A stretch of DNA of 64,000 nt, taken from contig JALFLB010000060.1 in assembly GCA_022775045.1 (NCBI GenBank), positions 81,455 through 145,454 of the forward strand. The letters are read 5' to 3'. The DNA is from Agathobacter sp. GTDB taxonomy: Bacteria; Bacillota; Clostridia; Lachnospirales; Lachnospiraceae. Below the pieces are notes generated by a model. That model was not told the DNA's origin. It made no database searches and worked only from the letters and a program-made list of their open reading frames with translations. The first letter of the stretch is position 1. The number at the start of each line of letters is the position of its first letter. The position numbers and the translations under genes were made by a program. Positions 1-64,000 of this stretch are shown in pieces.

Positions 1-214
1 CGGTCGGTATCACATCCATTTCTGATATATCCGGCGCCGATTCCAAAATGCCCTTCACAGCGCCTGCCACTGTGCTCACTCCGACTATTCCTGCCACAAG
101 AATACTGATCAAAAGTAATTGTCCCAATATAACTCCACATTTTTTGCGGATTTTGGTCGATTTCGCGTCAATCTTATGTTCCCGACGCCGAATCGCATTT
201 TTCCCGTAATTCAT
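1..214 (-). CDS. Penicillin-binding protein 1A-like, N-terminal fragment
   Basis: This reading frame runs off the left edge and encodes the first 71 residues, beginning MNYGKNAIRRR. A basic cytoplasmic stretch of about 25 residues is followed by one membrane segment (roughly 28-50, ILGQLLLISILVAGIVGV). Then comes a sequence ending in SAPDISEMDVIPT, which resembles the entry to the transglycosylase domain of class A penicillin-binding proteins from Clostridia. These bifunctional enzymes polymerise and cross-link peptidoglycan at the outer face of the membrane. An AGGATAGGGGG sequence lies just upstream of the ATG. The catalytic domains are outside the window, so the assignment rests on topology and the short post-membrane motif only. 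Confidence 0.6.
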   Translation of the reverse strand, partial: MNYGKNAIRRREHKIDAKSTKIRKKCGVILGQLLLISILVAGIVGVSTVAGAVKGILESAPDISEMDVIPT

Positions 215-301
215 ATAAGCCCCCTATCCTGAAACAATAGCTCAATTTATTATATCAAAAAAATCTCATAATAGGAATACTTATTTATCGACAAATACAG
301 A

Positions 302-337
302 CAGCAAAACCCCTGGCCAAATGCCAGGGGCTTGCTG
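302..337 (-). terminator. Stem-loop downstream of amt
   Basis: CCCCTGGC and GCCAGGGG form an 8-bp stem with a 5-nt loop, extended by a CAGCAA/TTGCTG outer pair. Read on the minus strand the inner stem is followed by TTTT, so it can end amt transcription. The run of T residues is short, so strength is uncertain. Confidence 0.55.
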
Positions 338-360
338 TTGATGTATACTAAAACTAAGGG

Positions 361-392
361 GATTAGATTAACGAATCTAATCATTAGATTCG
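361..392. repeat. Alternating palindromes just after the amt stop codon
   Basis: GATTAGATT (361-369) pairs with AATCTAATC (374-382). The latter is also part of a second perfect palindrome, CGAATCTAAT-C-ATTAGATTCG (372-392). The middle segment can pair with either side but not with both, so the 3' end of the amt message has two mutually exclusive hairpins. Confidence 0.6.
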
Positions 393-399
393 TTCAATC

Positions 400-2121
400 C
401 TATTCAACATCCTGTAATGCTGCCACATCTTCTTCACCGGTACGAATCTTGACAACCTTTGCCACATCGTATACGAAAATCTTACCATCTCCGATATGTC
501 CGGTATAGAGTGCCTTCTTAGCAGCCTCCACAACACTTTCTACAGGAATCTTGCTGACAACAACTTCAACTTTAATCTTCGGAAGTAAGGTTGCATCCAC
601 TTCAGCACCACGATAGCGCTCGCCGGATCCCTTCTGGACACCACAACCCATGACCTGTGTACAAGTCATACCGGTTACTCCCAAATCGTTCATTGCCTTC
701 TTTAAATGATCGTATCTGGACAGCTTTGCAACAATGACAACCTTGTAAATACCAGTTGCATCATGCGGTACAGCAGAAACCACCTTGACCGCTGCATCCT
801 TCTTTGCCTGAGATGCATCTGCATACTCTGGCGTACCAAGATCTGTATTTTCATTAACATCCATTGTCATTGTATTGGATACATCCATAATAGAGAATCC
901 TGAGTATGCAGAAGCAAGACCATGCTCCATTGCATCAAGACCAACAATCTCCTCTTCCTCTGTAACACGAAGACCAACAGTTGCTTTGATAATCAGGAAT
1001 GTAACAGTAATAGTTACTGCAGTCCATGCTGCTACAGTAAGAATACCAAGGCACTGCTTGCCTAATAATGAGAAACCGCCACCATAAAAAAGACCAACCA
1101 GGGAATCATTTCCAGGAGCAGATGTTGTTGCAAATAAACCAACGGCAAAGGTACCCCAGATACCATTTAAGCAGTGTACTGCTACGGCACCAACCGGATC
1201 GTCAATATGAAGTACATTATCCAAAAGCCATACACCAAATACAACTAATACGCCTGCTACCGCACCAATCACAATTGCGCCTGTGGCATCTGTCACGTCA
1301 CAAGGAGCTGTAATTGCTACAAGTCCTGCCAAAGATGCATTCAAACACATAGAAACATCCGGCTTACCATACTTAATCCATGTAAATACCATGCAGACAA
1401 CTGTTGCAACTGCAGGAGCGATTGTTGTTGTTACAAAGATAGACCCCAACTGCTCGACAGATGTTGCAGCCGCACCGTTGAATCCATACCAGCCTAACCA
1501 CAGAATAAATACACCAAGTGCGCCAAGCGGGAGACTGTGTCCCGGGAATGCGTTAACCTTAACGATCTTACCGCTCTTATCCTTTGTAAACTTACCGATA
1601 CGCGGTCCAAGAATTTTTGCACCAATCAGTGCTGAAATACCACCAACCATATGAATTGCGCAGGAACCTGCAAAATCATGGAAGCCAAGCTGTGCTAACC
1701 ATCCGCCGCCCCAGATCCAGTGTGCCTCAATCGGATAAATCAACGCGGAAATAATTCCAGAATAAATACAGTAGGATAAGAACTTGGTTCTCTCAGCCAT
1801 AGCGCCGGATACAATCGTTGCTGTGGTTGCACAGAATACTAAGTTAAATACAAATCCGGACCAGTCAAAACTTCCATAGGAAGTAAAAAGATCAAATCCA
1901 GGTTTTCCGATAAATCCAAGTACATCCTCTCCCAGAAGGAATGAAAAACCAATTAAAATAAATACAACAGTACCGATACAAAAATCCATAAGATTTTTCA
2001 TGATGATATTACCGGCATTTTTGGCTCTTGTAAAGCCTGTCTCTACCATTGCAAATCCGGCCTGCATCCAGAATACCAGTGCAGCGCCGATTAAGAACCA
2101 TACGCTAAATGTTTCACTCAT
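400..2121 (-). CDS. amt: Ammonium transporter fused to a P-II signalling domain
   Basis: A 573-residue protein starting MSETFSVW, chosen because AAGGAGG lies 8 nt before this ATG; the track start is 14 codons upstream without a site. Residues about 5-405 are an Amt/Rh channel with many membrane helices. Both pore histidines are visible in CAIHMVGG and AVHCLNGIWG. After a linker, residues about 455-560 are a complete GlnB/GlnK-like P-II domain (GERYRGAEV, GHIGDGKIFVYDV, IRTGEED). P-II proteins bind ATP/ADP and 2-oxoglutarate and plug Amt pores, so here gate and channel are one chain. The T-loop position that carries the uridylylated tyrosine in enteric P-II (RGAEY) is valine (RGAEV), so modification there is not possible. 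It lies next to glnN. Confidence 0.93.
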   Translation of the reverse strand: MSETFSVWFLIGAALVFWMQAGFAMVETGFTRAKNAGNIIMKNLMDFCIGTVVFILIGFSFLLGEDVLGFIGKPGFDLFTSYGSFDWSGFVFNLVFCATTATIVSGAMAERTKFLSYCIYSGIISALIYPIEAHWIWGGGWLAQLGFHDFAGSCAIHMVGGISALIGAKILGPRIGKFTKDKSGKIVKVNAFPGHSLPLGALGVFILWLGWYGFNGAAATSVEQLGSIFVTTTIAPAVATVVCMVFTWIKYGKPDVSMCLNASLAGLVAITAPCDVTDATGAIVIGAVAGVLVVFGVWLLDNVLHIDDPVGAVAVHCLNGIWGTFAVGLFATTSAPGNDSLVGLFYGGGFSLLGKQCLGILTVAAWTAVTITVTFLIIKATVGLRVTEEEEIVGLDAMEHGLASAYSGFSIMDVSNTMTMDVNENTDLGTPEYADASQAKKDAAVKVVSAVPHDATGIYKVVIVAKLSRYDHLKKAMNDLGVTGMTCTQVMGCGVQKGSGERYRGAEVDATLLPKIKVEVVVSKIPVESVVEAAKKALYTGHIGDGKIFVYDVAKVVKIRTGEEDVAALQDVE

Positions 2122-2237
2122 AACTATATCCTCCTTCTCATAAAAAAAACGACACTTCCCCAAAATCCACAGCTTCGTGGCTCAAGAAAATGTCGTTCTT
2201 TTTTATACTGAAAATGTTTGTAAATAGTGATTATATA
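2122..2237 (-). promoter_or_regulatory. amt leader with terminator-like attenuator
   Basis: Between glnN and amt the minus strand carries a TATAAT box (2230-2235), then a stem made of AACGACA (2191-2197 on the complement) and TGTCGTT (2148-2154), followed directly by a run of T (2142-2149). Inside it is a small CCAC-GAAGCT-GTGG hairpin. The amt Shine-Dalgarno follows within a few bases. A terminator placed between promoter and start codon suggests control by antitermination. ANTAR proteins do this for nitrogen genes in Clostridia by binding paired six-base loops with A at 1 and G at 4. The loop here has G4 but not A1, so the regulator is not established. Confidence 0.55.
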
Positions 2238-4355
2238 CTATACTTCAAAAATCAAATCCCCGTATGATGGCATTGGCCATACATCCTTATCCACGATCAT
2301 TTCAAGCTGATCAACCGGGGCACGGAGTGCATCCATAGCTGCCTTTACCTCATCTCTGTAGTAAACAGCCTGCTCTCTGCCTTCTCCCATCTCGCCGCCC
2401 TTCTCTGTTACTTCTGTAAGCTTTCTCAGCGCGTTCTGTGCCTCTGCAAGAAGTGCAGAACACTTTGTAAGAAGTTCCGTCTGAACACTCACATCCGCCT
2501 CAGCGCATGCAGTCTTTACAGTCGTAAGAGACTCACCAAGAGAAGTTACATACTTGATAACAGCCGGAATAATCTGCTTTCCAGCAATATCAATCATTGC
2601 CTTAGCTTCAATATTGATGGTCTTTGCATAGGTCTCATACTCGATTTCCACACGGGATGCAAGCTCTGCCTGTGTAAATACACCGAACTTCTCAAATGCA
2701 GCAACTGACTCCGGAGCAATATATGCCGGAATTGCATCAACCATGGATTTAATATTCGGAAGGCCACGCTTTGCAGCTTCCTCTACCCACTCATCGGAAT
2801 AACCGTTTCCGTTGAATACAACTCTCTGATGCTCGTTTGCATAAGTCTTAATCAAATCATGTACCGCAAGTTCGAAATCATCTGCCTTCTCAAGAATATC
2901 ACACGCATCAGAAAATGCCTCTGCAACAATTGTATTCAACACAATATTTGCCTGTGCAACAGAATCCTGTGAACCAACCATACGGAACTCAAATTTATTA
3001 CCTGTGAACGCAAACGGCGATGTACGGTTACGATCGGTTGCATCCTTCATGAAATCCGGAAGGGTCTTAACACCAGTCTCAAGCTTTTCACCCTTTAAAC
3101 TGTGTGTTGCTGTACCAGTGCTAATCAGCTGTGTCAACACATCGCCAAGCTGCTCACCAAGATATACGGAAAGGATTGCAGGCGGAGCCTCATTTGCTCC
3201 TAATCTGTGATCATTTCCAACATCGGCTGCTGATGCGCGAAGCAAGGCTGCATGCTCATCAATCGCCTTTAAGATACAGGTCAGAACCAGTAAAAACTGT
3301 ACATTCTCATGTGGTGTCGCACCCGGATCCAGAAGATTGATTCCATCATCTGTTGTGATGGACCAGTTGTTGTGCTTACCAGAACCATTGACGCCTGCAA
3401 ATGGTTTCTCATGAAGCAGGCACTGCAGTCCGTGACGTCCGGCAACCTTCTTTAATGTCTCCATAATCAACTGGTTGTTATCTACTGCCACATTACATTC
3501 TGCATAAATCGGAGCCAGCTCATGCTGTGCCGGAGCAACCTCATTGTGCTGTGTCTTTGCAGATACCCCGAGTTTCCAGAGTTCCTTATTTACATCTTTC
3601 ATGTACGCTGCAATTCTCTCACGAATTGCACCAAAGTAATGATCATCCATCTCCTGTCCTTTAGGAGGCATTGCTCCGAACAAAGTACGTCCTGTGAAGA
3701 TCAGATCCTTACGCTGTAAGTACTTCTCACGGTCTACGATAAAATATTCCTGCTCCGGTCCAACCGAAGGTGTTACCTTCTTAGAAGTTGTGTTACCAAA
3801 TAATCTCAGTAACCGGAGAGCCTGATCATTAATTGCTTCCATGGAACGAAGAAGAGGTGTCTTCTGATCCAACGCTTCACCTGTGTAGGAACAGAAAGCA
3901 GTCGGGATACAAAGTGTTGCACCGGCAGCATCCTGACGAACAAAGGCCGGTGATGTACAATCCCATGCTGTATAGCCTCTTGCCTCAAATGTAGCACGAA
4001 GTCCACCCGACGGGAAAGAAGAAGCATCCGGCTCGCCTTTGATTAATTCCTTACCAGAAAAGCTCATCAGTACCTTACCGTTGGACATCGGGGCGGTAAT
4101 AAAGGAATCATGCTTCTCAGCAGTAACACCTGTCAATGGCTGGAACCAATGGGTATAATGAGTTGCGCCCTTCTCAATTGCCCATTCCTTCATCTCATGT
4201 GCAATCACATCAGCGGTCTCAAGGTCGAGGTCTTTTCCCTCATCCATGACTTCATGAAGCTTTTTGTAAACTTTTTTCGGAAGACGTTCCTGCATCACTG
4301 CGTCATTGAATACGTTCTCTCCGAAAATGTCTGCAACGTTAAAATAATCACTCAT
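2238..4355 (-). CDS. glnN: Type III glutamine synthetase
   Basis: Cytosolic enzyme that joins ammonia to glutamate using ATP. At 705 residues it has the length of the type III (GlnN) class, not the roughly 450 residues of type I. The N-terminal part ([19 protein letters not shown]) is characteristic of this class. The catalytic core shows [11 protein letters not shown], the acidic metal-binding strand, and [14 protein letters not shown] further on. The start is ATG 4355 ([11 protein letters not shown]) because AAAGGA lies about 10 nt upstream, whereas the GTG two codons earlier is only 4 nt from it. Its place next to the amt-P-II fusion fits ammonium assimilation. A strong terminator hairpin lies in its upstream region and could act on it as an attenuator. 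Confidence 0.95.
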
Positions 4356-4425
4356 TTTCACAACATCCTTTCTTCAACAATCAAATCCCCTTGATTGTAA
4401 TCTTATTTTTCATGTGGGCTTTTTA

Positions 4426-4461
4426 CTAAAAAAGGGCATTCCAAGCCTAGTTGGAACGCCC
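4426..4461 (-). terminator. Strong intrinsic terminator between fba and glnN
   Basis: On the minus strand GGGCGTTCCAA and TTGGAATGCCC form an 11-bp stem (one G-T pair) with loop CTAGGC, followed by TTTTTT. It ends about 85 nt past the fba stop and about 75 nt before the glnN start. It can therefore serve either as the fba terminator or as a leader attenuator for glnN. Confidence 0.8.
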
Positions 4462-4545
4462 TCGTTCAAGTCTCACATTATTTCTGAAATTAAGATACAA
4501 CTTTTCAAGCAAAAATGCAAGCATTTTTTTAAAAAACTTTATTTT

Positions 4546-5412
4546 TTATTCAGCCTTACCTACAGAACCAAATAATTCCATCTTCTCCTTAACGGTTGCC
4601 TTAATTGCTTCAGCCCCCGGAGCAAGCAGCTTACGAGGATCAAATCCCTTACCTTCTAAGTCCTTACCAGCCTCAATATACTTACGTGTAGCATCTGCAA
4701 AAGATAACTGGCACTCTGTGTTTACATTAATCTTTGCAACACCAAGAGAAATTGCCTTCTTAATCATATCCTCAGGAATACCTGTACCACCATGAAGGAC
4801 TAACGGCATAACACCAGTCTTAGCCTGAACGGCATCAAGTGTCTCAAAGCTCAGTCCTGCCCAATTCTCCGGATACTTTCCATGAATGTTACCGATTCCT
4901 GCTGCAAGCATATCAACACCAAGGTCAGCGATTGCCTTACACTCATTCGGATCTGCGCACTCACCCATTCCGACAACACCATCTTCCTCACCGCCGATGG
5001 AACCAACCTCAGCCTCGATAGACATACCCATTGCATGGGCAACATTGACAAGCTCAGTTGTCTTAGCGATATTCTCTTCGATCGGATAATGAGATCCGTC
5101 AAACATGATGGATGTGAAGCCAGCCTTAATACACTTGTAGCATCCTTCATATGTTCCATGATCTAAGTGAAGTGCTACAGGAACTGTGATTCCAAGCTCT
5201 TCATCCATAGCCTTAACCATAGCAGCCACAGTCTTAAAACCGGTCATGTACTTACCTGCGCCCTCAGATACACCAAGGATTACAGGGCTCTTAAGCTCCT
5301 GCGCAGTAAGAAGAATAGACTTTGTCCACTCTAAGTTATTGATGTTGAACTGACCAACTGCATAGTGGCCTGCTTTTGCTTTCTTAAGCATTTCTGTTGC
5401 AGATACTAACAT
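4546..5412 (-). CDS. fba: Class II fructose-1,6-bisphosphate aldolase
   Basis: Zinc-dependent glycolytic enzyme interconverting fructose-1,6-bisphosphate with dihydroxyacetone phosphate and glyceraldehyde-3-phosphate. The 288-residue length is normal. HLDHG (about 82-86) holds the catalytic aspartate and a zinc histidine, EAEVGSIGG follows, and HGGTGIP with KINVNTECQ marks the phosphate- and zinc-binding C-terminal part. The ATG has AGGAGG 8 nt upstream. A TATAAT sequence about 30 nt before the start on the minus strand suggests its own promoter, consistent with high constitutive expression. Related tagatose-bisphosphate aldolases share these motifs, but the isolated housekeeping context favours glycolysis. 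Confidence 0.9.
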   Translation of the reverse strand: MLVSATEMLKKAKAGHYAVGQFNINNLEWTKSILLTAQELKSPVILGVSEGAGKYMTGFKTVAAMVKAMDEELGITVPVALHLDHGTYEGCYKCIKAGFTSIMFDGSHYPIEENIAKTTELVNVAHAMGMSIEAEVGSIGGEEDGVVGMGECADPNECKAIADLGVDMLAAGIGNIHGKYPENWAGLSFETLDAVQAKTGVMPLVLHGGTGIPEDMIKKAISLGVAKINVNTECQLSFADATRKYIEAGKDLEGKGFDPRKLLAPGAEAIKATVKEKMELFGSVGKAE

Positions 5413-5443
5413 TTCAATTTCCTCCTAATCATAAGTTATCTAG

Positions 5444-5472
5444 ATTATATTACATTCTCTGTAAAAAATAAA
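5444..5472 (-). promoter_or_regulatory. Probable fba promoter
   Basis: On the minus strand a TATAAT box (5444-5449) is preceded at 17 nt by TTTATT, a weak -35. It lies about 32 nt upstream of the fba ATG. Confidence 0.4.
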
Positions 5473-5481
5473 GTTAAAACT

Positions 5482-6366
5482 TTAACAAAATATTGAAACC
5501 TTCTGTTTGAGATTTCGGATGATTACTTTCTCATGTTCACCGCCGAACTCCCCGTCCAGCGTCCATGCCACCTTTTCCTTTGCTGTGATATGCACCTCAT
5601 CGGTCTTGAATGAATAAATCAGATCCGAATCATCAATCAGATTTGTCAGGCATGCAAGAATCTCATTTAGTTCAATCGGATTCTTTGGTTTCTTAATCAG
5701 GCATACTTCGAACACCCCGTCATCCAGCTTGACATCGCTTCCTGTCATTCCCTTAAAGCCCCCGACGGATATCGAATTTGTAATCATGCCATACACGAAT
5801 TCATCCTGAAACATTTGTCCCTCATATTCCACCAGCATACGGAACGACGGGATATCATGAAGTGACTTCATCCCCTCCATAATATAGGCCACATGGCCAA
5901 AAATATTCTTCAGTTGCTGCGAGGTCTTGTAAGACACCTCGGTAAACAGCCCGAATGCAGCCACATAAACAAAGGTATCCGAATTAAATTCCCCGATATC
6001 ACACGGAAAAGGATTCCCCCCCACCGCTGCCTCTGCTGCTTTTACCATATCCTTTGGAATTCCTAAAGAGTTAGCAAAATCGTTGGTACTTCCCGCCGGA
6101 ATATAACCGATTGGGATGTCCAGTTTAGCCTGCATCAGCCCTGTCATAACTTCGTCCAAGGTTCCGTCTCCACCACTGCATATGATGCGGTCATAACCCG
6201 CACCATCTTCGATTACTTTTCTCGTCGCATCTGCCTGAGCCTGTGTGGTATAAATGGTCACTTCAAAATCCGCTTTGACCATCGTATCTATGATATCCAT
6301 CAGATGGTTTTTAATCTGACCCTTTCCTGAATGTGGATTAAAAATAAATAATAACTTTTGACTCAT
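5482..6366 (-). CDS. Diacylglycerol/lipid kinase family protein
   Basis: A 294-residue protein of the DagK/YegS/BmrU family, which phosphorylates diacylglycerol or related lipids using ATP at the inner membrane face. Motifs in order: the N-terminal FNPHSGKG loop, the nucleotide-binding GGDGTLDEV, and PAGSTNDFANSL. The C-terminal half is a beta-sandwich with LDDGVFEVCLI, as in this family. ATG 6366 (MSQKLLFIF) was chosen because GAGGA sits about 10 nt upstream. The track start is a GTG overlapping the whiA stop with no usable site. It directly follows whiA and may be the last gene of the ftsH-whiA run. The exact lipid substrate cannot be read from sequence. Confidence 0.85.
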   Translation of the reverse strand: MSQKLLFIFNPHSGKGQIKNHLMDIIDTMVKADFEVTIYTTQAQADATRKVIEDGAGYDRIICSGGDGTLDEVMTGLMQAKLDIPIGYIPAGSTNDFANSLGIPKDMVKAAEAAVGGNPFPCDIGEFNSDTFVYVAAFGLFTEVSYKTSQQLKNIFGHVAYIMEGMKSLHDIPSFRMLVEYEGQMFQDEFVYGMITNSISVGGFKGMTGSDVKLDDGVFEVCLIKKPKNPIELNEILACLTNLIDDSDLIYSFKTDEVHITAKEKVAWTLDGEFGGEHEKVIIRNLKQKVSIFC

Positions 6367-6386
6367 ATGTATCAGTTCCTCATCCT

Positions 6387-7268
6387 TCACAGTTTTTCTG
6401 CAATCTCTGCAAGCTTACGCAACCGGTGGTTTACCCCGGATTTTCCCACCGGTGGATCCAGATACGTCCCAAGCTCTTTTAAGGTTGCTTCCGGATGCTC
6501 CAGGCGAACCTGTGCCATCTCAGCCAATATATTCGGCAATTGTTCAAAGCCAATAGTACTCTGAATCCGTTTGATATCCTCCATCTGTTTGACAGCTGCA
6601 TTGACGGTCTTATGAATATTTGCCGTCTCACAATTTACTTTACGATTAACAGAATTCCGCATTTCCTTTAGTATGCGCACATTTTCCAAATTCATAAGCG
6701 AGACATATGCTTCCATCACATTCAGCATATCTACAATTTGAGAACCTTCCTTCAAATAAATCACATAGCGTTCCTTGCGTTCCACAATCTTGGCCTCTGC
6801 CTCAAAGCCCGCCATCAGTTCCTGCAGCTGCAAAGCCTGATCCATCGTTCTACAGACAATCTCAAAATGGTAAGATTTATTCGGATTGCTGATGGATCCC
6901 GCCGCCATAAATGCCCCCCGTATGAATGCTCTCTTGCAACAGGTCTGTTGCACCAGCAGACCGTCTGCCCGACGTTCATTCAGAGGAATCCCCATAAAAT
7001 TCTCCCCATCCCAGCGAAGAGCAGCAAGTATCTTAGCCGCCTGCCGTCCGTCCATCTCCGTCGAAGCTGTAATTCCAAATGCCTTTTGAAGCAAAATTTC
7101 ATATTTTTCATACAAAAGCATATTATCGGTTGCAAGTGTCACTGCGCCACTCTCAGCATTCAGGCTTCCCTCCAGTTCCAGCATTCCCGCAAGTTCTGCG
7201 AGCTGACAGTGACGGCTTTTACTGTACTGTCTCGCCAATTCTTCCTTCACATCACTAGAAAAAGACAT
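6387..7268 (-). CDS. whiA: Sporulation/cell-division regulator WhiA
   Basis: DNA-binding protein widespread in Gram-positive bacteria, with an N-terminal domain derived from LAGLIDADG endonucleases and a C-terminal helix-turn-helix. Here residues 1-190 carry the degenerate endonuclease-like region (LAGMLELEGSLN, CCKRAFIRGAFMAAGSISNP, YHFEIVC). The C-terminus has YLDPPVGKSGVNHRLRKLAEIAEKL, the usual WhiA helix-turn-helix ending. Length 293 is near family norm. It follows rapZ with one base between the genes, the classical pairing, but yvcK, which commonly lies between them in Firmicutes, is missing here. Confidence 0.93.
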   Translation of the reverse strand: MSFSSDVKEELARQYSKSRHCQLAELAGMLELEGSLNAESGAVTLATDNMLLYEKYEILLQKAFGITASTEMDGRQAAKILAALRWDGENFMGIPLNERRADGLLVQQTCCKRAFIRGAFMAAGSISNPNKSYHFEIVCRTMDQALQLQELMAGFEAEAKIVERKERYVIYLKEGSQIVDMLNVMEAYVSLMNLENVRILKEMRNSVNRKVNCETANIHKTVNAAVKQMEDIKRIQSTIGFEQLPNILAEMAQVRLEHPEATLKELGTYLDPPVGKSGVNHRLRKLAEIAEKL

Positions 7269-7269
7269 C

Positions 7270-8151
7270 CTACTTTCCTCTCAGCGCATCTTTCCCAATG
7301 TCCCGATGCTCAATTTTCAGTCCATACTCCCGGTTTTCTTTCTCATTCAGACGCTTATATAATTCATTTGCAAGGGTAACGGAACGATGTTTTCCCCCCG
7401 TACATCCAATGGAAATTACCAGCTGGTTCTTGCCTTCTGAAATATAGTGTGGAATCAAAAATTCCACCATATCCTCTAACTTATCGAGAAATTCTTTTGC
7501 CTCATCGAACTGCATCACATACTGTTGGATTTCCACATCATTTCCTGTCTTAGGACGAAGTCCTTCCAAATAGTACGGATTCGGCAGAAAACGCACATCC
7601 ATCACTATATCAGAATCTGCCGGAATCCCATATTTGAATCCAAAAGAAAGAATCGTCACAAACAGACTGTTAAATTGTTCATCCTGCACAAAAATCTTCT
7701 CCAGTTCTGCCTTCAGTTCACGCGTCAGAAGCCGGCTGGTATCAATAATATAATCTGCCTCTTTTTTCAGGAATTCCAGCTTTTTACGCTCCATCTCAAT
7801 CCCTTTATCCACACGCTCTCCCGGTGCGAGCGGATGATTGCGTCTTGTTTCTTTGTAGCGCTTGACAAGCACGCGATCCTCTGCATCCAGAAACAGGACC
7901 TCATATTTGACATCTTTCTGACGAAGAATCTCCAGCATTCCCTCAACTGTATCCAATCGTTCCCCGCTTCGCGCATCAATGCCAATCGCGATATTTTTCA
8001 TCTGTGTATCAAAATTGGTTGTAAAATCGACCAGCTTATCAAGAAGAGGAATTGGAAGATTATCAATACAGAAAAATCCCATATCTTCCATCATCTTCAT
8101 TGCGGTACTCTTACCCGCTCCCGACATGCCTGTCACAATTACAAAACGCAT
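7270..8151 (-). CDS. rapZ: RNase adapter / nucleotide-binding protein RapZ
   Basis: A 293-residue P-loop protein of the RapZ/YvcJ family. In enterobacteria RapZ controls amino-sugar synthesis by guiding RNase E; in Bacillus YvcJ binds and hydrolyses GTP. Walker A GMSGAGKS is at residues 8-15. The C-terminal domain has DVRFLPNPYYLEGLRP and GCTGGKHRSV, both family hallmarks. The start MRFVIVTG at 8151 has GGAGGG closely upstream. The longer track ORF adds 20 residues with no support. It sits between murB and whiA in one transcription unit, so it may help couple envelope precursor supply to growth, though that link is inference. Confidence 0.93.
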   Translation of the reverse strand: MRFVIVTGMSGAGKSTAMKMMEDMGFFCIDNLPIPLLDKLVDFTTNFDTQMKNIAIGIDARSGERLDTVEGMLEILRQKDVKYEVLFLDAEDRVLVKRYKETRRNHPLAPGERVDKGIEMERKKLEFLKKEADYIIDTSRLLTRELKAELEKIFVQDEQFNSLFVTILSFGFKYGIPADSDIVMDVRFLPNPYYLEGLRPKTGNDVEIQQYVMQFDEAKEFLDKLEDMVEFLIPHYISEGKNQLVISIGCTGGKHRSVTLANELYKRLNEKENREYGLKIEHRDIGKDALRGK

Positions 8152-8200
8152 TCTTTCCCTCCTCTTCCTTTCAAAAGTCCAGTACGAAATCCCTGTCTCT

Positions 8201-9106
8201 TCACCGGTCACCTGCCAGCTTTACCTCTGGCTCTAATTTCACGCCGAATTTTTCAAAAACCTTTTTCTGTACATCTTCCATCAGCTGCAATACATCTGCC
8301 GCCGTTGCCCCACCACGGTTGATGACAAATCCGCAGTGTTTCTCGGATACCTGCGCGCCTCCAACCCTATAGCCGGAAAGTCCTGCATCCATAATCAGTT
8401 TCCCTGCAAAATATCCTTCCGGTCGCTTAAATGTACTTCCCGCACTCGGATATTCCAAAGGCTGCTTTTCCATGCGGCGTTGCCGAAGATCCGCCATCGC
8501 TGCACGTATTTCTTTCTCCGGCTTCTCAGTCAGCAAAAACTGCGCTTCCAAAACCACGTAATTATTCTCTGGAATACAACTGTGGCGATAACCAAGATTC
8601 AGTTCCTCCACCGAAAGTATTTTTTCCTCACAGTCTTCCGTCAGAACTTTCACTTTTTGCAGGATATCCTTTATCTCTCCCCCATAGGCTCCGGCATTCA
8701 TCGTCACTGCGCCACCGACACTTCCCGGAATTCCGGCAGCGAACTCCATTCCTCCAAGTCCTGCAGATGCTGCAGCATTTGCTGCCTGTGACAACAACGC
8801 CCCCGCTCCCGCTATAAGTGTATTTCCTCGCACCTCGATATCGCACATTCCCGCGCCCACTTCCAACACAAGACCGCGGATTCCGCCATCACCTACAAGA
8901 AGATTGCTTCCGTTACCAATGACCGTGACCGTTATTCCATACTCTTTTGCCAATGTAAGAATTCCGACCACTTCCACAGCTTTTGGTGATACAAAAAGTT
9001 CTGCTGGTCCTCCGATTCGAAACGTTGTATGCTTACTCATTGGTTCTTCTCTTTTTATCTCCAGATTTGGAAATTTATCTTTCAGTTTTTCTATAAACTG
9101 CGTCAT
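8201..9106 (-). CDS. murB: UDP-N-acetylenolpyruvoylglucosamine reductase MurB
   Basis: Cytosolic FAD enzyme that uses NADPH to make UDP-N-acetylmuramic acid for peptidoglycan. The FAD domain shows GNGSNLLVGDGGIRG near residues 60-75 and GIPGSVGGAVTMNAGAYG. The catalytic serine lies in YPSAGSTFKRPEG. VSEKHCGFVIN and the terminal EPEVKLAG supply the remaining active-site residues. Length 301 fits the shorter type II MurB common in Firmicutes. Its ATG overlaps the stop of the upstream aminopeptidase gene by one base (TAATG) with AGGAGG just ahead, so the two are translationally coupled. Confidence 0.95.
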   Translation of the reverse strand: MTQFIEKLKDKFPNLEIKREEPMSKHTTFRIGGPAELFVSPKAVEVVGILTLAKEYGITVTVIGNGSNLLVGDGGIRGLVLEVGAGMCDIEVRGNTLIAGAGALLSQAANAAASAGLGGMEFAAGIPGSVGGAVTMNAGAYGGEIKDILQKVKVLTEDCEEKILSVEELNLGYRHSCIPENNYVVLEAQFLLTEKPEKEIRAAMADLRQRRMEKQPLEYPSAGSTFKRPEGYFAGKLIMDAGLSGYRVGGAQVSEKHCGFVINRGGATAADVLQLMEDVQKKVFEKFGVKLEPEVKLAGDR

Positions 9107-10509
9107 TATGCCTCCTTCAAAAACGCAACATAGCCCTGCAGCGCCTCATACAAATCGACCTTGCTGATAATTTCCCACGGTGCATGCATATTTAACACTG
9201 CAACGCCACTGTCAATCACACACATTCCATAATTTGCAAGAATATAAGCGATTGTTCCACCGCCGCCCTGATCCACTTTTCCAAGCTCTGCGGTCTGAAA
9301 AGCAATCCCATTCTTATCCATAATGTTGCGCAGCTTCGCAATGTACTCTGCATTGGCATCATTGGAACCGGATTTACCACGTGCGCCTGTATACTTATTA
9401 AATACAAGGCCCTTACCCAAATATGCGCAGTTGCGTTTTTCCATCACAGACGGATAATTAGGATCAAAAGCCGCCGACACATCTGATGAGAGAACTTTCG
9501 AATTCTTAAGTGCACGGCGCAGTTCAAGCTCTGTATATTCTCCAGTCAGATTCATAACTTCTGCCACACAGTCTTCAAAAAAACGGGACTGCATTCCTGT
9601 TGCCCCAACACTTCCGATTTCCTCTTTGTCTACCAAAAGACATACACTGGTATGCTCAGGGTTCTCCACTCGAAGAATTGCTTCAAAGGACGGATAAGCG
9701 CACACGCGGTCATCATGCCCATATCCCATAATCATGCTACGGTCAAAACCATAATCCCTGGCCTCGCCAGCAGGAACCACCTCTATTTCTGCAGAAAGAA
9801 AATCGTCTTCCTCAATTTCATACTCCTCTGTAAGGATATTCAGGATATTTGCCTTAACACATTCTTTTGTTTCCTTCTTTCCTTCCTCATCCTCCGCTTC
9901 TGCAGGAATACTTCCAATCAAAAGGTCTAGATTTTCACCCTCAATCACTTTTGATGCCTTTTTCTCCATCTGCTCTCCTGACAGATGCACAAGCAGATCA
10001 CTCACGCCAAACACCGGATCCTGCGGCTTATCACCAATATTCACTGTCACCGTTGTTCCATCCTTTTTACAGATAACTCCATGAAGTGCAAGAGGCAGGG
10101 TAACCCACTGATACTTTTTAACCCCTCCGTAATAATGGGTATCCAGCATTGCCAGCCCCGTATCCTCATACAGCGGAACCTGTTTTAAATCCAGGCGCGG
10201 AGAATCAATGTGTGCACCCAGAATATTCATGCCCGTCGCCATCGGCTTCTGTCCCACAACGAATAGAGCCAGCCCCTTTCCCATATTGCATGCAACCAAC
10301 TTATCTCCGGCCTTTATTGTTCTGTTCAAGCGAATCGCCTCATCCAGATCAATAAAACCGGCTTTCCGTGCCTTTTGATAGAAAGCTTCCGTGCACTCCC
10401 GCTCCGTCTTACAGCAGGAAAGAAATCTGCGGTACTCCTCTGCAAACGCAAACACTTCATCCCTTTTCTTACCCTGTGGATATTTCTCCCATGCACACTT
10501 TTTGTCCAT
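9106..10509 (-). CDS. M18 family zinc aminopeptidase
   Basis: A 467-residue cytosolic metallopeptidase of family M18, removing N-terminal residues (often aspartate or glutamate) from peptides. The metal ligands are visible in order: histidine in LGAHIDSPRLDLK, bridging aspartate in YGHDDRV, glutamates in VDKEEIGSVGATG, and a histidine in MHAPWEIISKVDLYE near the end. It lies between hprK and murB with the stop of one gene abutting the start of the next, so it belongs to the same message. M18 genes are not part of the textbook hprK-murB order, so this is a lineage-specific insertion. Substrate preference cannot be read. Confidence 0.9.
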   Translation of the reverse strand: MDKKCAWEKYPQGKKRDEVFAFAEEYRRFLSCCKTERECTEAFYQKARKAGFIDLDEAIRLNRTIKAGDKLVACNMGKGLALFVVGQKPMATGMNILGAHIDSPRLDLKQVPLYEDTGLAMLDTHYYGGVKKYQWVTLPLALHGVICKKDGTTVTVNIGDKPQDPVFGVSDLLVHLSGEQMEKKASKVIEGENLDLLIGSIPAEAEDEEGKKETKECVKANILNILTEEYEIEEDDFLSAEIEVVPAGEARDYGFDRSMIMGYGHDDRVCAYPSFEAILRVENPEHTSVCLLVDKEEIGSVGATGMQSRFFEDCVAEVMNLTGEYTELELRRALKNSKVLSSDVSAAFDPNYPSVMEKRNCAYLGKGLVFNKYTGARGKSGSNDANAEYIAKLRNIMDKNGIAFQTAELGKVDQGGGGTIAYILANYGMCVIDSGVAVLNMHAPWEIISKVDLYEALQGYVAFLKEA

Positions 10510-11454
10510 TTATTCGTCCTCATCCCTGTTTTTTGTCATATTTTCCTGTACCCTGCGGTACAGCTCCTGGGCTGCATTATAACCCATCTTCTTTTGTCTG
10601 TGATTGACCGCTGCTGTCTCGCAGATTACCGCAAGATTACGTCCCGGACGGATTGGCAGAGAATGACAGACAACCTTGTTTCCCAGATATTCAATATACT
10701 CTTCTTCCAGGCCAAGCCGGTCATAATCTGCATCTTTTTTCCAATCCTCAAGCTTAATGACCAGATCAATCTGCTGCTTTTCCTTGACACACTCCACACC
10801 ATAAAGTGTCTTCACATCAATAATTCCGATGCCTCGCAGTTCAATAAAATGCCGGGTCACATCGGGCGATGTTCCAATCAGCGTATGCTCATTGATTTTA
10901 CGAATCTCCACCACATCATCTGTAACCAGACGGTGTCCGCGACGAATGAGTTCCAAGGCCGCCTCACTTTTTCCGATTCCGCTGTCACCCGTGATCATGA
11001 GTCCTTCCCCGTATACATCCACGAGTACTCCATGAATGGTAACGCATGGTGCCAGCTGCTCTCCAAGCGTATAAATCAATTCAGCCGTAAACTCAGAGGT
11101 TGATCTTCCCGTACCAAGCACCGGCACCCCGTTGGCAATCGCCTCATTCAAAAAGACCGGATCCGGCTCCAAATTCCGGCAGAAAATCACACACGGAATA
11201 TCAAACTTTAGAAATGCATCATAACGGATACGCTTTTCCTCATCACTCATCTGTTGGATATAGGCATATTCTACATTACCGATAATCTCAACACGTGATT
11301 CCTCAAAATGCTCAAAATATCCGGTCAACTGTAAAGCCGGACGGTTCACATCACTGGTGGTAATCTTGCGTTTCTTTAAATTAATATCACTGGTAAAATT
11401 TCTTAAATCCAGTAGTTCTGCAATTTTTGATACGCTTACGCTGCTATTGATCAT
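10510..11454 (-). CDS. hprK: HPr kinase/phosphorylase
   Basis: Bifunctional enzyme that phosphorylates Ser46 of HPr with ATP, or removes that phosphate, to set carbon catabolite control in Firmicutes. Walker A GDSGIGKSEAA, VTDDVVEI and the HprK signature ELRGIGIIDVKTLYG are all present, and the 314-residue length is standard. The ATG has GAGGGGG 7 nt upstream. A 136-nt gap to uvrC contains a plausible promoter, so hprK may start its own message. A candidate partner, an HPr-like protein with Ser46, is encoded at 39992-40246. Confidence 0.95.
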   Translation of the reverse strand: MINSSVSVSKIAELLDLRNFTSDINLKKRKITTSDVNRPALQLTGYFEHFEESRVEIIGNVEYAYIQQMSDEEKRIRYDAFLKFDIPCVIFCRNLEPDPVFLNEAIANGVPVLGTGRSTSEFTAELIYTLGEQLAPCVTIHGVLVDVYGEGLMITGDSGIGKSEAALELIRRGHRLVTDDVVEIRKINEHTLIGTSPDVTRHFIELRGIGIIDVKTLYGVECVKEKQQIDLVIKLEDWKKDADYDRLGLEEEYIEYLGNKVVCHSLPIRPGRNLAVICETAAVNHRQKKMGYNAAQELYRRVQENMTKNRDEDE

Positions 11455-11553
11455 ATCTTTCCCCCTCTATGACTAACATGTATGACACAGTCCACCCCTG
11501 CATTTGTAATTGCATGATCGTCTGTACTTTCCCGCTTCTTCGCAACTGATTAG

Positions 11554-11582
11554 ATTGTACCACGGTTTCAGTCCATCCGCAA
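11554..11582 (-). promoter_or_regulatory. Probable hprK promoter
   Basis: Minus-strand TTGCGG and TACAAT are separated by 17 nt in the hprK-uvrC gap, about 100 nt before hprK. It would give the hprK-M18-murB-rapZ-whiA genes expression independent of uvrC. Confidence 0.45.
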
Positions 11583-11590
11583 TATTTCAG

Positions 11591-13459
11591 CTACTCCTTC
11601 GGCTGATGCAGAAAATCATAAACATTTTGGGCAGCAGCCGGATTCATGCTTTCTGTCTGTGCCAGTTCCTCCACAGTAGCATTCCTTATATTCTCGAGCG
11701 ACTGAAATCTTTTCATAAGAGCCTTTCGCCTTGCCGGACCGATTCCTTCAATATCATCCAAGACCGAATGAACCTGTGACTTCGAACGTAACGACCGGTG
11801 ATATTCAATCGCAAAGCGATGCGCCTCATCCTGAATCCGGGTGATCAGCTTAAATCCTTCCCCATGACGATCAATCGGAATTTCTACATTATTAAAGTAT
11901 AACCCTCTTGTACGATGATTATCATCCTTCACCATACCACAAACCGGAATATGAAGTCCCAGTTCTTCCAGGACCTGAAGGCAGATGTTGACCTGACCGC
12001 GGCCACCATCCATCAGAATCAGATCCGGAAACCGCGTAAAGCTCCCCACCTCCTGGGGCATCTGCTTCTCCCTTAGTTCCTGCTGTTCCTGCATTCCATG
12101 TAAAAAGCGCCTCGTCAACACCTCATGCATGGACGCATAATCATCCGGACCTGTAACGGTGCGCAGTTTAAATTTACGGTAATCACTGCGCTTTGGTTTT
12201 CCACGTTCGTAAACGATCATAGATCCAACGGTCTCAAAACCATTGATATTGGAAATATCATAAGCCTCCATTCGGTTGAGATTCTTCAAGTCAAGCAAAT
12301 TTTCAATTTCCCTAACAGCACCAATTGTACGCCCTTCCTCGCGTTTGATTTTTTCCTTATCCTGACTCAGTACAAGTTTTGCATTTTTCGCTGCCAGCTC
12401 AACCAGTTTTTCTTTGAGTCCCTTCTGTGGAATGCGGATGGTCACTTTATGCCCCCGCTTAGCAGTGAGCCATTCCTCGAGAACAGGAATATCTTCAATC
12501 GTTTCCTGCAACATAATTTCCTTGGGAATAAACGGTGTCCCGGAGTAAAACTGCTTGACAAAATTCACCAGAATATCGCCGGTACTCTCCTCCGATCCAA
12601 CGCGTACATGAAAATGGTCCCTTCCAATAATCTTCCCACTACGAATAAAAAACACCTGTACAACTGCATCTGTATCATCACTCGCCATAGCAATGATATC
12701 TTTGTCCTCACCATCCGTGTTCGTAATCTTCTGTTTCTGGGCAATTTGTTTAACACTTCCCAGAAGTTCTCTGTATTCTATGGCTTTCTCGAATTCCATC
12801 ACCTCAGAAGCTTCCTGCATGCGTTCCTCCAGTTCACGCATGATCGGTGCATAATTCCCGTTTAAAAATTCGAGCGCCTTTCCTACCTTCTTCCCATACT
12901 CCTCCCTGCTGATATACCCCTGACAGGGAGCCGCACACTGGTGTATATGATAATTCAGACAGGCACGTTCCGCACCAATATCTCTTGGCAGCTTTCGGTT
13001 ACAGGTTCGCAGCTTATAAATCTTGTTAATCAGTTCAATAGTGTCCTTCACAGCCCCCGCGCTGGTGTATGGACCAAAATAGCGTGACTTGTCCTTTTTG
13101 ATCTGACGGGAAAAAAGCACACGTGGGAATTCCTCTCCCACAGTAACCCGAATGTACGGATAAGTTTTATCATCCCGAAGCATCGTATTATACTTTGGGG
13201 TATGTTCCTTGATGAGATTGCATTCAAGTACAAGTGCCTCAAGCTCAGAATCCGTAACAATATAATCAAACCGTGCAATATGCTCTACCATCTGTTTCTT
13301 TTTAATTCCTTCATCATGGCTCGGCTGAAAATACTGTCGCACTCGCTTGCGCAGACTTACTGCTTTTCCGATATAGATAATTGCATCCGAAGCGTCATGC
13401 ATAATATAAACTCCCGGTTGGTCCGGGAGTTTACGTAGTTCTTCCTGAAAATCGAACAT
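11591..13459 (-). CDS. uvrC: Excinuclease ABC subunit C
   Basis: Endonuclease that makes both incisions during UvrABC nucleotide excision repair. Domains in order: GIY-YIG nuclease at residues 13-40 ([19 protein letters not shown]), a Cys-rich region ([18 protein letters not shown]), the UvrB-interacting UVR segment near 200-235, an RNase H-like second nuclease domain ([30 protein letters not shown]), and tandem helix-hairpin-helix ([18 protein letters not shown]). Length 622 is typical. The site AAGAGG is about 9 nt upstream of the ATG. It starts 30 nt after the ftsH stop and so probably shares its transcript. Confidence 0.96.
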
Positions 13460-13489
13460 TTATGAAACCTCTTATTTCATTTACGAAAT

Positions 13490-15487
13490 TTATTCTGTAT
13501 CAGAATCCGAAATCACCGACTCCTCTTTTGCATCTTCCTGCTCCTGAGGAAGTCCCTTCATCTCCCGGAACATCTTCATAAATTCCTTTCCGGTAATCGT
13601 CTCTTTATCATACAGGTATTCACTGATATGATCCAGAATTTCACGATTTTCCGTTAAAAGCTGTGTTGCCTTATCGTAGCTGTCATTAATGATATCGAGG
13701 ACTTCCTTATCAATCAGGCCTGCCGTATCCTCGCCACAAATGAGTCCTGCCCTGCCATCAAGATACTGATTCTCCACTGTTGCAAGACACATCATTCCAA
13801 ACTTATCCGACATACCGTACATCGTAACCATCGCACGTGCAATCTTTGTTGCCTGTTCAATATCATTAGCAGCACCGCTTGTTGCAGAGTTAAACACAAG
13901 AACCTCAGCAGCCCGCCCCGCCATATAGGTAGTAATCTTAGCAAGCAGCTCATCCTTCGTCTCTAAATACTTCTCTTCCTCCGGGGTCTGCAAAGTATAT
14001 CCAAGCGCCCCCATCGTACGTGGCACAATTGTAATCTTCTGTACCGGCTCTGTATTCTTCTGCAAAGCAGATACCAACGCGTGTCCCACTTCGTGGTAGG
14101 AGACGATCTTACGCTCCTTATCACTCATAACACGGTCCTTCTTCTCCTTGCCACCCACAGCAACCAGCTCGAATGCTTCAAACAAATCCGACTGATTCAC
14201 AAACTTACGGCCATTTTTGACCGCATTGATTGCCGCCTCGTTAATCATATTGGCAAGATCCGAACCAACCAGTCCTGCCGTTGCCAATGCCAATGCATCC
14301 AGATCAACGGTCTCATCCATGTGGACATCCTTCGAATGCACCTTAAGCGTCTCCAGTCTCCCCTTCAGATCCGGTTTATCAACAATAATCCGGCGATCAA
14401 AACGCCCCGGACGAAGCAGTGCCTTATCCAGTACCTCCGGTCGGTTCGTTGCCGCAAGGATCAGAATTCCCTTAGACGGATCAAACCCATCCATCTCCGC
14501 AAGCAGCTGATTTAATGTCTGCTCACGCTCATCGTTTCCACCACCATAACGGCTGTCTCGGCTCTTACCGATTGCATCAATCTCGTCAATAAATACAATA
14601 CACGGGGCCATCTTCTGCGCTTCCTTGAACAAATCTCTTACCCGGGAAGCACCGACGCCGACAAACATCTCCACAAAATCCGAACCTGCCAGAGAGAAAA
14701 ACGGCACATTTGCCTCTCCCGCAACCGCTTTTGCAAGGAGCGTCTTACCGGTTCCGGGAGGTCCCACCAGAAGCGCCCCCTTCGGAAGCTTCGCACCAAT
14801 CTCTCCGTATTTCTTCGGATTGTGCAGGAAATCAACCACTTCCTGCAACGACTCCTTTGCCTCATCCTGTCCGGCAACATCCTTAAATGTTACACCGGTT
14901 GTCTTCTCAACATAAACCTTCGCAGTTGTCTTGCCAACCCCCATAGCGCCACCACCCATGCGCTTCATCAAAAATCCGAATAATATCCAGATTAATACTA
15001 ATGGAATCACAAAACTTAAGATGTTCACCAGCCATGTAGATGTATTGTCGGGCACCGTCGCAGAAATCTCAATTGCTTTTCCTTCCGAAGTCTTTGACTC
15101 CTTAAGCATCTGAATCAAATCCGGATCATTGACGATACCGGTATAGTACGTAATCTCATAAGGCGCCTTATCCTTTACAAGCGTATAGTCCATCTCATAA
15201 GAACCAAACTCAACGGACTTAATATTCTTAGCCTCCAACTGCTCTAAAAAATCAGAGTATGTAGTCTCCTTGGAACTCATCTGGGAAAACTTGCTGGAAA
15301 AAAAAGACACAAAAAACAATGCCACAAGTGTAACCATAATAAAACCGAGGATCATCTGCCCATTATGATTATTCTTCTTATTATCTCCGTTATTGCCATT
15401 ACCACCATTATTGCCGCCATTATTATTTCCATTATTATATGGATTGTAATTACCGTTGTTATAGCCATTCGGCGTCTGATTGTCCAT
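13490..15487 (-). CDS. ftsH: Membrane AAA+ zinc protease FtsH
   Basis: Membrane-anchored ATP-dependent protease for quality control and regulated turnover. The start [11 protein letters not shown] at 15487 has GGAGGG just upstream. The N-terminus has about 50 residues rich in Asn and Gly before membrane helix 1 ([19 protein letters not shown]). An external domain and helix 2 ([21 protein letters not shown]) follow. Walker A GPPGTGKT, Walker B FIDEID, the second region of homology ([18 protein letters not shown]) and zinc site HEVGH are intact. The C-terminus is acidic. The poly-Asn/Gly tail is unusual for the family, where the N-terminus is normally only a few residues before helix 1. Confidence 0.96.
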
Positions 15488-15562
15488 AATCCCTCCGTAT
15501 ATGTGCTTCACGCACATCAATCTCTTGTATTATCATAACCATTAATACAGTTATACTTCTCT

Positions 15563-15591
15563 ATTATATGTAATAAAGATTCCAAAATCAA
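15563..15591 (-). promoter_or_regulatory. ftsH promoter
   Basis: Minus-strand TTGATT and TATAAT are separated by exactly 17 nt, about 75 nt before ftsH. A short hairpin, ATGTGC/GCACAT, lies in the leader just ahead of the Shine-Dalgarno. Confidence 0.65.
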
Positions 15592-15720
15592 CATATTGTT
15601 CATGAACTTTTCTTGTTCTTTCTAAAGTTTTTCTAAAAAAGTATGGAATATTTTCGAGGTAGGCTGTATACTATATTAGTTATTTGAAAAATGTATGCAT
15701 ATTACTTGAGGAGGAGAATT

Positions 15721-17325
15721 ATGCCTGTTAAATACGTCTTTGTCACTGGCGGTGTCGTATCCGGTCTCGGAAAAGGTATCACTGCCGCATCCCTCGGACG
15801 TCTGCTGAAGGCTCGTGGCTACAAGGTCACCATGCAGAAGTTCGACCCATATATCAACATCGATCCGGGTACCATGAACCCGATTCAGCACGGTGAGGTG
15901 TTTGTTACCGATGACGGTGCTGAGACCGATCTGGACTTGGGACACTATGAGCGTTTTATCGATGAGAGTCTGACAAAGAATTCCAACGTGACCACCGGAA
16001 AGGTATACTGGACCGTTCTGCAAAAGGAGCGCCGCGGCGATTACGGCGGAGGAACCGTACAGGTCATCCCACATATTACCAACGAAATCAAGAGCCGTTT
16101 TTACCGCAATTTTACCTCAGATGATATGCACATCGCGATTATAGAGGTCGGCGGAACCGTGGGAGATATCGAAAGTCAGCCGTTCCTTGAAGCAATCCGT
16201 CAGTTCCAGCACGAGGTCGGACATGAAAATGCCATCCTCTGCCATGTAACCCTGATTCCTTATATCCGGGCATCAGGGGAGCTTAAGACCAAGCCGACAC
16301 AGGCCAGTGTCAAGGAGCTTCAGGGGATGGGAATCCAGCCGGATATCATTGTCTGTCGTTCCGAGCAGCCGCTTGATCAGGGAATCAAGGATAAGATTGC
16401 GTTGTTCTGTAATGTACCGAACACACATGTACTGCAGAATCTGGATGTAGAATACCTTTACGAAGCACCACTTGCCATGGAGCAGGAAAACCTAGCTAAG
16501 GTTGCCTGCGAATGCTTAAATCTTCCATGCCCGGAGCCGGACCTTGCAGACTGGAAGCAGATGGTCAACGACCTGCGTCATCCGGACAAGGAGGTAACCA
16601 TCGCATTAGTTGGGAAATATACCGCTTTACATGATGCCTACATTTCCGTTGTGGAGGCATTGAAGCATGGCGGCATCCCGCTGCACACAACAATCAATTT
16701 CAAGTGGGTGGACTCTGAGGAACTGAATGTAGACAACGTGAACGAAGTTCTTGGTGATGTGAACGGTATCTTAGTACCGGGTGGATTTGGTATCCGCGGT
16801 GTTGAAGGAAAGATTCTTGCAGCCTGCTACGCAAGAGAAAACCAGATCCCGTATCTTGGTCTGTGTCTCGGTATGCAGGTAGCCATCATTGAATTCGCGA
16901 GACATGTTTGCGGCTATAATGATGCCCACAGTATCGAGCTGGATCCGAACACCACCCATCCGGTTATCGCATTGATGCCGGATCAGAACGGTGTGGAGGA
17001 CATCGGCGGAACCCTGCGTCTTGGCGCTTATCCATGTATTCTGGACAAGACCTCCAAGGCTTATGAGATTTACGGTACCGAAGAGATTTCCGAGCGTCAC
17101 CGCCACCGCTACGAGGTCAACAACGATTACCGCAGTGCCCTGACGGATCATGGCATGAAGCTCTGCGGCACTTCCCCGGACGGAAGAATCGTTGAGATGA
17201 TCGAGCTGCCGGATCATCCTTGGTTCATTGCGACACAGGCACATCCGGAACTGAAATCCAGACCAAACCGTCCACACCCGCTGTTCCGCGGATTTGTCGA
17301 GGCGGCAACCAAGTGTAAGAGATAA
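15721..17325 (+). CDS. pyrG: CTP synthase
   Basis: Makes CTP from UTP, ATP and glutamine-derived ammonia. The start [11 protein letters not shown] at 15721 has GAGGAGGAG immediately upstream; the track ORF adds 10 unsupported codons. The synthetase domain opens with [13 protein letters not shown] and includes the Mg-ATP motif [12 protein letters not shown] and [11 protein letters not shown]. The glutaminase domain (from about residue 290) has the nucleophile in LGLCLGMQ and the histidine-glutamate pair in [11 protein letters not shown]. Length 534 is standard. It is transcribed away from ftsH, and a strong hairpin terminator follows. Confidence 0.97.
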
Positions 17326-17336
17326 ATGGATAACAC

Positions 17337-17364
17337 AAAAGCAGGTTCATTCGAACCTGCTTTT
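17337..17364. terminator. Bidirectional terminator after pyrG
   Basis: AAAAGCAGGTTC-ATTC-GAACCTGCTTTT is a perfect 12-bp inverted repeat with a 4-nt loop and A/T flanks. It ends pyrG on the plus strand and can also stop the convergent ABC operon on the minus strand. Confidence 0.85.
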
Positions 17365-17414
17365 GTAGATCCTATTCAACTTCAAAATTCAATTCGCAGT
17401 ACACATATCCTCGC

Positions 17415-18050
17415 CTACTCTTCTTCAACCCTTATTTTTCTATTGCTAATCTTATAAATCCGGTCACACATCACCTCAATATCTTCCCTATTATGACTGG
17501 TAAGAATCATAAGAGCCTGATTTTTCTTCACATATTCTTTGAAAAACTGACGCATCTCTCCAATTGAATCTTCATCCAATCCATTCATCGGTTCATCCAA
17601 CAGAAGAATTTTCGGTTTCTCCATAAATGCCTGCGCAATTGCAAGTTTTTGTTTCATCCCTAAGGAAAATTTTTTATATACCTTCTTTGAATTTGGATCA
17701 AGCCCGACAATACGAAGTATTTGCTCAATTTCGTTCATTCCAATTTTTTTCTGAATCATCGCTAACGAATAGAGATTTTCTGTTGCTGTATACTGCGGCA
17801 AAAAACCGATACAGTCGCTAACCAGTCCAATATTCTGTGCATATTCCCCTTTTTTTAACACAACACCATCAATCAGAACATCTCCCTCCGATGGTCGGGA
17901 AAGTCCTGCAATTATTTTCAATAATTGAGATTTTCCACTTCCATTCTTACCAAGAATACCGTATATTTTTCCATCCTGAAACTGCAGATTCACATCTTCT
18001 AAAACTGACTGTCCTCGAAATTCTTTATATATTTTTCTACATTCTATCAT
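17415..18050 (-). CDS. ABC transporter ATP-binding protein
   Basis: A 211-residue ATPase of the type that pairs with ABC-2 permeases to export drugs, peptides or lipids. Walker A GILGKNGSGKS lies near 32-42, the signature FSLGMKQKLAIAQA near 128-141, and Walker B ILLLDEPMNGLD near 149-160. At just over 200 residues it contains a single nucleotide-binding domain without extra regulatory parts. It follows the permease genes with two bases between, so it is the last gene of a three-gene exporter operon. The substrate is unknown. The operon faces a BlaI/M56 regulatory pair across a shared promoter region. Confidence 0.9.
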   Translation of the reverse strand: MIECRKIYKEFRGQSVLEDVNLQFQDGKIYGILGKNGSGKSQLLKIIAGLSRPSEGDVLIDGVVLKKGEYAQNIGLVSDCIGFLPQYTATENLYSLAMIQKKIGMNEIEQILRIVGLDPNSKKVYKKFSLGMKQKLAIAQAFMEKPKILLLDEPMNGLDEDSIGEMRQFFKEYVKKNQALMILTSHNREDIEVMCDRIYKISNRKIRVEEE

Positions 18051-18052
18051 CC

Positions 18053-19493
18053 TTACACCTCACCCTTCTTCTCAATGATCTTTTCATATCGGGAAATGAA
18101 TGTTCTACTTATTCCCGTCAATAACAAAAGCAAATATACTAGTTGAGAAATACATGTAGCAATCTGACAGTTGCTATGTGAGCAATACACGCCTCCACTA
18201 AGCGGAATCCATGCAGTAAGCTTTGTCTGCGTCTCTGTAACTAGCACAAGAATCAAATGAGCACTAATAGTTATAACCATGCTAATATGTTTCTGTTCTT
18301 CTAACCAAAGACCAATCTCAAAAGCAACCATGATTATTAACATACTCTGCAAAAACAAATTAAAAATCATCAAAATCACGGAACCAACATTCGTATACAT
18401 ATCATTCGTTTCTCCAATTATATTTCTACTCCACAATGCCAATGTTCCGATACCGATTGCATAGTAAAGAGCTATGTCTGCAATCATTCCTGCCACCACT
18501 CTTATCAGACAATATATCACACTTTTCCCACGAAGAAGGTACTGTACAAAAAATATATTCATTCGATATTCTAAAAATATATATGCAAGAATCCAAATCG
18601 GCAGCTGATACAGAAGATATAAAAGCATAAAGAGATCCATTCTTTGAAATCCATAAAAGTACTGCATCAAATCTGCTGCAATATTTTCACTCGAAATTGT
18701 TATATATGATTTTCCTGCAAATGCAAATATTGTAAATGTGCTAAATGAGACCAATGCCACAATAATCCAATTCATATACTTCGTATGCACTTTCACAAAA
18801 AGCTGATTCCACGGAACATACATACGCAGCAAGCAGCATCCCAGAATCACAACAATCCATATCATCCAATAATGAAAATGTATTGAATACGCTTCTTCCG
18901 AAGTAATTAATACATTTCCTACCCAAGTCAGCTTTGTAAATGATTTCTCTGCATAATAAATAGCATTACTTACAGCATAATTGCAGAACAAAAGTCCCAT
19001 TGCAAGAAAAGCTGCTATTTTTTCTTTTATACCAAATGTTAGAAAAAAAAAACAAAATGTTTCCCAAAACAAATTGAAAAAGAAATATATTAATTTCCAG
19101 AAAAGCAATGAGTCTGAGTTCTCCAAAACTCAGCTTCAACACTCCCCTTCCTTCTCCCACAAGTGCCACGCCGAACATAACTACCAAAAGAATTAAAATG
19201 ACGCGCAAAGACAGTTTTGCCAATCCCTTTTCTGCTTCCACAATCAAATTTTTGCAATTTCCATATCTAAGTACCCGATAAGGGTTTTCTACCAAACGTA
19301 TCAGGAAACAATAGGCCGTAATATTTACTGCCATCCCCTGAATGAGTAAAACGATAAAACGATCATTCAACGTCTCAATCACCCATTCAAAAAGGTCAAA
19401 TTCTGCATTCATCATGTGATAATTATAATAATAAAACTCGATCACAAGGAGAAACAGAACAAATAGTAAAAAATCATCCCTATTCTTTCTCAT
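18053..19493 (-). pseudogene. ABC exporter permease split by a frameshift at a T10 tract
   Basis: Two overlapping ORFs (19493-18966 and 19126-18053) are best read as one permease. The first frame gives MRKNRDDFLLFVLFL through QFVLGNILFFF, then loses its membrane character. The second frame continues with LTFGIKEKIAAFLAMGLLF and several more membrane helices. The switch falls exactly on ten consecutive T (19043-19052). Removing one T joins the frames into about 479 residues with many hydrophobic segments. Its ATG overlaps the upstream permease stop by 14 nt. This could be a genuine inactivating indel, phase variation, polymerase slippage making some full-length protein, or a sequencing error. 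Confidence 0.7.
19043..19052 (-). repeat. T10 homopolymer at the permease frameshift
   Basis: Ten T in the coding strand between ATTTTG and CTAACA. Nine T would restore one open reading frame across the permease. Such tracts are prone to slippage during replication and transcription. Confidence 0.85.
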
Positions 19494-20241
19494 TGCACTT
19501 TACCCCAAATACAAAAAGTAAAACACCTACCATCAAAAGTGCCACTCCCATCACCACCAACTGCCATGTCTGCACCAAACCGTACTCCGACGGACAAAAT
19601 AAAAGCAGGAAATTAAACCAGCCAACCGGCGACAGAATTGCAACCAATATACACATTGCAAACGGAAGAACAATTGTCAAAAACTCATTTTTTATCCATG
19701 TAGAAATTCCAAGTGCCAATACGGAAAAAACAGCCCCACACAAAAAAACAATCCCTACACTCATTGCCATATAACCTTTGGGGGATGCAAGTGCAAAGTC
19801 CCTCAAATAACTTACAAAAGAATTTCCATTCTCATCCAATAAAGGTGCTGTATTTTCCCTCGTCAGACTCAACTGAATCGCATAAACTCCTACTGGTATG
19901 GCAAGCGCAAACCCACCATAAAAAAAAGAAGCGACTAGCTTTCCTACAATATAGTGTGCCTGTCCTTTACGAATTCTCTCACACCTTAGATACCCCGATT
20001 TATATTCTCGAACATAGGTTGTCGCATATGGCAGAGCCGCGACCATTGGAAACACAATTCCGAGAAATCCATACAACCCTGAAGCCATTGTAAAGAGGAA
20101 CAGTGTCAAAACATTTCCTGCACCTTCATATCCAAATGACATCATACCATAGTAAGAATATTCCAACAAAGAAAGAGCAATCAGAAGGGCAGTCAGAAAG
20201 TACCGATTTTGTTTTAATTTATATATTATTTTTCCCCGCAT
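19480..20241 (-). CDS. ABC-2-like membrane permease
   Basis: A 253-residue integral membrane protein with about six hydrophobic helices (YFLTALLIALSLLEYSYYG, GLYGFLGIVFPMVAALPYA, YIVGKLVASFFYGGFALAIPV, and three more). The segment ATTYVREYKSGYLRCERIRKG between helices resembles the cytoplasmic coupling region of ABC-2 permeases, where the domain contacts its ATPase. AAGGAG lies 7 nt before the ATG. It is the first gene of the exporter operon, followed by the split permease and the ATPase. I cannot name the substrate. Lipid, peptide or antibiotic export are all compatible. Confidence 0.75.
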   Translation of the reverse strand: MRGKIIYKLKQNRYFLTALLIALSLLEYSYYGMMSFGYEGAGNVLTLFLFTMASGLYGFLGIVFPMVAALPYATTYVREYKSGYLRCERIRKGQAHYIVGKLVASFFYGGFALAIPVGVYAIQLSLTRENTAPLLDENGNSFVSYLRDFALASPKGYMAMSVGIVFLCGAVFSVLALGISTWIKNEFLTIVLPFAMCILVAILSPVGWFNFLLLFCPSEYGLVQTWQLVVMGVALLMVGVLLFVFGVKCNEKE

Positions 20242-20261
20242 GAGTAATCTCCTTATACATA

Positions 20262-20280
20262 TACTGTATTTTTTTTACAG
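20262..20280. promoter_or_regulatory. Inverted repeat in the exporter operon leader
   Basis: ACTGTA-N7-TACAGT is a perfect dyad between the exporter promoter and its first gene. BlaI/MecI/CopY operators are built from TGTA/TACA elements, so it is a candidate repressor site, although the spacing is longer than usual. Confidence 0.35.
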
Positions 20281-20285
20281 TTTCA

Positions 20286-20345
20286 AGTATACATTCTTTA
20301 TTTTACAAAATCAATATTGATTTTTATATTTTTAAATGTTATTGT
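20286..20345. promoter_or_regulatory. Back-to-back promoters sharing an 18-bp palindrome
   Basis: The perfect palindrome AAAATCAATATTGATTTT (20307-20324) contains both -35 boxes. Leftward, TTGATT (20309-20314) is 17 nt from TATACT (20286-20291) and drives the ABC operon. Rightward, TTGATT (20317-20322) is 17 nt from TATTGT (20340-20345) and drives the blaI-like operon. A dimeric repressor here would block both promoters at once. The adjacent BlaI-family protein is the obvious candidate, by inference. Confidence 0.6.
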
Positions 20346-20385
20346 ATTAAAAATACTTTTTCAGCAAACAAAGAAAGGTGTCACA

Positions 20386-20811
20386 ATGAAAATTAAACGA
20401 CCTTATGCAAAACTTACGAACCGCGATCTGGATATCCTCAATATCCTATGGGATTCTCCTAAGTCGCTGACCGCGCAGGAAATTACAAATTCGCAGGAAG
20501 GGCTTACCATCAACACGGTACAGGCAGAGCTGCGAAAGCTCTTAAAGCTGGAACTGATTGCCGTTGCGGACATTGTATACAGTGGAACGGTACTGTGCCG
20601 GAGCTATCGTCCGGCTATGACCGCACAGGAATTTACCATCTCCCAGTTTACAAGCGAGATCAAGGAATTCGCAGGCGACATCTCGGCCTCTGCCTTCGTT
20701 GCCGCGTTATTAGACACGGAGCCTGACAAAGAAAACCGTGCCAGAGAGATTGAAGAGTTAGAACATCTTCTCGAAGACTATAAAAAAAATCTGTCGGACG
20801 AAACCAAATAG
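20386..20811 (+). CDS. BlaI/MecI/CopY-family winged-helix repressor
   Basis: A 141-residue protein beginning MKIKRPYAKLTNRDLDIL. The start at 20386 has AAAGGTG 7 nt upstream; the track ORF adds 23 unsupported codons. Residues about 8-80 form the winged-helix domain of this family (LDILNILWDSPKSLTAQEI, NTVQAELRKLLKLELI), and the charged C-terminal part is the dimerisation segment. These repressors hold operons shut until cleaved by a membrane protease of the BlaR1/MecR1 type, and such a protease gene follows directly. No beta-lactamase is nearby, so the controlled genes are probably its own operon and the divergent exporter. Confidence 0.85.
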   Translation: MKIKRPYAKLTNRDLDILNILWDSPKSLTAQEITNSQEGLTINTVQAELRKLLKLELIAVADIVYSGTVLCRSYRPAMTAQEFTISQFTSEIKEFAGDISASAFVAALLDTEPDKENRAREIEELEHLLEDYKKNLSDETK

Positions 20812-20865
20812 GCACGCAGAAACGGTCTGTTTCATGACCAATGATACGAAAGAAGGCTGATCACA

Positions 20866-22011
20866 TTGACTTTTACCAACTCCTCTTTTTTGATGTCCCT
20901 TTTGTTCAGCAACGTACTCTTCATTCTGCTGTACATTCTTTTTCGGAACACCAGATTTATGATTGACATTGGCTATCGGCTTCTTGCCCTCTTCCTTGTC
21001 ATCACGCTACTGCGATTTCTCCTTCCTTTCGAGATTGCCTGCAGCACCAATATTCTGCTTCCGGAAACTATATCGAGAATCATCATATTCTTAAAGACGC
21101 CGAATATTGTGCTTGGGAAGTGTACCCTGTCGGTCTGGCATCTGTTTCTTATTGTATGGCTGGTAGGGAGTGGTATCGCGTTCCTCCGGCTGCTTCTGTC
21201 CTACCATCGTTTCCACCAGATTGTCCGACGGCTGGGCACAGACATCTCAAGGGAAGATCCTTACCGGTCACTGCTGCAGCAGATCTGTCAGGAACACCAT
21301 AAAAGGTGCCGATTTCACATTGTGCAGTTGCCTGGGATTTCGTCCCCGATGGTCACCGGAATCCATAAACCCTACATTCTGTTTCCTGATAATCTGAATG
21401 CGGACAGGCAGGATCTGTACTATATTTTAAGCCACGAGGTCTCGCATATCTTCCATCATGATATGGTGACCAAGCTTTTGGCGCAACTTCTCTGCGTCAT
21501 CTACTGGTGGAACCCTTTTGCGGGACTGCTCAAAAAGCAGATTTCTACCATGCTTGAGTTACGGATTGATTTACAGCTTACGGCTTCACCTGATCCCCAG
21601 ACCCGGGTCAACTATCTGGAATGTCTGCTGCGGGCTGCAAAGTCAGAACAGCAGGCAGCAGAGCCGGCGATTTCTTTCTGCAATGCCAGTGAGTCGCTGC
21701 TTAAGCAGCGGTTCTCCGTGCTTATCAGTCACCGGGAAAAGAAAAGCCGCTGGAAACAGATTTCCTTTTCGCTTCTCTTCGTGGGACTGTATGCATTTTC
21801 CACTTTCTTCATTTTTGAGCCGCATTATATGTCTCCGGAAGAAGCAGAAGGGACATTTGTTCCAACCCCGGAAAATGCTTATCTTGTGGAAAAGAAAGAC
21901 GGCACCTATGATCTCTACTATGAAGATAGCTATATGTCAAATTTTTACACTATTGATGAAGGTTTCGTAGAGTTACCAGTTTATCAAAACCCAAAGAAGG
22001 ATTCAAAATGA
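20866..22011 (+). CDS. M56 family (BlaR1/MecR1-like) membrane metalloprotease, short form
   Basis: A 381-residue protein apparently starting at TTG 20866, with AGAAGG about 9 nt upstream. Four membrane helices are visible (SLLFSNVLFILLYILF, LLALFLVITLLRFLLPF, LSVWHLFLIVWLVGSGIAF, and SFSLLFVGLYAFSTFFIF near residue 310). The zinc motif HEVSH in ILSHEVSHIFHHD lies between helices 3 and 4, as in BlaR1. BlaR1 carries a roughly 250-residue penicillin-binding sensor after helix 4. Here only about 60 outside residues follow, so the signal must be something else. It would cleave the neighbouring BlaI-like repressor. Its stop overlaps the start of the small secreted protein gene (ATGA). Confidence 0.82.
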   Translation: MTFTNSSFLMSLLFSNVLFILLYILFRNTRFMIDIGYRLLALFLVITLLRFLLPFEIACSTNILLPETISRIIIFLKTPNIVLGKCTLSVWHLFLIVWLVGSGIAFLRLLLSYHRFHQIVRRLGTDISREDPYRSLLQQICQEHHKRCRFHIVQLPGISSPMVTGIHKPYILFPDNLNADRQDLYYILSHEVSHIFHHDMVTKLLAQLLCVIYWWNPFAGLLKKQISTMLELRIDLQLTASPDPQTRVNYLECLLRAAKSEQQAAEPAISFCNASESLLKQRFSVLISHREKKSRWKQISFSLLFVGLYAFSTFFIFEPHYMSPEEAEGTFVPTPENAYLVEKKDGTYDLYYEDSYMSNFYTIDEGFVELPVYQNPKKDSK

Positions 22012-22262
22012 GAAACTATTTTAAAACATTATTTCCTTTTTTCTGTGCTATTGCACTGTTATTTCTACCATTGAACAATAAAATCTCAGCGGCAGATATT
22101 TCATATATTTCCACGGCACAAAGCTCTGCATCTGATTCCTCGATCACACCCCAATCGGATGACATCGGCTGGCGCTATAAAACCGTAAACGGCAAGCTTT
22201 ATAAGCGTCTTTATAACTACTCCACCAACCAGTGGATCGGCGACTGGATCTTAGTACCTTAA
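22008..22262 (+). CDS. Small secreted protein, DUF6147-like
   Basis: An 84-residue protein with a signal peptide (MRNYFKTLFPFFCAIALLFLPLNNKISAAD, probable cut after ISA). A serine-rich linker and a compact C-terminus, DDIGWRYKTVNGKLYKR...WIGDWILVP, follow. The aromatic, repeated-strand ending resembles small secreted Clostridial proteins annotated as DUF6147; I recall the family but cannot verify it. Its ATG overlaps the protease stop by four bases, so output is coupled to the M56 protein. Possible roles are the ligand or modulator of the truncated sensor, or a cargo or target of the divergent exporter. Neither is demonstrated. Confidence 0.65.
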   Translation: MRNYFKTLFPFFCAIALLFLPLNNKISAADISYISTAQSSASDSSITPQSDDIGWRYKTVNGKLYKRLYNYSTNQWIGDWILVP

Positions 22263-22292
22263 AAAAACGGTGCCGCACAACACGCGGCACCG
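22261..22292 (-). terminator. Terminator of the maltodextrin operon
   Basis: CGGTGCCGC-ACAACAC-GCGGCACCG is a perfect 9-bp stem. On the minus strand it is followed by TTTTTTT, making a strong intrinsic terminator for the GH13 gene. It also lies right after the small secreted protein stop on the other strand, without a T run in that direction. Confidence 0.85.
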
Positions 22293-22310
22293 CCTGTTCC
22301 ATCCGAAACC

Positions 22311-24077
22311 TTAGGAGAGGGATTGGGTTCCGTCCGGACTGTATTCTGTTATGGCAATAACCATACCGGTCATTGCTTCTATCTGTTTTTCACGGTTTTC
22401 TACAGATCCGTCAATCTGTTTTTCGATGTCCTGCCAAAAGGAATCCCTGCAAGAAAATTCCGCATCTGAATTATTGAGGAGGACAAGCACCCGCTCTGTC
22501 TCATCTTCCCTCAAAAATACATAGATACCATCTTTGTCCCGACACCGGACACTCCGGTAGCTTCCTGTACAAAGCGCACTGTGACTTTTCCGAAGTGTAA
22601 TCCAATCCCGCAACTTAATCACAAGCGAATCCCCAGTCTCCCATGGCATTGCCCTGCGGTATTCCTGCTCCGTCACACCTTCAATACAGTATTCATCCCC
22701 ATAGAATATGGAAGGAATTCCATAAGCGGTCATAAGATAAAACAATGCCAGTTCCAAGCGTCTGCGGTCTCCGTGGCAGGCACTTAAGAAGCGCGGAATG
22801 TCGTGCGAATCCAGAAAATTCATCTGTGCCAGCGCCACTGGGGAAGGATAGCGGTAGATCATCCGGATCATCTGTGCATCAAACTCCGAAACCGACATGG
22901 TGCGCTCTGCAAAGAAATCCTTACACAGATAGGAAAAACGGTAATTCATTGTGGAATCAAACTGATCCCCCAGCAGCCAGCAGCCGGAATCCTCCCAGAT
23001 TTCGCCAATCAGAAACGCATCCGGCCGAACCTGCCGCACTGCACTGCGGAAATGCCTCCAAAAACCATGGTTGACCTCATTGGCCACATCCAGACGCCAG
23101 CCGTCAATGTCCGCCTCCTGAATCCAATAGGTGCCGACCCGAATCAGGTAATCCTCCACCTCCCTGTTTCCAGTGTTTAGTTTCGGCATCTCCTTGACAT
23201 AGGCAAATGCCTCATAGTTCGGCGGATCCTCATACCGGATTGGCTCCGGCATATCATAAAACCAGTTATAATACTTAGAATCCCGCCCCTTCTTAAGAAC
23301 ATCCCGGAAAGCGAAAAAATCCGGTCCACAATGATTGAACACACCGTCGAACAGAACGCGAATGCCCCGTCCATGACAATCCTGAACCAATTCTTTTACA
23401 TCCGCGAGAGTGCCAAAGCAGGGATCGATGGAAAAGTAGTCGATCGTATCATATTTGTGGTAGGAGTTTGCAGCAAACAGCGGATTCAAGTAAATGCAAT
23501 TGATTCCCAACTCCGACAGGTAATCGAGATTTTCCCGCACCCCCCGCAGGGTTCCCCCCAGCTTTGTTTCGCTCCGGCACTCTTCACCTGATGCATTTTT
23601 CACAGACGTACATCTTCCTTCCCCTGTAAGGCTGCGGTATCCCGATGCAAAACTGTCTGGAAAAATATGGTACATGACAAGATTTTTTGTCCACCTCGGC
23701 ACCGCCTGGATATCCTCCCTTCGAATGTACGGAAACTGAAAATATTCTGTGCGGCTGCAGACGATAGTGTCGCAAAATCCCCGTTCGCAGTAATAGATTT
23801 GCGTTTCTTCGTCATCCAGCAAAAAATAATAGCAAATCCTCCGATACCGGTCCTTTATCTTTGCCTCAAAATAATCATACAGATCATCACTTGCCACACG
23901 CTCCATCCTTATCTGCCACGTGCGTATCTCCGGCTTAGGATCTACCCGGTCTCCGTAATACACGTCACAAGTTTTCAAATCTCCCTTTGCAGCCCGCAGA
24001 CGGATGACCAGCGTACACTCATCCTCCGCATAGGCATACTGTGAGAGGGGAATATGTAAGATTGCCTCCTTTTTCAT
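22311..24077 (-). CDS. GH13 alpha-amylase family enzyme (neopullulanase/cyclomaltodextrinase-like)
   Basis: A 588-residue cytosolic glycosidase with no signal peptide. Residues 1-120 form an N-terminal beta domain typical of the maltogenic amylase/neopullulanase group. The (beta/alpha)8 barrel shows the four GH13 regions: VLFDGVFNHCG, GWRLDVANE with the nucleophile Asp, FLIGEIWED with the acid Glu, and NFLDSHDIPR. A C-terminal beta domain ends the chain. It would hydrolyse imported maltodextrins, as its ATG overlaps the MalG-like permease stop (ATGA) in a maltodextrin uptake operon. Exact product pattern (maltose versus panose) is not predictable. Confidence 0.9.
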   Translation of the reverse strand: MKKEAILHIPLSQYAYAEDECTLVIRLRAAKGDLKTCDVYYGDRVDPKPEIRTWQIRMERVASDDLYDYFEAKIKDRYRRICYYFLLDDEETQIYYCERGFCDTIVCSRTEYFQFPYIRREDIQAVPRWTKNLVMYHIFPDSFASGYRSLTGEGRCTSVKNASGEECRSETKLGGTLRGVRENLDYLSELGINCIYLNPLFAANSYHKYDTIDYFSIDPCFGTLADVKELVQDCHGRGIRVLFDGVFNHCGPDFFAFRDVLKKGRDSKYYNWFYDMPEPIRYEDPPNYEAFAYVKEMPKLNTGNREVEDYLIRVGTYWIQEADIDGWRLDVANEVNHGFWRHFRSAVRQVRPDAFLIGEIWEDSGCWLLGDQFDSTMNYRFSYLCKDFFAERTMSVSEFDAQMIRMIYRYPSPVALAQMNFLDSHDIPRFLSACHGDRRRLELALFYLMTAYGIPSIFYGDEYCIEGVTEQEYRRAMPWETGDSLVIKLRDWITLRKSHSALCTGSYRSVRCRDKDGIYVFLREDETERVLVLLNNSDAEFSCRDSFWQDIEKQIDGSVENREKQIEAMTGMVIAITEYSPDGTQSLS

Positions 24078-24916
24078 CCCTTTACCGCTCCTCCTGTAAT
24101 GCCCTCAACATAGAACTTCTGCATAATGATAAACAACACGGAAATTGGTATGGCAACAATGATACCGCCCGCGCAGAAAACAGAAAAATAATTTCCCACC
24201 AGCGTCCGCTGCACCAGATTATACAATCCCATTGCCACTGTCCAGTCCTGGGGATTCTTGGAGCGGATCATCAGCTTCGCCATGACAAAATCCATCCACG
24301 GTGTCAGAAAGGAATTGATCACCGTATAAACAATAATCGGCTTCGAAAGCGGAATCACAATTTTCGTAAAGATTGTAAGCTGTGAAGCCCCCTCCAGCTT
24401 TGCGGACTCCCGCAATGACACCGGAATCGTATCAAAAAATCCTTTGCAGATCAGATAGCCAAGCCCCGAGCCTGCAGAATAAATCACAATGAGCCCCAGC
24501 ATGCTGTTGGTCAGTCCGATCAGCTTCATAACAAAATAGATAGCGATCATGGAAAGAACGCCCGGAAACATGCCCAGTATGATGGCAAAACTCATCAGGG
24601 GCTTTCTCGCCCGAAAACGCATGCAGCTCATGGCGTAAGCTACCATCAGAACAAACGATGTTGAGATGATGCAGCACGCAACTCCAATGATCATGGAATT
24701 TCGAAACCACGCCGGAAAATTTGCTACCGTGTCCGGTCTAAAAAATAGCTGAGCGTAATTGTCCAAAGACCATTTTTCAGGGAAAAAATGCATGGTATTG
24801 ATTCCCTTATAAGCACTTAGGGATGTCACCAAAAGCCACACGATCGGAATCAGCCAGATTGCAGAGAGAATCGTCAATAACACATGCTTCCAGATCACTT
24901 TCAGTTTTTTCTTCAT
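24074..24916 (-). CDS. Maltodextrin ABC transporter permease (MalG-like)
   Basis: A 280-residue permease of the CUT1 sugar ABC class with six membrane helices. The start MKKKLKVIWKHV at 24916 overlaps the MalF-like stop by one base (TAATG) and has GGAGGAG upstream; the track ORF has 28 extra residues that would lie inside the preceding gene. The coupling EAA loop is ESAKLEGASQLTIFTKIVIPLSKPI, which docks to the ATPase. The end, VEGITGGAVKG, is the usual CUT1 MalG-type C-terminus. It forms a channel with the MalF-like protein. No ATPase gene is present, so a shared one is expected. Confidence 0.92.
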   Translation of the reverse strand: MKKKLKVIWKHVLLTILSAIWLIPIVWLLVTSLSAYKGINTMHFFPEKWSLDNYAQLFFRPDTVANFPAWFRNSMIIGVACCIISTSFVLMVAYAMSCMRFRARKPLMSFAIILGMFPGVLSMIAIYFVMKLIGLTNSMLGLIVIYSAGSGLGYLICKGFFDTIPVSLRESAKLEGASQLTIFTKIVIPLSKPIIVYTVINSFLTPWMDFVMAKLMIRSKNPQDWTVAMGLYNLVQRTLVGNYFSVFCAGGIIVAIPISVLFIIMQKFYVEGITGGAVKG

Positions 24917-26319
24917 TATTGAAACTCCTCCTCCCGGTTTCCTGCAATCATTCTTGTAAAACCAACCAGTGTGAGAACCGCGCAGATGATAAATACACAA
25001 ATTCCGATGACCGAAGCCATCTTATAGTTGGAATAGTCGTTGGTCAGCGTAAAAAGCCATGTTACCAGAAGATCTACTTCCCTGGCATTGGAATTGGCAA
25101 AATTCATATTCGAAGTAACATAATCGCTGGTGAGAAGATAGATTACATTAAAATTGTTGATATTACCGATAATGGCAGTAATCAGGCTCGGTCCTGTCAC
25201 AAACAGCATATACGGCATCGTAATCTTCCAGAAAATCTGTCTCTCATTTGCACCGTCAATTTTTGCGCTCTCCAGTTGATCATTGGGAATATTCATCAGA
25301 ATCCCCGTGGCACTAAGCATCTGAAACGGTACCCCAACCCAGATGTTGATCATCACGATCATCACGTGTGCCCACCCCGGTTTTGACAAAAACGGAATAT
25401 AGGACAGTCCATGGCTCACAAGACCAATATTCTGCAAAAACTGTGTCAGCCCGATTCTGCTGCAGATTCCATTGACAATGCCGTAGTCACCAAACATTTT
25501 TCCAACCAGAAGCAGAGTAACAAACTGTGGAATTGCAATTGTAATGACAAACAAGGTTCTCCACAACTTTTTGCATCGAACTGTCCTGTCATTGATGAGC
25601 TTTGCCAGCAAAATTCCGCCAAAATAGGTTGTAAACGTTGCAAGCAGTGCCCAGACCAGGGTCCAGACAAGAACACGTACAAAAACATAACCGAAGGTAA
25701 CCGTTGTAGTTGTTGTAAAGAGCTGTTTGAAATTGTTCAGTCCGACCCACGTAAACAGATAGGTGGGCGGCTGGTGATTCAAATCATAATTGGTAAACGC
25801 AATGCAGATCATAAAAATGATCGGTATGATATTCACCAGAAGTACGCCAAGGCCAGGAAGTGTCAATAACGTAACATGGAATTTTCCGTTTACCAGCTCC
25901 TGGCAATCCTCTGTAAAGCGCGGAATGTGTTCTCCATTCTCCTTCATCATCTGAAGGCGGTACACCGCCTTCAGATTCGAAATATACAACAGAACAAATG
26001 CTGCAATTGTCAGAATTCCGATAATGCCAAACAGAAGAATCAACAGGGAATTATCGTAATCATTGACTGTCTTTGTCAACGTTGTCAGATCCAGCACTTC
26101 TTCCCTCTGCACAGTTCCCAATGTATTTAATTTTGTGATATACTGCCACGACACCTTCCCTGTAAAGAAAAAGAACCCAAGCTCTATCAGGCACATCAGA
26201 ATTCCTTTAACCACCTGACCGTGTCCCCAGTATCCCACGCCCATAACAAGCAGGGAAAATCTCGTCCAGATATCGCCGCATTTTATTGCAGTAAAAAAAT
26301 CTTTCCAATATTTTTTCAT
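24916..26319 (-). CDS. Maltodextrin ABC transporter permease (MalF-like) with extended N-terminus
   Basis: A 467-residue CUT1 permease. Residues from about 165 onward form the usual transport core, with coupling loop ESAKIDGANERQIFWKITMPY. The first roughly 160 residues add two or three membrane helices (GILMCLIELGFFFFTG, LLILLFGIIGILTIAAFVLLY) and a charged cytoplasmic segment (RLQMMKENGEHIPRF). An added N-terminal region is common to Firmicute maltodextrin MalF proteins and makes it much longer than the approximately 290-residue minimal CUT1 permease. It lies 11 nt after the binding protein gene. Confidence 0.9.
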   Translation of the reverse strand: MKKYWKDFFTAIKCGDIWTRFSLLVMGVGYWGHGQVVKGILMCLIELGFFFFTGKVSWQYITKLNTLGTVQREEVLDLTTLTKTVNDYDNSLLILLFGIIGILTIAAFVLLYISNLKAVYRLQMMKENGEHIPRFTEDCQELVNGKFHVTLLTLPGLGVLLVNIIPIIFMICIAFTNYDLNHQPPTYLFTWVGLNNFKQLFTTTTTVTFGYVFVRVLVWTLVWALLATFTTYFGGILLAKLINDRTVRCKKLWRTLFVITIAIPQFVTLLLVGKMFGDYGIVNGICSRIGLTQFLQNIGLVSHGLSYIPFLSKPGWAHVMIVMINIWVGVPFQMLSATGILMNIPNDQLESAKIDGANERQIFWKITMPYMLFVTGPSLITAIIGNINNFNVIYLLTSDYVTSNMNFANSNAREVDLLVTWLFTLTNDYSNYKMASVIGICVFIICAVLTLVGFTRMIAGNREEEFQ

Positions 26320-26330
26320 ATTTCCAACAT

Positions 26331-27644
26331 CTATTCTGCCGTGATCGGCTGTGTAATTCCTTCAACTGCCTCGTCTAACAGTTTCTGCACATCCGTATAG
26401 TCACCGCTGACCAAGGACTCGCCCAACGCTGCTGCCGGATCCCAGTAATTGTTTCCAACACGCTGTAAATCCGCATACTGAGACTGCTCACTCAACGCCG
26501 CAAGAGCTGGAGCTGCTGCAATCTCCTCCGATGCTGCTGCATTGATATTGGAAGGTCCCTCACCCGTTGCAACGCCGATTGCTTTCTGGCTCTGCTCATT
26601 GGTAATATACTCTGCCAGCAGCATTGCCCAGCCTGTGTCCTTGGAATAAGAATTGACACCCACGAACTTGTATCCTGCAAAGGACCCCATCTGCACCTGC
26701 TCTCCATCGACGGTAAATGTCGGAAGCTTTGCTGCAGCATACCCATCCCCATATGCCTCCTTGAAACCACTGGTTGCCCAGGTTCCGTTGACATCTGCAA
26801 TCATCTCCCCGTTCAAGGCAAATGCCTGCGCATCCTCGTTAACGCAATCCACCATCGCCTTGCTCTTACAGATTTCCGTTACAGCAGTTGCTACATCCGC
26901 ACCGGTATATTTCGTATCCGTTGCATTCCAGTTGCAGGTATTGGAGCCGTCATCATTCCGGTACATTTCCAGATCTGCCCCTGAGAAAAATCCATACAGA
27001 TACCATGCGCCAGACACTTCCATTCCTACGGTCTTACCCTGTTTCTCCGCCGCTGCCAGCAGGTTATCCCACGATGAGACATCCTCTTCTGTCAGATAAT
27101 CTGAGTTATAAAATAAGAAATAGCCGTTGGAAGCGGTCAGTGGATACGCATACATTTTTCCGTTCACAGATGCCGCATCGACTGCCTCCTTGGAATTCGC
27201 CGTTGTAGGGTCGTAGGTAAAGGTGGCATCCACGCTCTGCAACGCCCCCGCATTTACCAAATCCAGCAGCTGGTCATCCGCAAACACGAACACATCTGCT
27301 GCATTCTCCACGTCTACCAGTACATCATCTTTGCAGTTTGCTTCCGACTCTGCACCGATGGTAATATCAAATTCCACATCCGGATACTGCTGCTCAAACT
27401 CATCCACCAGCTGCTTCATCACTGTCTGATACTGCTCTGTCTCAGCACACCAGAGTGTCAGCTCCACCGGTCCGTCTGTGCCCGCGATTAGATTTGCTAC
27501 TGCATCGTCTGACTTTGTTTCGGCCGCGTGACTATCGTCTGTTTTCTGCGTATCATTTGCCGCTTCTTGTGTGTTCCCGCATCCTACGGTTAAGGATGCT
27601 ACCATTCCTGCTACCAGCAGTACTGCTATCATTTTTTTCTTCAT
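26331..27644 (-). CDS. Maltodextrin-binding lipoprotein (MalE-like)
   Basis: A 437-residue extracellular sugar-binding lipoprotein. The start MKKKMIAVLLVAG at 27644 has GGAGG 8 nt upstream; the ATG two codons earlier is too close to the site. The lipobox LTVGC near residue 23 gives a lipid-anchored cysteine, followed by an acidic Ser/Thr linker. The mature part has the group 1 solute-binding fold (VELTLWCAETEQYQTVMK, PLTASNGYFLFYNSDYL, MQMGSFAGYKFVGVNSYS). Its place ahead of MalF- and MalG-like permeases and a GH13 enzyme indicates maltodextrins. A strong divergent promoter and the LacI regulator lie upstream. Confidence 0.9.
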   Translation of the reverse strand: MKKKMIAVLLVAGMVASLTVGCGNTQEAANDTQKTDDSHAAETKSDDAVANLIAGTDGPVELTLWCAETEQYQTVMKQLVDEFEQQYPDVEFDITIGAESEANCKDDVLVDVENAADVFVFADDQLLDLVNAGALQSVDATFTYDPTTANSKEAVDAASVNGKMYAYPLTASNGYFLFYNSDYLTEEDVSSWDNLLAAAEKQGKTVGMEVSGAWYLYGFFSGADLEMYRNDDGSNTCNWNATDTKYTGADVATAVTEICKSKAMVDCVNEDAQAFALNGEMIADVNGTWATSGFKEAYGDGYAAAKLPTFTVDGEQVQMGSFAGYKFVGVNSYSKDTGWAMLLAEYITNEQSQKAIGVATGEGPSNINAAASEEIAAAPALAALSEQSQYADLQRVGNNYWDPAAALGESLVSGDYTDVQKLLDEAVEGITQPITAE

Positions 27645-27659
27645 ACCCATTACCTCCCA

Positions 27660-27674
27660 GGAAACTGTTTTCCC
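27660..27674. promoter_or_regulatory. Candidate LacI operator in the malE leader
   Basis: GGAAACTGTTTTCCC is a near-palindrome between the malE promoter and its Shine-Dalgarno. Its position downstream of the -10 suits repression by the divergently encoded LacI-family protein. Confidence 0.4.
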
Positions 27675-27718
27675 AAACTTATTATTTCTTATGTAGGTTT
27701 TCTTGTCTCTACACTTGT

Positions 27719-27747
27719 ATTTTATTGATATATTCCTTTATTTTCAA
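27719..27747 (-). promoter_or_regulatory. malE promoter
   Basis: Minus-strand TTGAAA and TAAAAT are separated by 17 nt, about 75 nt upstream of the binding protein gene. Confidence 0.65.
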
Positions 27748-27767
27748 CGAATTTCAAATTTTTGCAA

Positions 27768-27796
27768 TTGACTTTGTCAGGAAACCGCTATACTAT
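27768..27796 (+). promoter_or_regulatory. lacI-type regulator promoter
   Basis: TTGACT and TACTAT are separated by 17 nt, about 40 nt before the regulator ATG. Together with the malE promoter it forms a divergent control region of under 200 nt. Confidence 0.65.
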
Positions 27797-27834
27797 ATTT
27801 TCAAATTTAGATATTTTTTAGGGAGGAAAATACT

Positions 27835-28860
27835 ATGCCGATCACCATATCCGACGTTGCCGCCGAAGCGGGTGTATCCAAATCCACTGTATCGAAAGTT
27901 TTGAACCACTGGAGCACCATCTCCCCTGAGACGGCAGCCCGCGTGAACGCCGCCATCGAAAAACTGCACTACATCCCCAACTCTCGCGCAGTCTCCTTTG
28001 CCCGGCAGGCGACACAGAACATTGTCTATCTGACCAACCTGGGCAAAGGCTCCGCCTACCAGAATCCCCATATGTTTGATATTATGGCCGGTGTACACCA
28101 CGAGCTCACCTCACAGAATTACACTCTCACGCTGGTAGACACCTCCGAGGAAACATACCCTGGCGAGCGTGCGATCCAGGAGATCAAAAGACGTTCCGCG
28201 GATGGTCTGATCATTCACGGTTCCGCAGTCAATGAAGAGCTTGCACAACACATTATTAATGAGAACGTCCCTCACATTATCATCGGGCATCCGGATTTTG
28301 AAAACCGCCTCTGCTGGATCGATACCGACCATGCCCTTGCCGGAGAATACGCTGCCGCCCATATGATCGACTGCGGCTGCCTAGATGTCCTCTTTATTGC
28401 CGGTCGGAAAAGCGACACCCTCTCCAACCAGCGCCTGAAAGGTTTTTTAAAAGGTATGCTGGATCACCGGAACCATATTCCCCGCAGCCGCATCGGCTAT
28501 ACCAACGCCACCCGCCTTGGAGCTTACGAGACCACCCTTCACCTGTTGCGGGATTCTTCTGATTCCTACCCCCAGGCAATTGTCTGTGAAAACAGTACAC
28601 TGGCTCTCGGCGTCACTAAAGCCCTCTCGGAGCTGTCCCTTACTGTGCCAGACGATATTGAGCTGATTACCTTTGATCTCTACCCCTACTCCGGTGTAAT
28701 TGACCCACAGCCGACAGCGATTGATATCAACGTCTACGACATGGGAGCTCAGGCAGGCAGCATGATAATCCGCAAGCTTCAGAACCCCGATTTGCTCATT
28801 CAAAGCTTTATGACGCTGCCGGTTCTCATTCAGGGAAAAAGCACAATTCCAAATCCTTAG
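27835..28860 (+). CDS. LacI-family repressor of the maltodextrin operon
   Basis: A 341-residue regulator. The helix-turn-helix and hinge are at residues 1-60 (TISDVAAEAGVSKSTVSKVLN, SRAVSFARQ). The periplasmic-binding-like ligand domain follows (NIVYLTNLGKG, HIIIGHPDFENR, DVLFIAGRKSDT, ITFDLYPYSG). GGAGG lies 8 nt before the ATG. It is divergent from the malE-F-G-GH13 operon, so it most likely represses that operon until a maltodextrin-derived inducer binds. It should not be confused with the second LacI at 57128-58144, which serves the mannan locus. Confidence 0.9.
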   Translation: MPITISDVAAEAGVSKSTVSKVLNHWSTISPETAARVNAAIEKLHYIPNSRAVSFARQATQNIVYLTNLGKGSAYQNPHMFDIMAGVHHELTSQNYTLTLVDTSEETYPGERAIQEIKRRSADGLIIHGSAVNEELAQHIINENVPHIIIGHPDFENRLCWIDTDHALAGEYAAAHMIDCGCLDVLFIAGRKSDTLSNQRLKGFLKGMLDHRNHIPRSRIGYTNATRLGAYETTLHLLRDSSDSYPQAIVCENSTLALGVTKALSELSLTVPDDIELITFDLYPYSGVIDPQPTAIDINVYDMGAQAGSMIIRKLQNPDLLIQSFMTLPVLIQGKSTIPNP

Positions 28861-28888
28861 TTGACCATCCGTTTGCTTATGCTATAAT
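28861..28888 (+). promoter_or_regulatory. Promoter for a leaderless WYL regulator transcript
   Basis: TTGACC and consensus TATAAT are separated by 16 nt. The -35 begins at the base after the lacI-type stop codon. Only six bases lie between the -10 and the WYL gene ATG, so transcription should start at or next to the A of that ATG. Confidence 0.7.
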
Positions 28889-28894
28889 AACCTT

Positions 28895-29890
28895 ATGCCA
28901 AAATCAACAAATCAAAAACAAAAATTATTATATATCGAAGATTTTCTGCGCCATCACACAGATGAGACGCACAGTGTCACCGTACCGGAAATCATTGATT
29001 ATCTTGCATCCAACGGAATCAAAGCCGAACGCAAAAGCATTTACAACGATATCCAGACGCTCTGTGATTTTGGACTGGACATTGTGCACGGCGTCGGACC
29101 GGGGAACGGTTATCGTCTGGCAGAACGGGAATTTGAGCTACCGGAGGTTAAGTTGCTCGTTGATCTTGTGCAGTCCTCCAAATTTATCACGGCGAAAAAG
29201 TCAAGAGAGCTGATCCGTAAGCTGGAGGGGCTTGTCAGCGAAAATGATGCCCGCAAGCTGCAGCGTCAGGTAATCGTAACCGACCGGAACAAGACGGCAA
29301 ACGAAAAAATTTATTACAGCGTGGATGTAATCTACTCTGCGATCGCAGAAAATAAACAGATTCGTTTTCACTATTTCGACTGGGATGTACACAAACAGAT
29401 GAAGCTTCGCAAGGACGGTGCCTTCTATGAGGTAAGTCCATGGCTTCTCACCTGGGATGATGAGAATTATTATCTGGTTGCCTACGACAGTGACGCCGGA
29501 TTAATGAAGCACTACCGTGTGGACAAGATGCTTGATATCGGACTCACCGGCAACAATCGCGATGGACGAGAGACCTTTGAACAGATCAATGTTGCTGCCT
29601 ATGCAAAGAAAACCTTTGGGATGTTCGCCGGTGAAGAAAAAACCGTCCAGCTTCTGTGTGACAATTCCATGACGGGCGTTATCATCGACCGCTTCGGGAG
29701 CGATGTTGCGCTGCGTCCCTATGACGAGACACATGTCCTTGCCCGTGCCGATATTGCGGTCAGCCCGCAGTTTTTTGGCTGGCTGGCCGGGCTGTCTGAC
29801 AAAGTGCAGATTTTCTCCCCGGAATCGGTCGCTCATGACTATCAGAGATATCTGCAAGATATATTAAGTTCCTATCGAAAGGAGATCTGA
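28895..29890 (+). CDS. WYL-domain transcriptional regulator
   Basis: A 331-residue regulator. The N-terminal winged helix (residues about 10-70, VTVPEIIDYLASNGI, RKSIYNDIQTL) is followed by a WYL domain (about 140-225) with SPWLLTWDDENYYLVAYD and HYRVDKMLDI. A C-terminal WCX-type extension completes the chain. WYL domains bind nucleic acids or nucleotides and sense internal signals. There is no Shine-Dalgarno before the ATG and no other in-frame start nearby. The -10 box is six bases upstream, so the message is probably leaderless. A short conserved protein gene follows directly, with AAGGAG before it. Confidence 0.88.
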   Translation: MPKSTNQKQKLLYIEDFLRHHTDETHSVTVPEIIDYLASNGIKAERKSIYNDIQTLCDFGLDIVHGVGPGNGYRLAEREFELPEVKLLVDLVQSSKFITAKKSRELIRKLEGLVSENDARKLQRQVIVTDRNKTANEKIYYSVDVIYSAIAENKQIRFHYFDWDVHKQMKLRKDGAFYEVSPWLLTWDDENYYLVAYDSDAGLMKHYRVDKMLDIGLTGNNRDGRETFEQINVAAYAKKTFGMFAGEEKTVQLLCDNSMTGVIIDRFGSDVALRPYDETHVLARADIAVSPQFFGWLAGLSDKVQIFSPESVAHDYQRYLQDILSSYRKEI

Positions 29891-29892
29891 CC

Positions 29893-30069
29893 ATGAACTT
29901 ACCCAAAGATCCCATCATGCTGCTGAGTTTTGTCAACACTCAGCTGCGTGACAATTACCCGAATCTTTCCGAGCTTGCCGCCGCCTATCTGACCGACCCG
30001 GAAACAATTATCAATCAACTTGCTGTCGTCAGCTATCATTACGACGAAAAAACAAACCAATTCATTTAA
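29893..30069 (+). CDS. DUF4250-like small protein
   Basis: A 58-residue protein, too short for the ORF track: MNLPKDPIMLLSFVNTQLRD...YHYDEKTNQFI. The opening MNLPKDPxMLLSFVNTxLRD and the ending GYHYDxxxNQF-like segment match what I recall of DUF4250, a small Firmicute family of unknown function with a short helix-turn-helix-like body. AAGGAG lies 8 nt upstream, and the gene starts two bases after the WYL regulator stop, so the two are cotranscribed. Confidence 0.85.
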   Translation: MNLPKDPIMLLSFVNTQLRDNYPNLSELAAAYLTDPETIINQLAVVSYHYDEKTNQFI

Positions 30070-30085
30070 TACAAGCGAGGTATTT

Positions 30086-30496
30086 ATGGATACATCAGAA
30101 AATGAAATTACAAAAGAAGTATTTGACACTTTTTTTCACGAGAGCTACTGCCCTCTGGAATATCAACAGATCAAAAATGATTTTGAAGAGGCAGCTTCTG
30201 CCGGTTCCGATTTATTTACAGATGACTGTGATATTACGCAGTTGACACGAAAGAATTTCATTCTATATATGACAAGCGAGGCCTACTGCACATTTGAAGG
30301 GATCATCGAGGAGGCTTTCGAATCACTGAATCCTGAGATTGTAGATGCAGTCATGGATCTGAGCATGACCACCCCGAACGCAGACGAGATTACTGCCCAA
30401 TACTGGAGCACCTGCGAAGAACTCCTCCATCGGTTTCTGCTTCGCCTGTATGACGAAAATCTCTCCAAACAGATTACCGCCTGGTTGGAAGACTAG
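30086..30496 (+). CDS. Acidic hypothetical protein
   Basis: I do not recognise this 136-residue protein. The start MDTSENEITKEVF at 30086 has GCGAGG closely upstream; the track ORF adds 22 codons that overlap the DUF4250-like gene. It is strongly acidic, soluble and mostly helical by eye, with clusters such as NDFEEAASAGSDLFTDD and EGIIEEAFESLNPE and no signal peptide or cysteine motif. It is in a compact operon-like series with the WYL regulator, DUF4250-like and DUF6472-like genes, suggesting a shared but unknown role. Confidence 0.65.
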   Translation: MDTSENEITKEVFDTFFHESYCPLEYQQIKNDFEEAASAGSDLFTDDCDITQLTRKNFILYMTSEAYCTFEGIIEEAFESLNPEIVDAVMDLSMTTPNADEITAQYWSTCEELLHRFLLRLYDENLSKQITAWLED

Positions 30497-30509
30497 AAAG
30501 GATTCTAAT

Positions 30510-30686
30510 ATGACAACAAACTGTGACTTCTGTGCTTACAATGAATACGATGAAGAGGACGAAGCCTACTACTGCTCCGTCAATATGGACGAGGACGATA
30601 TGGCACGGTTCATGCAAAGCAGTTACCGTGAATGTCCCTATTACCGTTCCGGCGATGAATATAAAATTGTAAGACACCAAATGTAA
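30510..30686 (+). CDS. DUF6472-like small cysteine protein
   Basis: A 58-residue protein starting MTTNCDFCAYNEYDEED at 30510 with AAAGGA 7 nt upstream; the track ORF starts in the previous gene. Four cysteines (CDFC, YYC, ECPYY) and many acidic residues suggest a small metal-binding fold. The pattern TTNCDFCxYxEYDEE and CPYYxxxDEYxIVRxQM matches my memory of DUF6472, common in Lachnospiraceae and of unknown function. It ends the short operon, followed at once by a strong terminator whose stem includes the stop codon region. Confidence 0.8.
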   Translation: MTTNCDFCAYNEYDEEDEAYYCSVNMDEDDMARFMQSSYRECPYYRSGDEYKIVRHQM

Positions 30687-30714
30687 AAAGCTGCCGAAAG
30701 GCAGCTTTTTACAT
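30681..30714. terminator. Bidirectional terminator
   Basis: ATGTAAAAAGCTGCC-GAAA-GGCAGCTTTTTACAT is a perfect 15-bp inverted repeat with a GNRA-type loop. It separates the small-protein operon on the plus strand from putP on the minus strand and serves both. Confidence 0.9.
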
Positions 30715-30722
30715 TTGCTTCA

Positions 30723-32267
30723 TTATGCAATTTCTTTCGAACTCTTTGCCAGTTCAAATTCATCCAAAATTTTCTGATCCGGAGCCTTCGTCAAAAGACT
30801 GACTACAATAATCACAAGCAATCCAAGCAAAAATGCCGGAAGCAGCTCATAGATTGCAAACACCCCTCCGAGTGGAGCGATAAGGTATTTCCACAAAAAA
30901 ACGCTGACACCACCTGCAATCATACCTGCAAGCGCTCCCTGCCAGGTCGTACGCTTCCAAAACAGTGCGCAAATCACAACCGGACCAAATGCGGCTCCAA
31001 ATCCCGCCCATGCAAACGATACAATCTCAAATACAGAACTGTCAGGATTTTTTGCAATAAAAACTGCAATCACTGCAATCACAATTACAGTAAGACGAGC
31101 GACCAGCATACTGGTCTTCTTGGACACGTTCATATGCAGTGCTTCCTGCATAATATTCTGGGAAACACTGGAAGATGCCGCCAAAAGCTGTGAATCAGCA
31201 GTAGACATCGTACTGGCAAGAATCCCTGCAAGAATCAGCCCTGCCATCAATGCCGGAAACACGCCGTAGGATGACAATAAATGCGCAATACGCACAATGA
31301 TTGTCTCAGCCTCCGACTTTCCGGAAAGCTGGCCGATAACTCCGTTTGCACTTAACGATCTTCCAACAACCCCAATCATAACTGCAAGTGCCATTGCAAT
31401 CACAACCCATACAGATGCAACTCTACGGGAAAGCTTTAATTTTTTCTCATCCTCAATGGCCATGAAGCGAAGCAGAATATGGGGCATACCAAAGTAACCA
31501 AGTCCCCATGCCAACGTTGATATAATCTGCAGGAAGCTATATGGCTGTGCTCCGCCTGCGGTCTCTACATATGTATGAGTCGCTGAAAAATATCCCGGAA
31601 GTGCCTTTGCATTTTCTATAACAGTGCCAACTCCTCCTGCCTGAATCGTTGAGAACACAAGAACGAACAAAATGGCCATTGTCATAATAATACTCTGAAT
31701 AAAGTCCGTTGTTGAGGCAGCAAGGAATCCTCCTGCCGCCGTATAGGCAACAATCACAATTGCGGACAAAATCATCGCTACAATATAATCAGCCCCAAAC
31801 AGGGAAAAAAACAATTTACCGCACGCCGCAAAACCGGATGCCGTATACGGAATAAAAAAGACAATGATAATAAACGCCGCAACTGCTGCAATGATATTCC
31901 GCTCATCCCCAAAGCGTCTTGAGAAAAACTGCGGAAGTGTAAATGACTTTGTCACATGCGTATAACGACGGAGACGCTTTGCTGTAAAAAGCCAGTTCAA
32001 ATAAGTTCCAACAGCCAGACCAATCACCGTCCAGCCCACATCAGCCACACCGCAGAGATATGCCAATCCCGGAAGCCCCATCAAAAGATAACTGGACATA
32101 TCGGATGCCTCAGCACTCATTGCAGTAACCAGAGGTCCGAGCTTTCGTCCGCCCAGATAAAAATCAGACACCGACTCGTTTTTCTTTGCGAAATGAAATC
32201 CTATCGCCAGTACCGCAAGCAAATACCCTACGATTGTAATCAAAATACAAATGGTTGATGAATTCAT
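30723..32267 (-). CDS. putP: Sodium/proline symporter
   Basis: A 514-residue sodium:solute symporter with about 13 membrane helices. The N-terminus DFYLGGRKLGPLVTAMSAEASDMSSYLLMGLPG is characteristic of PutP. It contains the sodium-site region and the SSF signature near GLAVGTYLNWLFTAKRLR. Further on, ILASTMSTADSQLLAASSSVSQNI supplies the second sodium site. It would import proline with sodium. AAAAGGAG lies before the ATG. It is the last gene of a minus-strand group with a kinase-like protein and a sodium/proton antiporter, a sodium-linked theme. Confidence 0.92.
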   Translation of the reverse strand: MNSSTICILITIVGYLLAVLAIGFHFAKKNESVSDFYLGGRKLGPLVTAMSAEASDMSSYLLMGLPGLAYLCGVADVGWTVIGLAVGTYLNWLFTAKRLRRYTHVTKSFTLPQFFSRRFGDERNIIAAVAAFIIIVFFIPYTASGFAACGKLFFSLFGADYIVAMILSAIVIVAYTAAGGFLAASTTDFIQSIIMTMAILFVLVFSTIQAGGVGTVIENAKALPGYFSATHTYVETAGGAQPYSFLQIISTLAWGLGYFGMPHILLRFMAIEDEKKLKLSRRVASVWVVIAMALAVMIGVVGRSLSANGVIGQLSGKSEAETIIVRIAHLLSSYGVFPALMAGLILAGILASTMSTADSQLLAASSSVSQNIMQEALHMNVSKKTSMLVARLTVIVIAVIAVFIAKNPDSSVFEIVSFAWAGFGAAFGPVVICALFWKRTTWQGALAGMIAGGVSVFLWKYLIAPLGGVFAIYELLPAFLLGLLVIIVVSLLTKAPDQKILDEFELAKSSKEIA

Positions 32268-32291
32268 AAATATCTCCTTTTCAACTTTAAT

Positions 32292-33263
32292 TTATTTTTT
32301 TGGGGATTGTTCCTTATGCCGATTTGATTTTGCCTGTCGGTTAATCAAACGTTCGATCAACTCCACCGACTCCTCAATTCCATAACAGGCGCTGTTGATG
32401 CACAAATCATAATTGATTGCATCTCCCCACCGCCTGCCCGTGTATGCATGATAGTAATCCTGATGCTTGTGATCCATCTTACGAATCATGTTGATTGCCT
32501 GTTTCAAATCCATATTCTTGACTTCCATCATGCGGCGTACACGAATAGCAAAAGGTGCTGTAATATAAATACTGATATGCGGAATATGCTGACCGGTCAG
32601 GACAACATCGGCACATCGCCCCATCACGATCATATCTTCCTGTTTCGCCAGTTCGCAGATGAGTGCGCTTTGTCTGAAAAACATGGCATCCTGTTTCGAT
32701 AATCCGTGATATCTGCTGAAATCATTGGTTTTCGGTCCATCCGCACCAAATTCTTTGACGTCCCTTCTCTCAAGAATCTGATTGAGCACAGCTTCATCAT
32801 AGTAATTAATCCGAAGTGATTCCGACAAAGCAAACCCAATATCCGTTCCTGCACTTCCATGAGAACGGCTGATACAGATAACAAGATGATCCTCATCCGA
32901 AAATTTCTTATTTAAAATGGAAGAATTTAAATCTGCCAGATCCTTGTCTACGATATCAACAGATCCAAAACTCTTAGGAAGGGATGCGATTTCTTCCAGA
33001 ATATCATTGTACTCAACCATCAGATCATGGCGTACCTGTTTATCCCGGATACTTCTTGCCATGTTACCAATCAATGCCATCTCACTTCGTAAAAGATGTC
33101 CCTGCGGATTCGACATGATCAGTATCAGCAACTCGTCAATATTATGCTTTTTGCTACCGGAAAAAGTTCTTCCCAGATCAGACCCGGACGCTTTGTATAC
33201 CATGGCATCCAATTCATAGATTCGAATGGCAAGCTTTAAACATTTTTCACGATCTTTTTCCAC
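32292..33263 (-). CDS. Cytidylate kinase-like protein with added N-terminal domain
   Basis: A 323-residue protein starting at GTG 33263, with AGGAGG 9 nt upstream. Residues about 125-315 belong to the cytidylate-kinase-like family found in Clostridia (VICISRSHGSAGTDIGFALSE replacing the P-loop, YYDEAVLNQIL, MIVMGRCADVVL, HISIYITAPFAIRVRRM, HQDYYHAYTG). The first 120 residues are helical with no family I can name (ELDAMVYKASGSDLGRT, SEMALIGNMARSIRDKQ). The nucleotide loop lacks the canonical GxxGxGKS, so kinase activity is uncertain. It lies between a NhaD-type antiporter and PutP with short gaps. Confidence 0.75.
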   Translation of the reverse strand: MEKDREKCLKLAIRIYELDAMVYKASGSDLGRTFSGSKKHNIDELLILIMSNPQGHLLRSEMALIGNMARSIRDKQVRHDLMVEYNDILEEIASLPKSFGSVDIVDKDLADLNSSILNKKFSDEDHLVICISRSHGSAGTDIGFALSESLRINYYDEAVLNQILERRDVKEFGADGPKTNDFSRYHGLSKQDAMFFRQSALICELAKQEDMIVMGRCADVVLTGQHIPHISIYITAPFAIRVRRMMEVKNMDLKQAINMIRKMDHKHQDYYHAYTGRRWGDAINYDLCINSACYGIEESVELIERLINRQAKSNRHKEQSPKK

Positions 33264-33276
33264 TGCGTTCTACCTC

Positions 33277-34626
33277 CTACAAAAAGAATACCAATGTATC
33301 CAGAATAAACAATGGTATTAAATACTTAAGCGAGCATAAAATATATCCAAAGAAGGATGGCATCTTAATACCATTTTCATCGGATATTGATTTTACCATA
33401 AAGTTCGGAGCATTTCCAATATAAGTGTTTGCGCCCATAAATACAGCACCACAGGAAATTGCAATCAGCATCTTGGTCGAAATCATTCCAACCGTCGTTG
33501 CGATACCGCTTGCTGCTCCCAACGTTCCCGCTGTCGTCAAAAATACCATATATGTTGGTGTATTATCAAGGAAACTTGACAACGCACCAGTTGCCCAGAA
33601 CATTTCCCATGGCTGTGTCAATCCAAGCTTTGCACCATTCGCTTTTAAAATCATCAGAGCCGGCTGCATGGTAATAAAGATACCAATAAACAACACTGCA
33701 ACCTCCTGAATTGCTCCCCATGTAAAGTGGTTCTTAGTACGTGTCTCCACCTTAGTAGTCTTAAAAGACAGAAAAGCTGCAAGCAAAATAATCATAATCT
33801 CTATCAAAGCCGGATAGGTCAGTTTGACACTTCCAAAAATCGGAATACCACGCACATTTCCGGCTGCATCCTGAAAAATTTTAAGTCCCGGAAGGGTTCC
33901 ACTCAAGATTACCGCCACAACAATCATAACCATAAAAATAATGTTATGAAGGCCGTTGATTTTAAAGGTTGTATTTGGCTTCGATATATCCGGACGCATA
34001 CCAAGTGCAATATCTCTACGATACGCCCTGCGATCGGTATAATAAAACACAATCAGCATAATAATCAAATTAAACAGTAAAATTGGGAACAGATGCAGAC
34101 TCCAGGTGAACGGCACTCCACGCATAAATCCCATCAAAAGAGGTGGATCTCCGATTGGTGTCAGACATCCTCCCATATTGGAAACCAAAAAAATGAAAAA
34201 AACCATAATATGGCTCTTATTCTTCCGCCATGAATTCATCTTAATCATCGGGCGCACCAAAAGCATACTTGCACCGGTTGTCCCAATACAGCTTGCAAGT
34301 AAAGTTCCAATACACAGCAAACCGGTATTCAGGCGTGGGGATCCTACAAGATCTCCTTCCAAATTAATATTACCAGACACACAGAAGAGACCAAAAAGCA
34401 AAACAATGAATGTGAGATAATCATCAATCAAACATTCCAAAACTGTCTCTGTCGCCTCCCCGGCTCCGAATTTCACTGCAAATGGTATGATAAAAAGCAG
34501 TGACCACGCAAGGACTGCCCACGGGCGATTCTTCTCCCACCATTCACCTTTTACAAGTGGAAGAATTGCAATACAAAGCAGGAGTCCTGCAAACGGAATA
34601 CATAACCAAAGTGGTATATTTTCCAT
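33277..34626 (-). CDS. NhaD-type sodium:proton antiporter
   Basis: A 449-residue membrane protein of the ion transporter superfamily that includes NhaD and ArsB, with 11-13 helices. Indicative segments are SNMGGCLTPIGDPPLLMGFMRGVPF and SSFLDNTPTYMVFLTTAG, the two re-entrant repeats with the conserved GDPP and DNTPT. It would exchange sodium for protons at the cytoplasmic membrane. AAGGAGG lies 8 nt before the ATG. It is the first gene of the group leading to the kinase-like protein and PutP. A citrate or dicarboxylate transporter of the same superfamily is the main alternative. Confidence 0.82.
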   Translation of the reverse strand: MENIPLWLCIPFAGLLLCIAILPLVKGEWWEKNRPWAVLAWSLLFIIPFAVKFGAGEATETVLECLIDDYLTFIVLLFGLFCVSGNINLEGDLVGSPRLNTGLLCIGTLLASCIGTTGASMLLVRPMIKMNSWRKNKSHIMVFFIFLVSNMGGCLTPIGDPPLLMGFMRGVPFTWSLHLFPILLFNLIIMLIVFYYTDRRAYRRDIALGMRPDISKPNTTFKINGLHNIIFMVMIVVAVILSGTLPGLKIFQDAAGNVRGIPIFGSVKLTYPALIEIMIILLAAFLSFKTTKVETRTKNHFTWGAIQEVAVLFIGIFITMQPALMILKANGAKLGLTQPWEMFWATGALSSFLDNTPTYMVFLTTAGTLGAASGIATTVGMISTKMLIAISCGAVFMGANTYIGNAPNFMVKSISDENGIKMPSFFGYILCSLKYLIPLFILDTLVFFL

Positions 34627-34994
34627 AATCGTTACCTCCTTATTAATCTGTGTCTATTTTACACCCCACTTTTCAAAAATGAAACCTACTATTTGTTAGA
34701 AATTTAACAAAGTATTTATATATTTTTTAGTAATTATTGTATGAATCATACAGAGTCCAAAATCCTCTCACCGCTTCTGCCTAAAATGAAGAGAAGCCAA
34801 CCTGCTTTCACAGGATGGCTTCTCTTCGAGGAGTTTAGTTATGAAAATGTTTATTAAATAAAAAGGGAATAATGTAAAGGAATGATTTCCGTTTACAAGA
34901 TATAGTATATGCACAAATTGTGTCCTTAATATGTACGTTTTGAAAAACATTTCTAAAATCCCATTAAAAAATTTTATAAACATTTTAGATTTGT
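34627..34994. other. Intergenic region of 368 bases
   Basis: It holds no ORF of protein length. It contains the upstream region of the NhaD-type gene, the large hairpin at 34788-34827, a six-codon ORF with a good ribosome site (34842-34862), a second hairpin GTAAAGGAA-TGAT-TTCCGTTTAC (34874-34896) and CACAAATTGTG (34913-34923). The last 70 bases are A/T-rich and I see nothing further in them. Confidence 0.7.
34788..34896 (+). ncRNA. Candidate structured RNA with a six-codon ORF
   Basis: A long stem (GAAGAGAAGCCA/TGGCTTCTCTTC, 12 bp, with an inner CCTG/CAGG pair) is followed on the plus strand by GAGGAGTTTAGTT and an ATG encoding MKMFIK then stop. A second hairpin, GTAAAGGAA/TTCC-G-TTTAC, comes next. 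The unit is compact and independent of both neighbours. It could be a small regulatory RNA or an element such as the raiA motif; I cannot assign it. The first hairpin alone could also be read as a terminator. Confidence 0.4.
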
Positions 34995-35777
34995 CTATAA
35001 GTCCAGCAAACGCCGACACAAATCGACTTTTCGTTCATCCGTAAGACTGTTTTCAAAAAGGATTTCACCCTTCCGCTGTTCATGGCGCAACAGTCCCTTC
35101 TCTTCCAATCGACGGCGCATTTCACGGGCGGTTCCCTCTCCTCCGTCAAAGATGCGCACCTTATCCCCGAGCACCTGTTGAATCTGCTTTCTTGCAAACG
35201 GATAATGGGTACATCCAAGCACTGCTGCATCCACATGGTTATTACTGTAGGAATACAGAAGATCCTGCAAATACTTATGAAGATCCTCACCGTCAAGATC
35301 ACCTCGTTCTATAAAATCCATAAGCCCCGGACACGGAAGCGGTATAATCTCTGCCTCCTCTTCATAACGTTCCATTAGACGATGAAATTTATCCTCACGA
35401 ATTGTCATTGGTGTCGCCATAACCAGCACCCGTGGATGCTCCATACATAAAACCGCCGGTTTTACCGCCGGCTCAATTCCCACAATTGGAATATATGGAT
35501 ACATTTCCCGGAGAACGCGCACAGCCGCACTGGTGGCAGTATTGCAGGCAACTACCAGTCCCTTTGCTCCCTGGTCAAACAACTGTCTGGCACACGAAAT
35601 AGTCAAACTGCGAACCTCTTCCTTATCTTTGGTTCCATAAGGTACATTCTTCGAATCTCCGAAATAAATAAAATCCTCATCCGGCATGATCTTAATTAAT
35701 TCCCGCAGCACACTGACTCCACCAACCCCGGAATCAAATACCGCTATAGGATGCGTTTTCTGTAATATATAGCTCAC
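34995..35777 (-). CDS. murI: Glutamate racemase
   Basis: Cytosolic cofactor-independent enzyme making D-glutamate for peptidoglycan. The catalytic cysteines are in VACNTATSAA and LGCTHYPF, and the opening motif AVFDSGVGGVSVLREL and NVPYGTKDKEEV are present. I prefer GTG 35777 (MSYILQKTHPIAV) since AAAGGA lies 11 nt upstream. The GTG at 35798 used by the track has its AAGG directly against the codon. With this start the protein has 260 residues, normal for MurI. The gene diverges from a YvyF-like gene. Confidence 0.92.
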   Translation of the reverse strand: MSYILQKTHPIAVFDSGVGGVSVLRELIKIMPDEDFIYFGDSKNVPYGTKDKEEVRSLTISCARQLFDQGAKGLVVACNTATSAAVRVLREMYPYIPIVGIEPAVKPAVLCMEHPRVLVMATPMTIREDKFHRLMERYEEEAEIIPLPCPGLMDFIERGDLDGEDLHKYLQDLLYSYSNNHVDAAVLGCTHYPFARKQIQQVLGDKVRIFDGGEGTAREMRRRLEEKGLLRHEQRKGEILFENSLTDERKVDLCRRLLDL

Positions 35778-35812
35778 CTGATTTTGTTTCCTTTCCACCT
35801 TAAAGGTATTGA

Positions 35813-35840
35813 TTGAAAATAATACATACTATGTTATAAT
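35813..35840 (+). promoter_or_regulatory. Promoter of the YvyF-like gene
   Basis: TTGAAA and TATAAT are separated by 16 nt, about 33 nt before the ATG. Confidence 0.6.
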
Positions 35841-35873
35841 ATATAAAGAGGATTCTATCATTGGAGGGAATAT

Positions 35874-36302
35874 ATGGCAACAGAGGAAGGTCTTTTTGGC
35901 AATTACAAAAAATGCGAGTTTTGCGGTCGCCCACTACCTGTTCATTTTGAGAGCAATCTTTGTCCCAAATGTCAGGACACACAGCTTTTTCGCCAGGTCA
36001 AGGAATTCATTCGCTCCAACGATGTGAATGAATATGAAGTTGCCGAGCATTTTCATATTCCCTTAAAGCAGGTAAAAGAATGGATTCGTGATGGCAGGAT
36101 TGAATACCGCACCGATGATCCGTCTAAAAATATATCCAGTATGCATTGTCAGCGCTGCGGTGCACCGATAACTTTCGGCACCCTGTGTTCCAAATGTTTA
36201 AAGGTTCTCAACGGCGGACATGGTACTTCTTCCAAGTCCGGCAGTATACAGAACGATTCCCGTATGCACTATCTTGACTCTGATGAAGAAAATCCTTTAT
36301 AG
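35874..36302 (+). CDS. YvyF/TIGR03826-like zinc-ribbon protein
   Basis: A 142-residue protein with two cysteine pairs at each end: CEFCGRPLPVHFESNLCPKC and CQRCGAPITFGTLCSKC, two zinc ribbons. Between them lies a small helix-turn-helix-like domain (EYEVAEHFHIPLKQVKEWIRDGRIEY). This arrangement matches proteins of the YvyF type, usually annotated as flagellar-region proteins in Bacilli and Clostridia. No flagellar genes are next to it here. A role in regulating motility genes is a family-based guess. GGAGGG lies just upstream of the ATG, and a strong terminator follows. Confidence 0.7.
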   Translation: MATEEGLFGNYKKCEFCGRPLPVHFESNLCPKCQDTQLFRQVKEFIRSNDVNEYEVAEHFHIPLKQVKEWIRDGRIEYRTDDPSKNISSMHCQRCGAPITFGTLCSKCLKVLNGGHGTSSKSGSIQNDSRMHYLDSDEENPL

Positions 36303-36323
36303 CCCAATATCGATAACATAATT

Positions 36324-36358
36324 CATGCACAACAGAACTTCTGTTGTGCATGTTTTTT
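36324..36358 (+). terminator. Terminator after the YvyF-like gene
   Basis: CATGCACAACAGAA and TTCTGTTGTGCATG form a near-continuous 14-bp inverted repeat with almost no loop, followed by TTTTTT. It overlaps the 3' end of the convergent gene. Confidence 0.85.
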
Positions 36359-36857
36359 ACGCCTGCCGACGAATCACTTTTTGCTTATATTTGACTTCCA
36401 CTGCATCCAGATATTTGTCATCCGGCTCAAATTTAATCAGTAACATACCCCCATCCTTCTGAATCACCATATCATAGGACGGACGTCCTTTTACCTTTGA
36501 AGTATAATCCTTCACCTTCAGACTGCTGTCATTCTCATACTTGTATACGCTACGGTCGCCTGCCGGTGCAATCTGAACCACATCCTCCATGGTATACACA
36601 CCAATTCTCTTACGACGGCTCTTGTTCATAATTTTGGCAAACCGGACCTCCCCGTCAAAATACGAGTACTCAAATTCCTTAAAGGAACAGAAGGTAAGGA
36701 AATACCATAGGCCTCCGAAGACGAGAACAAACGGCAACATAAACATAGTTACACAGGAAAGCAGCAGACAAAGTATGGCAAGCACCATAGAAAACACCGC
36801 TGCAAATACTGTCGCAAAAGATTTGCGAACAGGTACTAATACATAAACTTCATACAT
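36357..36857 (-). CDS. DUF6106-like membrane protein
   Basis: A 166-residue protein with two adjacent membrane helices at residues about 13-58 (FATVFAAVFSMVLAILCLLLSCV, FMLPFVLVFGGLWYFLTF) and a cytoplasmic beta-rich domain (FEYSYFDGEVRFAKIMNKSRRKRIGVYTMEDV, IAPAGDRSVYKY, KVKDYTS). The organisation and the KSRRKR..VY motif fit what I recall of DUF6106, a Lachnospiraceae family of unknown function, resembling PH-like membrane-linked proteins. It has its own upstream region and no operon partners. Confidence 0.6.
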   Translation of the reverse strand: MYEVYVLVPVRKSFATVFAAVFSMVLAILCLLLSCVTMFMLPFVLVFGGLWYFLTFCSFKEFEYSYFDGEVRFAKIMNKSRRKRIGVYTMEDVVQIAPAGDRSVYKYENDSSLKVKDYTSKVKGRPSYDMVIQKDGGMLLIKFEPDDKYLDAVEVKYKQKVIRRQA

Positions 36858-36985
36858 CTTTCGTTCTCCTTCTTATTCATACTACATTCATTATACCTTA
36901 CATTTCTTTTTTTTACCATAACATTATATTTTTTTAATAATCAGTATGATACAATGGAATAAATTCATTTTATTTGGGAGGAACT

Positions 36986-39100
36986 ATGAAATTTCATTTT
37001 ACCACACAGGAGTTATCCAATTTTGAGGAAAACATCCGACGCGAATGGGCAATGACCAACGGAATTGGCGGTTATGCCGGCGGATCTATCATCGGCGCGT
37101 GCAACCGCACACATCAGGGATACCTGATTGCAAGTCTGCATCCGCCTGTAGAACGCTTTCTGGTCTTCTCTAAAACAAACGAATGCCTGTTGCAAAACGG
37201 CAGTCTCTTTGATCTAACCACAGCGCAGCATGCTGGGGATACCATTGCCCAGACTGTTATTGAAACATCCGATATACCAGAGGAATATAAGCGGCCGGAC
37301 ACGGTCAATGTCGCATCGGACTTTGCCCCTCGCCGGCCTGTTTATACGCAGGGGCAGCGCTATCTGACAGATTTTATTTATGACGGAACCGTCTCCTTCC
37401 GATATCAGGCCGGACAGGTTACCATCGACAAACATCTGGCTCTGGTTCAGGGGGAGAATACTGTTGCAATCTCATACGATATTACAAATGCAGGTTCTGA
37501 AGCAGTATTTACCATCACCCCACTCATGAATTACCGTGATCACAGTGAAAGTTCCAGTCAGGACAGTCTTCAATTCTCAACTGTTTCCAACGACTTTTGC
37601 GGTTTCACGCTTCGCCCGAAAGCTGATCCCAACATACAGATCATTCTTGCCAGCAGCAATGGAACCTGTACGCCGCGCGAAGACTGTTTTGATGTCGATA
37701 TGCAGTATCAAACCGAGGTCGACAATGAGGTTCCAGGACTTGACACCCATTATTGTCCATATGATATCAGTTTTACCATTCCAAAAAAGGCAAGCCTGCA
37801 AATATCCCTGATCTGCTGTGTAGAATCTGATGACCAGGTTTTCGCTTATGGACTTCCTCAGCCGGAACTTGCACACGAACTGATCGAAAAGAAAAAGCGG
37901 TATCTGGACAATCAGATTAAGAATGCCGGATATAAAAACGATGACTTTGCCGGTGCTCTGGTTGTTGCGGCAGACCAATTTATTGCCTACCGCAGTTCCA
38001 CGCAGCTAAAGACTGTTCTCGCAGGGCTTCCATGGTTTACAGACTGGGGCAGAGATACTATGATTGCCTTTTCCGGTCTTACACTGGCAACGAAACGATT
38101 CACTGAGGCAAGAGAAATCCTTCTTACATTTGCAAAATATATCCATCATGGTATGGTTCCAAATATGTTTCCGGACAACGGACAGGCTCCTCTTTATAAT
38201 ACGGCAGATGCCTCTCTTTGGTATTTTTATGCTGTAGACCAGTATCTGAACTACACCGGAGATGCTTCCGATTACCATTTTATTCAAAAAGAAATTTATC
38301 CGGCTCTCAAGGAAATTATCCGTGCCTATCATGACGGTACCGATTTTTCCATCTATATGGATTCCGATTATCTGATCCATGCGGGAAGCGGAATCGATCA
38401 GGTAACCTGGATGGATGTCCGCGTCGGAGACTGGGTCGTTACTCCTCGCCATGGAAAGCCGGTTGAAATCAATGCTCTTTGGTATAACGCACTGCGTGTA
38501 ATGTCAGATTTATCCGCCCACTACGGCGAAGACAACCAGACATATCTTCAGCTTGCAAACTGCGTAAAGGAATCTTTCTGCCGCACCTTTTGGAATCCGG
38601 AAAAACAATGCCTGTATGATGTTGTCGACGGAGACACCAAAGACGACAGCATCCGGCCAAATCAAATTTATGCTGTATCGCTTCCTTATACGATGCTCCC
38701 TGCCGATCAGGCCCTTGCAGTAGTCCGCACCGTAGAAGAACAGCTCTATGCCGGACCTGGAATCCGTTCTCTTTCCAAGGATCACAAAGATTACCACGGA
38801 ATCTATTGCGGCAGCCTTCCAAAGAGGGATGCTGCTTACCACCAGGGAACTGCCTGGGGATATCTGATGGGCGCATTTATTACCGCTTATCTCAAAGTAC
38901 ATGGTCACTCCGAAGAGGCTCGCAAACAAGCTCTTTGCTATCTCGAACCGGTTCGTCATCATCTGACATCAGAAGGTTGTATTGGTTCTCTCTCCGAAAT
39001 ATTTGATGGCGATGCTCCACATACCTGCCGAGGCTGCTATGCTCAGGCCTGGAGTGTAGGAGAAATTCTCCGATGTTATACGGAAGATATCTTAAAATAA
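36986..39100 (+). CDS. Amylo-alpha-1,6-glucosidase / glycogen debranching enzyme
   Basis: A 704-residue cytosolic enzyme that removes alpha-1,6 branches in glycogen. The start MKFHFTTQELSNFEE at 36986 has GGGAGGAA just upstream; the track adds four codons from a TTG. The N-terminal domain has NGIGGYAGGSIIGACNRTHQGYLIAS. The C-terminal (alpha/alpha)6 domain has LPWFTDWGRDTMIAFSGL, the signature with the catalytic aspartate, and GLGSLSEIFDG-like and GCYAQAWSVGE endings. It stands alone, apart from other glycogen genes. An extended -10 (TGATACAAT) lies about 30 nt upstream. No transferase domain is present, so it is the glucosidase-only bacterial type. Confidence 0.92.
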   Translation: MKFHFTTQELSNFEENIRREWAMTNGIGGYAGGSIIGACNRTHQGYLIASLHPPVERFLVFSKTNECLLQNGSLFDLTTAQHAGDTIAQTVIETSDIPEEYKRPDTVNVASDFAPRRPVYTQGQRYLTDFIYDGTVSFRYQAGQVTIDKHLALVQGENTVAISYDITNAGSEAVFTITPLMNYRDHSESSSQDSLQFSTVSNDFCGFTLRPKADPNIQIILASSNGTCTPREDCFDVDMQYQTEVDNEVPGLDTHYCPYDISFTIPKKASLQISLICCVESDDQVFAYGLPQPELAHELIEKKKRYLDNQIKNAGYKNDDFAGALVVAADQFIAYRSSTQLKTVLAGLPWFTDWGRDTMIAFSGLTLATKRFTEAREILLTFAKYIHHGMVPNMFPDNGQAPLYNTADASLWYFYAVDQYLNYTGDASDYHFIQKEIYPALKEIIRAYHDGTDFSIYMDSDYLIHAGSGIDQVTWMDVRVGDWVVTPRHGKPVEINALWYNALRVMSDLSAHYGEDNQTYLQLANCVKESFCRTFWNPEKQCLYDVVDGDTKDDSIRPNQIYAVSLPYTMLPADQALAVVRTVEEQLYAGPGIRSLSKDHKDYHGIYCGSLPKRDAAYHQGTAWGYLMGAFITAYLKVHGHSEEARKQALCYLEPVRHHLTSEGCIGSLSEIFDGDAPHTCRGCYAQAWSVGEILRCYTEDILK

Positions 39101-39104
39101 TCAT

Positions 39105-39146
39105 TATGACTCCTGCCAATCGATTGAAATTGGTTAGGAGTCATAA
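39105..39146 (+). terminator. Hairpin after the debranching enzyme gene
   Basis: TATGACTCCT and AGGAGTCATA form a 10-bp stem with an inner CCAAT/ATTGG pair, 5 nt after the stop. There is no T run, so it may work poorly as a terminator or instead protect the 3' end. Confidence 0.5.
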
Positions 39147-39160
39147 ATTCAAAAAAGTCC

Positions 39161-39189
39161 TTGACAATTATATTATAGCTCTGTATAAT
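39161..39189 (+). promoter_or_regulatory. Consensus promoter of the tRNA pair
   Basis: TTGACA and TATAAT, both perfect consensus, are separated by exactly 17 nt. It lies about 54 nt before tRNA-Phe. Confidence 0.85.
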
Positions 39190-39242
39190 AATTTATGTTC
39201 CGCGTGAGATTTCTCACAGCGACATGCAGGATTTCTTACGAC

Positions 39243-39315
<73 letters not shown>

Positions 39316-39320
39316 TTTAT

Positions 39321-39391
39321 GCGGGTGTAGTTCAATGGTAGAACACCAGCCTTCCAAGCTGGATACGTGGGTTCGATTCCCATCACCCGCT
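39321..39391 (+). tRNA. tRNA-Gly (UCC)
   Basis: Acceptor GCGGGTG/CACCCGC, anticodon stem CCAGC/GCTGG with loop CTTCCAA (anticodon TCC), T loop TTCGATT, discriminator T as expected for glycine. CCA is not encoded. It is separated from tRNA-Phe by five bases and shares its promoter. Confidence 0.96.
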
Positions 39392-39400
39392 CTATTTTCT

Positions 39401-39432
39401 AGAGGAACCATTTGTAAATGGTTTCTCTTTTT
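39401..39432 (+). terminator. Terminator of the tRNA pair
   Basis: AGAGGAACCATTT-GT-AAATGGTTTCTCT is a nearly perfect stem followed by TTTT. Confidence 0.8.
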
Positions 39433-39439
39433 GTTTATT

Positions 39440-39477
39440 AAAAAGGAAAGGAACGTCTTCCGACATTCCTTTCCTTT
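39440..39477 (-). terminator. Terminator of the DUF6465-like/HPr-like genes
   Basis: AAAGGAAAGGAA and TTCCTTTCCTTT form a perfect 12-bp stem with a 12-nt loop. The minus strand then runs into TTTTT. It is convergent with the tRNA terminator. Confidence 0.7.
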
Positions 39478-39507
39478 CTTTTATATCATTTAAAATCTAA
39501 GATCATT

Positions 39508-39963
39508 TTAGAATAAATCTACACTACCGGAAAACTTATCATTGATAACATAATATGCCTTATACTCTTCCGGCTTAACGTAAATATTTAAGGTTCTGAT
39601 GCATCCAGCACGATGTCCCTCTGCTACAAACTGAGCCTTAACTTTATCCTCAAGTGAAACAAGACTCGTTTCCACGCTCTGATACTGGAGTACGATATCT
39701 GTCTTTGCTGCTTCCTTTTCCTTCTTAGCGGTTGTCTTCTTAGCAGACTTCTTAACCGTCTTCTTAACTTCCTCAGTTTTCTTTTCCGCTGCCTCTACTG
39801 CAGCCTCAGCCTTTTCCTCAACCTTTTCAACCGTCTTGGCTGCAGCTGTCTCAACCTTCTCTGCCACAGCTTCAACTGTCTTTGCTGCTTCCTGAACAGT
39901 TTCCTTCACTTCAGGCTTCACTGCCTTAGCCACTGCATTTGCCTTATTATACTTTTTCTGCAT
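39508..39963 (-). CDS. DUF6465-like protein with Lys/Ala/Glu-rich helical arm
   Basis: A 151-residue protein in two parts. Residues 10-88 are a highly charged Ala/Lys/Glu/Val repeat arm (KTVEAVAEKVETAAAKTVEK, KKSAKKTTAKK), histone-like or coiled-coil in composition. Residues about 90-151 form a small domain ending in TLNIYVKPEEYKAYYVINDKFSGSVDLF, which matches my memory of DUF6465, a Lachnospiraceae family of unknown function. AAGGAGG lies 7 nt before the ATG. The basic arm suggests nucleic acid or cell-wall binding, but nothing proves it. Confidence 0.75.
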   Translation of the reverse strand: MQKKYNKANAVAKAVKPEVKETVQEAAKTVEAVAEKVETAAAKTVEKVEEKAEAAVEAAEKKTEEVKKTVKKSAKKTTAKKEKEAAKTDIVLQYQSVETSLVSLEDKVKAQFVAEGHRAGCIRTLNIYVKPEEYKAYYVINDKFSGSVDLF

Positions 39964-39991
39964 AATGAACCTCCTTCATTTCATCTCAAAA

Positions 39992-40246
39992 TTATTCACA
40001 TACTAAAAATTTCTCAATTGCAATAAGTGCTTCCTGCTCATCTGAACCTTCTGTCACAATGTCAACAGACATTCCCTCAGATGGATTGAAAGCCATAATT
40101 CCCATAATGCTCTTTGCATTAATCCGACGATTGTCGCTCTCTAATATAATGTCGCTATCAAACTTGCAGGCAACCTGAACAAGTTCAGCAATAGGATTAT
40201 CATGTTGTTTCGCAACATTAGAAACGATCACATTTTTCTTACTCAT
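39992..40246 (-). CDS. HPr-like phosphocarrier protein with altered active site
   Basis: An 84-residue HPr-fold protein. Counting from Met1, His15 is in place, the residue HPr uses to carry phosphate from enzyme I. Ser46 is also present inside KSIMG, the site for HPr kinase. The normal HARP active-site motif (His15-Ala-Arg17-Pro18) is replaced by HDNP, losing Arg17, which stabilises phosphohistidine. The protein may therefore be poor in sugar phosphotransfer yet still serve regulation, somewhat like Bacillus Crh, which lacks His15. A gene for HPr kinase is in this window. It is likely cotranscribed with the DUF6465-like gene 28 nt downstream. Confidence 0.82.
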   Translation of the reverse strand: MSKKNVIVSNVAKQHDNPIAELVQVACKFDSDIILESDNRRINAKSIMGIMAFNPSEGMSVDIVTEGSDEQEALIAIEKFLVCE

Positions 40247-40415
40247 ACGCTCTCCCTTTCAAGTTCTGTACCACATACAAGAAAAATATATATCACTTCT
40301 ACCTCATTTGCAATATATGAACTTTATTTCTGTTAAAGTTTCACGAAGGAAACATTTACTAACTATGAGAATTGTTCAATTTCACAACGAAAGCAAATGA
40401 AAAATACATGTAAAA

Positions 40416-42947
40416 TTAGTGATCTAAATAAGTAAAGAAAATATTTCCCGCATTTTCAAACCACTTATCTGCATCTTCAAAGCTCTTTGACTCTGTTTTT
40501 TGCGTTGCAGGATTATAATAGTAAATTCTGCTCGCAGAATATCCCGTTACCAATACCGCACTATTTTCCCCCGTCATCGCAAATACCGGACTCCCCTTGC
40601 TGACATAAAAGATAATTTCATCAACTGTGCAACCAGATACATCCAGCACTACAGAATCCTTTAGGGTACTCTCGATTGCACTCTTTGGCGTAGCACCATT
40701 ATCAATCAGTTCTTTCACGCTTAGACCCATATCGTGATAATTTAATAGTGCACTGACCGCCTGAACAACGGTGGAAGAATTGCGGTCCGCATCATTTACT
40801 TTCATACCCGAAAAAGCATTCTGAGCAGATTTGCGTGCCCGCATCCATACATACTGCTGATTCGAATTCACAACCACTCCCATATTCTCATTTGCACAAA
40901 TGATTGCATCCGATATACTTTCTGTTGCCAGAATAACATTACCCTTTTGATATACATAAAACCGTTCCTGTCCATTCTTTTCCTCCAAAGAAAGGGTTCT
41001 CGGTTGTTCTAGCAGCACTGCTTTTGCGGTTATCATTTTCATTTTTTTCGGCTCCGCAGAATTTTTCATTACCAGCTGATATTGCGTCTCCTTGATATCG
41101 GTAACGGTTGATGCAACAGAAACCTTCTCTTCCGTATCTGCCTCCCGGTTCATAATGGAATCCGTTCCCGCAGAAACGTAACGCCCACCGGTCTTTTTCA
41201 TCAGCTGAACAACGATCGTATAATCCTCCACTTGAATTGCCTCGATTTTTCCACTTTGCGGCTGATACTCTTTTAATATATTATGCGAACCCTCCGATGT
41301 GCCCATGATCTTAAGGCGTGCCATTGGAAAAACTGTTTTTCCGGCCGCTGTTACCGCCACTTTATCTTTTTCTGCCGCTCCATAAATAAAATCGTCATCA
41401 ATAAAACCAAGAGGCTGCAGATAGCATCCCTTCTCTTCTTTCACTTCATACACAGAACCATCCTTTAAATCCATCAGATGTATCGTTTCACTCTGATACT
41501 CTTTTTCACTTTCAATCCAAGCAAAATACTGATTCGAATCAGAAATCTTATAGCAGTTTTCTGTCAGATTCTCCACAACAGCCGTAGTCGTAAGTGTATT
41601 AATATCCACACTGTACAGATTATTATTCATCATCAGATAAAGACTACCCTGGTCATTCACATACAGAAGCTGTCCCATCTGCGTTTTTAAAATTTCATAC
41701 GATTGGTCAGAAGGAATAAACACTTCCTCTTCAATGGTATGCACAATTCCATCATAATGATAAACCGCAGTGCCGACTTCTCCCTCATGGTTTCCACGGT
41801 TCATATAACCGTAAACAACAAAATCCACGCTGCCCGCTTCATCAACTCTTGCAATCTTAATGTCATGCTGATCCCAGTTATCCCGCATGTCCATTCCCTC
41901 TGCGCCGCGAAAACTAAACACCTGCACGATCTTATTATTAATGCGGTCAAAACACCAGAGTTCTCCCTCCTGTACAAAAGCGATCACATCCCCGGCTTCA
42001 CTCACCGCATACTCAATCTTCTTATCTCGAATACCAAGCTGAATCCGGTTATTATCTGAAACAAAACTGTTCTCTCCCCGGAAAATCTGATTCATGGTAC
42101 GTTCAAAATTGAGCACATACATCCGGGTCTGCGTCATGCGAAGCCTGTAATATTCTTCAATGTTGTAATACTCTGTCTGCCCATTGTCACCCGTACTGGT
42201 TACCACATACTGAAGTGTAATGACATTGTAAGAATCATTGATCTCTTTAAACGAAGCATTGACTTCCCCAATCTTTTGCGGATTAAAATCGGCCCATGTA
42301 ATCTGCTTTAATGTACAACCGAGATCCACATAATTTAATGAACTGGTATCCCCGGTCGCCGGATCCATATAGCGGGAAATAAACTTGTCCGCATCTTCCC
42401 GAAAGGTATACTCATGAAACTGCAGTGCAAAATCCATACACTCCTTCGTATAGCACTCCTCTGTCTGCATCAGTCGCGTGTAATAATACCAATCCTTTTT
42501 TCCTGACGCAAGCGTAAAAATGAGTTGATACTCCTGATTATTTTCCAGAAGATTCTGAATCATCAACTCTGCTTTCATCTCATTTCCTTTTTGTGTGTAA
42601 TCCGTCACCACATTCTTAGCAATCAGACGCTCTCCATCCATGCTGCGAATCTCATAACTGAGTCCATCAATCTTCATGCCATATGTCAATATAGAAATCG
42701 GCAATAAACGCTTATTATCCACTGGTACAATGGTATCCCGCATTGCTGCCACATCCATTTTCGTCACATAGCCATGCAGCTGGGCAACTACAGTATCTCC
42801 CTGATAGCACTGGACCACCGGCAGCGTAGCCTCTTCCATCGTGGTAGTCAGATCTTTATTATCCTGATTTGTAGTAATACTAAATATAATCAGTGCTGCC
42901 AGAAAAAGCACTGACAGCACAACTGGTTTTATTACCTTCTTACTCAT
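40416..42947 (-). CDS. Large membrane-anchored protein with degenerate C39-like domain
   Basis: I cannot name this 843-residue protein. One N-terminal membrane helix (VVLSVLFLAALIIFSI, residues about 8-24) is followed by a long extracytoplasmic region. Residues about 290-560 look like beta-propeller blades (GELWCFDRINNKIVQVF, GSLYLMMNNNLYSVDINT). The last 120 residues resemble a papain-like peptidase C39-type fold (STVVQAVSALLNYHDMGLSVKEL, VDEIIFYVSKGSPVFAMTGE, AVLVTGYSASRIYYYNP). The cysteine expected before the helix is serine and the histidine before VLVTGY is missing, so it is probably inactive. An Arg/Cys-tailed protein gene precedes it by 56 nt. Confidence 0.6.
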   Translation of the reverse strand: MSKKVIKPVVLSVLFLAALIIFSITTNQDNKDLTTTMEEATLPVVQCYQGDTVVAQLHGYVTKMDVAAMRDTIVPVDNKRLLPISILTYGMKIDGLSYEIRSMDGERLIAKNVVTDYTQKGNEMKAELMIQNLLENNQEYQLIFTLASGKKDWYYYTRLMQTEECYTKECMDFALQFHEYTFREDADKFISRYMDPATGDTSSLNYVDLGCTLKQITWADFNPQKIGEVNASFKEINDSYNVITLQYVVTSTGDNGQTEYYNIEEYYRLRMTQTRMYVLNFERTMNQIFRGENSFVSDNNRIQLGIRDKKIEYAVSEAGDVIAFVQEGELWCFDRINNKIVQVFSFRGAEGMDMRDNWDQHDIKIARVDEAGSVDFVVYGYMNRGNHEGEVGTAVYHYDGIVHTIEEEVFIPSDQSYEILKTQMGQLLYVNDQGSLYLMMNNNLYSVDINTLTTTAVVENLTENCYKISDSNQYFAWIESEKEYQSETIHLMDLKDGSVYEVKEEKGCYLQPLGFIDDDFIYGAAEKDKVAVTAAGKTVFPMARLKIMGTSEGSHNILKEYQPQSGKIEAIQVEDYTIVVQLMKKTGGRYVSAGTDSIMNREADTEEKVSVASTVTDIKETQYQLVMKNSAEPKKMKMITAKAVLLEQPRTLSLEEKNGQERFYVYQKGNVILATESISDAIICANENMGVVVNSNQQYVWMRARKSAQNAFSGMKVNDADRNSSTVVQAVSALLNYHDMGLSVKELIDNGATPKSAIESTLKDSVVLDVSGCTVDEIIFYVSKGSPVFAMTGENSAVLVTGYSASRIYYYNPATQKTESKSFEDADKWFENAGNIFFTYLDH

Positions 42948-43003
42948 TTATCTATCCTTCATCACAACTGTGCACCACACAGTTTACTTCGCTCTGCACT
43001 TAC

Positions 43004-43468
43004 TTACATCCATCTCCGGCATCTACGATGCCTACAGCGCCTCCGGTAAAGTTCGGTCCCAAAAAGAACACCCACCATGCTACAAAGCCAGTTATCCCGG
43101 CAGTCACCGCGCCCCTGTGCCCTCATATGCTCTCCTGAAATCGACATCGGCACCATATCAAAATAGACTTGCTTGCGTGTTCCTTTCTCCAAAACATCGC
43201 TACTTTCCAACAGTTTCTGGTAAAGGCTGTCTATCTCCATCTGAATCATCAGCCGGTCCGGTTCCTCATCATAAATCCTGCTTCCTTCGTACTCCAATTG
43301 ATCCAGCCTATCCTCCACAAGCTCCATGATTTTCCTTGTTTCAGCCGGAAAATAGGTTTTCATCCGTTCCATATCCTTCTCATACTCCATCTCAGTCAGG
43401 TACAAATTACTGATTGGATAAGCCATATAAAAAGGCATCTTCGGGTACAAATCATCTCGATAATCCAC
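43004..43468 (-). CDS. Hypothetical protein with Arg/Cys-rich tail
   Basis: A 154-residue protein starting at GTG 43468 with GGAG 7 nt upstream. The first 100 residues are helical and acidic (MEYEKDMERMKTYFPAETRK, VEDRLDQLEYEGSRIYDEE). A hydrophobic stretch (NWLCSMVGVLFGTELY) leads to RRRCRHRRCRRWM at the C-terminus. I recall similar RRRCRxRxCRRW tails in small Lachnospiraceae proteins with unknown function; a spore or envelope surface role is speculation. It precedes the large C39-like protein gene. Confidence 0.55.
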   Translation of the reverse strand: MDYRDDLYPKMPFYMAYPISNLYLTEMEYEKDMERMKTYFPAETRKIMELVEDRLDQLEYEGSRIYDEEPDRLMIQMEIDSLYQKLLESSDVLEKGTRKQVYFDMVPMSISGEHMRAQGRGDCRDNWLCSMVGVLFGTELYRRRCRHRRCRRWM

Positions 43469-43531
43469 GTGCGCACTCCAAACTGTTATCAGTATAAACT
43501 ATGCAGTGCACATAACATGGGTTCCTGATTC

Positions 43532-45790
43532 CTATTTATCAATCCTCCTTAAGACAATTCTGTCATATTTTTTATAATTCTCATGAATCATTTTCGTCTC
43601 CAGTTTCTCATCTGCCCCCTTCGAAAAAGCATACAGATTGTAAACACCTTCCCGATAGGAATAATCTTCTCCATTGTCCTGAAAATGCTCGTAGGATGCT
43701 GCCCCCGGAGTTGCGAGCATATAAAGAGTATCATATGGCTTTTCACCCACGTAATTTATCACATCATAAGTCGGTATCATGCTTCCTGCCTTCATGTAGA
43801 TTGGACACATATCCAAAGGTGCATCTCTGAGAATATACTGGCTGCCAGACTTTTTCTCCCCCGTCCAGTAATCATACCAGTCTCCCTCCGGCAGATAAAC
43901 CATTTTTTGGGTTGCTCCCTGCTCTAAAACAGGCGCAACCAAAAGATTTTCTCCCACTAAAAATTCCCCGTTAAGATTATGAGTCTCTGGATCATCCTCA
44001 TAGTGCAACACCAGCGGGCGCATCACAGGAAGTCCCGTTTTCTCTCCCTGATAAAACAAATCATATAGATACGGAAGAAACTGATAGCGAAGCTTCACAT
44101 ACTTGCGGTAAATATTCACTACTTCATTGCCAAACAGCCACGGCTCCTGTCTTTTTGAGCCTTTGGAAGAATGGTTTCGAAAAAGGGGAGAAAAACACGC
44201 AGCCTCCACCCAGCGCGTCAAAAGCTCCGGTGTCACATCTGCACCAAACCCGCCAACATCCGTACCACAGAACGCAAATCCACTCATACCAAGGTTACAC
44301 AGTTGCGGAACAAGCATCTGAAGGTGGGACCACAGGCTCTGGTTATCACCGGTCCATACCGTTGAATATTTTTGTGTTCCCGCATAACAGGCACGTGTGA
44401 TAACAAAAGGGCGCTTATCCGAAATCATACGCAATCCGTCAAAAGTTGCTTTACTCATATAATGCCCATACACATTGTGCATCTCTGCGTGATTCGTCTG
44501 ACGCTCTCCATCGTGAAACACTACGTCTTCCGGAAGTTCTCCCCGGAAGCTTGCCGGCTCGTTCATGTCATTCCAGATTCCTGCAGCGCCAATCTCCACT
44601 AAGAAACGGTGATGTTCTCCCCACCAGTCCCTTACCTCTTTTCTTCCAAAATCCGGATAGTTAGACTCTCCCGGCCACACCTCATTCGCATAGATTTCAC
44701 CCTGAGCATCCGTGGCGAAATAACCATTCTTTTTCCCTTCATCGTACATGAAGTAACCCTCATCCACTTTCGTTCCGGGATCAATAATTGTTACTGCCTT
44801 ATAGCCCTGCTGCCCCAATTCTGTGAACAGTTCTCCCGGCTCACCAAAATCCTTCTCATTCCATGTAAAAACACGATACCCATCCATATAATCAATATCA
44901 AAATGAATGACATCACACGGAATATCCAATTCACGATATTTGCATGCGACCTCCCGAATCTGCCCGGCATTCTCATATCCCCAGCGGCTCTGCTGATAGC
45001 CAAGAGTCCAAAGCTGTGGCAACGGTGTCGTACCTGTCAGATAGGTGTATTCCTGTACCAGTTCAACGATGGTATCACCGCCCAGAAAATAGAAATCAAG
45101 ATTCCCATTATCAGCTCCATAATAAAAGTATTGTGGATTCTCCTTTCCAAGATTGAGATAACTGTGAAAGGTATTGTCAAAAAAGAGACCGTATGCACCC
45201 TTTTTCTTTTTGCAGATTAAAAAAGGAATTGACTTATACAAAGCCCGATAATCCTCGTTATGTGCCTGAGGAATATCCGAATTCCAATTCTCATACTCAT
45301 AGTTTTTCTTATTAAGAAAACCGCTCTTATCCCCAAGTCCATAGAAATCATCACAAGGATCCATCTCTGCAACCAATTCTACCGAATAGTGCCGCGCACC
45401 CATATTGGAGGTATCGTGTCCCTCCGACTCAAGAATCTGCCGGATCTGCTCACTGACCTCGCCGTCAAACTTACGCCCTCCGCTACAGGTTTTCATCAGA
45501 GGAGTTCCATCCACTTTAGCAAATTCAATTCTAAGATTGTCTCCAATACACACTTTCAGCCGTGCGGTCTCAATCATAATGTTTCCATCCTGCATCACTG
45601 ACGAGAAAACCGTAGGTACAGCTTTTTCCCCCTCAATTGCTTTCGAATAATGCTCCGGCGACCAGCATGGGACAAACACATTCACAATATCCTCACGCAA
45701 AACTGTAATCTCTGCAAGCTGATTCTCATACTGTACACGAATCTTATTTTCACTTACGGTATATGATAAAATCTTTCCCGCTTCTTTCAT
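43532..45790 (-). CDS. GH31 alpha-glucosidase family enzyme
   Basis: A glycoside hydrolase of family GH31, about 752 residues, no signal peptide, so it acts inside the cell on alpha-linked glucosides. The barrel shows WNDMNEPASF with the nucleophile Asp, and the acid/base Asp in VWTGDNQSLWSHL. GISGFAFCGTDVGGFG-type sequence (NLGMSGFAFCGTDVGG) follows. N-terminal galactose-mutarotase-like and C-terminal beta domains flank it. ATG 45790 or the GTG at 45799 could be the start; GGAGGA lies 11 or 2 nt away respectively, so the ATG is preferred. Alpha-glucosidase is likelier than alpha-xylosidase, but the substrate is not certain. Confidence 0.88.
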   Translation of the reverse strand: MKEAGKILSYTVSENKIRVQYENQLAEITVLREDIVNVFVPCWSPEHYSKAIEGEKAVPTVFSSVMQDGNIMIETARLKVCIGDNLRIEFAKVDGTPLMKTCSGGRKFDGEVSEQIRQILESEGHDTSNMGARHYSVELVAEMDPCDDFYGLGDKSGFLNKKNYEYENWNSDIPQAHNEDYRALYKSIPFLICKKKKGAYGLFFDNTFHSYLNLGKENPQYFYYGADNGNLDFYFLGGDTIVELVQEYTYLTGTTPLPQLWTLGYQQSRWGYENAGQIREVACKYRELDIPCDVIHFDIDYMDGYRVFTWNEKDFGEPGELFTELGQQGYKAVTIIDPGTKVDEGYFMYDEGKKNGYFATDAQGEIYANEVWPGESNYPDFGRKEVRDWWGEHHRFLVEIGAAGIWNDMNEPASFRGELPEDVVFHDGERQTNHAEMHNVYGHYMSKATFDGLRMISDKRPFVITRACYAGTQKYSTVWTGDNQSLWSHLQMLVPQLCNLGMSGFAFCGTDVGGFGADVTPELLTRWVEAACFSPLFRNHSSKGSKRQEPWLFGNEVVNIYRKYVKLRYQFLPYLYDLFYQGEKTGLPVMRPLVLHYEDDPETHNLNGEFLVGENLLVAPVLEQGATQKMVYLPEGDWYDYWTGEKKSGSQYILRDAPLDMCPIYMKAGSMIPTYDVINYVGEKPYDTLYMLATPGAASYEHFQDNGEDYSYREGVYNLYAFSKGADEKLETKMIHENYKKYDRIVLRRIDK

Positions 45791-45819
45791 TTCTTCCACT
45801 CTCCTCCGCCTTCATCTGT

Positions 45820-46257
45820 TTATTCCACTGCTGCTTCAGCCGGATCTTCATCGGTAATGTAATCTGCGCTGATATAACCTTCCTGCCCGTTATACAGGAC
45901 TTTCACCCAGCCTTCTTCTTCTCCAATCAGTTCTACCTGCGTCTTAACCGGAAGTACCGTGATGATTGTGCTCTCCTTATCCGGCTCTGTGCGCATATTC
46001 ACACCACTGGTTGTCCATAACAGCTGCACCGTATCCTCTTCCGTTCCCGGATTTTCTGTCACCGGCGGAAGATCAGGATTCATGGTAGACGGTGGCTGGT
46101 TTTCCATCTGAGACTGCTGGGACTGTGTTTCCTTTTCTTTGTTCTTCGTGCCGTGTACATGCACGATTATTGCTGCAATTACTGCGATTAACACAAGACA
46201 GATTGCTGCAAAAATCACTCTGGCAATAATAACATCTTTTCTGTGGCTTTTCTTCAT
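45820..46257 (-). CDS. Membrane-anchored SH3b-domain protein
   Basis: A 145-residue protein with one N-terminal helix (IIARVIFAAICLVLIAVIAAIIVHV), a low-complexity Gln/Pro/Thr linker, and a bacterial SH3 domain at about 78-138 (SGVNMRTEPDKESTIITVLP, GWVKVLYNGQEGYISADYI). Such domains bind peptidoglycan or peptides on the outer face. AAGGAG lies about 9 nt before the ATG. It follows the DUF3737 gene with a short gap and may be cotranscribed with it. Confidence 0.8.
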   Translation of the reverse strand: MKKSHRKDVIIARVIFAAICLVLIAVIAAIIVHVHGTKNKEKETQSQQSQMENQPPSTMNPDLPPVTENPGTEEDTVQLLWTTSGVNMRTEPDKESTIITVLPVKTQVELIGEEEGWVKVLYNGQEGYISADYITDEDPAEAAVE

Positions 46258-46269
46258 ACCCTCTTCTCC

Positions 46270-47127
46270 TTAATTCGTACATATAATTCTGGTCTTCGAA
46301 GGATCGATCCGATCCTTCTGTAAAATCAGAGTTCCGATGTGCTCCGCACGAATCGTTCCCCCTGATGGATTCATGACACTGCCTATCTCGCTGGTAATAT
46401 CTGCCTCAACAGTAGAATACTCAAATGCAAGCGTCGTATTGATGAGTTTGCAGTTCTTCATGATCAGATTATCAATATAACACATTCCCTGCCGGCTCTC
46501 AATCGTACAGTTCACAAATGTCAGATTCTTTGCATTCCACCCCAGATACTCCCCGGAAATAAAGGAATCATACACTGTCACATGATCCGTATTCCAAAAC
46601 GCATCCTTCGAAAGCAGACGTGCATTGTGAATCTCCATATTTGTCACCCCGTCAAAAGAATAGTTTCCCACAAGCTCAAAGTGATCCAACTTCAGATTCC
46701 TGCAGTTCATTGCAAAATAATCTCCTTTTGCATGCACGTGGTCTATTTCCACATTATTACAGTTCCAAAGTGTCTCCTCCGCATTCGGAAAGCTCACATT
46801 GGCAAGCTTCACCCCATCACACCGGCGGAAATTCTTCGGTGCTTCGACGGTGGAATTCTCCACTTCAATATCCTTCGTATACCAAACTCCTGCACGCGCC
46901 ATATCAAACCACGTGCACCCACTTGCCCGAATATGTTCACAGTACCAAAGCGGATACTTCCAGCGGAACAGACAATTGTCAAGCCAGATATTCCGACTCT
47001 CCTTGAGCGGAGACTCCCCATCCGCAAAGACACTGTCATATACCGCAAGGTTCTGTTCCTTAAACAATGCCCTCTCCCCCGTCAGATACTTCTGGCGCAT
47101 CACCTTCGTCTCCATGTTCTGTTCCAT
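46270..47127 (-). CDS. DUF3737 beta-helix protein
   Basis: A 285-residue soluble protein made of repeated short strands (IWLDNCLFRWKYPLWYCEHI, VEIDHVHAKGDYFAMNCRNL, VTVYDSFISGEYLGWNAKNL), the pattern of a right-handed parallel beta-helix. The sequence matches DUF3737, found in gut Firmicutes and Bacteroidetes and of unknown function. No signal peptide or catalytic motif is visible. AGAGG lies 8 nt before the ATG. It neighbours the SH3b protein and the polysaccharide deacetylase, so an envelope or carbohydrate context is possible. Confidence 0.82.
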   Translation of the reverse strand: MEQNMETKVMRQKYLTGERALFKEQNLAVYDSVFADGESPLKESRNIWLDNCLFRWKYPLWYCEHIRASGCTWFDMARAGVWYTKDIEVENSTVEAPKNFRRCDGVKLANVSFPNAEETLWNCNNVEIDHVHAKGDYFAMNCRNLKLDHFELVGNYSFDGVTNMEIHNARLLSKDAFWNTDHVTVYDSFISGEYLGWNAKNLTFVNCTIESRQGMCYIDNLIMKNCKLINTTLAFEYSTVEADITSEIGSVMNPSGGTIRAEHIGTLILQKDRIDPSKTRIICTN

Positions 47128-47209
47128 GTTTTCTACCTCTTTCGTCTTTTATCCTACCCTATTCTATCACGTTATCGCAGCAATAACAAATAACATTTTC
47201 TTCTAGCTG

Positions 47210-47911
47210 TCATTCCAGCAACAGTTCCTCCACCGTTACAAATTCGTATTCCTGCTCCTGCAGTATATCAATTGTCGTAAGCGCCGCCTGCACCGAGGAT
47301 TCCGATGCATCATGAAGCAGAATCACACTTCCATCCTCCACATCCGAGAGGATTCTCTGAACGACCGTGTCCGCATCTGTCGTTGCCCAATCCAGCGGAT
47401 CAACATCCCACAACACCTCAATCATCGGGACTTCCGTATCGAGTTCCTTTTTCCAGCACCCATATGGCGGACGGATATATCCTGCATATTCCCCTGTCAC
47501 ATCATAGATTGCCTCCTGCGTCCTATCAATCTGCTCCACTGCCGCTGCATCCCCAATCTGACCGAAATTCACATGCTCATACGAATGTACCCCAATCAGG
47601 TGGCCATTCTCATGAATCGCTTCCACAATTTCCGGATATTGTTCCACCTCCGATCCCAACAGAAAAAACGTGGCCTTAACGCCACGTTTCTTTAGTCCAT
47701 CCAATAATTTGACTGTATAATTGGGATTTGGTCCATCATCGAAGGTAATTGCGACTTGCTTTTTCCATGCAACATCCTGTGCTTTGCTCTGTGATTCCAC
47801 CTCAATCATTGTATCCGCCGATTCCAGTTGTTGCCTTATCATTCCAAATAAAATTCCCATTATATATGCCATAAGCAATATTGCAAGGCTGCCTGCATCC
47901 CACTTTTTCAT
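47210..47911 (-). CDS. Membrane-anchored polysaccharide deacetylase (NodB/CE4)
   Basis: A 233-residue CE4 enzyme with an N-terminal anchor (SLAILLMAYIMGILFGMI). The motifs are complete: TFDDGPNP with the catalytic base Asp, HSYEH with the metal histidines, RPPYG, and LLHD at the end. It would remove N-acetyl groups from peptidoglycan or another amino-sugar polymer on the outside, a reaction that can raise lysozyme resistance. The start is placed at ATG 47911; the ribosome site is weak. Family members acting in sporulation (PdaA/PdaB) are an alternative. Confidence 0.88.
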   Translation of the reverse strand: MKKWDAGSLAILLMAYIMGILFGMIRQQLESADTMIEVESQSKAQDVAWKKQVAITFDDGPNPNYTVKLLDGLKKRGVKATFFLLGSEVEQYPEIVEAIHENGHLIGVHSYEHVNFGQIGDAAAVEQIDRTQEAIYDVTGEYAGYIRPPYGCWKKELDTEVPMIEVLWDVDPLDWATTDADTVVQRILSDVEDGSVILLHDASESSVQAALTTIDILQEQEYEFVTVEELLLE

Positions 47912-47990
47912 CAATTATCCGACACATTTTCACGAATCTATATATTCTATGCAAAGTTTAGAATAATTACTACTCCTCTTTCACATTGTC

Positions 47991-48932
47991 TTATGCTACG
48001 GTCGATGCAATAATCTCCATTTCACCTTCAAACTTCGCCTGTCCATATCCTGCCGGAAGGATAAAGTGATCCCCCTTCTTTACCGGCTGACCATCAAGTT
48101 TTCCACTGCCTTCCACCACACTCATGATCAGAAACGGCTGACTCATCATGACATTTGCCTCTCCCTTTACATCCAGCTTGTACACCCGATAATACTGACA
48201 GCGGATCAACTCCATCAGTTCATTGGCTTTTGTCTCATCTACATGGATGACACTGTCTTCTACCGGCTTTGCCGGAACCGTGATTACATCAAGGCTCTGT
48301 TGCACATGCAACTGACGCGGTTTACCATTACTCAGGCGATCGTAATCATACACCCGATAAGTAATATCACTATTCTGCTGCGTCTCAAGAATCGTGAGCC
48401 CCCCCTTGATTGCATGAACGGTTCCCGGATCAATCTGAATGAAATCCCCTTTCTTCACCGGAATCTCCCGGATCAGTTCACCCCAGCGCTTATTCTCCAC
48501 CATATCTACAAGTTCTTCCTTTGTTCTGGCATTATGCCCGATAACCAGCGATGCATTTTCCGGACAATCTAAAATATACCAACACTCCATCTTGCCAAAG
48601 GAACCATCTTCATGCTCTGCCGCATACGTATCATCCGGATGCACCTGAATACTCAGATCGTCCTTCGCATCAATTATTTTGACAAGAAGTGGGAATCGGT
48701 CGCCTCCAATCCCACCAAACACTTCCCTATGTTCCTTCCAGAGTCCAGAAAGTGTCATGCCAAGAAATGTGCCCTTTGCAATGGTGCAATCCCCATTGTC
48801 ATGCGCCGCAATGCCCCAGCACTCTCCAATGTCATCCCCCTCAACCGGGTATCCATACTCCTCACGCAGCTTGGTTCCTCCCCAGATATTGTGTGTAAAT
48901 ACCGGGTTTAAAAATATAATTTCTTTATTCAT
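47991..48932 (-). CDS. manA: Mannose-6-phosphate isomerase, class I
   Basis: A 313-residue cupin-type zinc enzyme interconverting mannose-6-phosphate and fructose-6-phosphate. Zinc ligands appear in SIQVHPDD, GKMECWYIL and PGTVHAIKGG, with the catalytic arginine region NSDITYRVYDYDR. The start MNKEIIFLNPVF at 48932 has GGAG about 10 nt upstream; the track ORF adds 16 codons. It lies 165 nt beyond the last GH130 gene on the same strand and finishes the mannan pathway by feeding glycolysis. A hairpin between them may separate the transcripts. Confidence 0.93.
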   Translation of the reverse strand: MNKEIIFLNPVFTHNIWGGTKLREEYGYPVEGDDIGECWGIAAHDNGDCTIAKGTFLGMTLSGLWKEHREVFGGIGGDRFPLLVKIIDAKDDLSIQVHPDDTYAAEHEDGSFGKMECWYILDCPENASLVIGHNARTKEELVDMVENKRWGELIREIPVKKGDFIQIDPGTVHAIKGGLTILETQQNSDITYRVYDYDRLSNGKPRQLHVQQSLDVITVPAKPVEDSVIHVDETKANELMELIRCQYYRVYKLDVKGEANVMMSQPFLIMSVVEGSGKLDGQPVKKGDHFILPAGYGQAKFEGEMEIIASTVA

Positions 48933-49047
48933 AAATCCATTACTCCTCTCCGACATTCCTCTAAATTTATCGGGTTCCAATCACTGAAACTAAATAGAAG
49001 GGAATACACATTCACTTACTTAATGTTCTAATTTCAAAAGGGAGGAT

Positions 49048-49076
49048 TCCCGACAGCGGTTTCCCACCGCCGGGAA
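49048..49076 (-). terminator. Stem-loop at the end of the mannan transport operon
   Basis: TTCCCG...GCGG and CCGC...CGGGAA pair with a small internal bulge just after the GH130_2 stop. The T run on the minus strand is weak, so some readthrough into manA is likely. Confidence 0.45.
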
Positions 49077-49096
49077 ATTAAAGAAAAAGAACTAAA

Positions 49097-50119
49097 TTAT
49101 CTTCTGCCGATTTCGGTATCGGATACCGTAACGGCACTGTTTGACTTAATATAATCAACAATCTCATCAACCTTGGTAAAAGCCAGACCAACATAACTGT
49201 CAGCTGCACCATAGTAGATGGCAATCTTGCCTGTCTCACTGTCGTGGATGGTTGCACATGGGAAACATACATTAGGTACAAATCCCCGCTCCTCATACCA
49301 CTCTTCCGGTGTAAGAAGAAAATTCTCACAACGATACTTAACGATGGATGGATTGTCAATATCCAGAATTGCGCCACCGATAGAATAAACATATCCATTA
49401 CAGGTTCCGGTTACACCATGGTAAAAAAGGAGCCATCCCTCTGTTGTCTCAATCGGAGCAGCTCCGCCACCGATCTTAAGAGACTCCCACCACTCTGAAC
49501 CTTTGCCCATCACATGTCTGTGCTTTCCCCAGTAAACCATATCCGGGCTCTCGCTGATAAAGATATCACCAAAAGGCGTATGTCCACTGTCAGATGGACG
49601 AGACAGCATCATAAAGTTGCCATTGATTTTTCTCGGAAACAGCACCGCATTTCGGTTAAACGGAAGAAATGGATTCTCAATTCTGGTAAATGTCTTGAAA
49701 TCCGTTGTCTTCGCCATACCGATGGCTGCACCATAGAAATCCTGACACCAGATAATATAATAGGTATCCTCCACCTTAACCAGTCTTGGATCATACGCAT
49801 AAACCGGCATAAACGGTTTCCCTTCCTCATCTACAAACTGAATTTTATTCTCGTCGAAATTCCAATGGATTGCATCCTTGCTTCTTCCAAGATAAATAAA
49901 CGGAATACCATTTACCTGCTCTCCACGGAACACGCCAATAAACTCTCCTTCGTAAGGAACTACTGCGCTGTTGAAAATACGCGCAACTCCCTTAACCGGG
50001 TTACGTCCGATAATCGGATTCTCCGTATACCTCCAAATAGGTGCGTCTTTGATGCCTTCCGGCTTATCCTGCCAAGGTACATTCGGTACCGGCGGTGTCA
50101 GCATTTTTACTGTACTCAT
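49097..50119 (-). CDS. GH130_2 beta-1,4-mannooligosaccharide phosphorylase
   Basis: A 340-residue five-bladed propeller enzyme. It releases mannose-1-phosphate from the non-reducing end of beta-1,4-manno-oligosaccharides using phosphate. GH130 features include NPIIGRNPVKGVARIFNSAVVPYEGEFIGVFRG, YDPRLVKVEDTYYI with the catalytic Asp, and GGGAAPIETTEGWLLFYHGV with phosphate-binding residues. The shorter length and N-terminus separate it from the mannosyl-glucose phosphorylase next door. AGGAGG is 8 nt before the ATG. In Ruminococcus and Roseburia this subfamily acts on longer oligosaccharides; the exact chain preference is inferred. Confidence 0.9.
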   Translation of the reverse strand: MSTVKMLTPPVPNVPWQDKPEGIKDAPIWRYTENPIIGRNPVKGVARIFNSAVVPYEGEFIGVFRGEQVNGIPFIYLGRSKDAIHWNFDENKIQFVDEEGKPFMPVYAYDPRLVKVEDTYYIIWCQDFYGAAIGMAKTTDFKTFTRIENPFLPFNRNAVLFPRKINGNFMMLSRPSDSGHTPFGDIFISESPDMVYWGKHRHVMGKGSEWWESLKIGGGAAPIETTEGWLLFYHGVTGTCNGYVYSIGGAILDIDNPSIVKYRCENFLLTPEEWYEERGFVPNVCFPCATIHDSETGKIAIYYGAADSYVGLAFTKVDEIVDYIKSNSAVTVSDTEIGRR

Positions 50120-50129
50120 AAATATCCTC

Positions 50130-51308
50130 CTATGATTTTCCCTCTTTTGCCAAATACTCTAAATTCTTCTTGATCAGATTACATCTCTGTGCAACACATT
50201 CTACACTTCGTCCCGGATCCTTGGGTGTGTTAAATACATAGTCAATCAGACGATCAATCGTTGTTGTTGCAACGTGCATCCTTGTATCGCTGGATGCGTA
50301 ATAAATAAATACCTCATTTTTCTCATTCACAATTGCGCCATTGGTAAATACTACATTTGACACATCTCCAACTCTTTCTTCCCCTCTCGGTCCAATCAAC
50401 AGTCCGGATGGTTCAGCAATTACCCTGGACGGATCATTTAAATCTGTTGCAAACGCATAGATAACATAACGCAATCCCGCAGCTGTATTTCTTACACCGT
50501 GGGCGATATGAATCCATCCACGATCAGTCTTAATCGGTGTTGCGCCTGCACCGTTCTTTGCCTCTGTAATCGTGTGGTACTTACGAAGACTTGTCATCTT
50601 CTCCTCATCAATCACTGCATGAGTAATATCTTCACACAGTCCAAAGCCGATTCCACCGCCACTTCCGGTCTCAATGAAATCGTCCATCGGCCGGGTATAA
50701 AATGCATACTTTCCATCCACAAATTCCGGATGCAGAACCACATTTCTCTGCTGTGGAGAACGAAGCGTCGTAAGATTATCCAGCCGCTCCCAGTTCTTCA
50801 AATCCTTTGTGCGGACAATTCCTGCAGCAGCAACGGCAGCTGACAGATCATTCACACTCGTATCTTTACTCTCTGAGCAGAATACTCCATAAATATATCC
50901 ATCCTCATGCTGCGTCAGACGCATGTCGTAAACATTGGTCTCCTCCGGACATACATCATCCAGTAAGATTGGATAATCCCAAAAACGGAATCCATCAATT
51001 CCATTGTCACTCTCTGCCACACCAAAGAAAGACTTACGGTCATTTCCCTCAATCCTTGCGACCAGATAGTACTTCCCATTCAGATAGATGGCTCCGGAAT
51101 TCATCACTGCGTTAATTCCAAGACGTTCCATAAAATAGGGATTGGTCTCTGGATCTAAATCATATCTCCAGGTAAGCGGAATCATATCTCTCGTGAGAAC
51201 AGGATTGACATAACGGTCAAATACCCCATTATAAAAATCGCTCTTTTCATTCTTGCGGGAGATCAGTTTCTCCTGCTTTTCCAATTCTACATAATATCTC
51301 TCATGCAT
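50130..51308 (-). CDS. GH130_1 4-O-beta-D-mannosyl-D-glucose phosphorylase
   Basis: A 392-residue phosphorylase of the GH130_1 type, splitting beta-1,4-mannosyl-glucose into mannose-1-phosphate and glucose. Subfamily signatures are strong: [62 protein letters not shown] with the catalytic Asp, [10 protein letters not shown] and [28 protein letters not shown] lies 10 nt before the ATG. It starts only three bases after the epimerase stop, matching the pathway in which mannobiose is first epimerised and then phosphorolysed. Confidence 0.94.
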
Positions 51309-51311
51309 TGT

Positions 51312-52478
51312 TTATAATCTCCTAATCACTTCCATACACATTCTTCCGTTATGATATGGGCATTTCCAAGGCTCAACGATTGGCTTTCCTTCCACCGGAG
51401 TTCCATCCTGACGTACCAGCCAGAACCACTCTGAGCCCTCACGCGGATCAATCACATGTTCCTTGATAAACTGCCATACAGTCTCTGCCGCCTCTTTGTA
51501 CTCTGTCTTAGACGGATCCTTTTCATACCCGTTTAAAAAGCCAACGATGGTTTCCGCCTGTACCCACCATACGCGATTGGTATCTACCACACCCTTCTCA
51601 CATTCATTGGCAAGGGAATGTCCGTCAAAAGCAACTTCATAAATATTCTGAGTCAGCGCTTTTGTAATCGGTGTCATTTTCCGACTGTATGCTTCCTCAC
51701 CAAGGACCTCCACACCACGGTCAATCAGCCAGGCTGTCTCGATATCATGTCCGTAAGAATGTAAGTCAATCAAGCTGTTATAATTCTTATCAAAAAATAC
51801 TTCCTGACGTTTACGTGCCGGATCATACACTTTATCTGCAAACACATCCATGATCCACTCTAACCGCTCCTTCACCTCTGTATCCTTCGACACACGGTAA
51901 AGCTCCGTGTATGCTTCAAATACATGAAGCAGCGTATTCATGGTCTTCTCTGCCAGCACCCCGTTCTCAGATAACTTCTCATTGGATTCCGGCTTAAAAT
52001 CCCTGGTAAAAGCCTCTAAATATCCCTGATCGTCGGTACATTTCTCCTCAATCATATGGAATAGCTGCTTTGCCAGTTCAAGCGCCTCCTCCTTGCCGGA
52101 TGCTTCATAGTAGGAGGAGAGTGCATAAATGCAAAACGCCTGATTGTAGGTATGCTTTGTTGTATCCAATGGCGTACCATCATAATTCATCGACCAGTAA
52201 ATGCCGCCATTTTCGGAATCGATACAGTAATCTTTCAGAAACGCGTATCCGTGATCTGCCTCCTCCAAAAGGCTCTGATCTTTCAAAAGTGTGTAGGCAT
52301 TTGAGAAAAACCACAAAATTCTGCTGTTTAAAATGCAGCCCTTCTCAGCCTTCTTATCAAGTTTGAGGTCGTAACTGAGATATCCATAGTATCCGCCATA
52401 CTCATCGTCACGAAGACCTTTCCAAAACGGAATAATATCTGATACCAGATGGTCTCTTATTTCATCTTTCATACTCAT
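51312..52478 (-). CDS. Mannobiose/cellobiose 2-epimerase (AGE family)
   Basis: A 388-residue (alpha/alpha)6-barrel protein of the N-acylglucosamine 2-epimerase family. The start MSMKDEIRDHLVSDI at 52478 has AAAGGA 10 nt upstream; the track start is 33 codons earlier. Active-site segments include FWKGLRDDEYGGYYGYL, HTYNQAFCIYALSSYY, SYGHDIETAWLID with the catalytic His, and VWWVQAETIVGFLN. It would turn beta-1,4-mannobiose into mannosyl-glucose, substrate for GH130_1 encoded next. Cellobiose activity is also possible; the GH130 context favours mannobiose. Confidence 0.92.
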   Translation of the reverse strand: MSMKDEIRDHLVSDIIPFWKGLRDDEYGGYYGYLSYDLKLDKKAEKGCILNSRILWFFSNAYTLLKDQSLLEEADHGYAFLKDYCIDSENGGIYWSMNYDGTPLDTTKHTYNQAFCIYALSSYYEASGKEEALELAKQLFHMIEEKCTDDQGYLEAFTRDFKPESNEKLSENGVLAEKTMNTLLHVFEAYTELYRVSKDTEVKERLEWIMDVFADKVYDPARKRQEVFFDKNYNSLIDLHSYGHDIETAWLIDRGVEVLGEEAYSRKMTPITKALTQNIYEVAFDGHSLANECEKGVVDTNRVWWVQAETIVGFLNGYEKDPSKTEYKEAAETVWQFIKEHVIDPREGSEWFWLVRQDGTPVEGKPIVEPWKCPYHNGRMCMEVIRRL

Positions 52479-52512
52479 AGTCGCTGATTCCTTTGCTTTT
52501 ATCAATTTTATC

Positions 52513-53379
52513 TTATCCCTTAACTGCTCCTGCTGTAATTCCACTGTAAATCTGCTTCTGGCAGAGAATAAATACAATCAGTGCCGGAAGAAGTGTAATA
52601 ATAACACCTGCACAAATCAGGTTGTACTGGCTTCCCATTGGTCCCACAAAGGTGTAAAGAGACTGTGCCATCGTACGAATATCCTTGGTGATCAGGTAAA
52701 GGCTGGCTGCATAATACTCGTTGTAAATACCAACACCCTTTAAAATACATGCCGTTACAATTGCCGGCTTTAAAAGCGGAAGAATGATTTTCCAATAAAT
52801 AGTCCAGTAGGAAGCACCATCCACGATTGCTGATTCATCCAGAGACTGCGATATATTTTCCATAAACTGAATAAAAATATAAATCGAGATAACGTCCGTT
52901 CCACAACTCATGATGATGTATCCATACAGATGATCAACCAGATTGAGTGCGCTCATGATATTGAACACTGTTACCTGCATTGCGACTGCCGGAAGCAGCG
53001 AAGCCACCATAAACAGGTTACGGATCAGTCCATTGCCCGGGAACTTAAAACGATCAAGTACATAGGCAAGCTGTGTTCCGATAATGACGGAAACAAGAAG
53101 TACACATACCATGACAATAACAGAATTCAAAAATGCGCGTCCCATGTTTGCCGTTGTAAACGCCTTGATAAAGTTATCAAAGTTCAGAAAGTTCTCCGGA
53201 AGCGTCATTACGCTGGTTGCCTGATATTCTTCCTTTGTCTTAAACGCAGTAATTACACAGGTAATAATCGGCACTACCGCTACCATGGAAAAGAAAATCA
53301 GGATAACATATTTTAAAACTCCCCAAATGATTGAGCCAACAGAAAACTGTCTACCGGATTTGGTTGTCATTACTGCCAT
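52513..53379 (-). CDS. Manno-oligosaccharide ABC transporter permease 2
   Basis: A 288-residue CUT1 permease of the MalG type with six helices. The start MAVMTTKSGRQFSVG at 53379 follows AAAGGGGGG and lies one base after the permease 1 stop; the track ORF extends 36 codons back into that gene. The EAA loop is DESAIVDGASYWTIYWKIILPLLKPAI, and the tail SGITAGAVKG is typical. With permease 1 and the binding protein it forms the mannan-locus importer; the ATPase is not encoded here. Confidence 0.9.
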   Translation of the reverse strand: MAVMTTKSGRQFSVGSIIWGVLKYVILIFFSMVAVVPIITCVITAFKTKEEYQATSVMTLPENFLNFDNFIKAFTTANMGRAFLNSVIVMVCVLLVSVIIGTQLAYVLDRFKFPGNGLIRNLFMVASLLPAVAMQVTVFNIMSALNLVDHLYGYIIMSCGTDVISIYIFIQFMENISQSLDESAIVDGASYWTIYWKIILPLLKPAIVTACILKGVGIYNEYYAASLYLITKDIRTMAQSLYTFVGPMGSQYNLICAGVIITLLPALIVFILCQKQIYSGITAGAVKG

Positions 53380-53380
53380 C

Positions 53381-54400
53381 TTAGTTCCCCCCTTTCGCCA
53401 TAGCCTTCTTGGTCTGCTTTTCCGCTTTGAGGCGTGCCTTTTTCGCCTTGTAGGACTCCTCGTCCGAGTCCGCCTCACGAAATACATACTTGAAAAACAG
53501 CTGTTGTAAAAGTGCGCAAACCAGAATGATCACAAGAAGGACAACTGCCATTGCGGAAGCAAGGCCTACCTTCTGGGATACATGAGCGATGCGGTTCATG
53601 ATTACGAAGTATGTTCCTGTTCCATTTCCACCGTTTGTGATAACGTAAGGAGGCTCAAAAGCACTGAGGGAACCTGTAATAGAAAGAATAATGTTAAGTG
53701 TTACAATTGTTTTGATGCTCGGCAAAATAATATGCCGGAACTGTTGTAATTTATTTGCACCATCCAGGTTGGCAGCTTCATACAACTCTGCATCCACAGA
53801 CATGATCGCTCCGATGAAGAGTACCATCATCTGTCCCATATAACGCCAGACAGAAGTCGCCACCAGAGACCAGTTGTTTACACTGGTATCCTTTAACCAG
53901 TATGGAAGATTATCCAACTCAAATCCACACCACTGAAGAATCGTATCTAATACAAATCCTCTTGTGTAGAAAAATTTAAAAATAAAACCGATAGCAATAC
54001 CGCTGATCAGGTATGGGAAGAACAAAAATCCCTTGAAGATGTTGCCGCCCTTCACTTTAAAACTCAATATAGTTGCAAGGAACAATGCAAGCACCAGCTG
54101 AATCAGCGCACCAGCAACATAGTATAAACTCAGTTTCAACGCCCCAAAGCAGTCATCTCGCTTAAATACATCAATATAGTTCTGCCATCCGACAAACTGT
54201 CTTCTCTCCACCGGCGTTGTATATTTCATTTTGTAAAAACTAAACTGTACCATCTTTCCAAATGGCAAGTATGTAAACGTAAAGAGCAGCAATAACGGAA
54301 TGATAATAAATGCAGCGCAGATCAATACCTGCTGCCCTTTTCTGCTCTTTGCCCATCTAACCAGGCTAAATGGTTTCTTTTCTTTAACAGCAGCTGCCAT
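53381..54400 (-). CDS. Manno-oligosaccharide ABC transporter permease 1
   Basis: A 339-residue CUT1 permease of the MalF type. The start MAAAVKEKKPFSLVR at 54400 has GGAGGAAGG upstream; the track ORF adds 18 codons derived from the intergenic stem-loop. The EAA loop is ELYEAANLDGANKLQQFRHIILPSIKTIV. The C-terminal 40 residues form a highly charged Lys/Ala/Glu tail (YKAKKARLKAEKQTKKAMAKGG), unusual for the family. It lies 86 nt from the binding protein gene, separated by a perfect hairpin. Confidence 0.9.
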   Translation of the reverse strand: MAAAVKEKKPFSLVRWAKSRKGQQVLICAAFIIIPLLLLFTFTYLPFGKMVQFSFYKMKYTTPVERRQFVGWQNYIDVFKRDDCFGALKLSLYYVAGALIQLVLALFLATILSFKVKGGNIFKGFLFFPYLISGIAIGFIFKFFYTRGFVLDTILQWCGFELDNLPYWLKDTSVNNWSLVATSVWRYMGQMMVLFIGAIMSVDAELYEAANLDGANKLQQFRHIILPSIKTIVTLNIILSITGSLSAFEPPYVITNGGNGTGTYFVIMNRIAHVSQKVGLASAMAVVLLVIILVCALLQQLFFKYVFREADSDEESYKAKKARLKAEKQTKKAMAKGGN

Positions 54401-54427
54401 AATGCCTTCCTCCACTTTTTCTGATGT

Positions 54428-54455
54428 ATTGAGCCAGGAGTATTCCTGGCTCAAT
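54428..54455 (-). promoter_or_regulatory. Intercistronic stem-loop between binding protein and permease genes
   Basis: ATTGAGCCAGGA-GTAT-TCCTGGCTCAAT is a perfect 12-bp stem with a 4-nt loop and no T run. It may block 3' decay so that the binding protein message outlasts the permease part, or act as a partial terminator. Confidence 0.6.
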
Positions 54456-54486
54456 CATAATTGGCATGTACACCTGTTCGCTGAAA

Positions 54487-55893
54487 TTATTCTGTAACCT
54501 CTACACCCTCAGCTTCCTGTGCATCGCTCCATGCCTGGTTCCACTCAGCCACAATGTCATCATAGCTCTTAGTTCCAGTTGCTGCAGCCTCAACAACTGC
54601 CTGAAGTCTCACGCCGTCACCATCCTGGTTAATGTTAACCTCAGATGTGCTGTTCAGGGTATTCAGAAGATCTTCCTCGCCCTCAACTGCCGGCTCATCC
54701 TGAAGCATCTCAACATTGTCAAAGGAAAGCTGTGTCTCTGCACCCTTTACAACCGGAAGTGAATATTCATTGTAAGCATATCCGGATCTCTCAACAAGCC
54801 ATTTAACAAAAATCAGTGCAGCCTGTTTCTTGTCGCCCTCAAGGTTTACATTAATACCATATCCTGCATCCGGAGATGCTGCTGCATACTGCTTTCCATT
54901 AACAGAAATTGGGAATGGCATATATCCTACATCATCTGCATTCTCCCCAGCCTGCTTCATCTGTGGAAGAGCCCATGATCCAAGCACCATACATCCGATC
55001 TCACCATTGTTCATCTTTGGCTTAGAACCTTCCCAATCCGTTGTTGTATAGTCGTCCTCTGTCAATCCCTGTGCAACTGCATCGTAAAGGATCTTGTATA
55101 CTGCATATGCATGTGTATCATCACCATAATTCTGGAACGGATCCTTTGTGTGAGCCAGCTTCTGGTTCATATACTTTGCATCACCGGTTGCCGGAATACC
55201 GATATATGCATCCCACTGTCCACTTAATGCCCATCCAGCAGCGTAGTTTGTGTAAAGCGGAATCGCATCTGTATTATCCTTAATCAACTGCAGATCCTTA
55301 AGGAATTCATCCGGAGTCTTTGGAAGTTCTGTGATACCAGCTTCCTCAAATACCTTCTTGTTGTAAACAATACCTCCGGCATTTACCATTGTCGGAATTC
55401 CATATACCTGTTTCTCATACATCAGATTGTCTGCAAAGTTAATAGTCTGTGACATTGTGTCATAATCACCATAGGAAGCAAAGTAATAAGGTAAATCTGC
55501 CTTATCCATTGTCGGGATTCTTACAACCTCATCAAACTCACCGGACTGTAACTGTGTCTGAACTGTCTGCTCATAATCGGTAATCGTTGTAATATTTACC
55601 TTGATATTTGGATACAGTTCATTGAAATCTGCAATGTAAGACTCCCAGTTCTTTCCAGGGTAATCCGCGGTATCCATATCTGTACGATTGTTTGTAAAGG
55701 TAATCTCTGCTGTCAGATCCTTACAATCCTTATCAAGGTCAAGATCGGCATATGAGATAATACCATCTTCCTCCGCTGCTCCTCCCTGTGTGTTGTTGCC
55801 TGCGTTGCCATTGTCTGCTTTGCCTCCGCATGCTGCTGTGGACACAACCATTGCTCCTGCCATTGCAAAAGCTGCTAATCTTTTCAATTTCAT
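54487..55893 (-). CDS. Manno-oligosaccharide-binding lipoprotein
   Basis: A 468-residue CUT1 solute-binding lipoprotein. The signal MKLKRLAAFAMAGAMVVSTAAC ends in lipobox STAAC, followed by a Gly/Asn-rich linker. The mature domain shows ADYPGKNWESYIADFNELYPNIKVNI, the hinge KVFEEAGITELPKTPDEFL, and LGSWALPQMKQAG, typical of group 1 sugar-binding proteins. AAGGAGGAG lies upstream of the ATG. It opens the operon of two permeases, epimerase and two GH130 enzymes, so beta-manno-oligosaccharides are the probable ligands, as for the equivalent protein in Roseburia intestinalis. Confidence 0.9.
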   Translation of the reverse strand: MKLKRLAAFAMAGAMVVSTAACGGKADNGNAGNNTQGGAAEEDGIISYADLDLDKDCKDLTAEITFTNNRTDMDTADYPGKNWESYIADFNELYPNIKVNITTITDYEQTVQTQLQSGEFDEVVRIPTMDKADLPYYFASYGDYDTMSQTINFADNLMYEKQVYGIPTMVNAGGIVYNKKVFEEAGITELPKTPDEFLKDLQLIKDNTDAIPLYTNYAAGWALSGQWDAYIGIPATGDAKYMNQKLAHTKDPFQNYGDDTHAYAVYKILYDAVAQGLTEDDYTTTDWEGSKPKMNNGEIGCMVLGSWALPQMKQAGENADDVGYMPFPISVNGKQYAAASPDAGYGINVNLEGDKKQAALIFVKWLVERSGYAYNEYSLPVVKGAETQLSFDNVEMLQDEPAVEGEEDLLNTLNSTSEVNINQDGDGVRLQAVVEAAATGTKSYDDIVAEWNQAWSDAQEAEGVEVTE

Positions 55894-56226
55894 ATTTTCT
55901 CCTCCTTAAATATGCATCGCTTTTCTTAAGCTAATTTAAGTATACTTTTATAATTTATTTAATCATCAGTCTTTCTTGCTTTTTATGTTACTTTCTTGCC
56001 ATCAGTGTCATTTTCCCCACTTTTCACAATTTCGTTTCTCTAGTTTTATGCAATATATACAACCTATTTTCCTTTTAATTGTCACTTTCTCTCTTACCTT
56101 CTTGTTGTTTAGCTAATTTTAAGTTAATTCATTAGAGACATTGTTTCTAGAACCATTTTCCTATATAATATTTTTAGAATTCATGTGACTATAATAAAAA
56201 GAGCTTTCAATAGAAGGGGAATGATT
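55894..56226. other. Divergent control region of the mannan locus
   Basis: This 333-base A/T-rich stretch separates the binding protein gene from the AraC regulator. It holds the AraC promoter, the dyad at 56142-56155, and two copies of AGCTAATTT(T)AAGT (55929-55941 and 56111-56124). The first copy sits inside CTTAAGCTAATTTAAG. I could not identify a convincing promoter for the binding protein gene, consistent with one that needs an activator. Confidence 0.6.
56141..56169 (+). promoter_or_regulatory. AraC gene promoter overlapped by an operator-like dyad
   Basis: TTGTTT and TATAAT are separated by 17 nt. The dyad TGTTTCTAGAACCA (56142-56155; 12 of 14 positions symmetric) covers the -35 and part of the spacer, where a LacI-type repressor would block polymerase. 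Confidence 0.5.
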
Positions 56227-57177
56227 ATGCAATTAGAGGATTTTGTCAGATTAACATTTACTTCGGGAAACGTTGGGCGGGAAACCATCCTTTCTAATAA
56301 AGAGCGAATCCATTTTTACAATTTTGCAGCATCTATGGCAGAAGACGCCTTTATCCATCTGATCTATGCCGGTTCTTTTCATTTTACTTCCAGTTGCACC
56401 TTTGTTCTGGAAATGCAGCCATGCTTTCAGTTCCTTTATCCCTATGAGGGGAAACTGGAGATTACCTGCAGCGATGGATGTTCCTATAACTGTCAGCCCG
56501 GACACATTCTCTTTCTATCCCCTTCTGACACTTACCATTTCCGCATCAAATCCGGGCAATGCCGCTTCTTTCAAGCCGGTTTTTCCGGCGCGGCACTGAA
56601 AACATACCGCAATTTTCTTCCATGCGATATTACATATTCCAGCTCCGGTTCAGGAGTTTCCTGTCTATCGGACTGTATTGACCACCTGCTTCGCCATGTA
56701 CTCTACCACTCCGAAGCGGATATGGTGATGTATTCCAAATGGATTAACGATATGCTCACCGAACTCAGCGTCTACGAAGCAGAATCCACCCGCCAGCGTG
56801 ATCTGATTCCATCCTATATGCTTGAGATGAAAGAACTGTTCGACCAGGAATATCAGGAGTCTTATACCCTAGAAGCCCTCGAACAGCATTTTGGGAAAAG
56901 CCGCTACCGTCTGTGCCGGGAATTCTCACAATATTTTGGGCAGTCTCCTATTCAATATCTCAATCACCGACGCATAGAAGCCGCCAAAATTCTGCTTCTG
57001 TCTACAGACCTGTCCATTCATGAGGTCGGCTCTTCCGTTGGTATTGAAAACACAAACCATTTTATCAACCTGTTTAAAAAAGAAACAGGAGCCACCCCGC
57101 TTGTATTTAAGCAGGAGGCTCCTGTGGCTATCTCTGAGCTACACTATCCTTATGCACCAGATGCCCACCGACAATGA
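56227..57177 (+). CDS. AraC-family transcriptional regulator of the mannan locus
   Basis: A 316-residue regulator beginning MQLEDFVRLTFTSG at 56227, with GGGG 7 nt upstream. The N-terminal half is a cupin-like sensor (FLYPYEGKLEITCSDG, GHILFLSPSDTYHFRI). The last 100 residues hold two helix-turn-helices (YTLEALEQHFGKSRYRLCREFSQYFG and LSIHEVGSSVGIENTNHFINLFKKETG). It is divergent from the binding protein operon and convergent with the LacI gene, with which it overlaps by 50 bp at the 3' end. It probably activates the transport operon in response to a mannan sugar. Confidence 0.88.
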   Translation: MQLEDFVRLTFTSGNVGRETILSNKERIHFYNFAASMAEDAFIHLIYAGSFHFTSSCTFVLEMQPCFQFLYPYEGKLEITCSDGCSYNCQPGHILFLSPSDTYHFRIKSGQCRFFQAGFSGAALKTYRNFLPCDITYSSSGSGVSCLSDCIDHLLRHVLYHSEADMVMYSKWINDMLTELSVYEAESTRQRDLIPSYMLEMKELFDQEYQESYTLEALEQHFGKSRYRLCREFSQYFGQSPIQYLNHRRIEAAKILLLSTDLSIHEVGSSVGIENTNHFINLFKKETGATPLVFKQEAPVAISELHYPYAPDAHRQ

Positions 57178-58144
57178 ACACGCCGGAGGTATATTTTTCG
57201 TTTGCTATTTTTTTCAGTACCTTGTGAATCGTTCTGCGCGCCATCTCCGAGATATCCACCTCAAACGTTGTAATTTCAATATCACAGATTCCCGGATAGA
57301 GATAATTATCAAAGCCCACAACAGAAATATCTGTCGGAACCTGATACCCCTCTTTTTGGAGCTTCTTGATCAAATACGCCGCCGTCAAATCACTATTACA
57401 AACAAAAGCAGTCGGCATTTCCTTTGGAAGACAAATATTTTTATCCGGGTCAATCATTCCAGTCTCCAGATCACGGTCGTCAATAATCCAGTCTTTTCGA
57501 ATCTCCAGATTATGTTCCATAATAGACTTCTGATATCCCAGATAGCGATCTGTAATACTGTTCGTTGCACAAAGAGTTCCTACGTATGCAATATCCCGGT
57601 GTCCCATATTATATAAATAATTGGTTAACATGTAGCTTCCGTAAAAACTATTTCCAATTACCGTATCCACTTCCCGCTCGTTATCGTAATAATCCATATA
57701 AACAACCGGCACCCCAGCCTCTGCCTCAAGTTTAAGCAGATATTCCCTGCTCATTGCTCCAATCACAACAACTGCATCCGCACTATGTTCCTGCACAAGT
57801 GCCGGTGTCTTTATCGTTGTTATATCATTACAGCTCACCAGTTCTAAAATGGTAAAGCAGCCTCTGCTCACCGCCTTTTTGGTCAGTTCCTGATAAAGCT
57901 GCCAGTAAAAGGATGCATATTTGTCCAGATAGATATCCCGAACGAGAACACCAATATTAAATTTCTTTGAAGCAAACTTCTTTGCTGTCGAAGGTGGCTG
58001 ATACCCCATCTCCTCTGCTAATTGCTTAATTTTTTCTCTTAATTCTTCACTTACACCTTTCTGGTCCGACAGTGCTTTAGATACCGTTACCGTACTTACA
58101 CCTACCACCGCAGCAATGTCAGCCAGTTTTACCGCCTTTGCCAT
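57128..58144 (-). CDS. LacI-family regulator of the mannan locus
   Basis: A 338-residue regulator with the helix-turn-helix and hinge at residues 1-60 (KLADIAAVVGVSTVTVSKALS, YQPPSTAKKFASKKF) and a sugar-binding-like effector domain (IGVLVRDIYLDKYASFY, VPVVYMDYYDN, HRDIAYVGTLCATNS, TAFVCNSDLTAAYL, VVGFDNYLYPG). GAGGA lies about 10 nt before the ATG. It is 12 nt after the GH36 stop, so it is the last gene of the GH113-mutase-GH36 unit, making feedback on that unit likely. Its last 50 bases overlap the AraC gene on the other strand. Confidence 0.9.
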   Translation of the reverse strand: MAKAVKLADIAAVVGVSTVTVSKALSDQKGVSEELREKIKQLAEEMGYQPPSTAKKFASKKFNIGVLVRDIYLDKYASFYWQLYQELTKKAVSRGCFTILELVSCNDITTIKTPALVQEHSADAVVVIGAMSREYLLKLEAEAGVPVVYMDYYDNEREVDTVIGNSFYGSYMLTNYLYNMGHRDIAYVGTLCATNSITDRYLGYQKSIMEHNLEIRKDWIIDDRDLETGMIDPDKNICLPKEMPTAFVCNSDLTAAYLIKKLQKEGYQVPTDISVVGFDNYLYPGICDIEITTFEVDISEMARRTIHKVLKKIANEKYTSGVFIVGGHLVHKDSVAQR

Positions 58145-58156
58145 CTTAACTAATCC

Positions 58157-60364
58157 TCACTTTATTTCATCTTGTGCTTCTGCCACCAGATGATACAGCC
58201 TGCTTTGTGCATCTCCCCACAGATCATCCATCAAAAGTCCTGCCTTCATCAACAGATCGCCTCCAAAAAGGCGGTCCTTGCCTTCGATCCGATAATTTTG
58301 CTCCGGATCCAGCCCCTGCAGGCAAATACAACGGCTGTGAAAATTTGGTCTCCCTATCACCTGAACAAAGGTTACCAGTGCTTCCCTCTTATCCTTGGAT
58401 ACAACAAGATAACAATCATACTCATGATTCTCCTGATAAGAAGCAATCCGATAATAGTCTCCTTCACGCACAAGATCATTATATTTATGATACAACGCAA
58501 CCTGCTTTGGAATCAAGTCCTGATTTTCTTTTGGGATTGTTGTGATATCCAATTCATATCCAAATGTACCGGCCAAAGCGACATTTCCTCTCGTTTCAAA
58601 AGGCGTATTTCTTCCAACCGTATGATTTGGACAGACAGAAACGTGTGCACCAATTGACGAGAGAGGATAGATCAGAGCCGTACCCTCCTGTATTTTCAGT
58701 CTCTCAACCGCATCCGTATCGTCTGAACACCAGATTTGCGGGCTGTAATACAACATTCCCGGATCGAATCTCGCACCACCGCCGGAGCAATTTTCCAATA
58801 GAAGATCCGGGAACTCTGTAATCAGGCGTTCCTGTAGTTCATACACCCCCAGCACATAGCGGTGATAAAGTTCTCCCTGTCTGTCTGCCGGAAGTGCAAA
58901 ACTCCCCATATCCGATAACTGCCGGTTCATATCCCACTTCACATATTCGATATTGGCGCTCCTGAGAATTGCTGCAACTGATTCATACACATAATCACGG
59001 ACTTCCTTGCGGCTTAAATCCAGCACATATTGATTCCGGCTCAAAGCAGCTTCTCTTCCCGGCACAGCAAGCGCCCAGTCCGGATGTTCTTCATAAAGTC
59101 TTGAATCTGGCGAAATCATCTCCGGCTCCATCCAGATACCGAATTTAAGTCCCAGTTTATTTACCCCATCCACCAGATGCTTTAATCCACCGGTAATTTT
59201 CTTCTCATTGACGAACCAGTCCCCAAGGCTTGTCGAATCGTCATTGCGGTTCCCGAACCACCCATCATCCATAACCAGCATCTCGATTCCAAGTTCCGCT
59301 GCTTTTCTTGCAATCGCAAGAAGTTTTTCGGTATCAAAATCAAAATAAGTTGCCTCCCAATTGTTAATCAGAATTGGCCGCTTACTATGGGCATACTTGC
59401 TTCTTATCATATGATTTCGATAAAAATCATGCAGATTCCTTGTCATATTGCCAAGGCCCGCTTCTGAATAAGTCAGCACCACCTCCGGCGCAGTAAAAGC
59501 TTCCCCCTGATTCAGCTTCCAGCAAAAATCCTCCGCATTGATCCCCATCGTTACACGAATCGAATCAAACTGGCTCTTCTCAATCTGTGCGGTAAAATTG
59601 CCGGAATATACAAAATGCATTGCATAGACCTCGCCTTGCTTCTGCGTGGTCTGCGGGTCCATCCATGCAAGAAATGGATGCTCCTGATGAGAACTTTCCC
59701 CGCGAACAGATCCAACACTCTGTTTCCCATATCCAATCTTCTTGCGCTCAATCTGGCGCTCACGTGCCCAAGAACCATGCAGCATCAGCCATTCATAATC
59801 CCGGTCATCCATGTCAATACATGCCGAGTAAACCTTTGTCAGATAGATGTCCTGCTCTCCGGCATTGATGATTCGCACACTTCTTGTAATGACATCTTCC
59901 TTTTCAAAAACCGAGTAAAGCAGTTCTGCTTCCAAACCAAGCACCTGATCCCTACAGGTGAGAATCAATGTCTGACACTCCCCATCCTTGGCAAAAGAAG
60001 CCGGAAGTCCTTCGAGTGCCGGCTTCCCGTCTACAATCTCATGCGACTGATAAGTCAAGCTGACAACAGAATGGCCTTCCTTTGTCCGTACACGGATACA
60101 TCCTTCGCGGTAATCCCCTGCACCGTGCCCCGGATATTCCATCGGGAATGTGTCCATAAACGAACAACGCTCACGGTTGTTGACCGATGGAACAAACGGA
60201 TTTTCTTCCGTCCTCATCAGATATAACGCATCCTGCATACGGAGCTTTGCCCCATAATAAATATGTCCGACAAACTGTTCCTGATCCACTATTCCAATCA
60301 TGTAACTGGTATGTGCACTATCAAGTTTAAAAATTTTTGTTTTCTCATCATATGTAATTGCCAT
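58157..60364 (-). CDS. GH36 alpha-galactosidase
   Basis: A 735-residue intracellular enzyme removing alpha-1,6-galactose branches, as in galactomannan side chains. The barrel has MLVMDDGWFGNRNDD, EYVKWDMNRQLSD with the nucleophile Asp, and IWCSDDTDAVERL with the acid/base Asp. ENCSGGGARFDPGML and the large N-terminal beta-supersandwich are typical of the tetrameric bacterial GH36 group. AAGGAG lies 12 nt before the ATG. In the mannan locus it would clear galactose from imported manno-oligosaccharides before epimerase and phosphorylases act. Confidence 0.94.
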   Translation of the reverse strand: MAITYDEKTKIFKLDSAHTSYMIGIVDQEQFVGHIYYGAKLRMQDALYLMRTEENPFVPSVNNRERCSFMDTFPMEYPGHGAGDYREGCIRVRTKEGHSVVSLTYQSHEIVDGKPALEGLPASFAKDGECQTLILTCRDQVLGLEAELLYSVFEKEDVITRSVRIINAGEQDIYLTKVYSACIDMDDRDYEWLMLHGSWARERQIERKKIGYGKQSVGSVRGESSHQEHPFLAWMDPQTTQKQGEVYAMHFVYSGNFTAQIEKSQFDSIRVTMGINAEDFCWKLNQGEAFTAPEVVLTYSEAGLGNMTRNLHDFYRNHMIRSKYAHSKRPILINNWEATYFDFDTEKLLAIARKAAELGIEMLVMDDGWFGNRNDDSTSLGDWFVNEKKITGGLKHLVDGVNKLGLKFGIWMEPEMISPDSRLYEEHPDWALAVPGREAALSRNQYVLDLSRKEVRDYVYESVAAILRSANIEYVKWDMNRQLSDMGSFALPADRQGELYHRYVLGVYELQERLITEFPDLLLENCSGGGARFDPGMLYYSPQIWCSDDTDAVERLKIQEGTALIYPLSSIGAHVSVCPNHTVGRNTPFETRGNVALAGTFGYELDITTIPKENQDLIPKQVALYHKYNDLVREGDYYRIASYQENHEYDCYLVVSKDKREALVTFVQVIGRPNFHSRCICLQGLDPEQNYRIEGKDRLFGGDLLMKAGLLMDDLWGDAQSRLYHLVAEAQDEIK

Positions 60365-60394
60365 ATACCCGATGATCTCCTTATCAATAATTCT

Positions 60395-61132
60395 TTACTC
60401 TTCCCCTAATATTTCTAGAATGAGCGCCGTAGCCAGTTCCCCATGGGCTGCATGATCTTGAATTCCGACTACAGCACCATTCGGATACCAGCCGGATTTC
60501 TGAATCCAATCATTATCTGCCGAAAGACGAATCCCAACAGGATAGGTCTTCCCGCTTTCGATTCCTTTTACATAAACCAGATCATCCTCATATTTTTCAA
60601 TTACTTCCGCCGGCAGATAGCTATTCAGATCTGCCAGATACTCGAATTCTCCGATACTGTAAAGAACATCCTCATCCGCAAAGAACACATCTACAGCTCC
60701 CGCCATCAGCTGCGTCTGTATCGTCTGCAGATTGGACTGGCTTACCGAATCCTCCGCTGTGGGCGAAACACCGAGACTTGCATTGACACTGACCTCTTCT
60801 TTACTCAGATCCACACCATTTTTCTCAAGAAATTCTGTATAAAAAGAATCCTCATCCGCCGGACTTGCCTCCTGCGTTGTATTGACCGCAAGAATGCCAA
60901 GTCCGATATCCTTGGCAAAGATGAAATGCAGAATCAAAAAGAGAACAATTCCAATCAGAAACACGGATACCAGAATATTAATCCCATAATATTCTGCAAT
61001 AAAAGCGATTTTGTCTTTGCCATTCATATCTTTTAGCTTTTCCCGCGTACTTCTCCGATCCTCCGGCTGATAAAAAACAGAATCCTCCGGCAGCTTCGCG
61101 AAATCCGGGCGTACATTCTTCTCATCCTGCAT
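60395..61132 (-). CDS. Unknown single-pass membrane protein in the mannan locus
   Basis: A 245-residue protein that I cannot assign. About 45 charged cytoplasmic residues (SVFYQPEDRRSTREKLKDMNGKDK) precede one membrane helix at about 50-72 (GINILVSVFLIGIVLFLILHFIF). The 170-residue outside part includes IQTQLMAGAVDVFFADEDVL, YLADLNSYLPAEVIEKYEDD and TYPVGIRLSADNDW, reminiscent of a lobe of a sugar-binding protein. GGAGG is 7 nt before the ATG. It sits between mutase and GH36 genes with short gaps. A sensor or transporter accessory role would fit the setting but is speculative. Confidence 0.6.
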   Translation of the reverse strand: MQDEKNVRPDFAKLPEDSVFYQPEDRRSTREKLKDMNGKDKIAFIAEYYGINILVSVFLIGIVLFLILHFIFAKDIGLGILAVNTTQEASPADEDSFYTEFLEKNGVDLSKEEVSVNASLGVSPTAEDSVSQSNLQTIQTQLMAGAVDVFFADEDVLYSIGEFEYLADLNSYLPAEVIEKYEDDLVYVKGIESGKTYPVGIRLSADNDWIQKSGWYPNGAVVGIQDHAAHGELATALILEILGEE

Positions 61133-61159
61133 AAATCTTCCTCCACCCCAGGGTATTCT

Positions 61160-62887
61160 CTAATTCTCAGCGTACGCAAGCATTGCCATCTTTAATGACT
61201 CCAGCTTCTGCGCAGAATCCTCAAGGGAATCTCCCACAACGCCAAAATAAAATTTAATCTTCGGCTCTGTTCCGGACGGACGCACACAGCACCACGCTCC
61301 ATCACTCAATTCATAATAAAGTACATTGCTGTTTGGAAGTCCGGTCGACTCCGTCTTACCCGTTGCAAGCTCTGTCCGGACATCATTCTGGTAATCCCGA
61401 AGTGCAATCACTGCATGACTGCCGATCTGTTTCGGCGGATTCTCTCTCATCTTTGTCATCATGGCCTGAATCTGCGCAGCACCATCCATTCCCTTGAGCG
61501 TCATCGTCTCAAGGCCTTCTTTGTAGAATCCATACTTCTCGTAAAGATCGACCATCGCATCCCAAAGTGTCATTCCTTTTTGTTTGCACCAGGAAGCAAC
61601 TTCACACAGCATCATAACTGCCACGCAGGCATCCTTGTCTCTTGCATAAGTTCCCGCCAGACAGCCATAGCTTTCCTCAAGACCAAATACATATTCATAT
61701 GTATGCTGCTGCTCGAATAACTTAATCTGTTCACCAATAAATTTAAATCCGGTCAATACCTCAATCAGTTTTACCCCGTAATCCTTTGCAATCACTTTCG
61801 CCATATCTGTTGTTACAATCGTCTCAACCAGTGCTCCGTTTTCCGGCAGGGTTCCTGTTGCTTTGCGTTCACGCAAAATATACTCTGCAATCAGCATACC
61901 GGACATATTACCGGTAAAACTTACGTATTCACCGGTTGTAGTATCTTTCGCATAAACGCCGAGACGGTCCGCATCCGGATCTGTTGCAAGAACAATATCT
62001 GCATCCACCTCCTTGGCCAGCGCCAGCGCCAGCTTAAACGCCTTCGGTGACTCCGGATTCGGATAAGAAACTGTCGGGAAATTACCGTCCGGTTTTTCCT
62101 GCTCCGGAACTACATAGACGTTCTCGAAACCAAGTTCCTTAAGCACCCGTCGCACCGGAAGATTTCCCGTTCCATGCAGAGGTGTATAAACAATCTTAAT
62201 ATCCTTCGCCACCGCCTTGATAATCTCTGGATGAATCGACTGTTTCTTGAGCTGTTCCATATACTTGTCATCCAGCTCGGCTCCAATCACCTGATAAAGT
62301 CCTGCGGTCTTTGCAGCTTCCTTATCCATTGTTTTTACCTGATCAAAAGAAGTAACCTTTGCCACCTCCGCCAGAATATTCTTATCATGAGGCGGTGTAA
62401 TCTGTGCACCATCCTCCCAATATACTTTATAACCGTTATATTCTCTTGGATTATGACTTGCAGTAATGACAATCCCCGCAATACATGAGAGCTCACGCAC
62501 AGCAAATGAAAGCTCCGGTGTCGGTCGAAGACTTTCAAACACATACGCCCTGATTCCGTTCGCATTCAGGCATAGAGCTGCTTCATCCGCAAATTCCAGA
62601 GACATAATTCTGGAATCATAAGCAATTGCAACCCCCTTCTTTTGCCCATTCTGGGAAATGATGTAATTCGCAAGCCCCTGTGTTGCCTGTCTTACGGTAT
62701 AAATATTCATGCGGTTGGTACCGGCTCCGATTACTCCGCGCAATCCGCCTGTTCCAAATTCCAACTGGCGATAGAAACGATCCTGAATCTCTTCCTCATT
62801 CCCCTCAATCGCCTTCAGTTCCTCCTTCGTTGCATCATCAAAATAACTGTCGGTACACCACTTCTGATACTCTTCTTTGTAATTCAT
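61160..62887 (-). CDS. Phosphohexomutase (phosphomannomutase/phosphoglucomutase)
   Basis: A 575-residue alpha-D-phosphohexomutase interconverting hexose-1- and hexose-6-phosphates. The active serine lies in VITASHNPREYNGYK, the magnesium loop is ATDPDADRLGV, the sugar-binding loop is GLEESYGCLAGTYARDKDA, and the phosphate loop is RPSGTEPKIKFYF. The start ATG 62887 has AAGGAG 7 nt upstream, better spaced than the ATG one codon earlier. In this locus its job would be mannose-1-phosphate, produced by the GH130 enzymes, to mannose-6-phosphate; glucose phosphates are probably also substrates. Confidence 0.93.
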   Translation of the reverse strand: MNYKEEYQKWCTDSYFDDATKEELKAIEGNEEEIQDRFYRQLEFGTGGLRGVIGAGTNRMNIYTVRQATQGLANYIISQNGQKKGVAIAYDSRIMSLEFADEAALCLNANGIRAYVFESLRPTPELSFAVRELSCIAGIVITASHNPREYNGYKVYWEDGAQITPPHDKNILAEVAKVTSFDQVKTMDKEAAKTAGLYQVIGAELDDKYMEQLKKQSIHPEIIKAVAKDIKIVYTPLHGTGNLPVRRVLKELGFENVYVVPEQEKPDGNFPTVSYPNPESPKAFKLALALAKEVDADIVLATDPDADRLGVYAKDTTTGEYVSFTGNMSGMLIAEYILRERKATGTLPENGALVETIVTTDMAKVIAKDYGVKLIEVLTGFKFIGEQIKLFEQQHTYEYVFGLEESYGCLAGTYARDKDACVAVMMLCEVASWCKQKGMTLWDAMVDLYEKYGFYKEGLETMTLKGMDGAAQIQAMMTKMRENPPKQIGSHAVIALRDYQNDVRTELATGKTESTGLPNSNVLYYELSDGAWCCVRPSGTEPKIKFYFGVVGDSLEDSAQKLESLKMAMLAYAEN

Positions 62888-62942
62888 CATTCCACTCCTT
62901 TACATTCCTATCATTTTCTATTTCCTAGTATAACACCATTTT

Positions 62943-62957
62943 CTATACAATGTATAG
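62943..62957. repeat. Short palindrome upstream of the mutase gene
   Basis: CTATACA-A-TGTATAG is a perfect 7-bp dyad around one base in the 95-nt gap between the GH113 and mutase genes, about 56 nt before the mutase start. It may be a regulator site or part of a promoter. Confidence 0.4.
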
Positions 62958-62982
62958 TATTTTTAAGTAAAATTACTTTATT

Positions 62983-63918
62983 TTAGCTTAATCTTTGATA
63001 ATACTCCAAAATCACTTGTTCTGCCGGTTTTGCATAAATTTCATAATCCTTGCGAAGAAGTGCCTCTGACTCGGGATACAGACTGCCGCCCCACGACCAC
63101 ATGGCCCATCCTCTGACCCAGTCCCGTTTGGTACAGGCTTCAAACATTGCACGATACCAGTCTGCCTGTCCCCGGGCATCTGCCTCCCCTCTCAACGTCC
63201 AGTCATTCGGCACGCAATTGGAATTTTTGACAGACATACAACCTGCCTCTGCAAAGAAAAACGGCTTATGAAACTTCGTCACCACCTGTTCAATGCGATT
63301 CAGCTGGTTCTCCCAATCATCAATCGGATAATAACCGCTCGAAGAAATCACATCAAGTGCATCCCACCAGGTCACATGCCCCTCCTGATACTTGTCGGTA
63401 TTGTAGGACACCAGCCCTTTATACTCTCTTCTCACGTCCGCAATCAGCTGACGCCACTCTTTTTGCCGATGCTCCGTCTGCACCATTTCACATCCGGTAA
63501 TATACATCTCCACGCCCATCTTCTGGGCAATTTTCGCATAGTGTGTGTGGAACTTTGTATGAGAGGCAAACCAGTTTTCCCACTTGGGTTCACAGGGCAC
63601 CTCAACATCAAAAAAACTGATGTGTGCTCGCCATGTTCCATCATCGCAGTTCACCGTCGGTTTGAGTGCCACCGCAAGTCCAATATCATGCGCATATTCA
63701 ATCATTGAACACAACTCATCATCATCCACATTGCGGTCACACTGAAAATCCATTTTCTCAGAGAAAGCATTTTTCTGTCTTGCATTTGGGGCAAGTACTA
63801 CAAAATTCGCCCCCGTCCGTGTTTTCATCTGTCTCAAGCTTTCCTTCGCCTTCTCCCCACTTAAGCTTCCTCTTCCGGAAAAGGGGGAAAACGTAATTCC
63901 ACATAAATACTTTTCCAT
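62983..63918 (-). CDS. GH113 beta-mannanase/exo-mannosidase
   Basis: A 311-residue (beta/alpha)8 glycosidase without signal peptide. Clan GH-A positions are visible: the acid/base Glu in MYITGCEMVQTEHR and the nucleophile Glu in PFFFAEAGCMS. NFVVLAPNARQKN, HISFFDVEVPCEP and GWAMWSWGGSLYP fit GH113. The start MEKYLCGITFSPF at 63918 has AGGGA 7 nt upstream; the earlier ATG five codons back lacks a site. In Roseburia intestinalis the corresponding enzyme works inside the cell on imported manno-oligosaccharides, and the lack of a signal here agrees. Confidence 0.88.
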   Translation of the reverse strand: MEKYLCGITFSPFSGRGSLSGEKAKESLRQMKTRTGANFVVLAPNARQKNAFSEKMDFQCDRNVDDDELCSMIEYAHDIGLAVALKPTVNCDDGTWRAHISFFDVEVPCEPKWENWFASHTKFHTHYAKIAQKMGVEMYITGCEMVQTEHRQKEWRQLIADVRREYKGLVSYNTDKYQEGHVTWWDALDVISSSGYYPIDDWENQLNRIEQVVTKFHKPFFFAEAGCMSVKNSNCVPNDWTLRGEADARGQADWYRAMFEACTKRDWVRGWAMWSWGGSLYPESEALLRKDYEIYAKPAEQVILEYYQRLS

Positions 63919-63945
63919 ATTTCTATCCCTCATCTGAATGTTATT

Positions 63946-64000
63946 TTACTTTGGCAGCACAAGCGCCAGTGCTCCTTTTATTCCCTGCATGCCTCCAAGT
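63946..64000 (-). CDS. C-terminal end of an unidentified protein
   Basis: The minus strand at the right edge ends an open frame with LGGMQGIKGALALVLPK then TAA, 27 nt before the GH113 gene. The hydrophobic Gly/Ala-rich ending resembles the last helix of ROK-family sugar kinases or regulators, but 18 residues are too few to decide. Confidence 0.35.
   Translation of the reverse strand, partial: LGGMQGIKGALALVLPK

Follow-up and report, generated by a model that had tools for sequence, protein, structure and literature searches.

The 64,000-nucleotide stretch of DNA analysed here, called the window below, carries a three-gene operon (the trio) in which a BlaI/MecI-family repressor and a short membrane metalloprotease of the M56 (BlaR1-type) family are followed by a small secreted protein, termed the partner. 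Judged from sequence searches, the trio occurs in about a tenth of the gut and rumen Lachnospiraceae genera sampled. We lean towards reading it as a proteolytic transmembrane switch with a detached BlaR1-type sensor, in which a signal would lead to inactivation of the BlaI-like repressor and thereby free its operator. A preliminary description of this DNA had raised the possibility of a new BlaI/M56 sensing system in which the secreted protein, or an envelope stress, could replace the missing sensor. A distinct BlaI/M56 subsystem with the secreted protein in the place of that sensor is supported by the near-exclusive coupling of partner and protease, by a single clade of trio proteases and by one natural fusion of the two proteins. 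Full-text searches of open-licence papers found no description of the trio, and a PADLOC search gave no match.

RESULTS

Components of the trio

The features of the locus are collected in Table 1. The BlaI-like repressor named in the preliminary description was confirmed by its Penicillinase_R winged-helix domain, which scores 27.7 bits against PF03965 (cut-off 22.6). Alignment to the Staphylococcus aureus cleavage position placed Leu rather than Phe at P1', and the window repressor therefore lacks an Asn-Phe cleavage site with Phe at P1'. The same Leu is found in 32 of the 37 trio BlaI sequences, while 27 other BlaI sequences of related genomes have Phe (11), Leu (11) or Tyr (5) at this position. 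As Phe at the BlaI P1' position is almost invariant according to the BlaR1 paper (PMC9834060), the prevalence of Leu counts against the model that we propose.

Table 1. Features of the trio, the intergenic region and the adjoining exporter operon, in window coordinates
Feature	Position	Strand	Remarks
ABC ATPase of exporter, 211 aa	17415-18050	-	PF00005 112 bits
Exporter permease 2, split	18053-19493	-	two ORFs, 18966-19493 and 18053-19126
Exporter permease 1, 253 aa	19480-20241	-	98% DNA identity to L033
482-bp deletion junction	20254	.	124-aa secreted-cargo gene of L033:4951-5325 lost from the window
Second inverted repeat ACTGTA-N7-ACAGT	20263-20281	.	near predicted exporter start; identical in L033
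Predicted exporter-operon promoter TTGATT-17-TATACT	20286-20314	-	-35 at 20314-20309, -10 at 20291-20286
Palindrome AAAATCAATATTGATTTT, 18 bp, perfect	20307-20324	.	candidate BlaI operator; covers both -35 boxes
Predicted trio promoter TTGATT-17-TATTGT	20317-20345	+	-35 at 20317-20322, -10 at 20340-20345; -35 inside palindrome
BlaI/MecI-family repressor gene, 141 aa, ATG start	20386-20811	+	PF03965; listed ORF opens at 20317
Short M56 (BlaR1-type) membrane metalloprotease, 381 aa, TTG start	20866-22011	+	PF05569 101.8 bits
84-aa secreted partner	22008-22262	+	signal peptide and C-terminal mini-domain (residues ~50-84); ATGA overlap with M56

The M56 profile matches BlaR1 8exp with an E value of 3e-24. 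The HExxH motif is conserved together with E, D, Y and R positions, residues H190, E191, H194, E231, D235, Y250 and R282 being invariant in the first alignment, and the functional positions described for BlaR1 (PMC9834060) have conserved counterparts in the trio proteases. A Pfam search detected no penicillin-binding sensor domain in the window M56, whose chain stops ~50 residues past the last membrane helix, and the NCBIfam model blaR1_generic reached only 74.7 bits (cut-off 400) and aligned only to residues 92-306. The earlier claim that the protease lacks a penicillin-sensing C-terminal domain is thus upheld, but a tail of ~50 residues, which had gone unmentioned, remains in its place; this extracytoplasmic tail is conserved in sequence and was modelled as a three-stranded element by structure prediction.

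The partner gene, for an 84-residue secreted protein, overlaps that of the protease by the ATGA at 22008-22011, as had been described. A simple rule assigned signal peptides to 35 of the 39 partner proteins, and AlphaFold2 predicted the last 35 residues of the partner to fold as a three-stranded sheet (pLDDT 94-97). Neither the window partner nor any of its 37 relatives has a Pfam family, so that these proteins are currently unannotated. A Foldseek search with the mini-domain returned zero hits below 0.001, and searches of plasmids and viral contigs gave no match to the partner. Kinship to WW or other known small beta-domain families was considered and rejected, as the best sequence match was a WW prototype at E=1 and there was no significant fold match.

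Conservation of the trio and phylogeny of its protease

Conservation of the gene set in other Lachnospiraceae had been named as a check on the proposal, and the trio proved to be real and widespread. By itself, and at E<=0.01, a profile built from six partner proteins matched 37 of the 299 family genomes searched, in which most genera are represented by a single genome; ~31 of these matches were judged real by score and context. At every locus with enough contig the partner adjoins a short M56, and the gene order is nearly always BlaI-M56-partner. The order differs in L090 and L139, no adjacent BlaI was detected by profile in L087 and L092, the BlaI gene of L095 lies 3.6 kb upstream, and L083, L099 and L100 are interrupted by contig ends. 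A class-wide survey, in which 14 candidates were scored per genome, located the partner only in the family of the window and in one other family of the same order.

Since most trio loci had been found through the partner, a search of 60 relatives from the M56 side provides a less biased test. The six best full-length matches outside the window's genome were all accompanied by a partner, while the remaining M56 proteins examined had none and were mostly 450-820 aa long with larger C-terminal parts. In a maximum-likelihood tree, the 37 trio M56 sequences formed one clade (100/100), apart from 28 comparison sequences taken from related genomes and lacking a partner.

At one locus, L101, protease and partner are naturally fused, with the partner domain following the tail at the M56 C-terminus. 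The model of this fusion resembles BlaR1 8exs by fold (E 3e-7); no docking of the partner on M56 is visible in it, the partner section having a pLDDT <50. The genome that harbours this fusion, G260, has three trio loci (L082, L095 and L101), each with its own partner or fusion, and the differences among them suggest separate specificities.

A candidate operator over predicted opposing promoters

The preliminary description had placed the -35 boxes of two opposing promoters within an 18-bp perfect palindrome, and this palindrome was found exactly as described. It is the sole gapless perfect palindrome with 9-bp arms in the window, and dinucleotide shuffling of the 144-bp intergenic region produced one of that kind in 0.4% of cases. 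A consensus scan recovered the minus-strand promoter (9/12) and, on the plus strand, preferred 20302-20330 to 20317-20345, which makes the evidence for the trio promoter weaker. The closest relative of the block, locus L033 from uncultured Lachnospiraceae RUG231 (M56 94% identical), has TTGACT-17-TATTGT as the counterpart of the trio promoter.

Conservation of the exact palindrome in relatives was not obtained. It is absent from the distant trio loci, and its sole match is the core AGTCAATATTGACT of L033, in changed form; the core RTCAATATTGAY is common to the window and L033, and spaced versions occur at L037, L038 and L089. The change in L033 is mirrored (A-to-G and T-to-C), but we gave little weight to a compensatory origin because both -35 boxes are also improved by it and it could have arisen by chance.

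The heptamer GTCAATA, a half-site of the palindrome chosen as a motif after the sequences had been inspected, is present in 15 of the 34 regions upstream of trio blaI genes and in 1 of 28 control regions, likewise upstream of genes and matched for AT content (Fisher p=2e-4). The operator claim is confounded by the overlap of this heptamer with the TTGAC -35 element; among the TTGAC occurrences, 19 of 49 in trio regions and 4 of 41 in controls have TA directly in front. With the palindrome present and its half-site enriched, yet overlapping a -35 element, we regard the site as a candidate operator only.

The adjoining exporter operon

The divergent operon had been described as a three-gene ABC exporter. 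Its ATPase and two permeases were indeed identified, but a fourth gene has been deleted, and the permease in the middle is broken into two ORFs by an apparent +1 frameshift. The frameshift goes back to one extra base in a T tract at ~19043, which may be genuine or an assembly error. In L033 the same permease is a single 479-aa ORF, and the operon is led by the fourth gene, which encodes a 124-aa secreted cargo protein (L033:4951-5325, minus strand) and has no copy elsewhere in the window's genome. The best NCBIfam model for the ATPase is the lantibiotic-protection ABC ATPase TIGR03740, with 169.1 bits below the cut-off of 309.75, and a permease related to permease 1 adjoins the trio in L089. 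With one permease frameshifted and the cargo gene lost, the exporter is not supported as a working response in this organism: by its sequence, the sensing trio of the window looks intact and the export operon next to it damaged. Because the output operon appears damaged, the window is a poor place for testing the exporter as the response, and loci of the L089 or L091 type are better suited. The cargo ORF of L033 itself opens at TTG, with an upstream ATG and a Shine-Dalgarno-like sequence in another frame, and it may be frameshifted or imperfect too.

Exporter and trio together (window 17350-22270) are 94-99% identical to L033. The identity is ~0.86 in pyrG, 0.98 in the exporter and 0.94 in the repressor and M56, with one sharp edge after pyrG and a sharp fall past the partner gene. 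Exporter and trio are thus more alike than the chromosomal neighbour pyrG, a pattern consistent with recent exchange, either of the whole block or of its two halves, and given the step from 0.98 to 0.94 near 20240, the two halves may have separate exchange histories. The G+C content is 35-40% in the exporter operon (17415-20241), 51% in pyrG and 46-47% in the repressor and M56 genes. The interval that separates the partner gene from a convergent amylase-type gene holds, on the minus strand, a strong hairpin and then a run of T (22255-22305), which looks like the terminator of the amylase-type gene.

Export and antimicrobial-type genes at other trio loci

Near trios, the density of ABC ATPase genes is approximately threefold that of control regions from the same genomes. 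An ABC gene lies within 4 kb, in an orientation allowing shared control, at 11 of 36 trio loci versus 10% in control regions (p=7e-4). The earlier suggestion that an export operon is an output of the switch gains some support from this excess, weaker than that for the distinct BlaI/M56 subsystem, but the output varies, as ~70% of trio loci are without a suitably oriented ABC operon in the 4 kb considered.

The linked genes themselves are of several types. A gene for a secreted protein of 125-155 aa, followed by permeases and an ATPase, is found at L033, L082, L089, L091, L095 and L102, and exporters with a C39 peptidase stand beside the trio at L104 and L076. L084 encodes a CcpM-type radical-SAM bacteriocin maturase (541 bits, above the cut-off of 500) and L141 two radical-SAM proteins. 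Several of the trio-linked ABC operons are of the bacteriocin/RiPP type.

DISCUSSION

Proposed mechanism and alternatives

We infer that the partner serves the BlaR1-type protease as a detached subunit on the extracytoplasmic side, either a sensor or a ligand. Once secreted, the 84-aa protein would act outside the membrane through its C-terminal mini-domain on the short M56, where it would probably contact the extracytoplasmic tail and loops, and the signal would be either the level of the partner itself or an envelope or antimicrobial cue that the partner senses. On arrival of the signal, the protease would inactivate the BlaI-like repressor, and the freeing of the palindromic operator would derepress the trio, together with the neighbouring export operon where one is present. 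Computation shows the conservation of the trio, the single M56 clade, the fusion, the intact catalytic positions, the candidate operator with its half-site enrichment and the ABC excess. The proposed steps are physical contact between the two proteins, with a polarity of either activation or restraint, cleavage of BlaI, binding of the operator and the nature of the signal. Taken further, and quite tentatively, the trios could make up a peptide-gated proteolytic family of the Lachnospirales, in which the secreted mini-domain would serve as a dedicated M56 ligand and control antimicrobial production and export via repressor cleavage. If this ligand reading is true, it would represent a cell-to-cell or self-sensing form of control not described for M56 proteases.

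Other roles of the partner were weighed against that of a sensor or ligand. It could instead be a restraint subunit that keeps the protease off, by analogy with the EL1 loop in the BlaR1 sensor site, and that is displaced or degraded under envelope stress. The obligate pairing of partner and M56 and the L101 fusion suit such a subunit, and the control of BlaR1 via displacement of an extracellular loop (PMC9834060) sets a precedent; polarity is not readable from sequence, and we consider this role possible, if on balance unlikely. We are more doubtful that the partner is an autoinducing peptide, a pheromone that would accumulate and activate M56 so that dense populations switch on the trio and antimicrobial export. 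Its secretion, its encoding within the regulatory operon and the presence of C39 peptidase exporters and a CcpM-type maturase among the linked operons speak for this role, but its conserved part is a wholly folded sheet and not a short peptide, and the domain tethered to M56 in L101 cannot diffuse.

It is improbable that the partner is an effector under the switch, an antimicrobial or immunity factor, with the M56 tail alone as the sensor: the tail is conserved with its own predicted three-stranded element and many trio neighbours are secretion or antimicrobial genes, but neighbouring effectors vary by locus while the partner accompanies M56 almost everywhere and is once fused to it. That the trio is simply a BlaR1/BlaI system for the response to beta-lactams whose sensor has degraded is hardly credible even though both proteins are family members, as the sensor domain is missing clade-wide, the tail is conserved, the partner gene is present and, in agreement with the earlier remark that no beta-lactamase is nearby, a class-A beta-lactamase family search had no match on the window's contig and weak matches only on other contigs.

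Comparison with known systems

In BlaR1 and MecR1, the protease senses the antibiotic through a domain of the same chain. The trio resembles BlaR1/BlaI and MecR1/MecI of S. aureus in joining a BlaI-family repressor and an M56 membrane protease in one operon, in the conservation of HExxH and further catalytic and structural positions of the protease, and in a palindromic operator (here a candidate) over opposing promoters. It differs from them in that, in place of a penicillin-binding sensor, the trio M56 has a short tail and a secreted partner encoded by a gene of its own, in that the aligned P1' residue is Leu instead of Phe in most of the repressors, and in that the linked operons consist of exporters and antimicrobial-type genes. 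With the sensing part apparently residing in a separate secreted protein, the trio suggests an undescribed kind of outside-to-inside signalling switch. If its parts cooperate, it would be a simple model in which to study how M56 proteases receive extracytoplasmic signals, as well as a way into the control of export operons of the antimicrobial type in bacteria of the gut and rumen.

Other M56/BlaI pairs of the same and related genomes (L008-L032 and L041-L043) likewise form BlaI-M56 operons, but most of their proteases are 450-820 aa long with larger C-terminal parts, and they have no partner and fall outside the trio clade. The trio also resembles bacteriocin/RiPP export loci with dedicated sensors in placing a regulator beside secreted proteins, C39 ABC exporters or radical-SAM maturases. 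Unlike those loci, it is proposed to work through a protease and a repressor instead of a histidine kinase, and its association with exporters is seen at only part of the trio loci.
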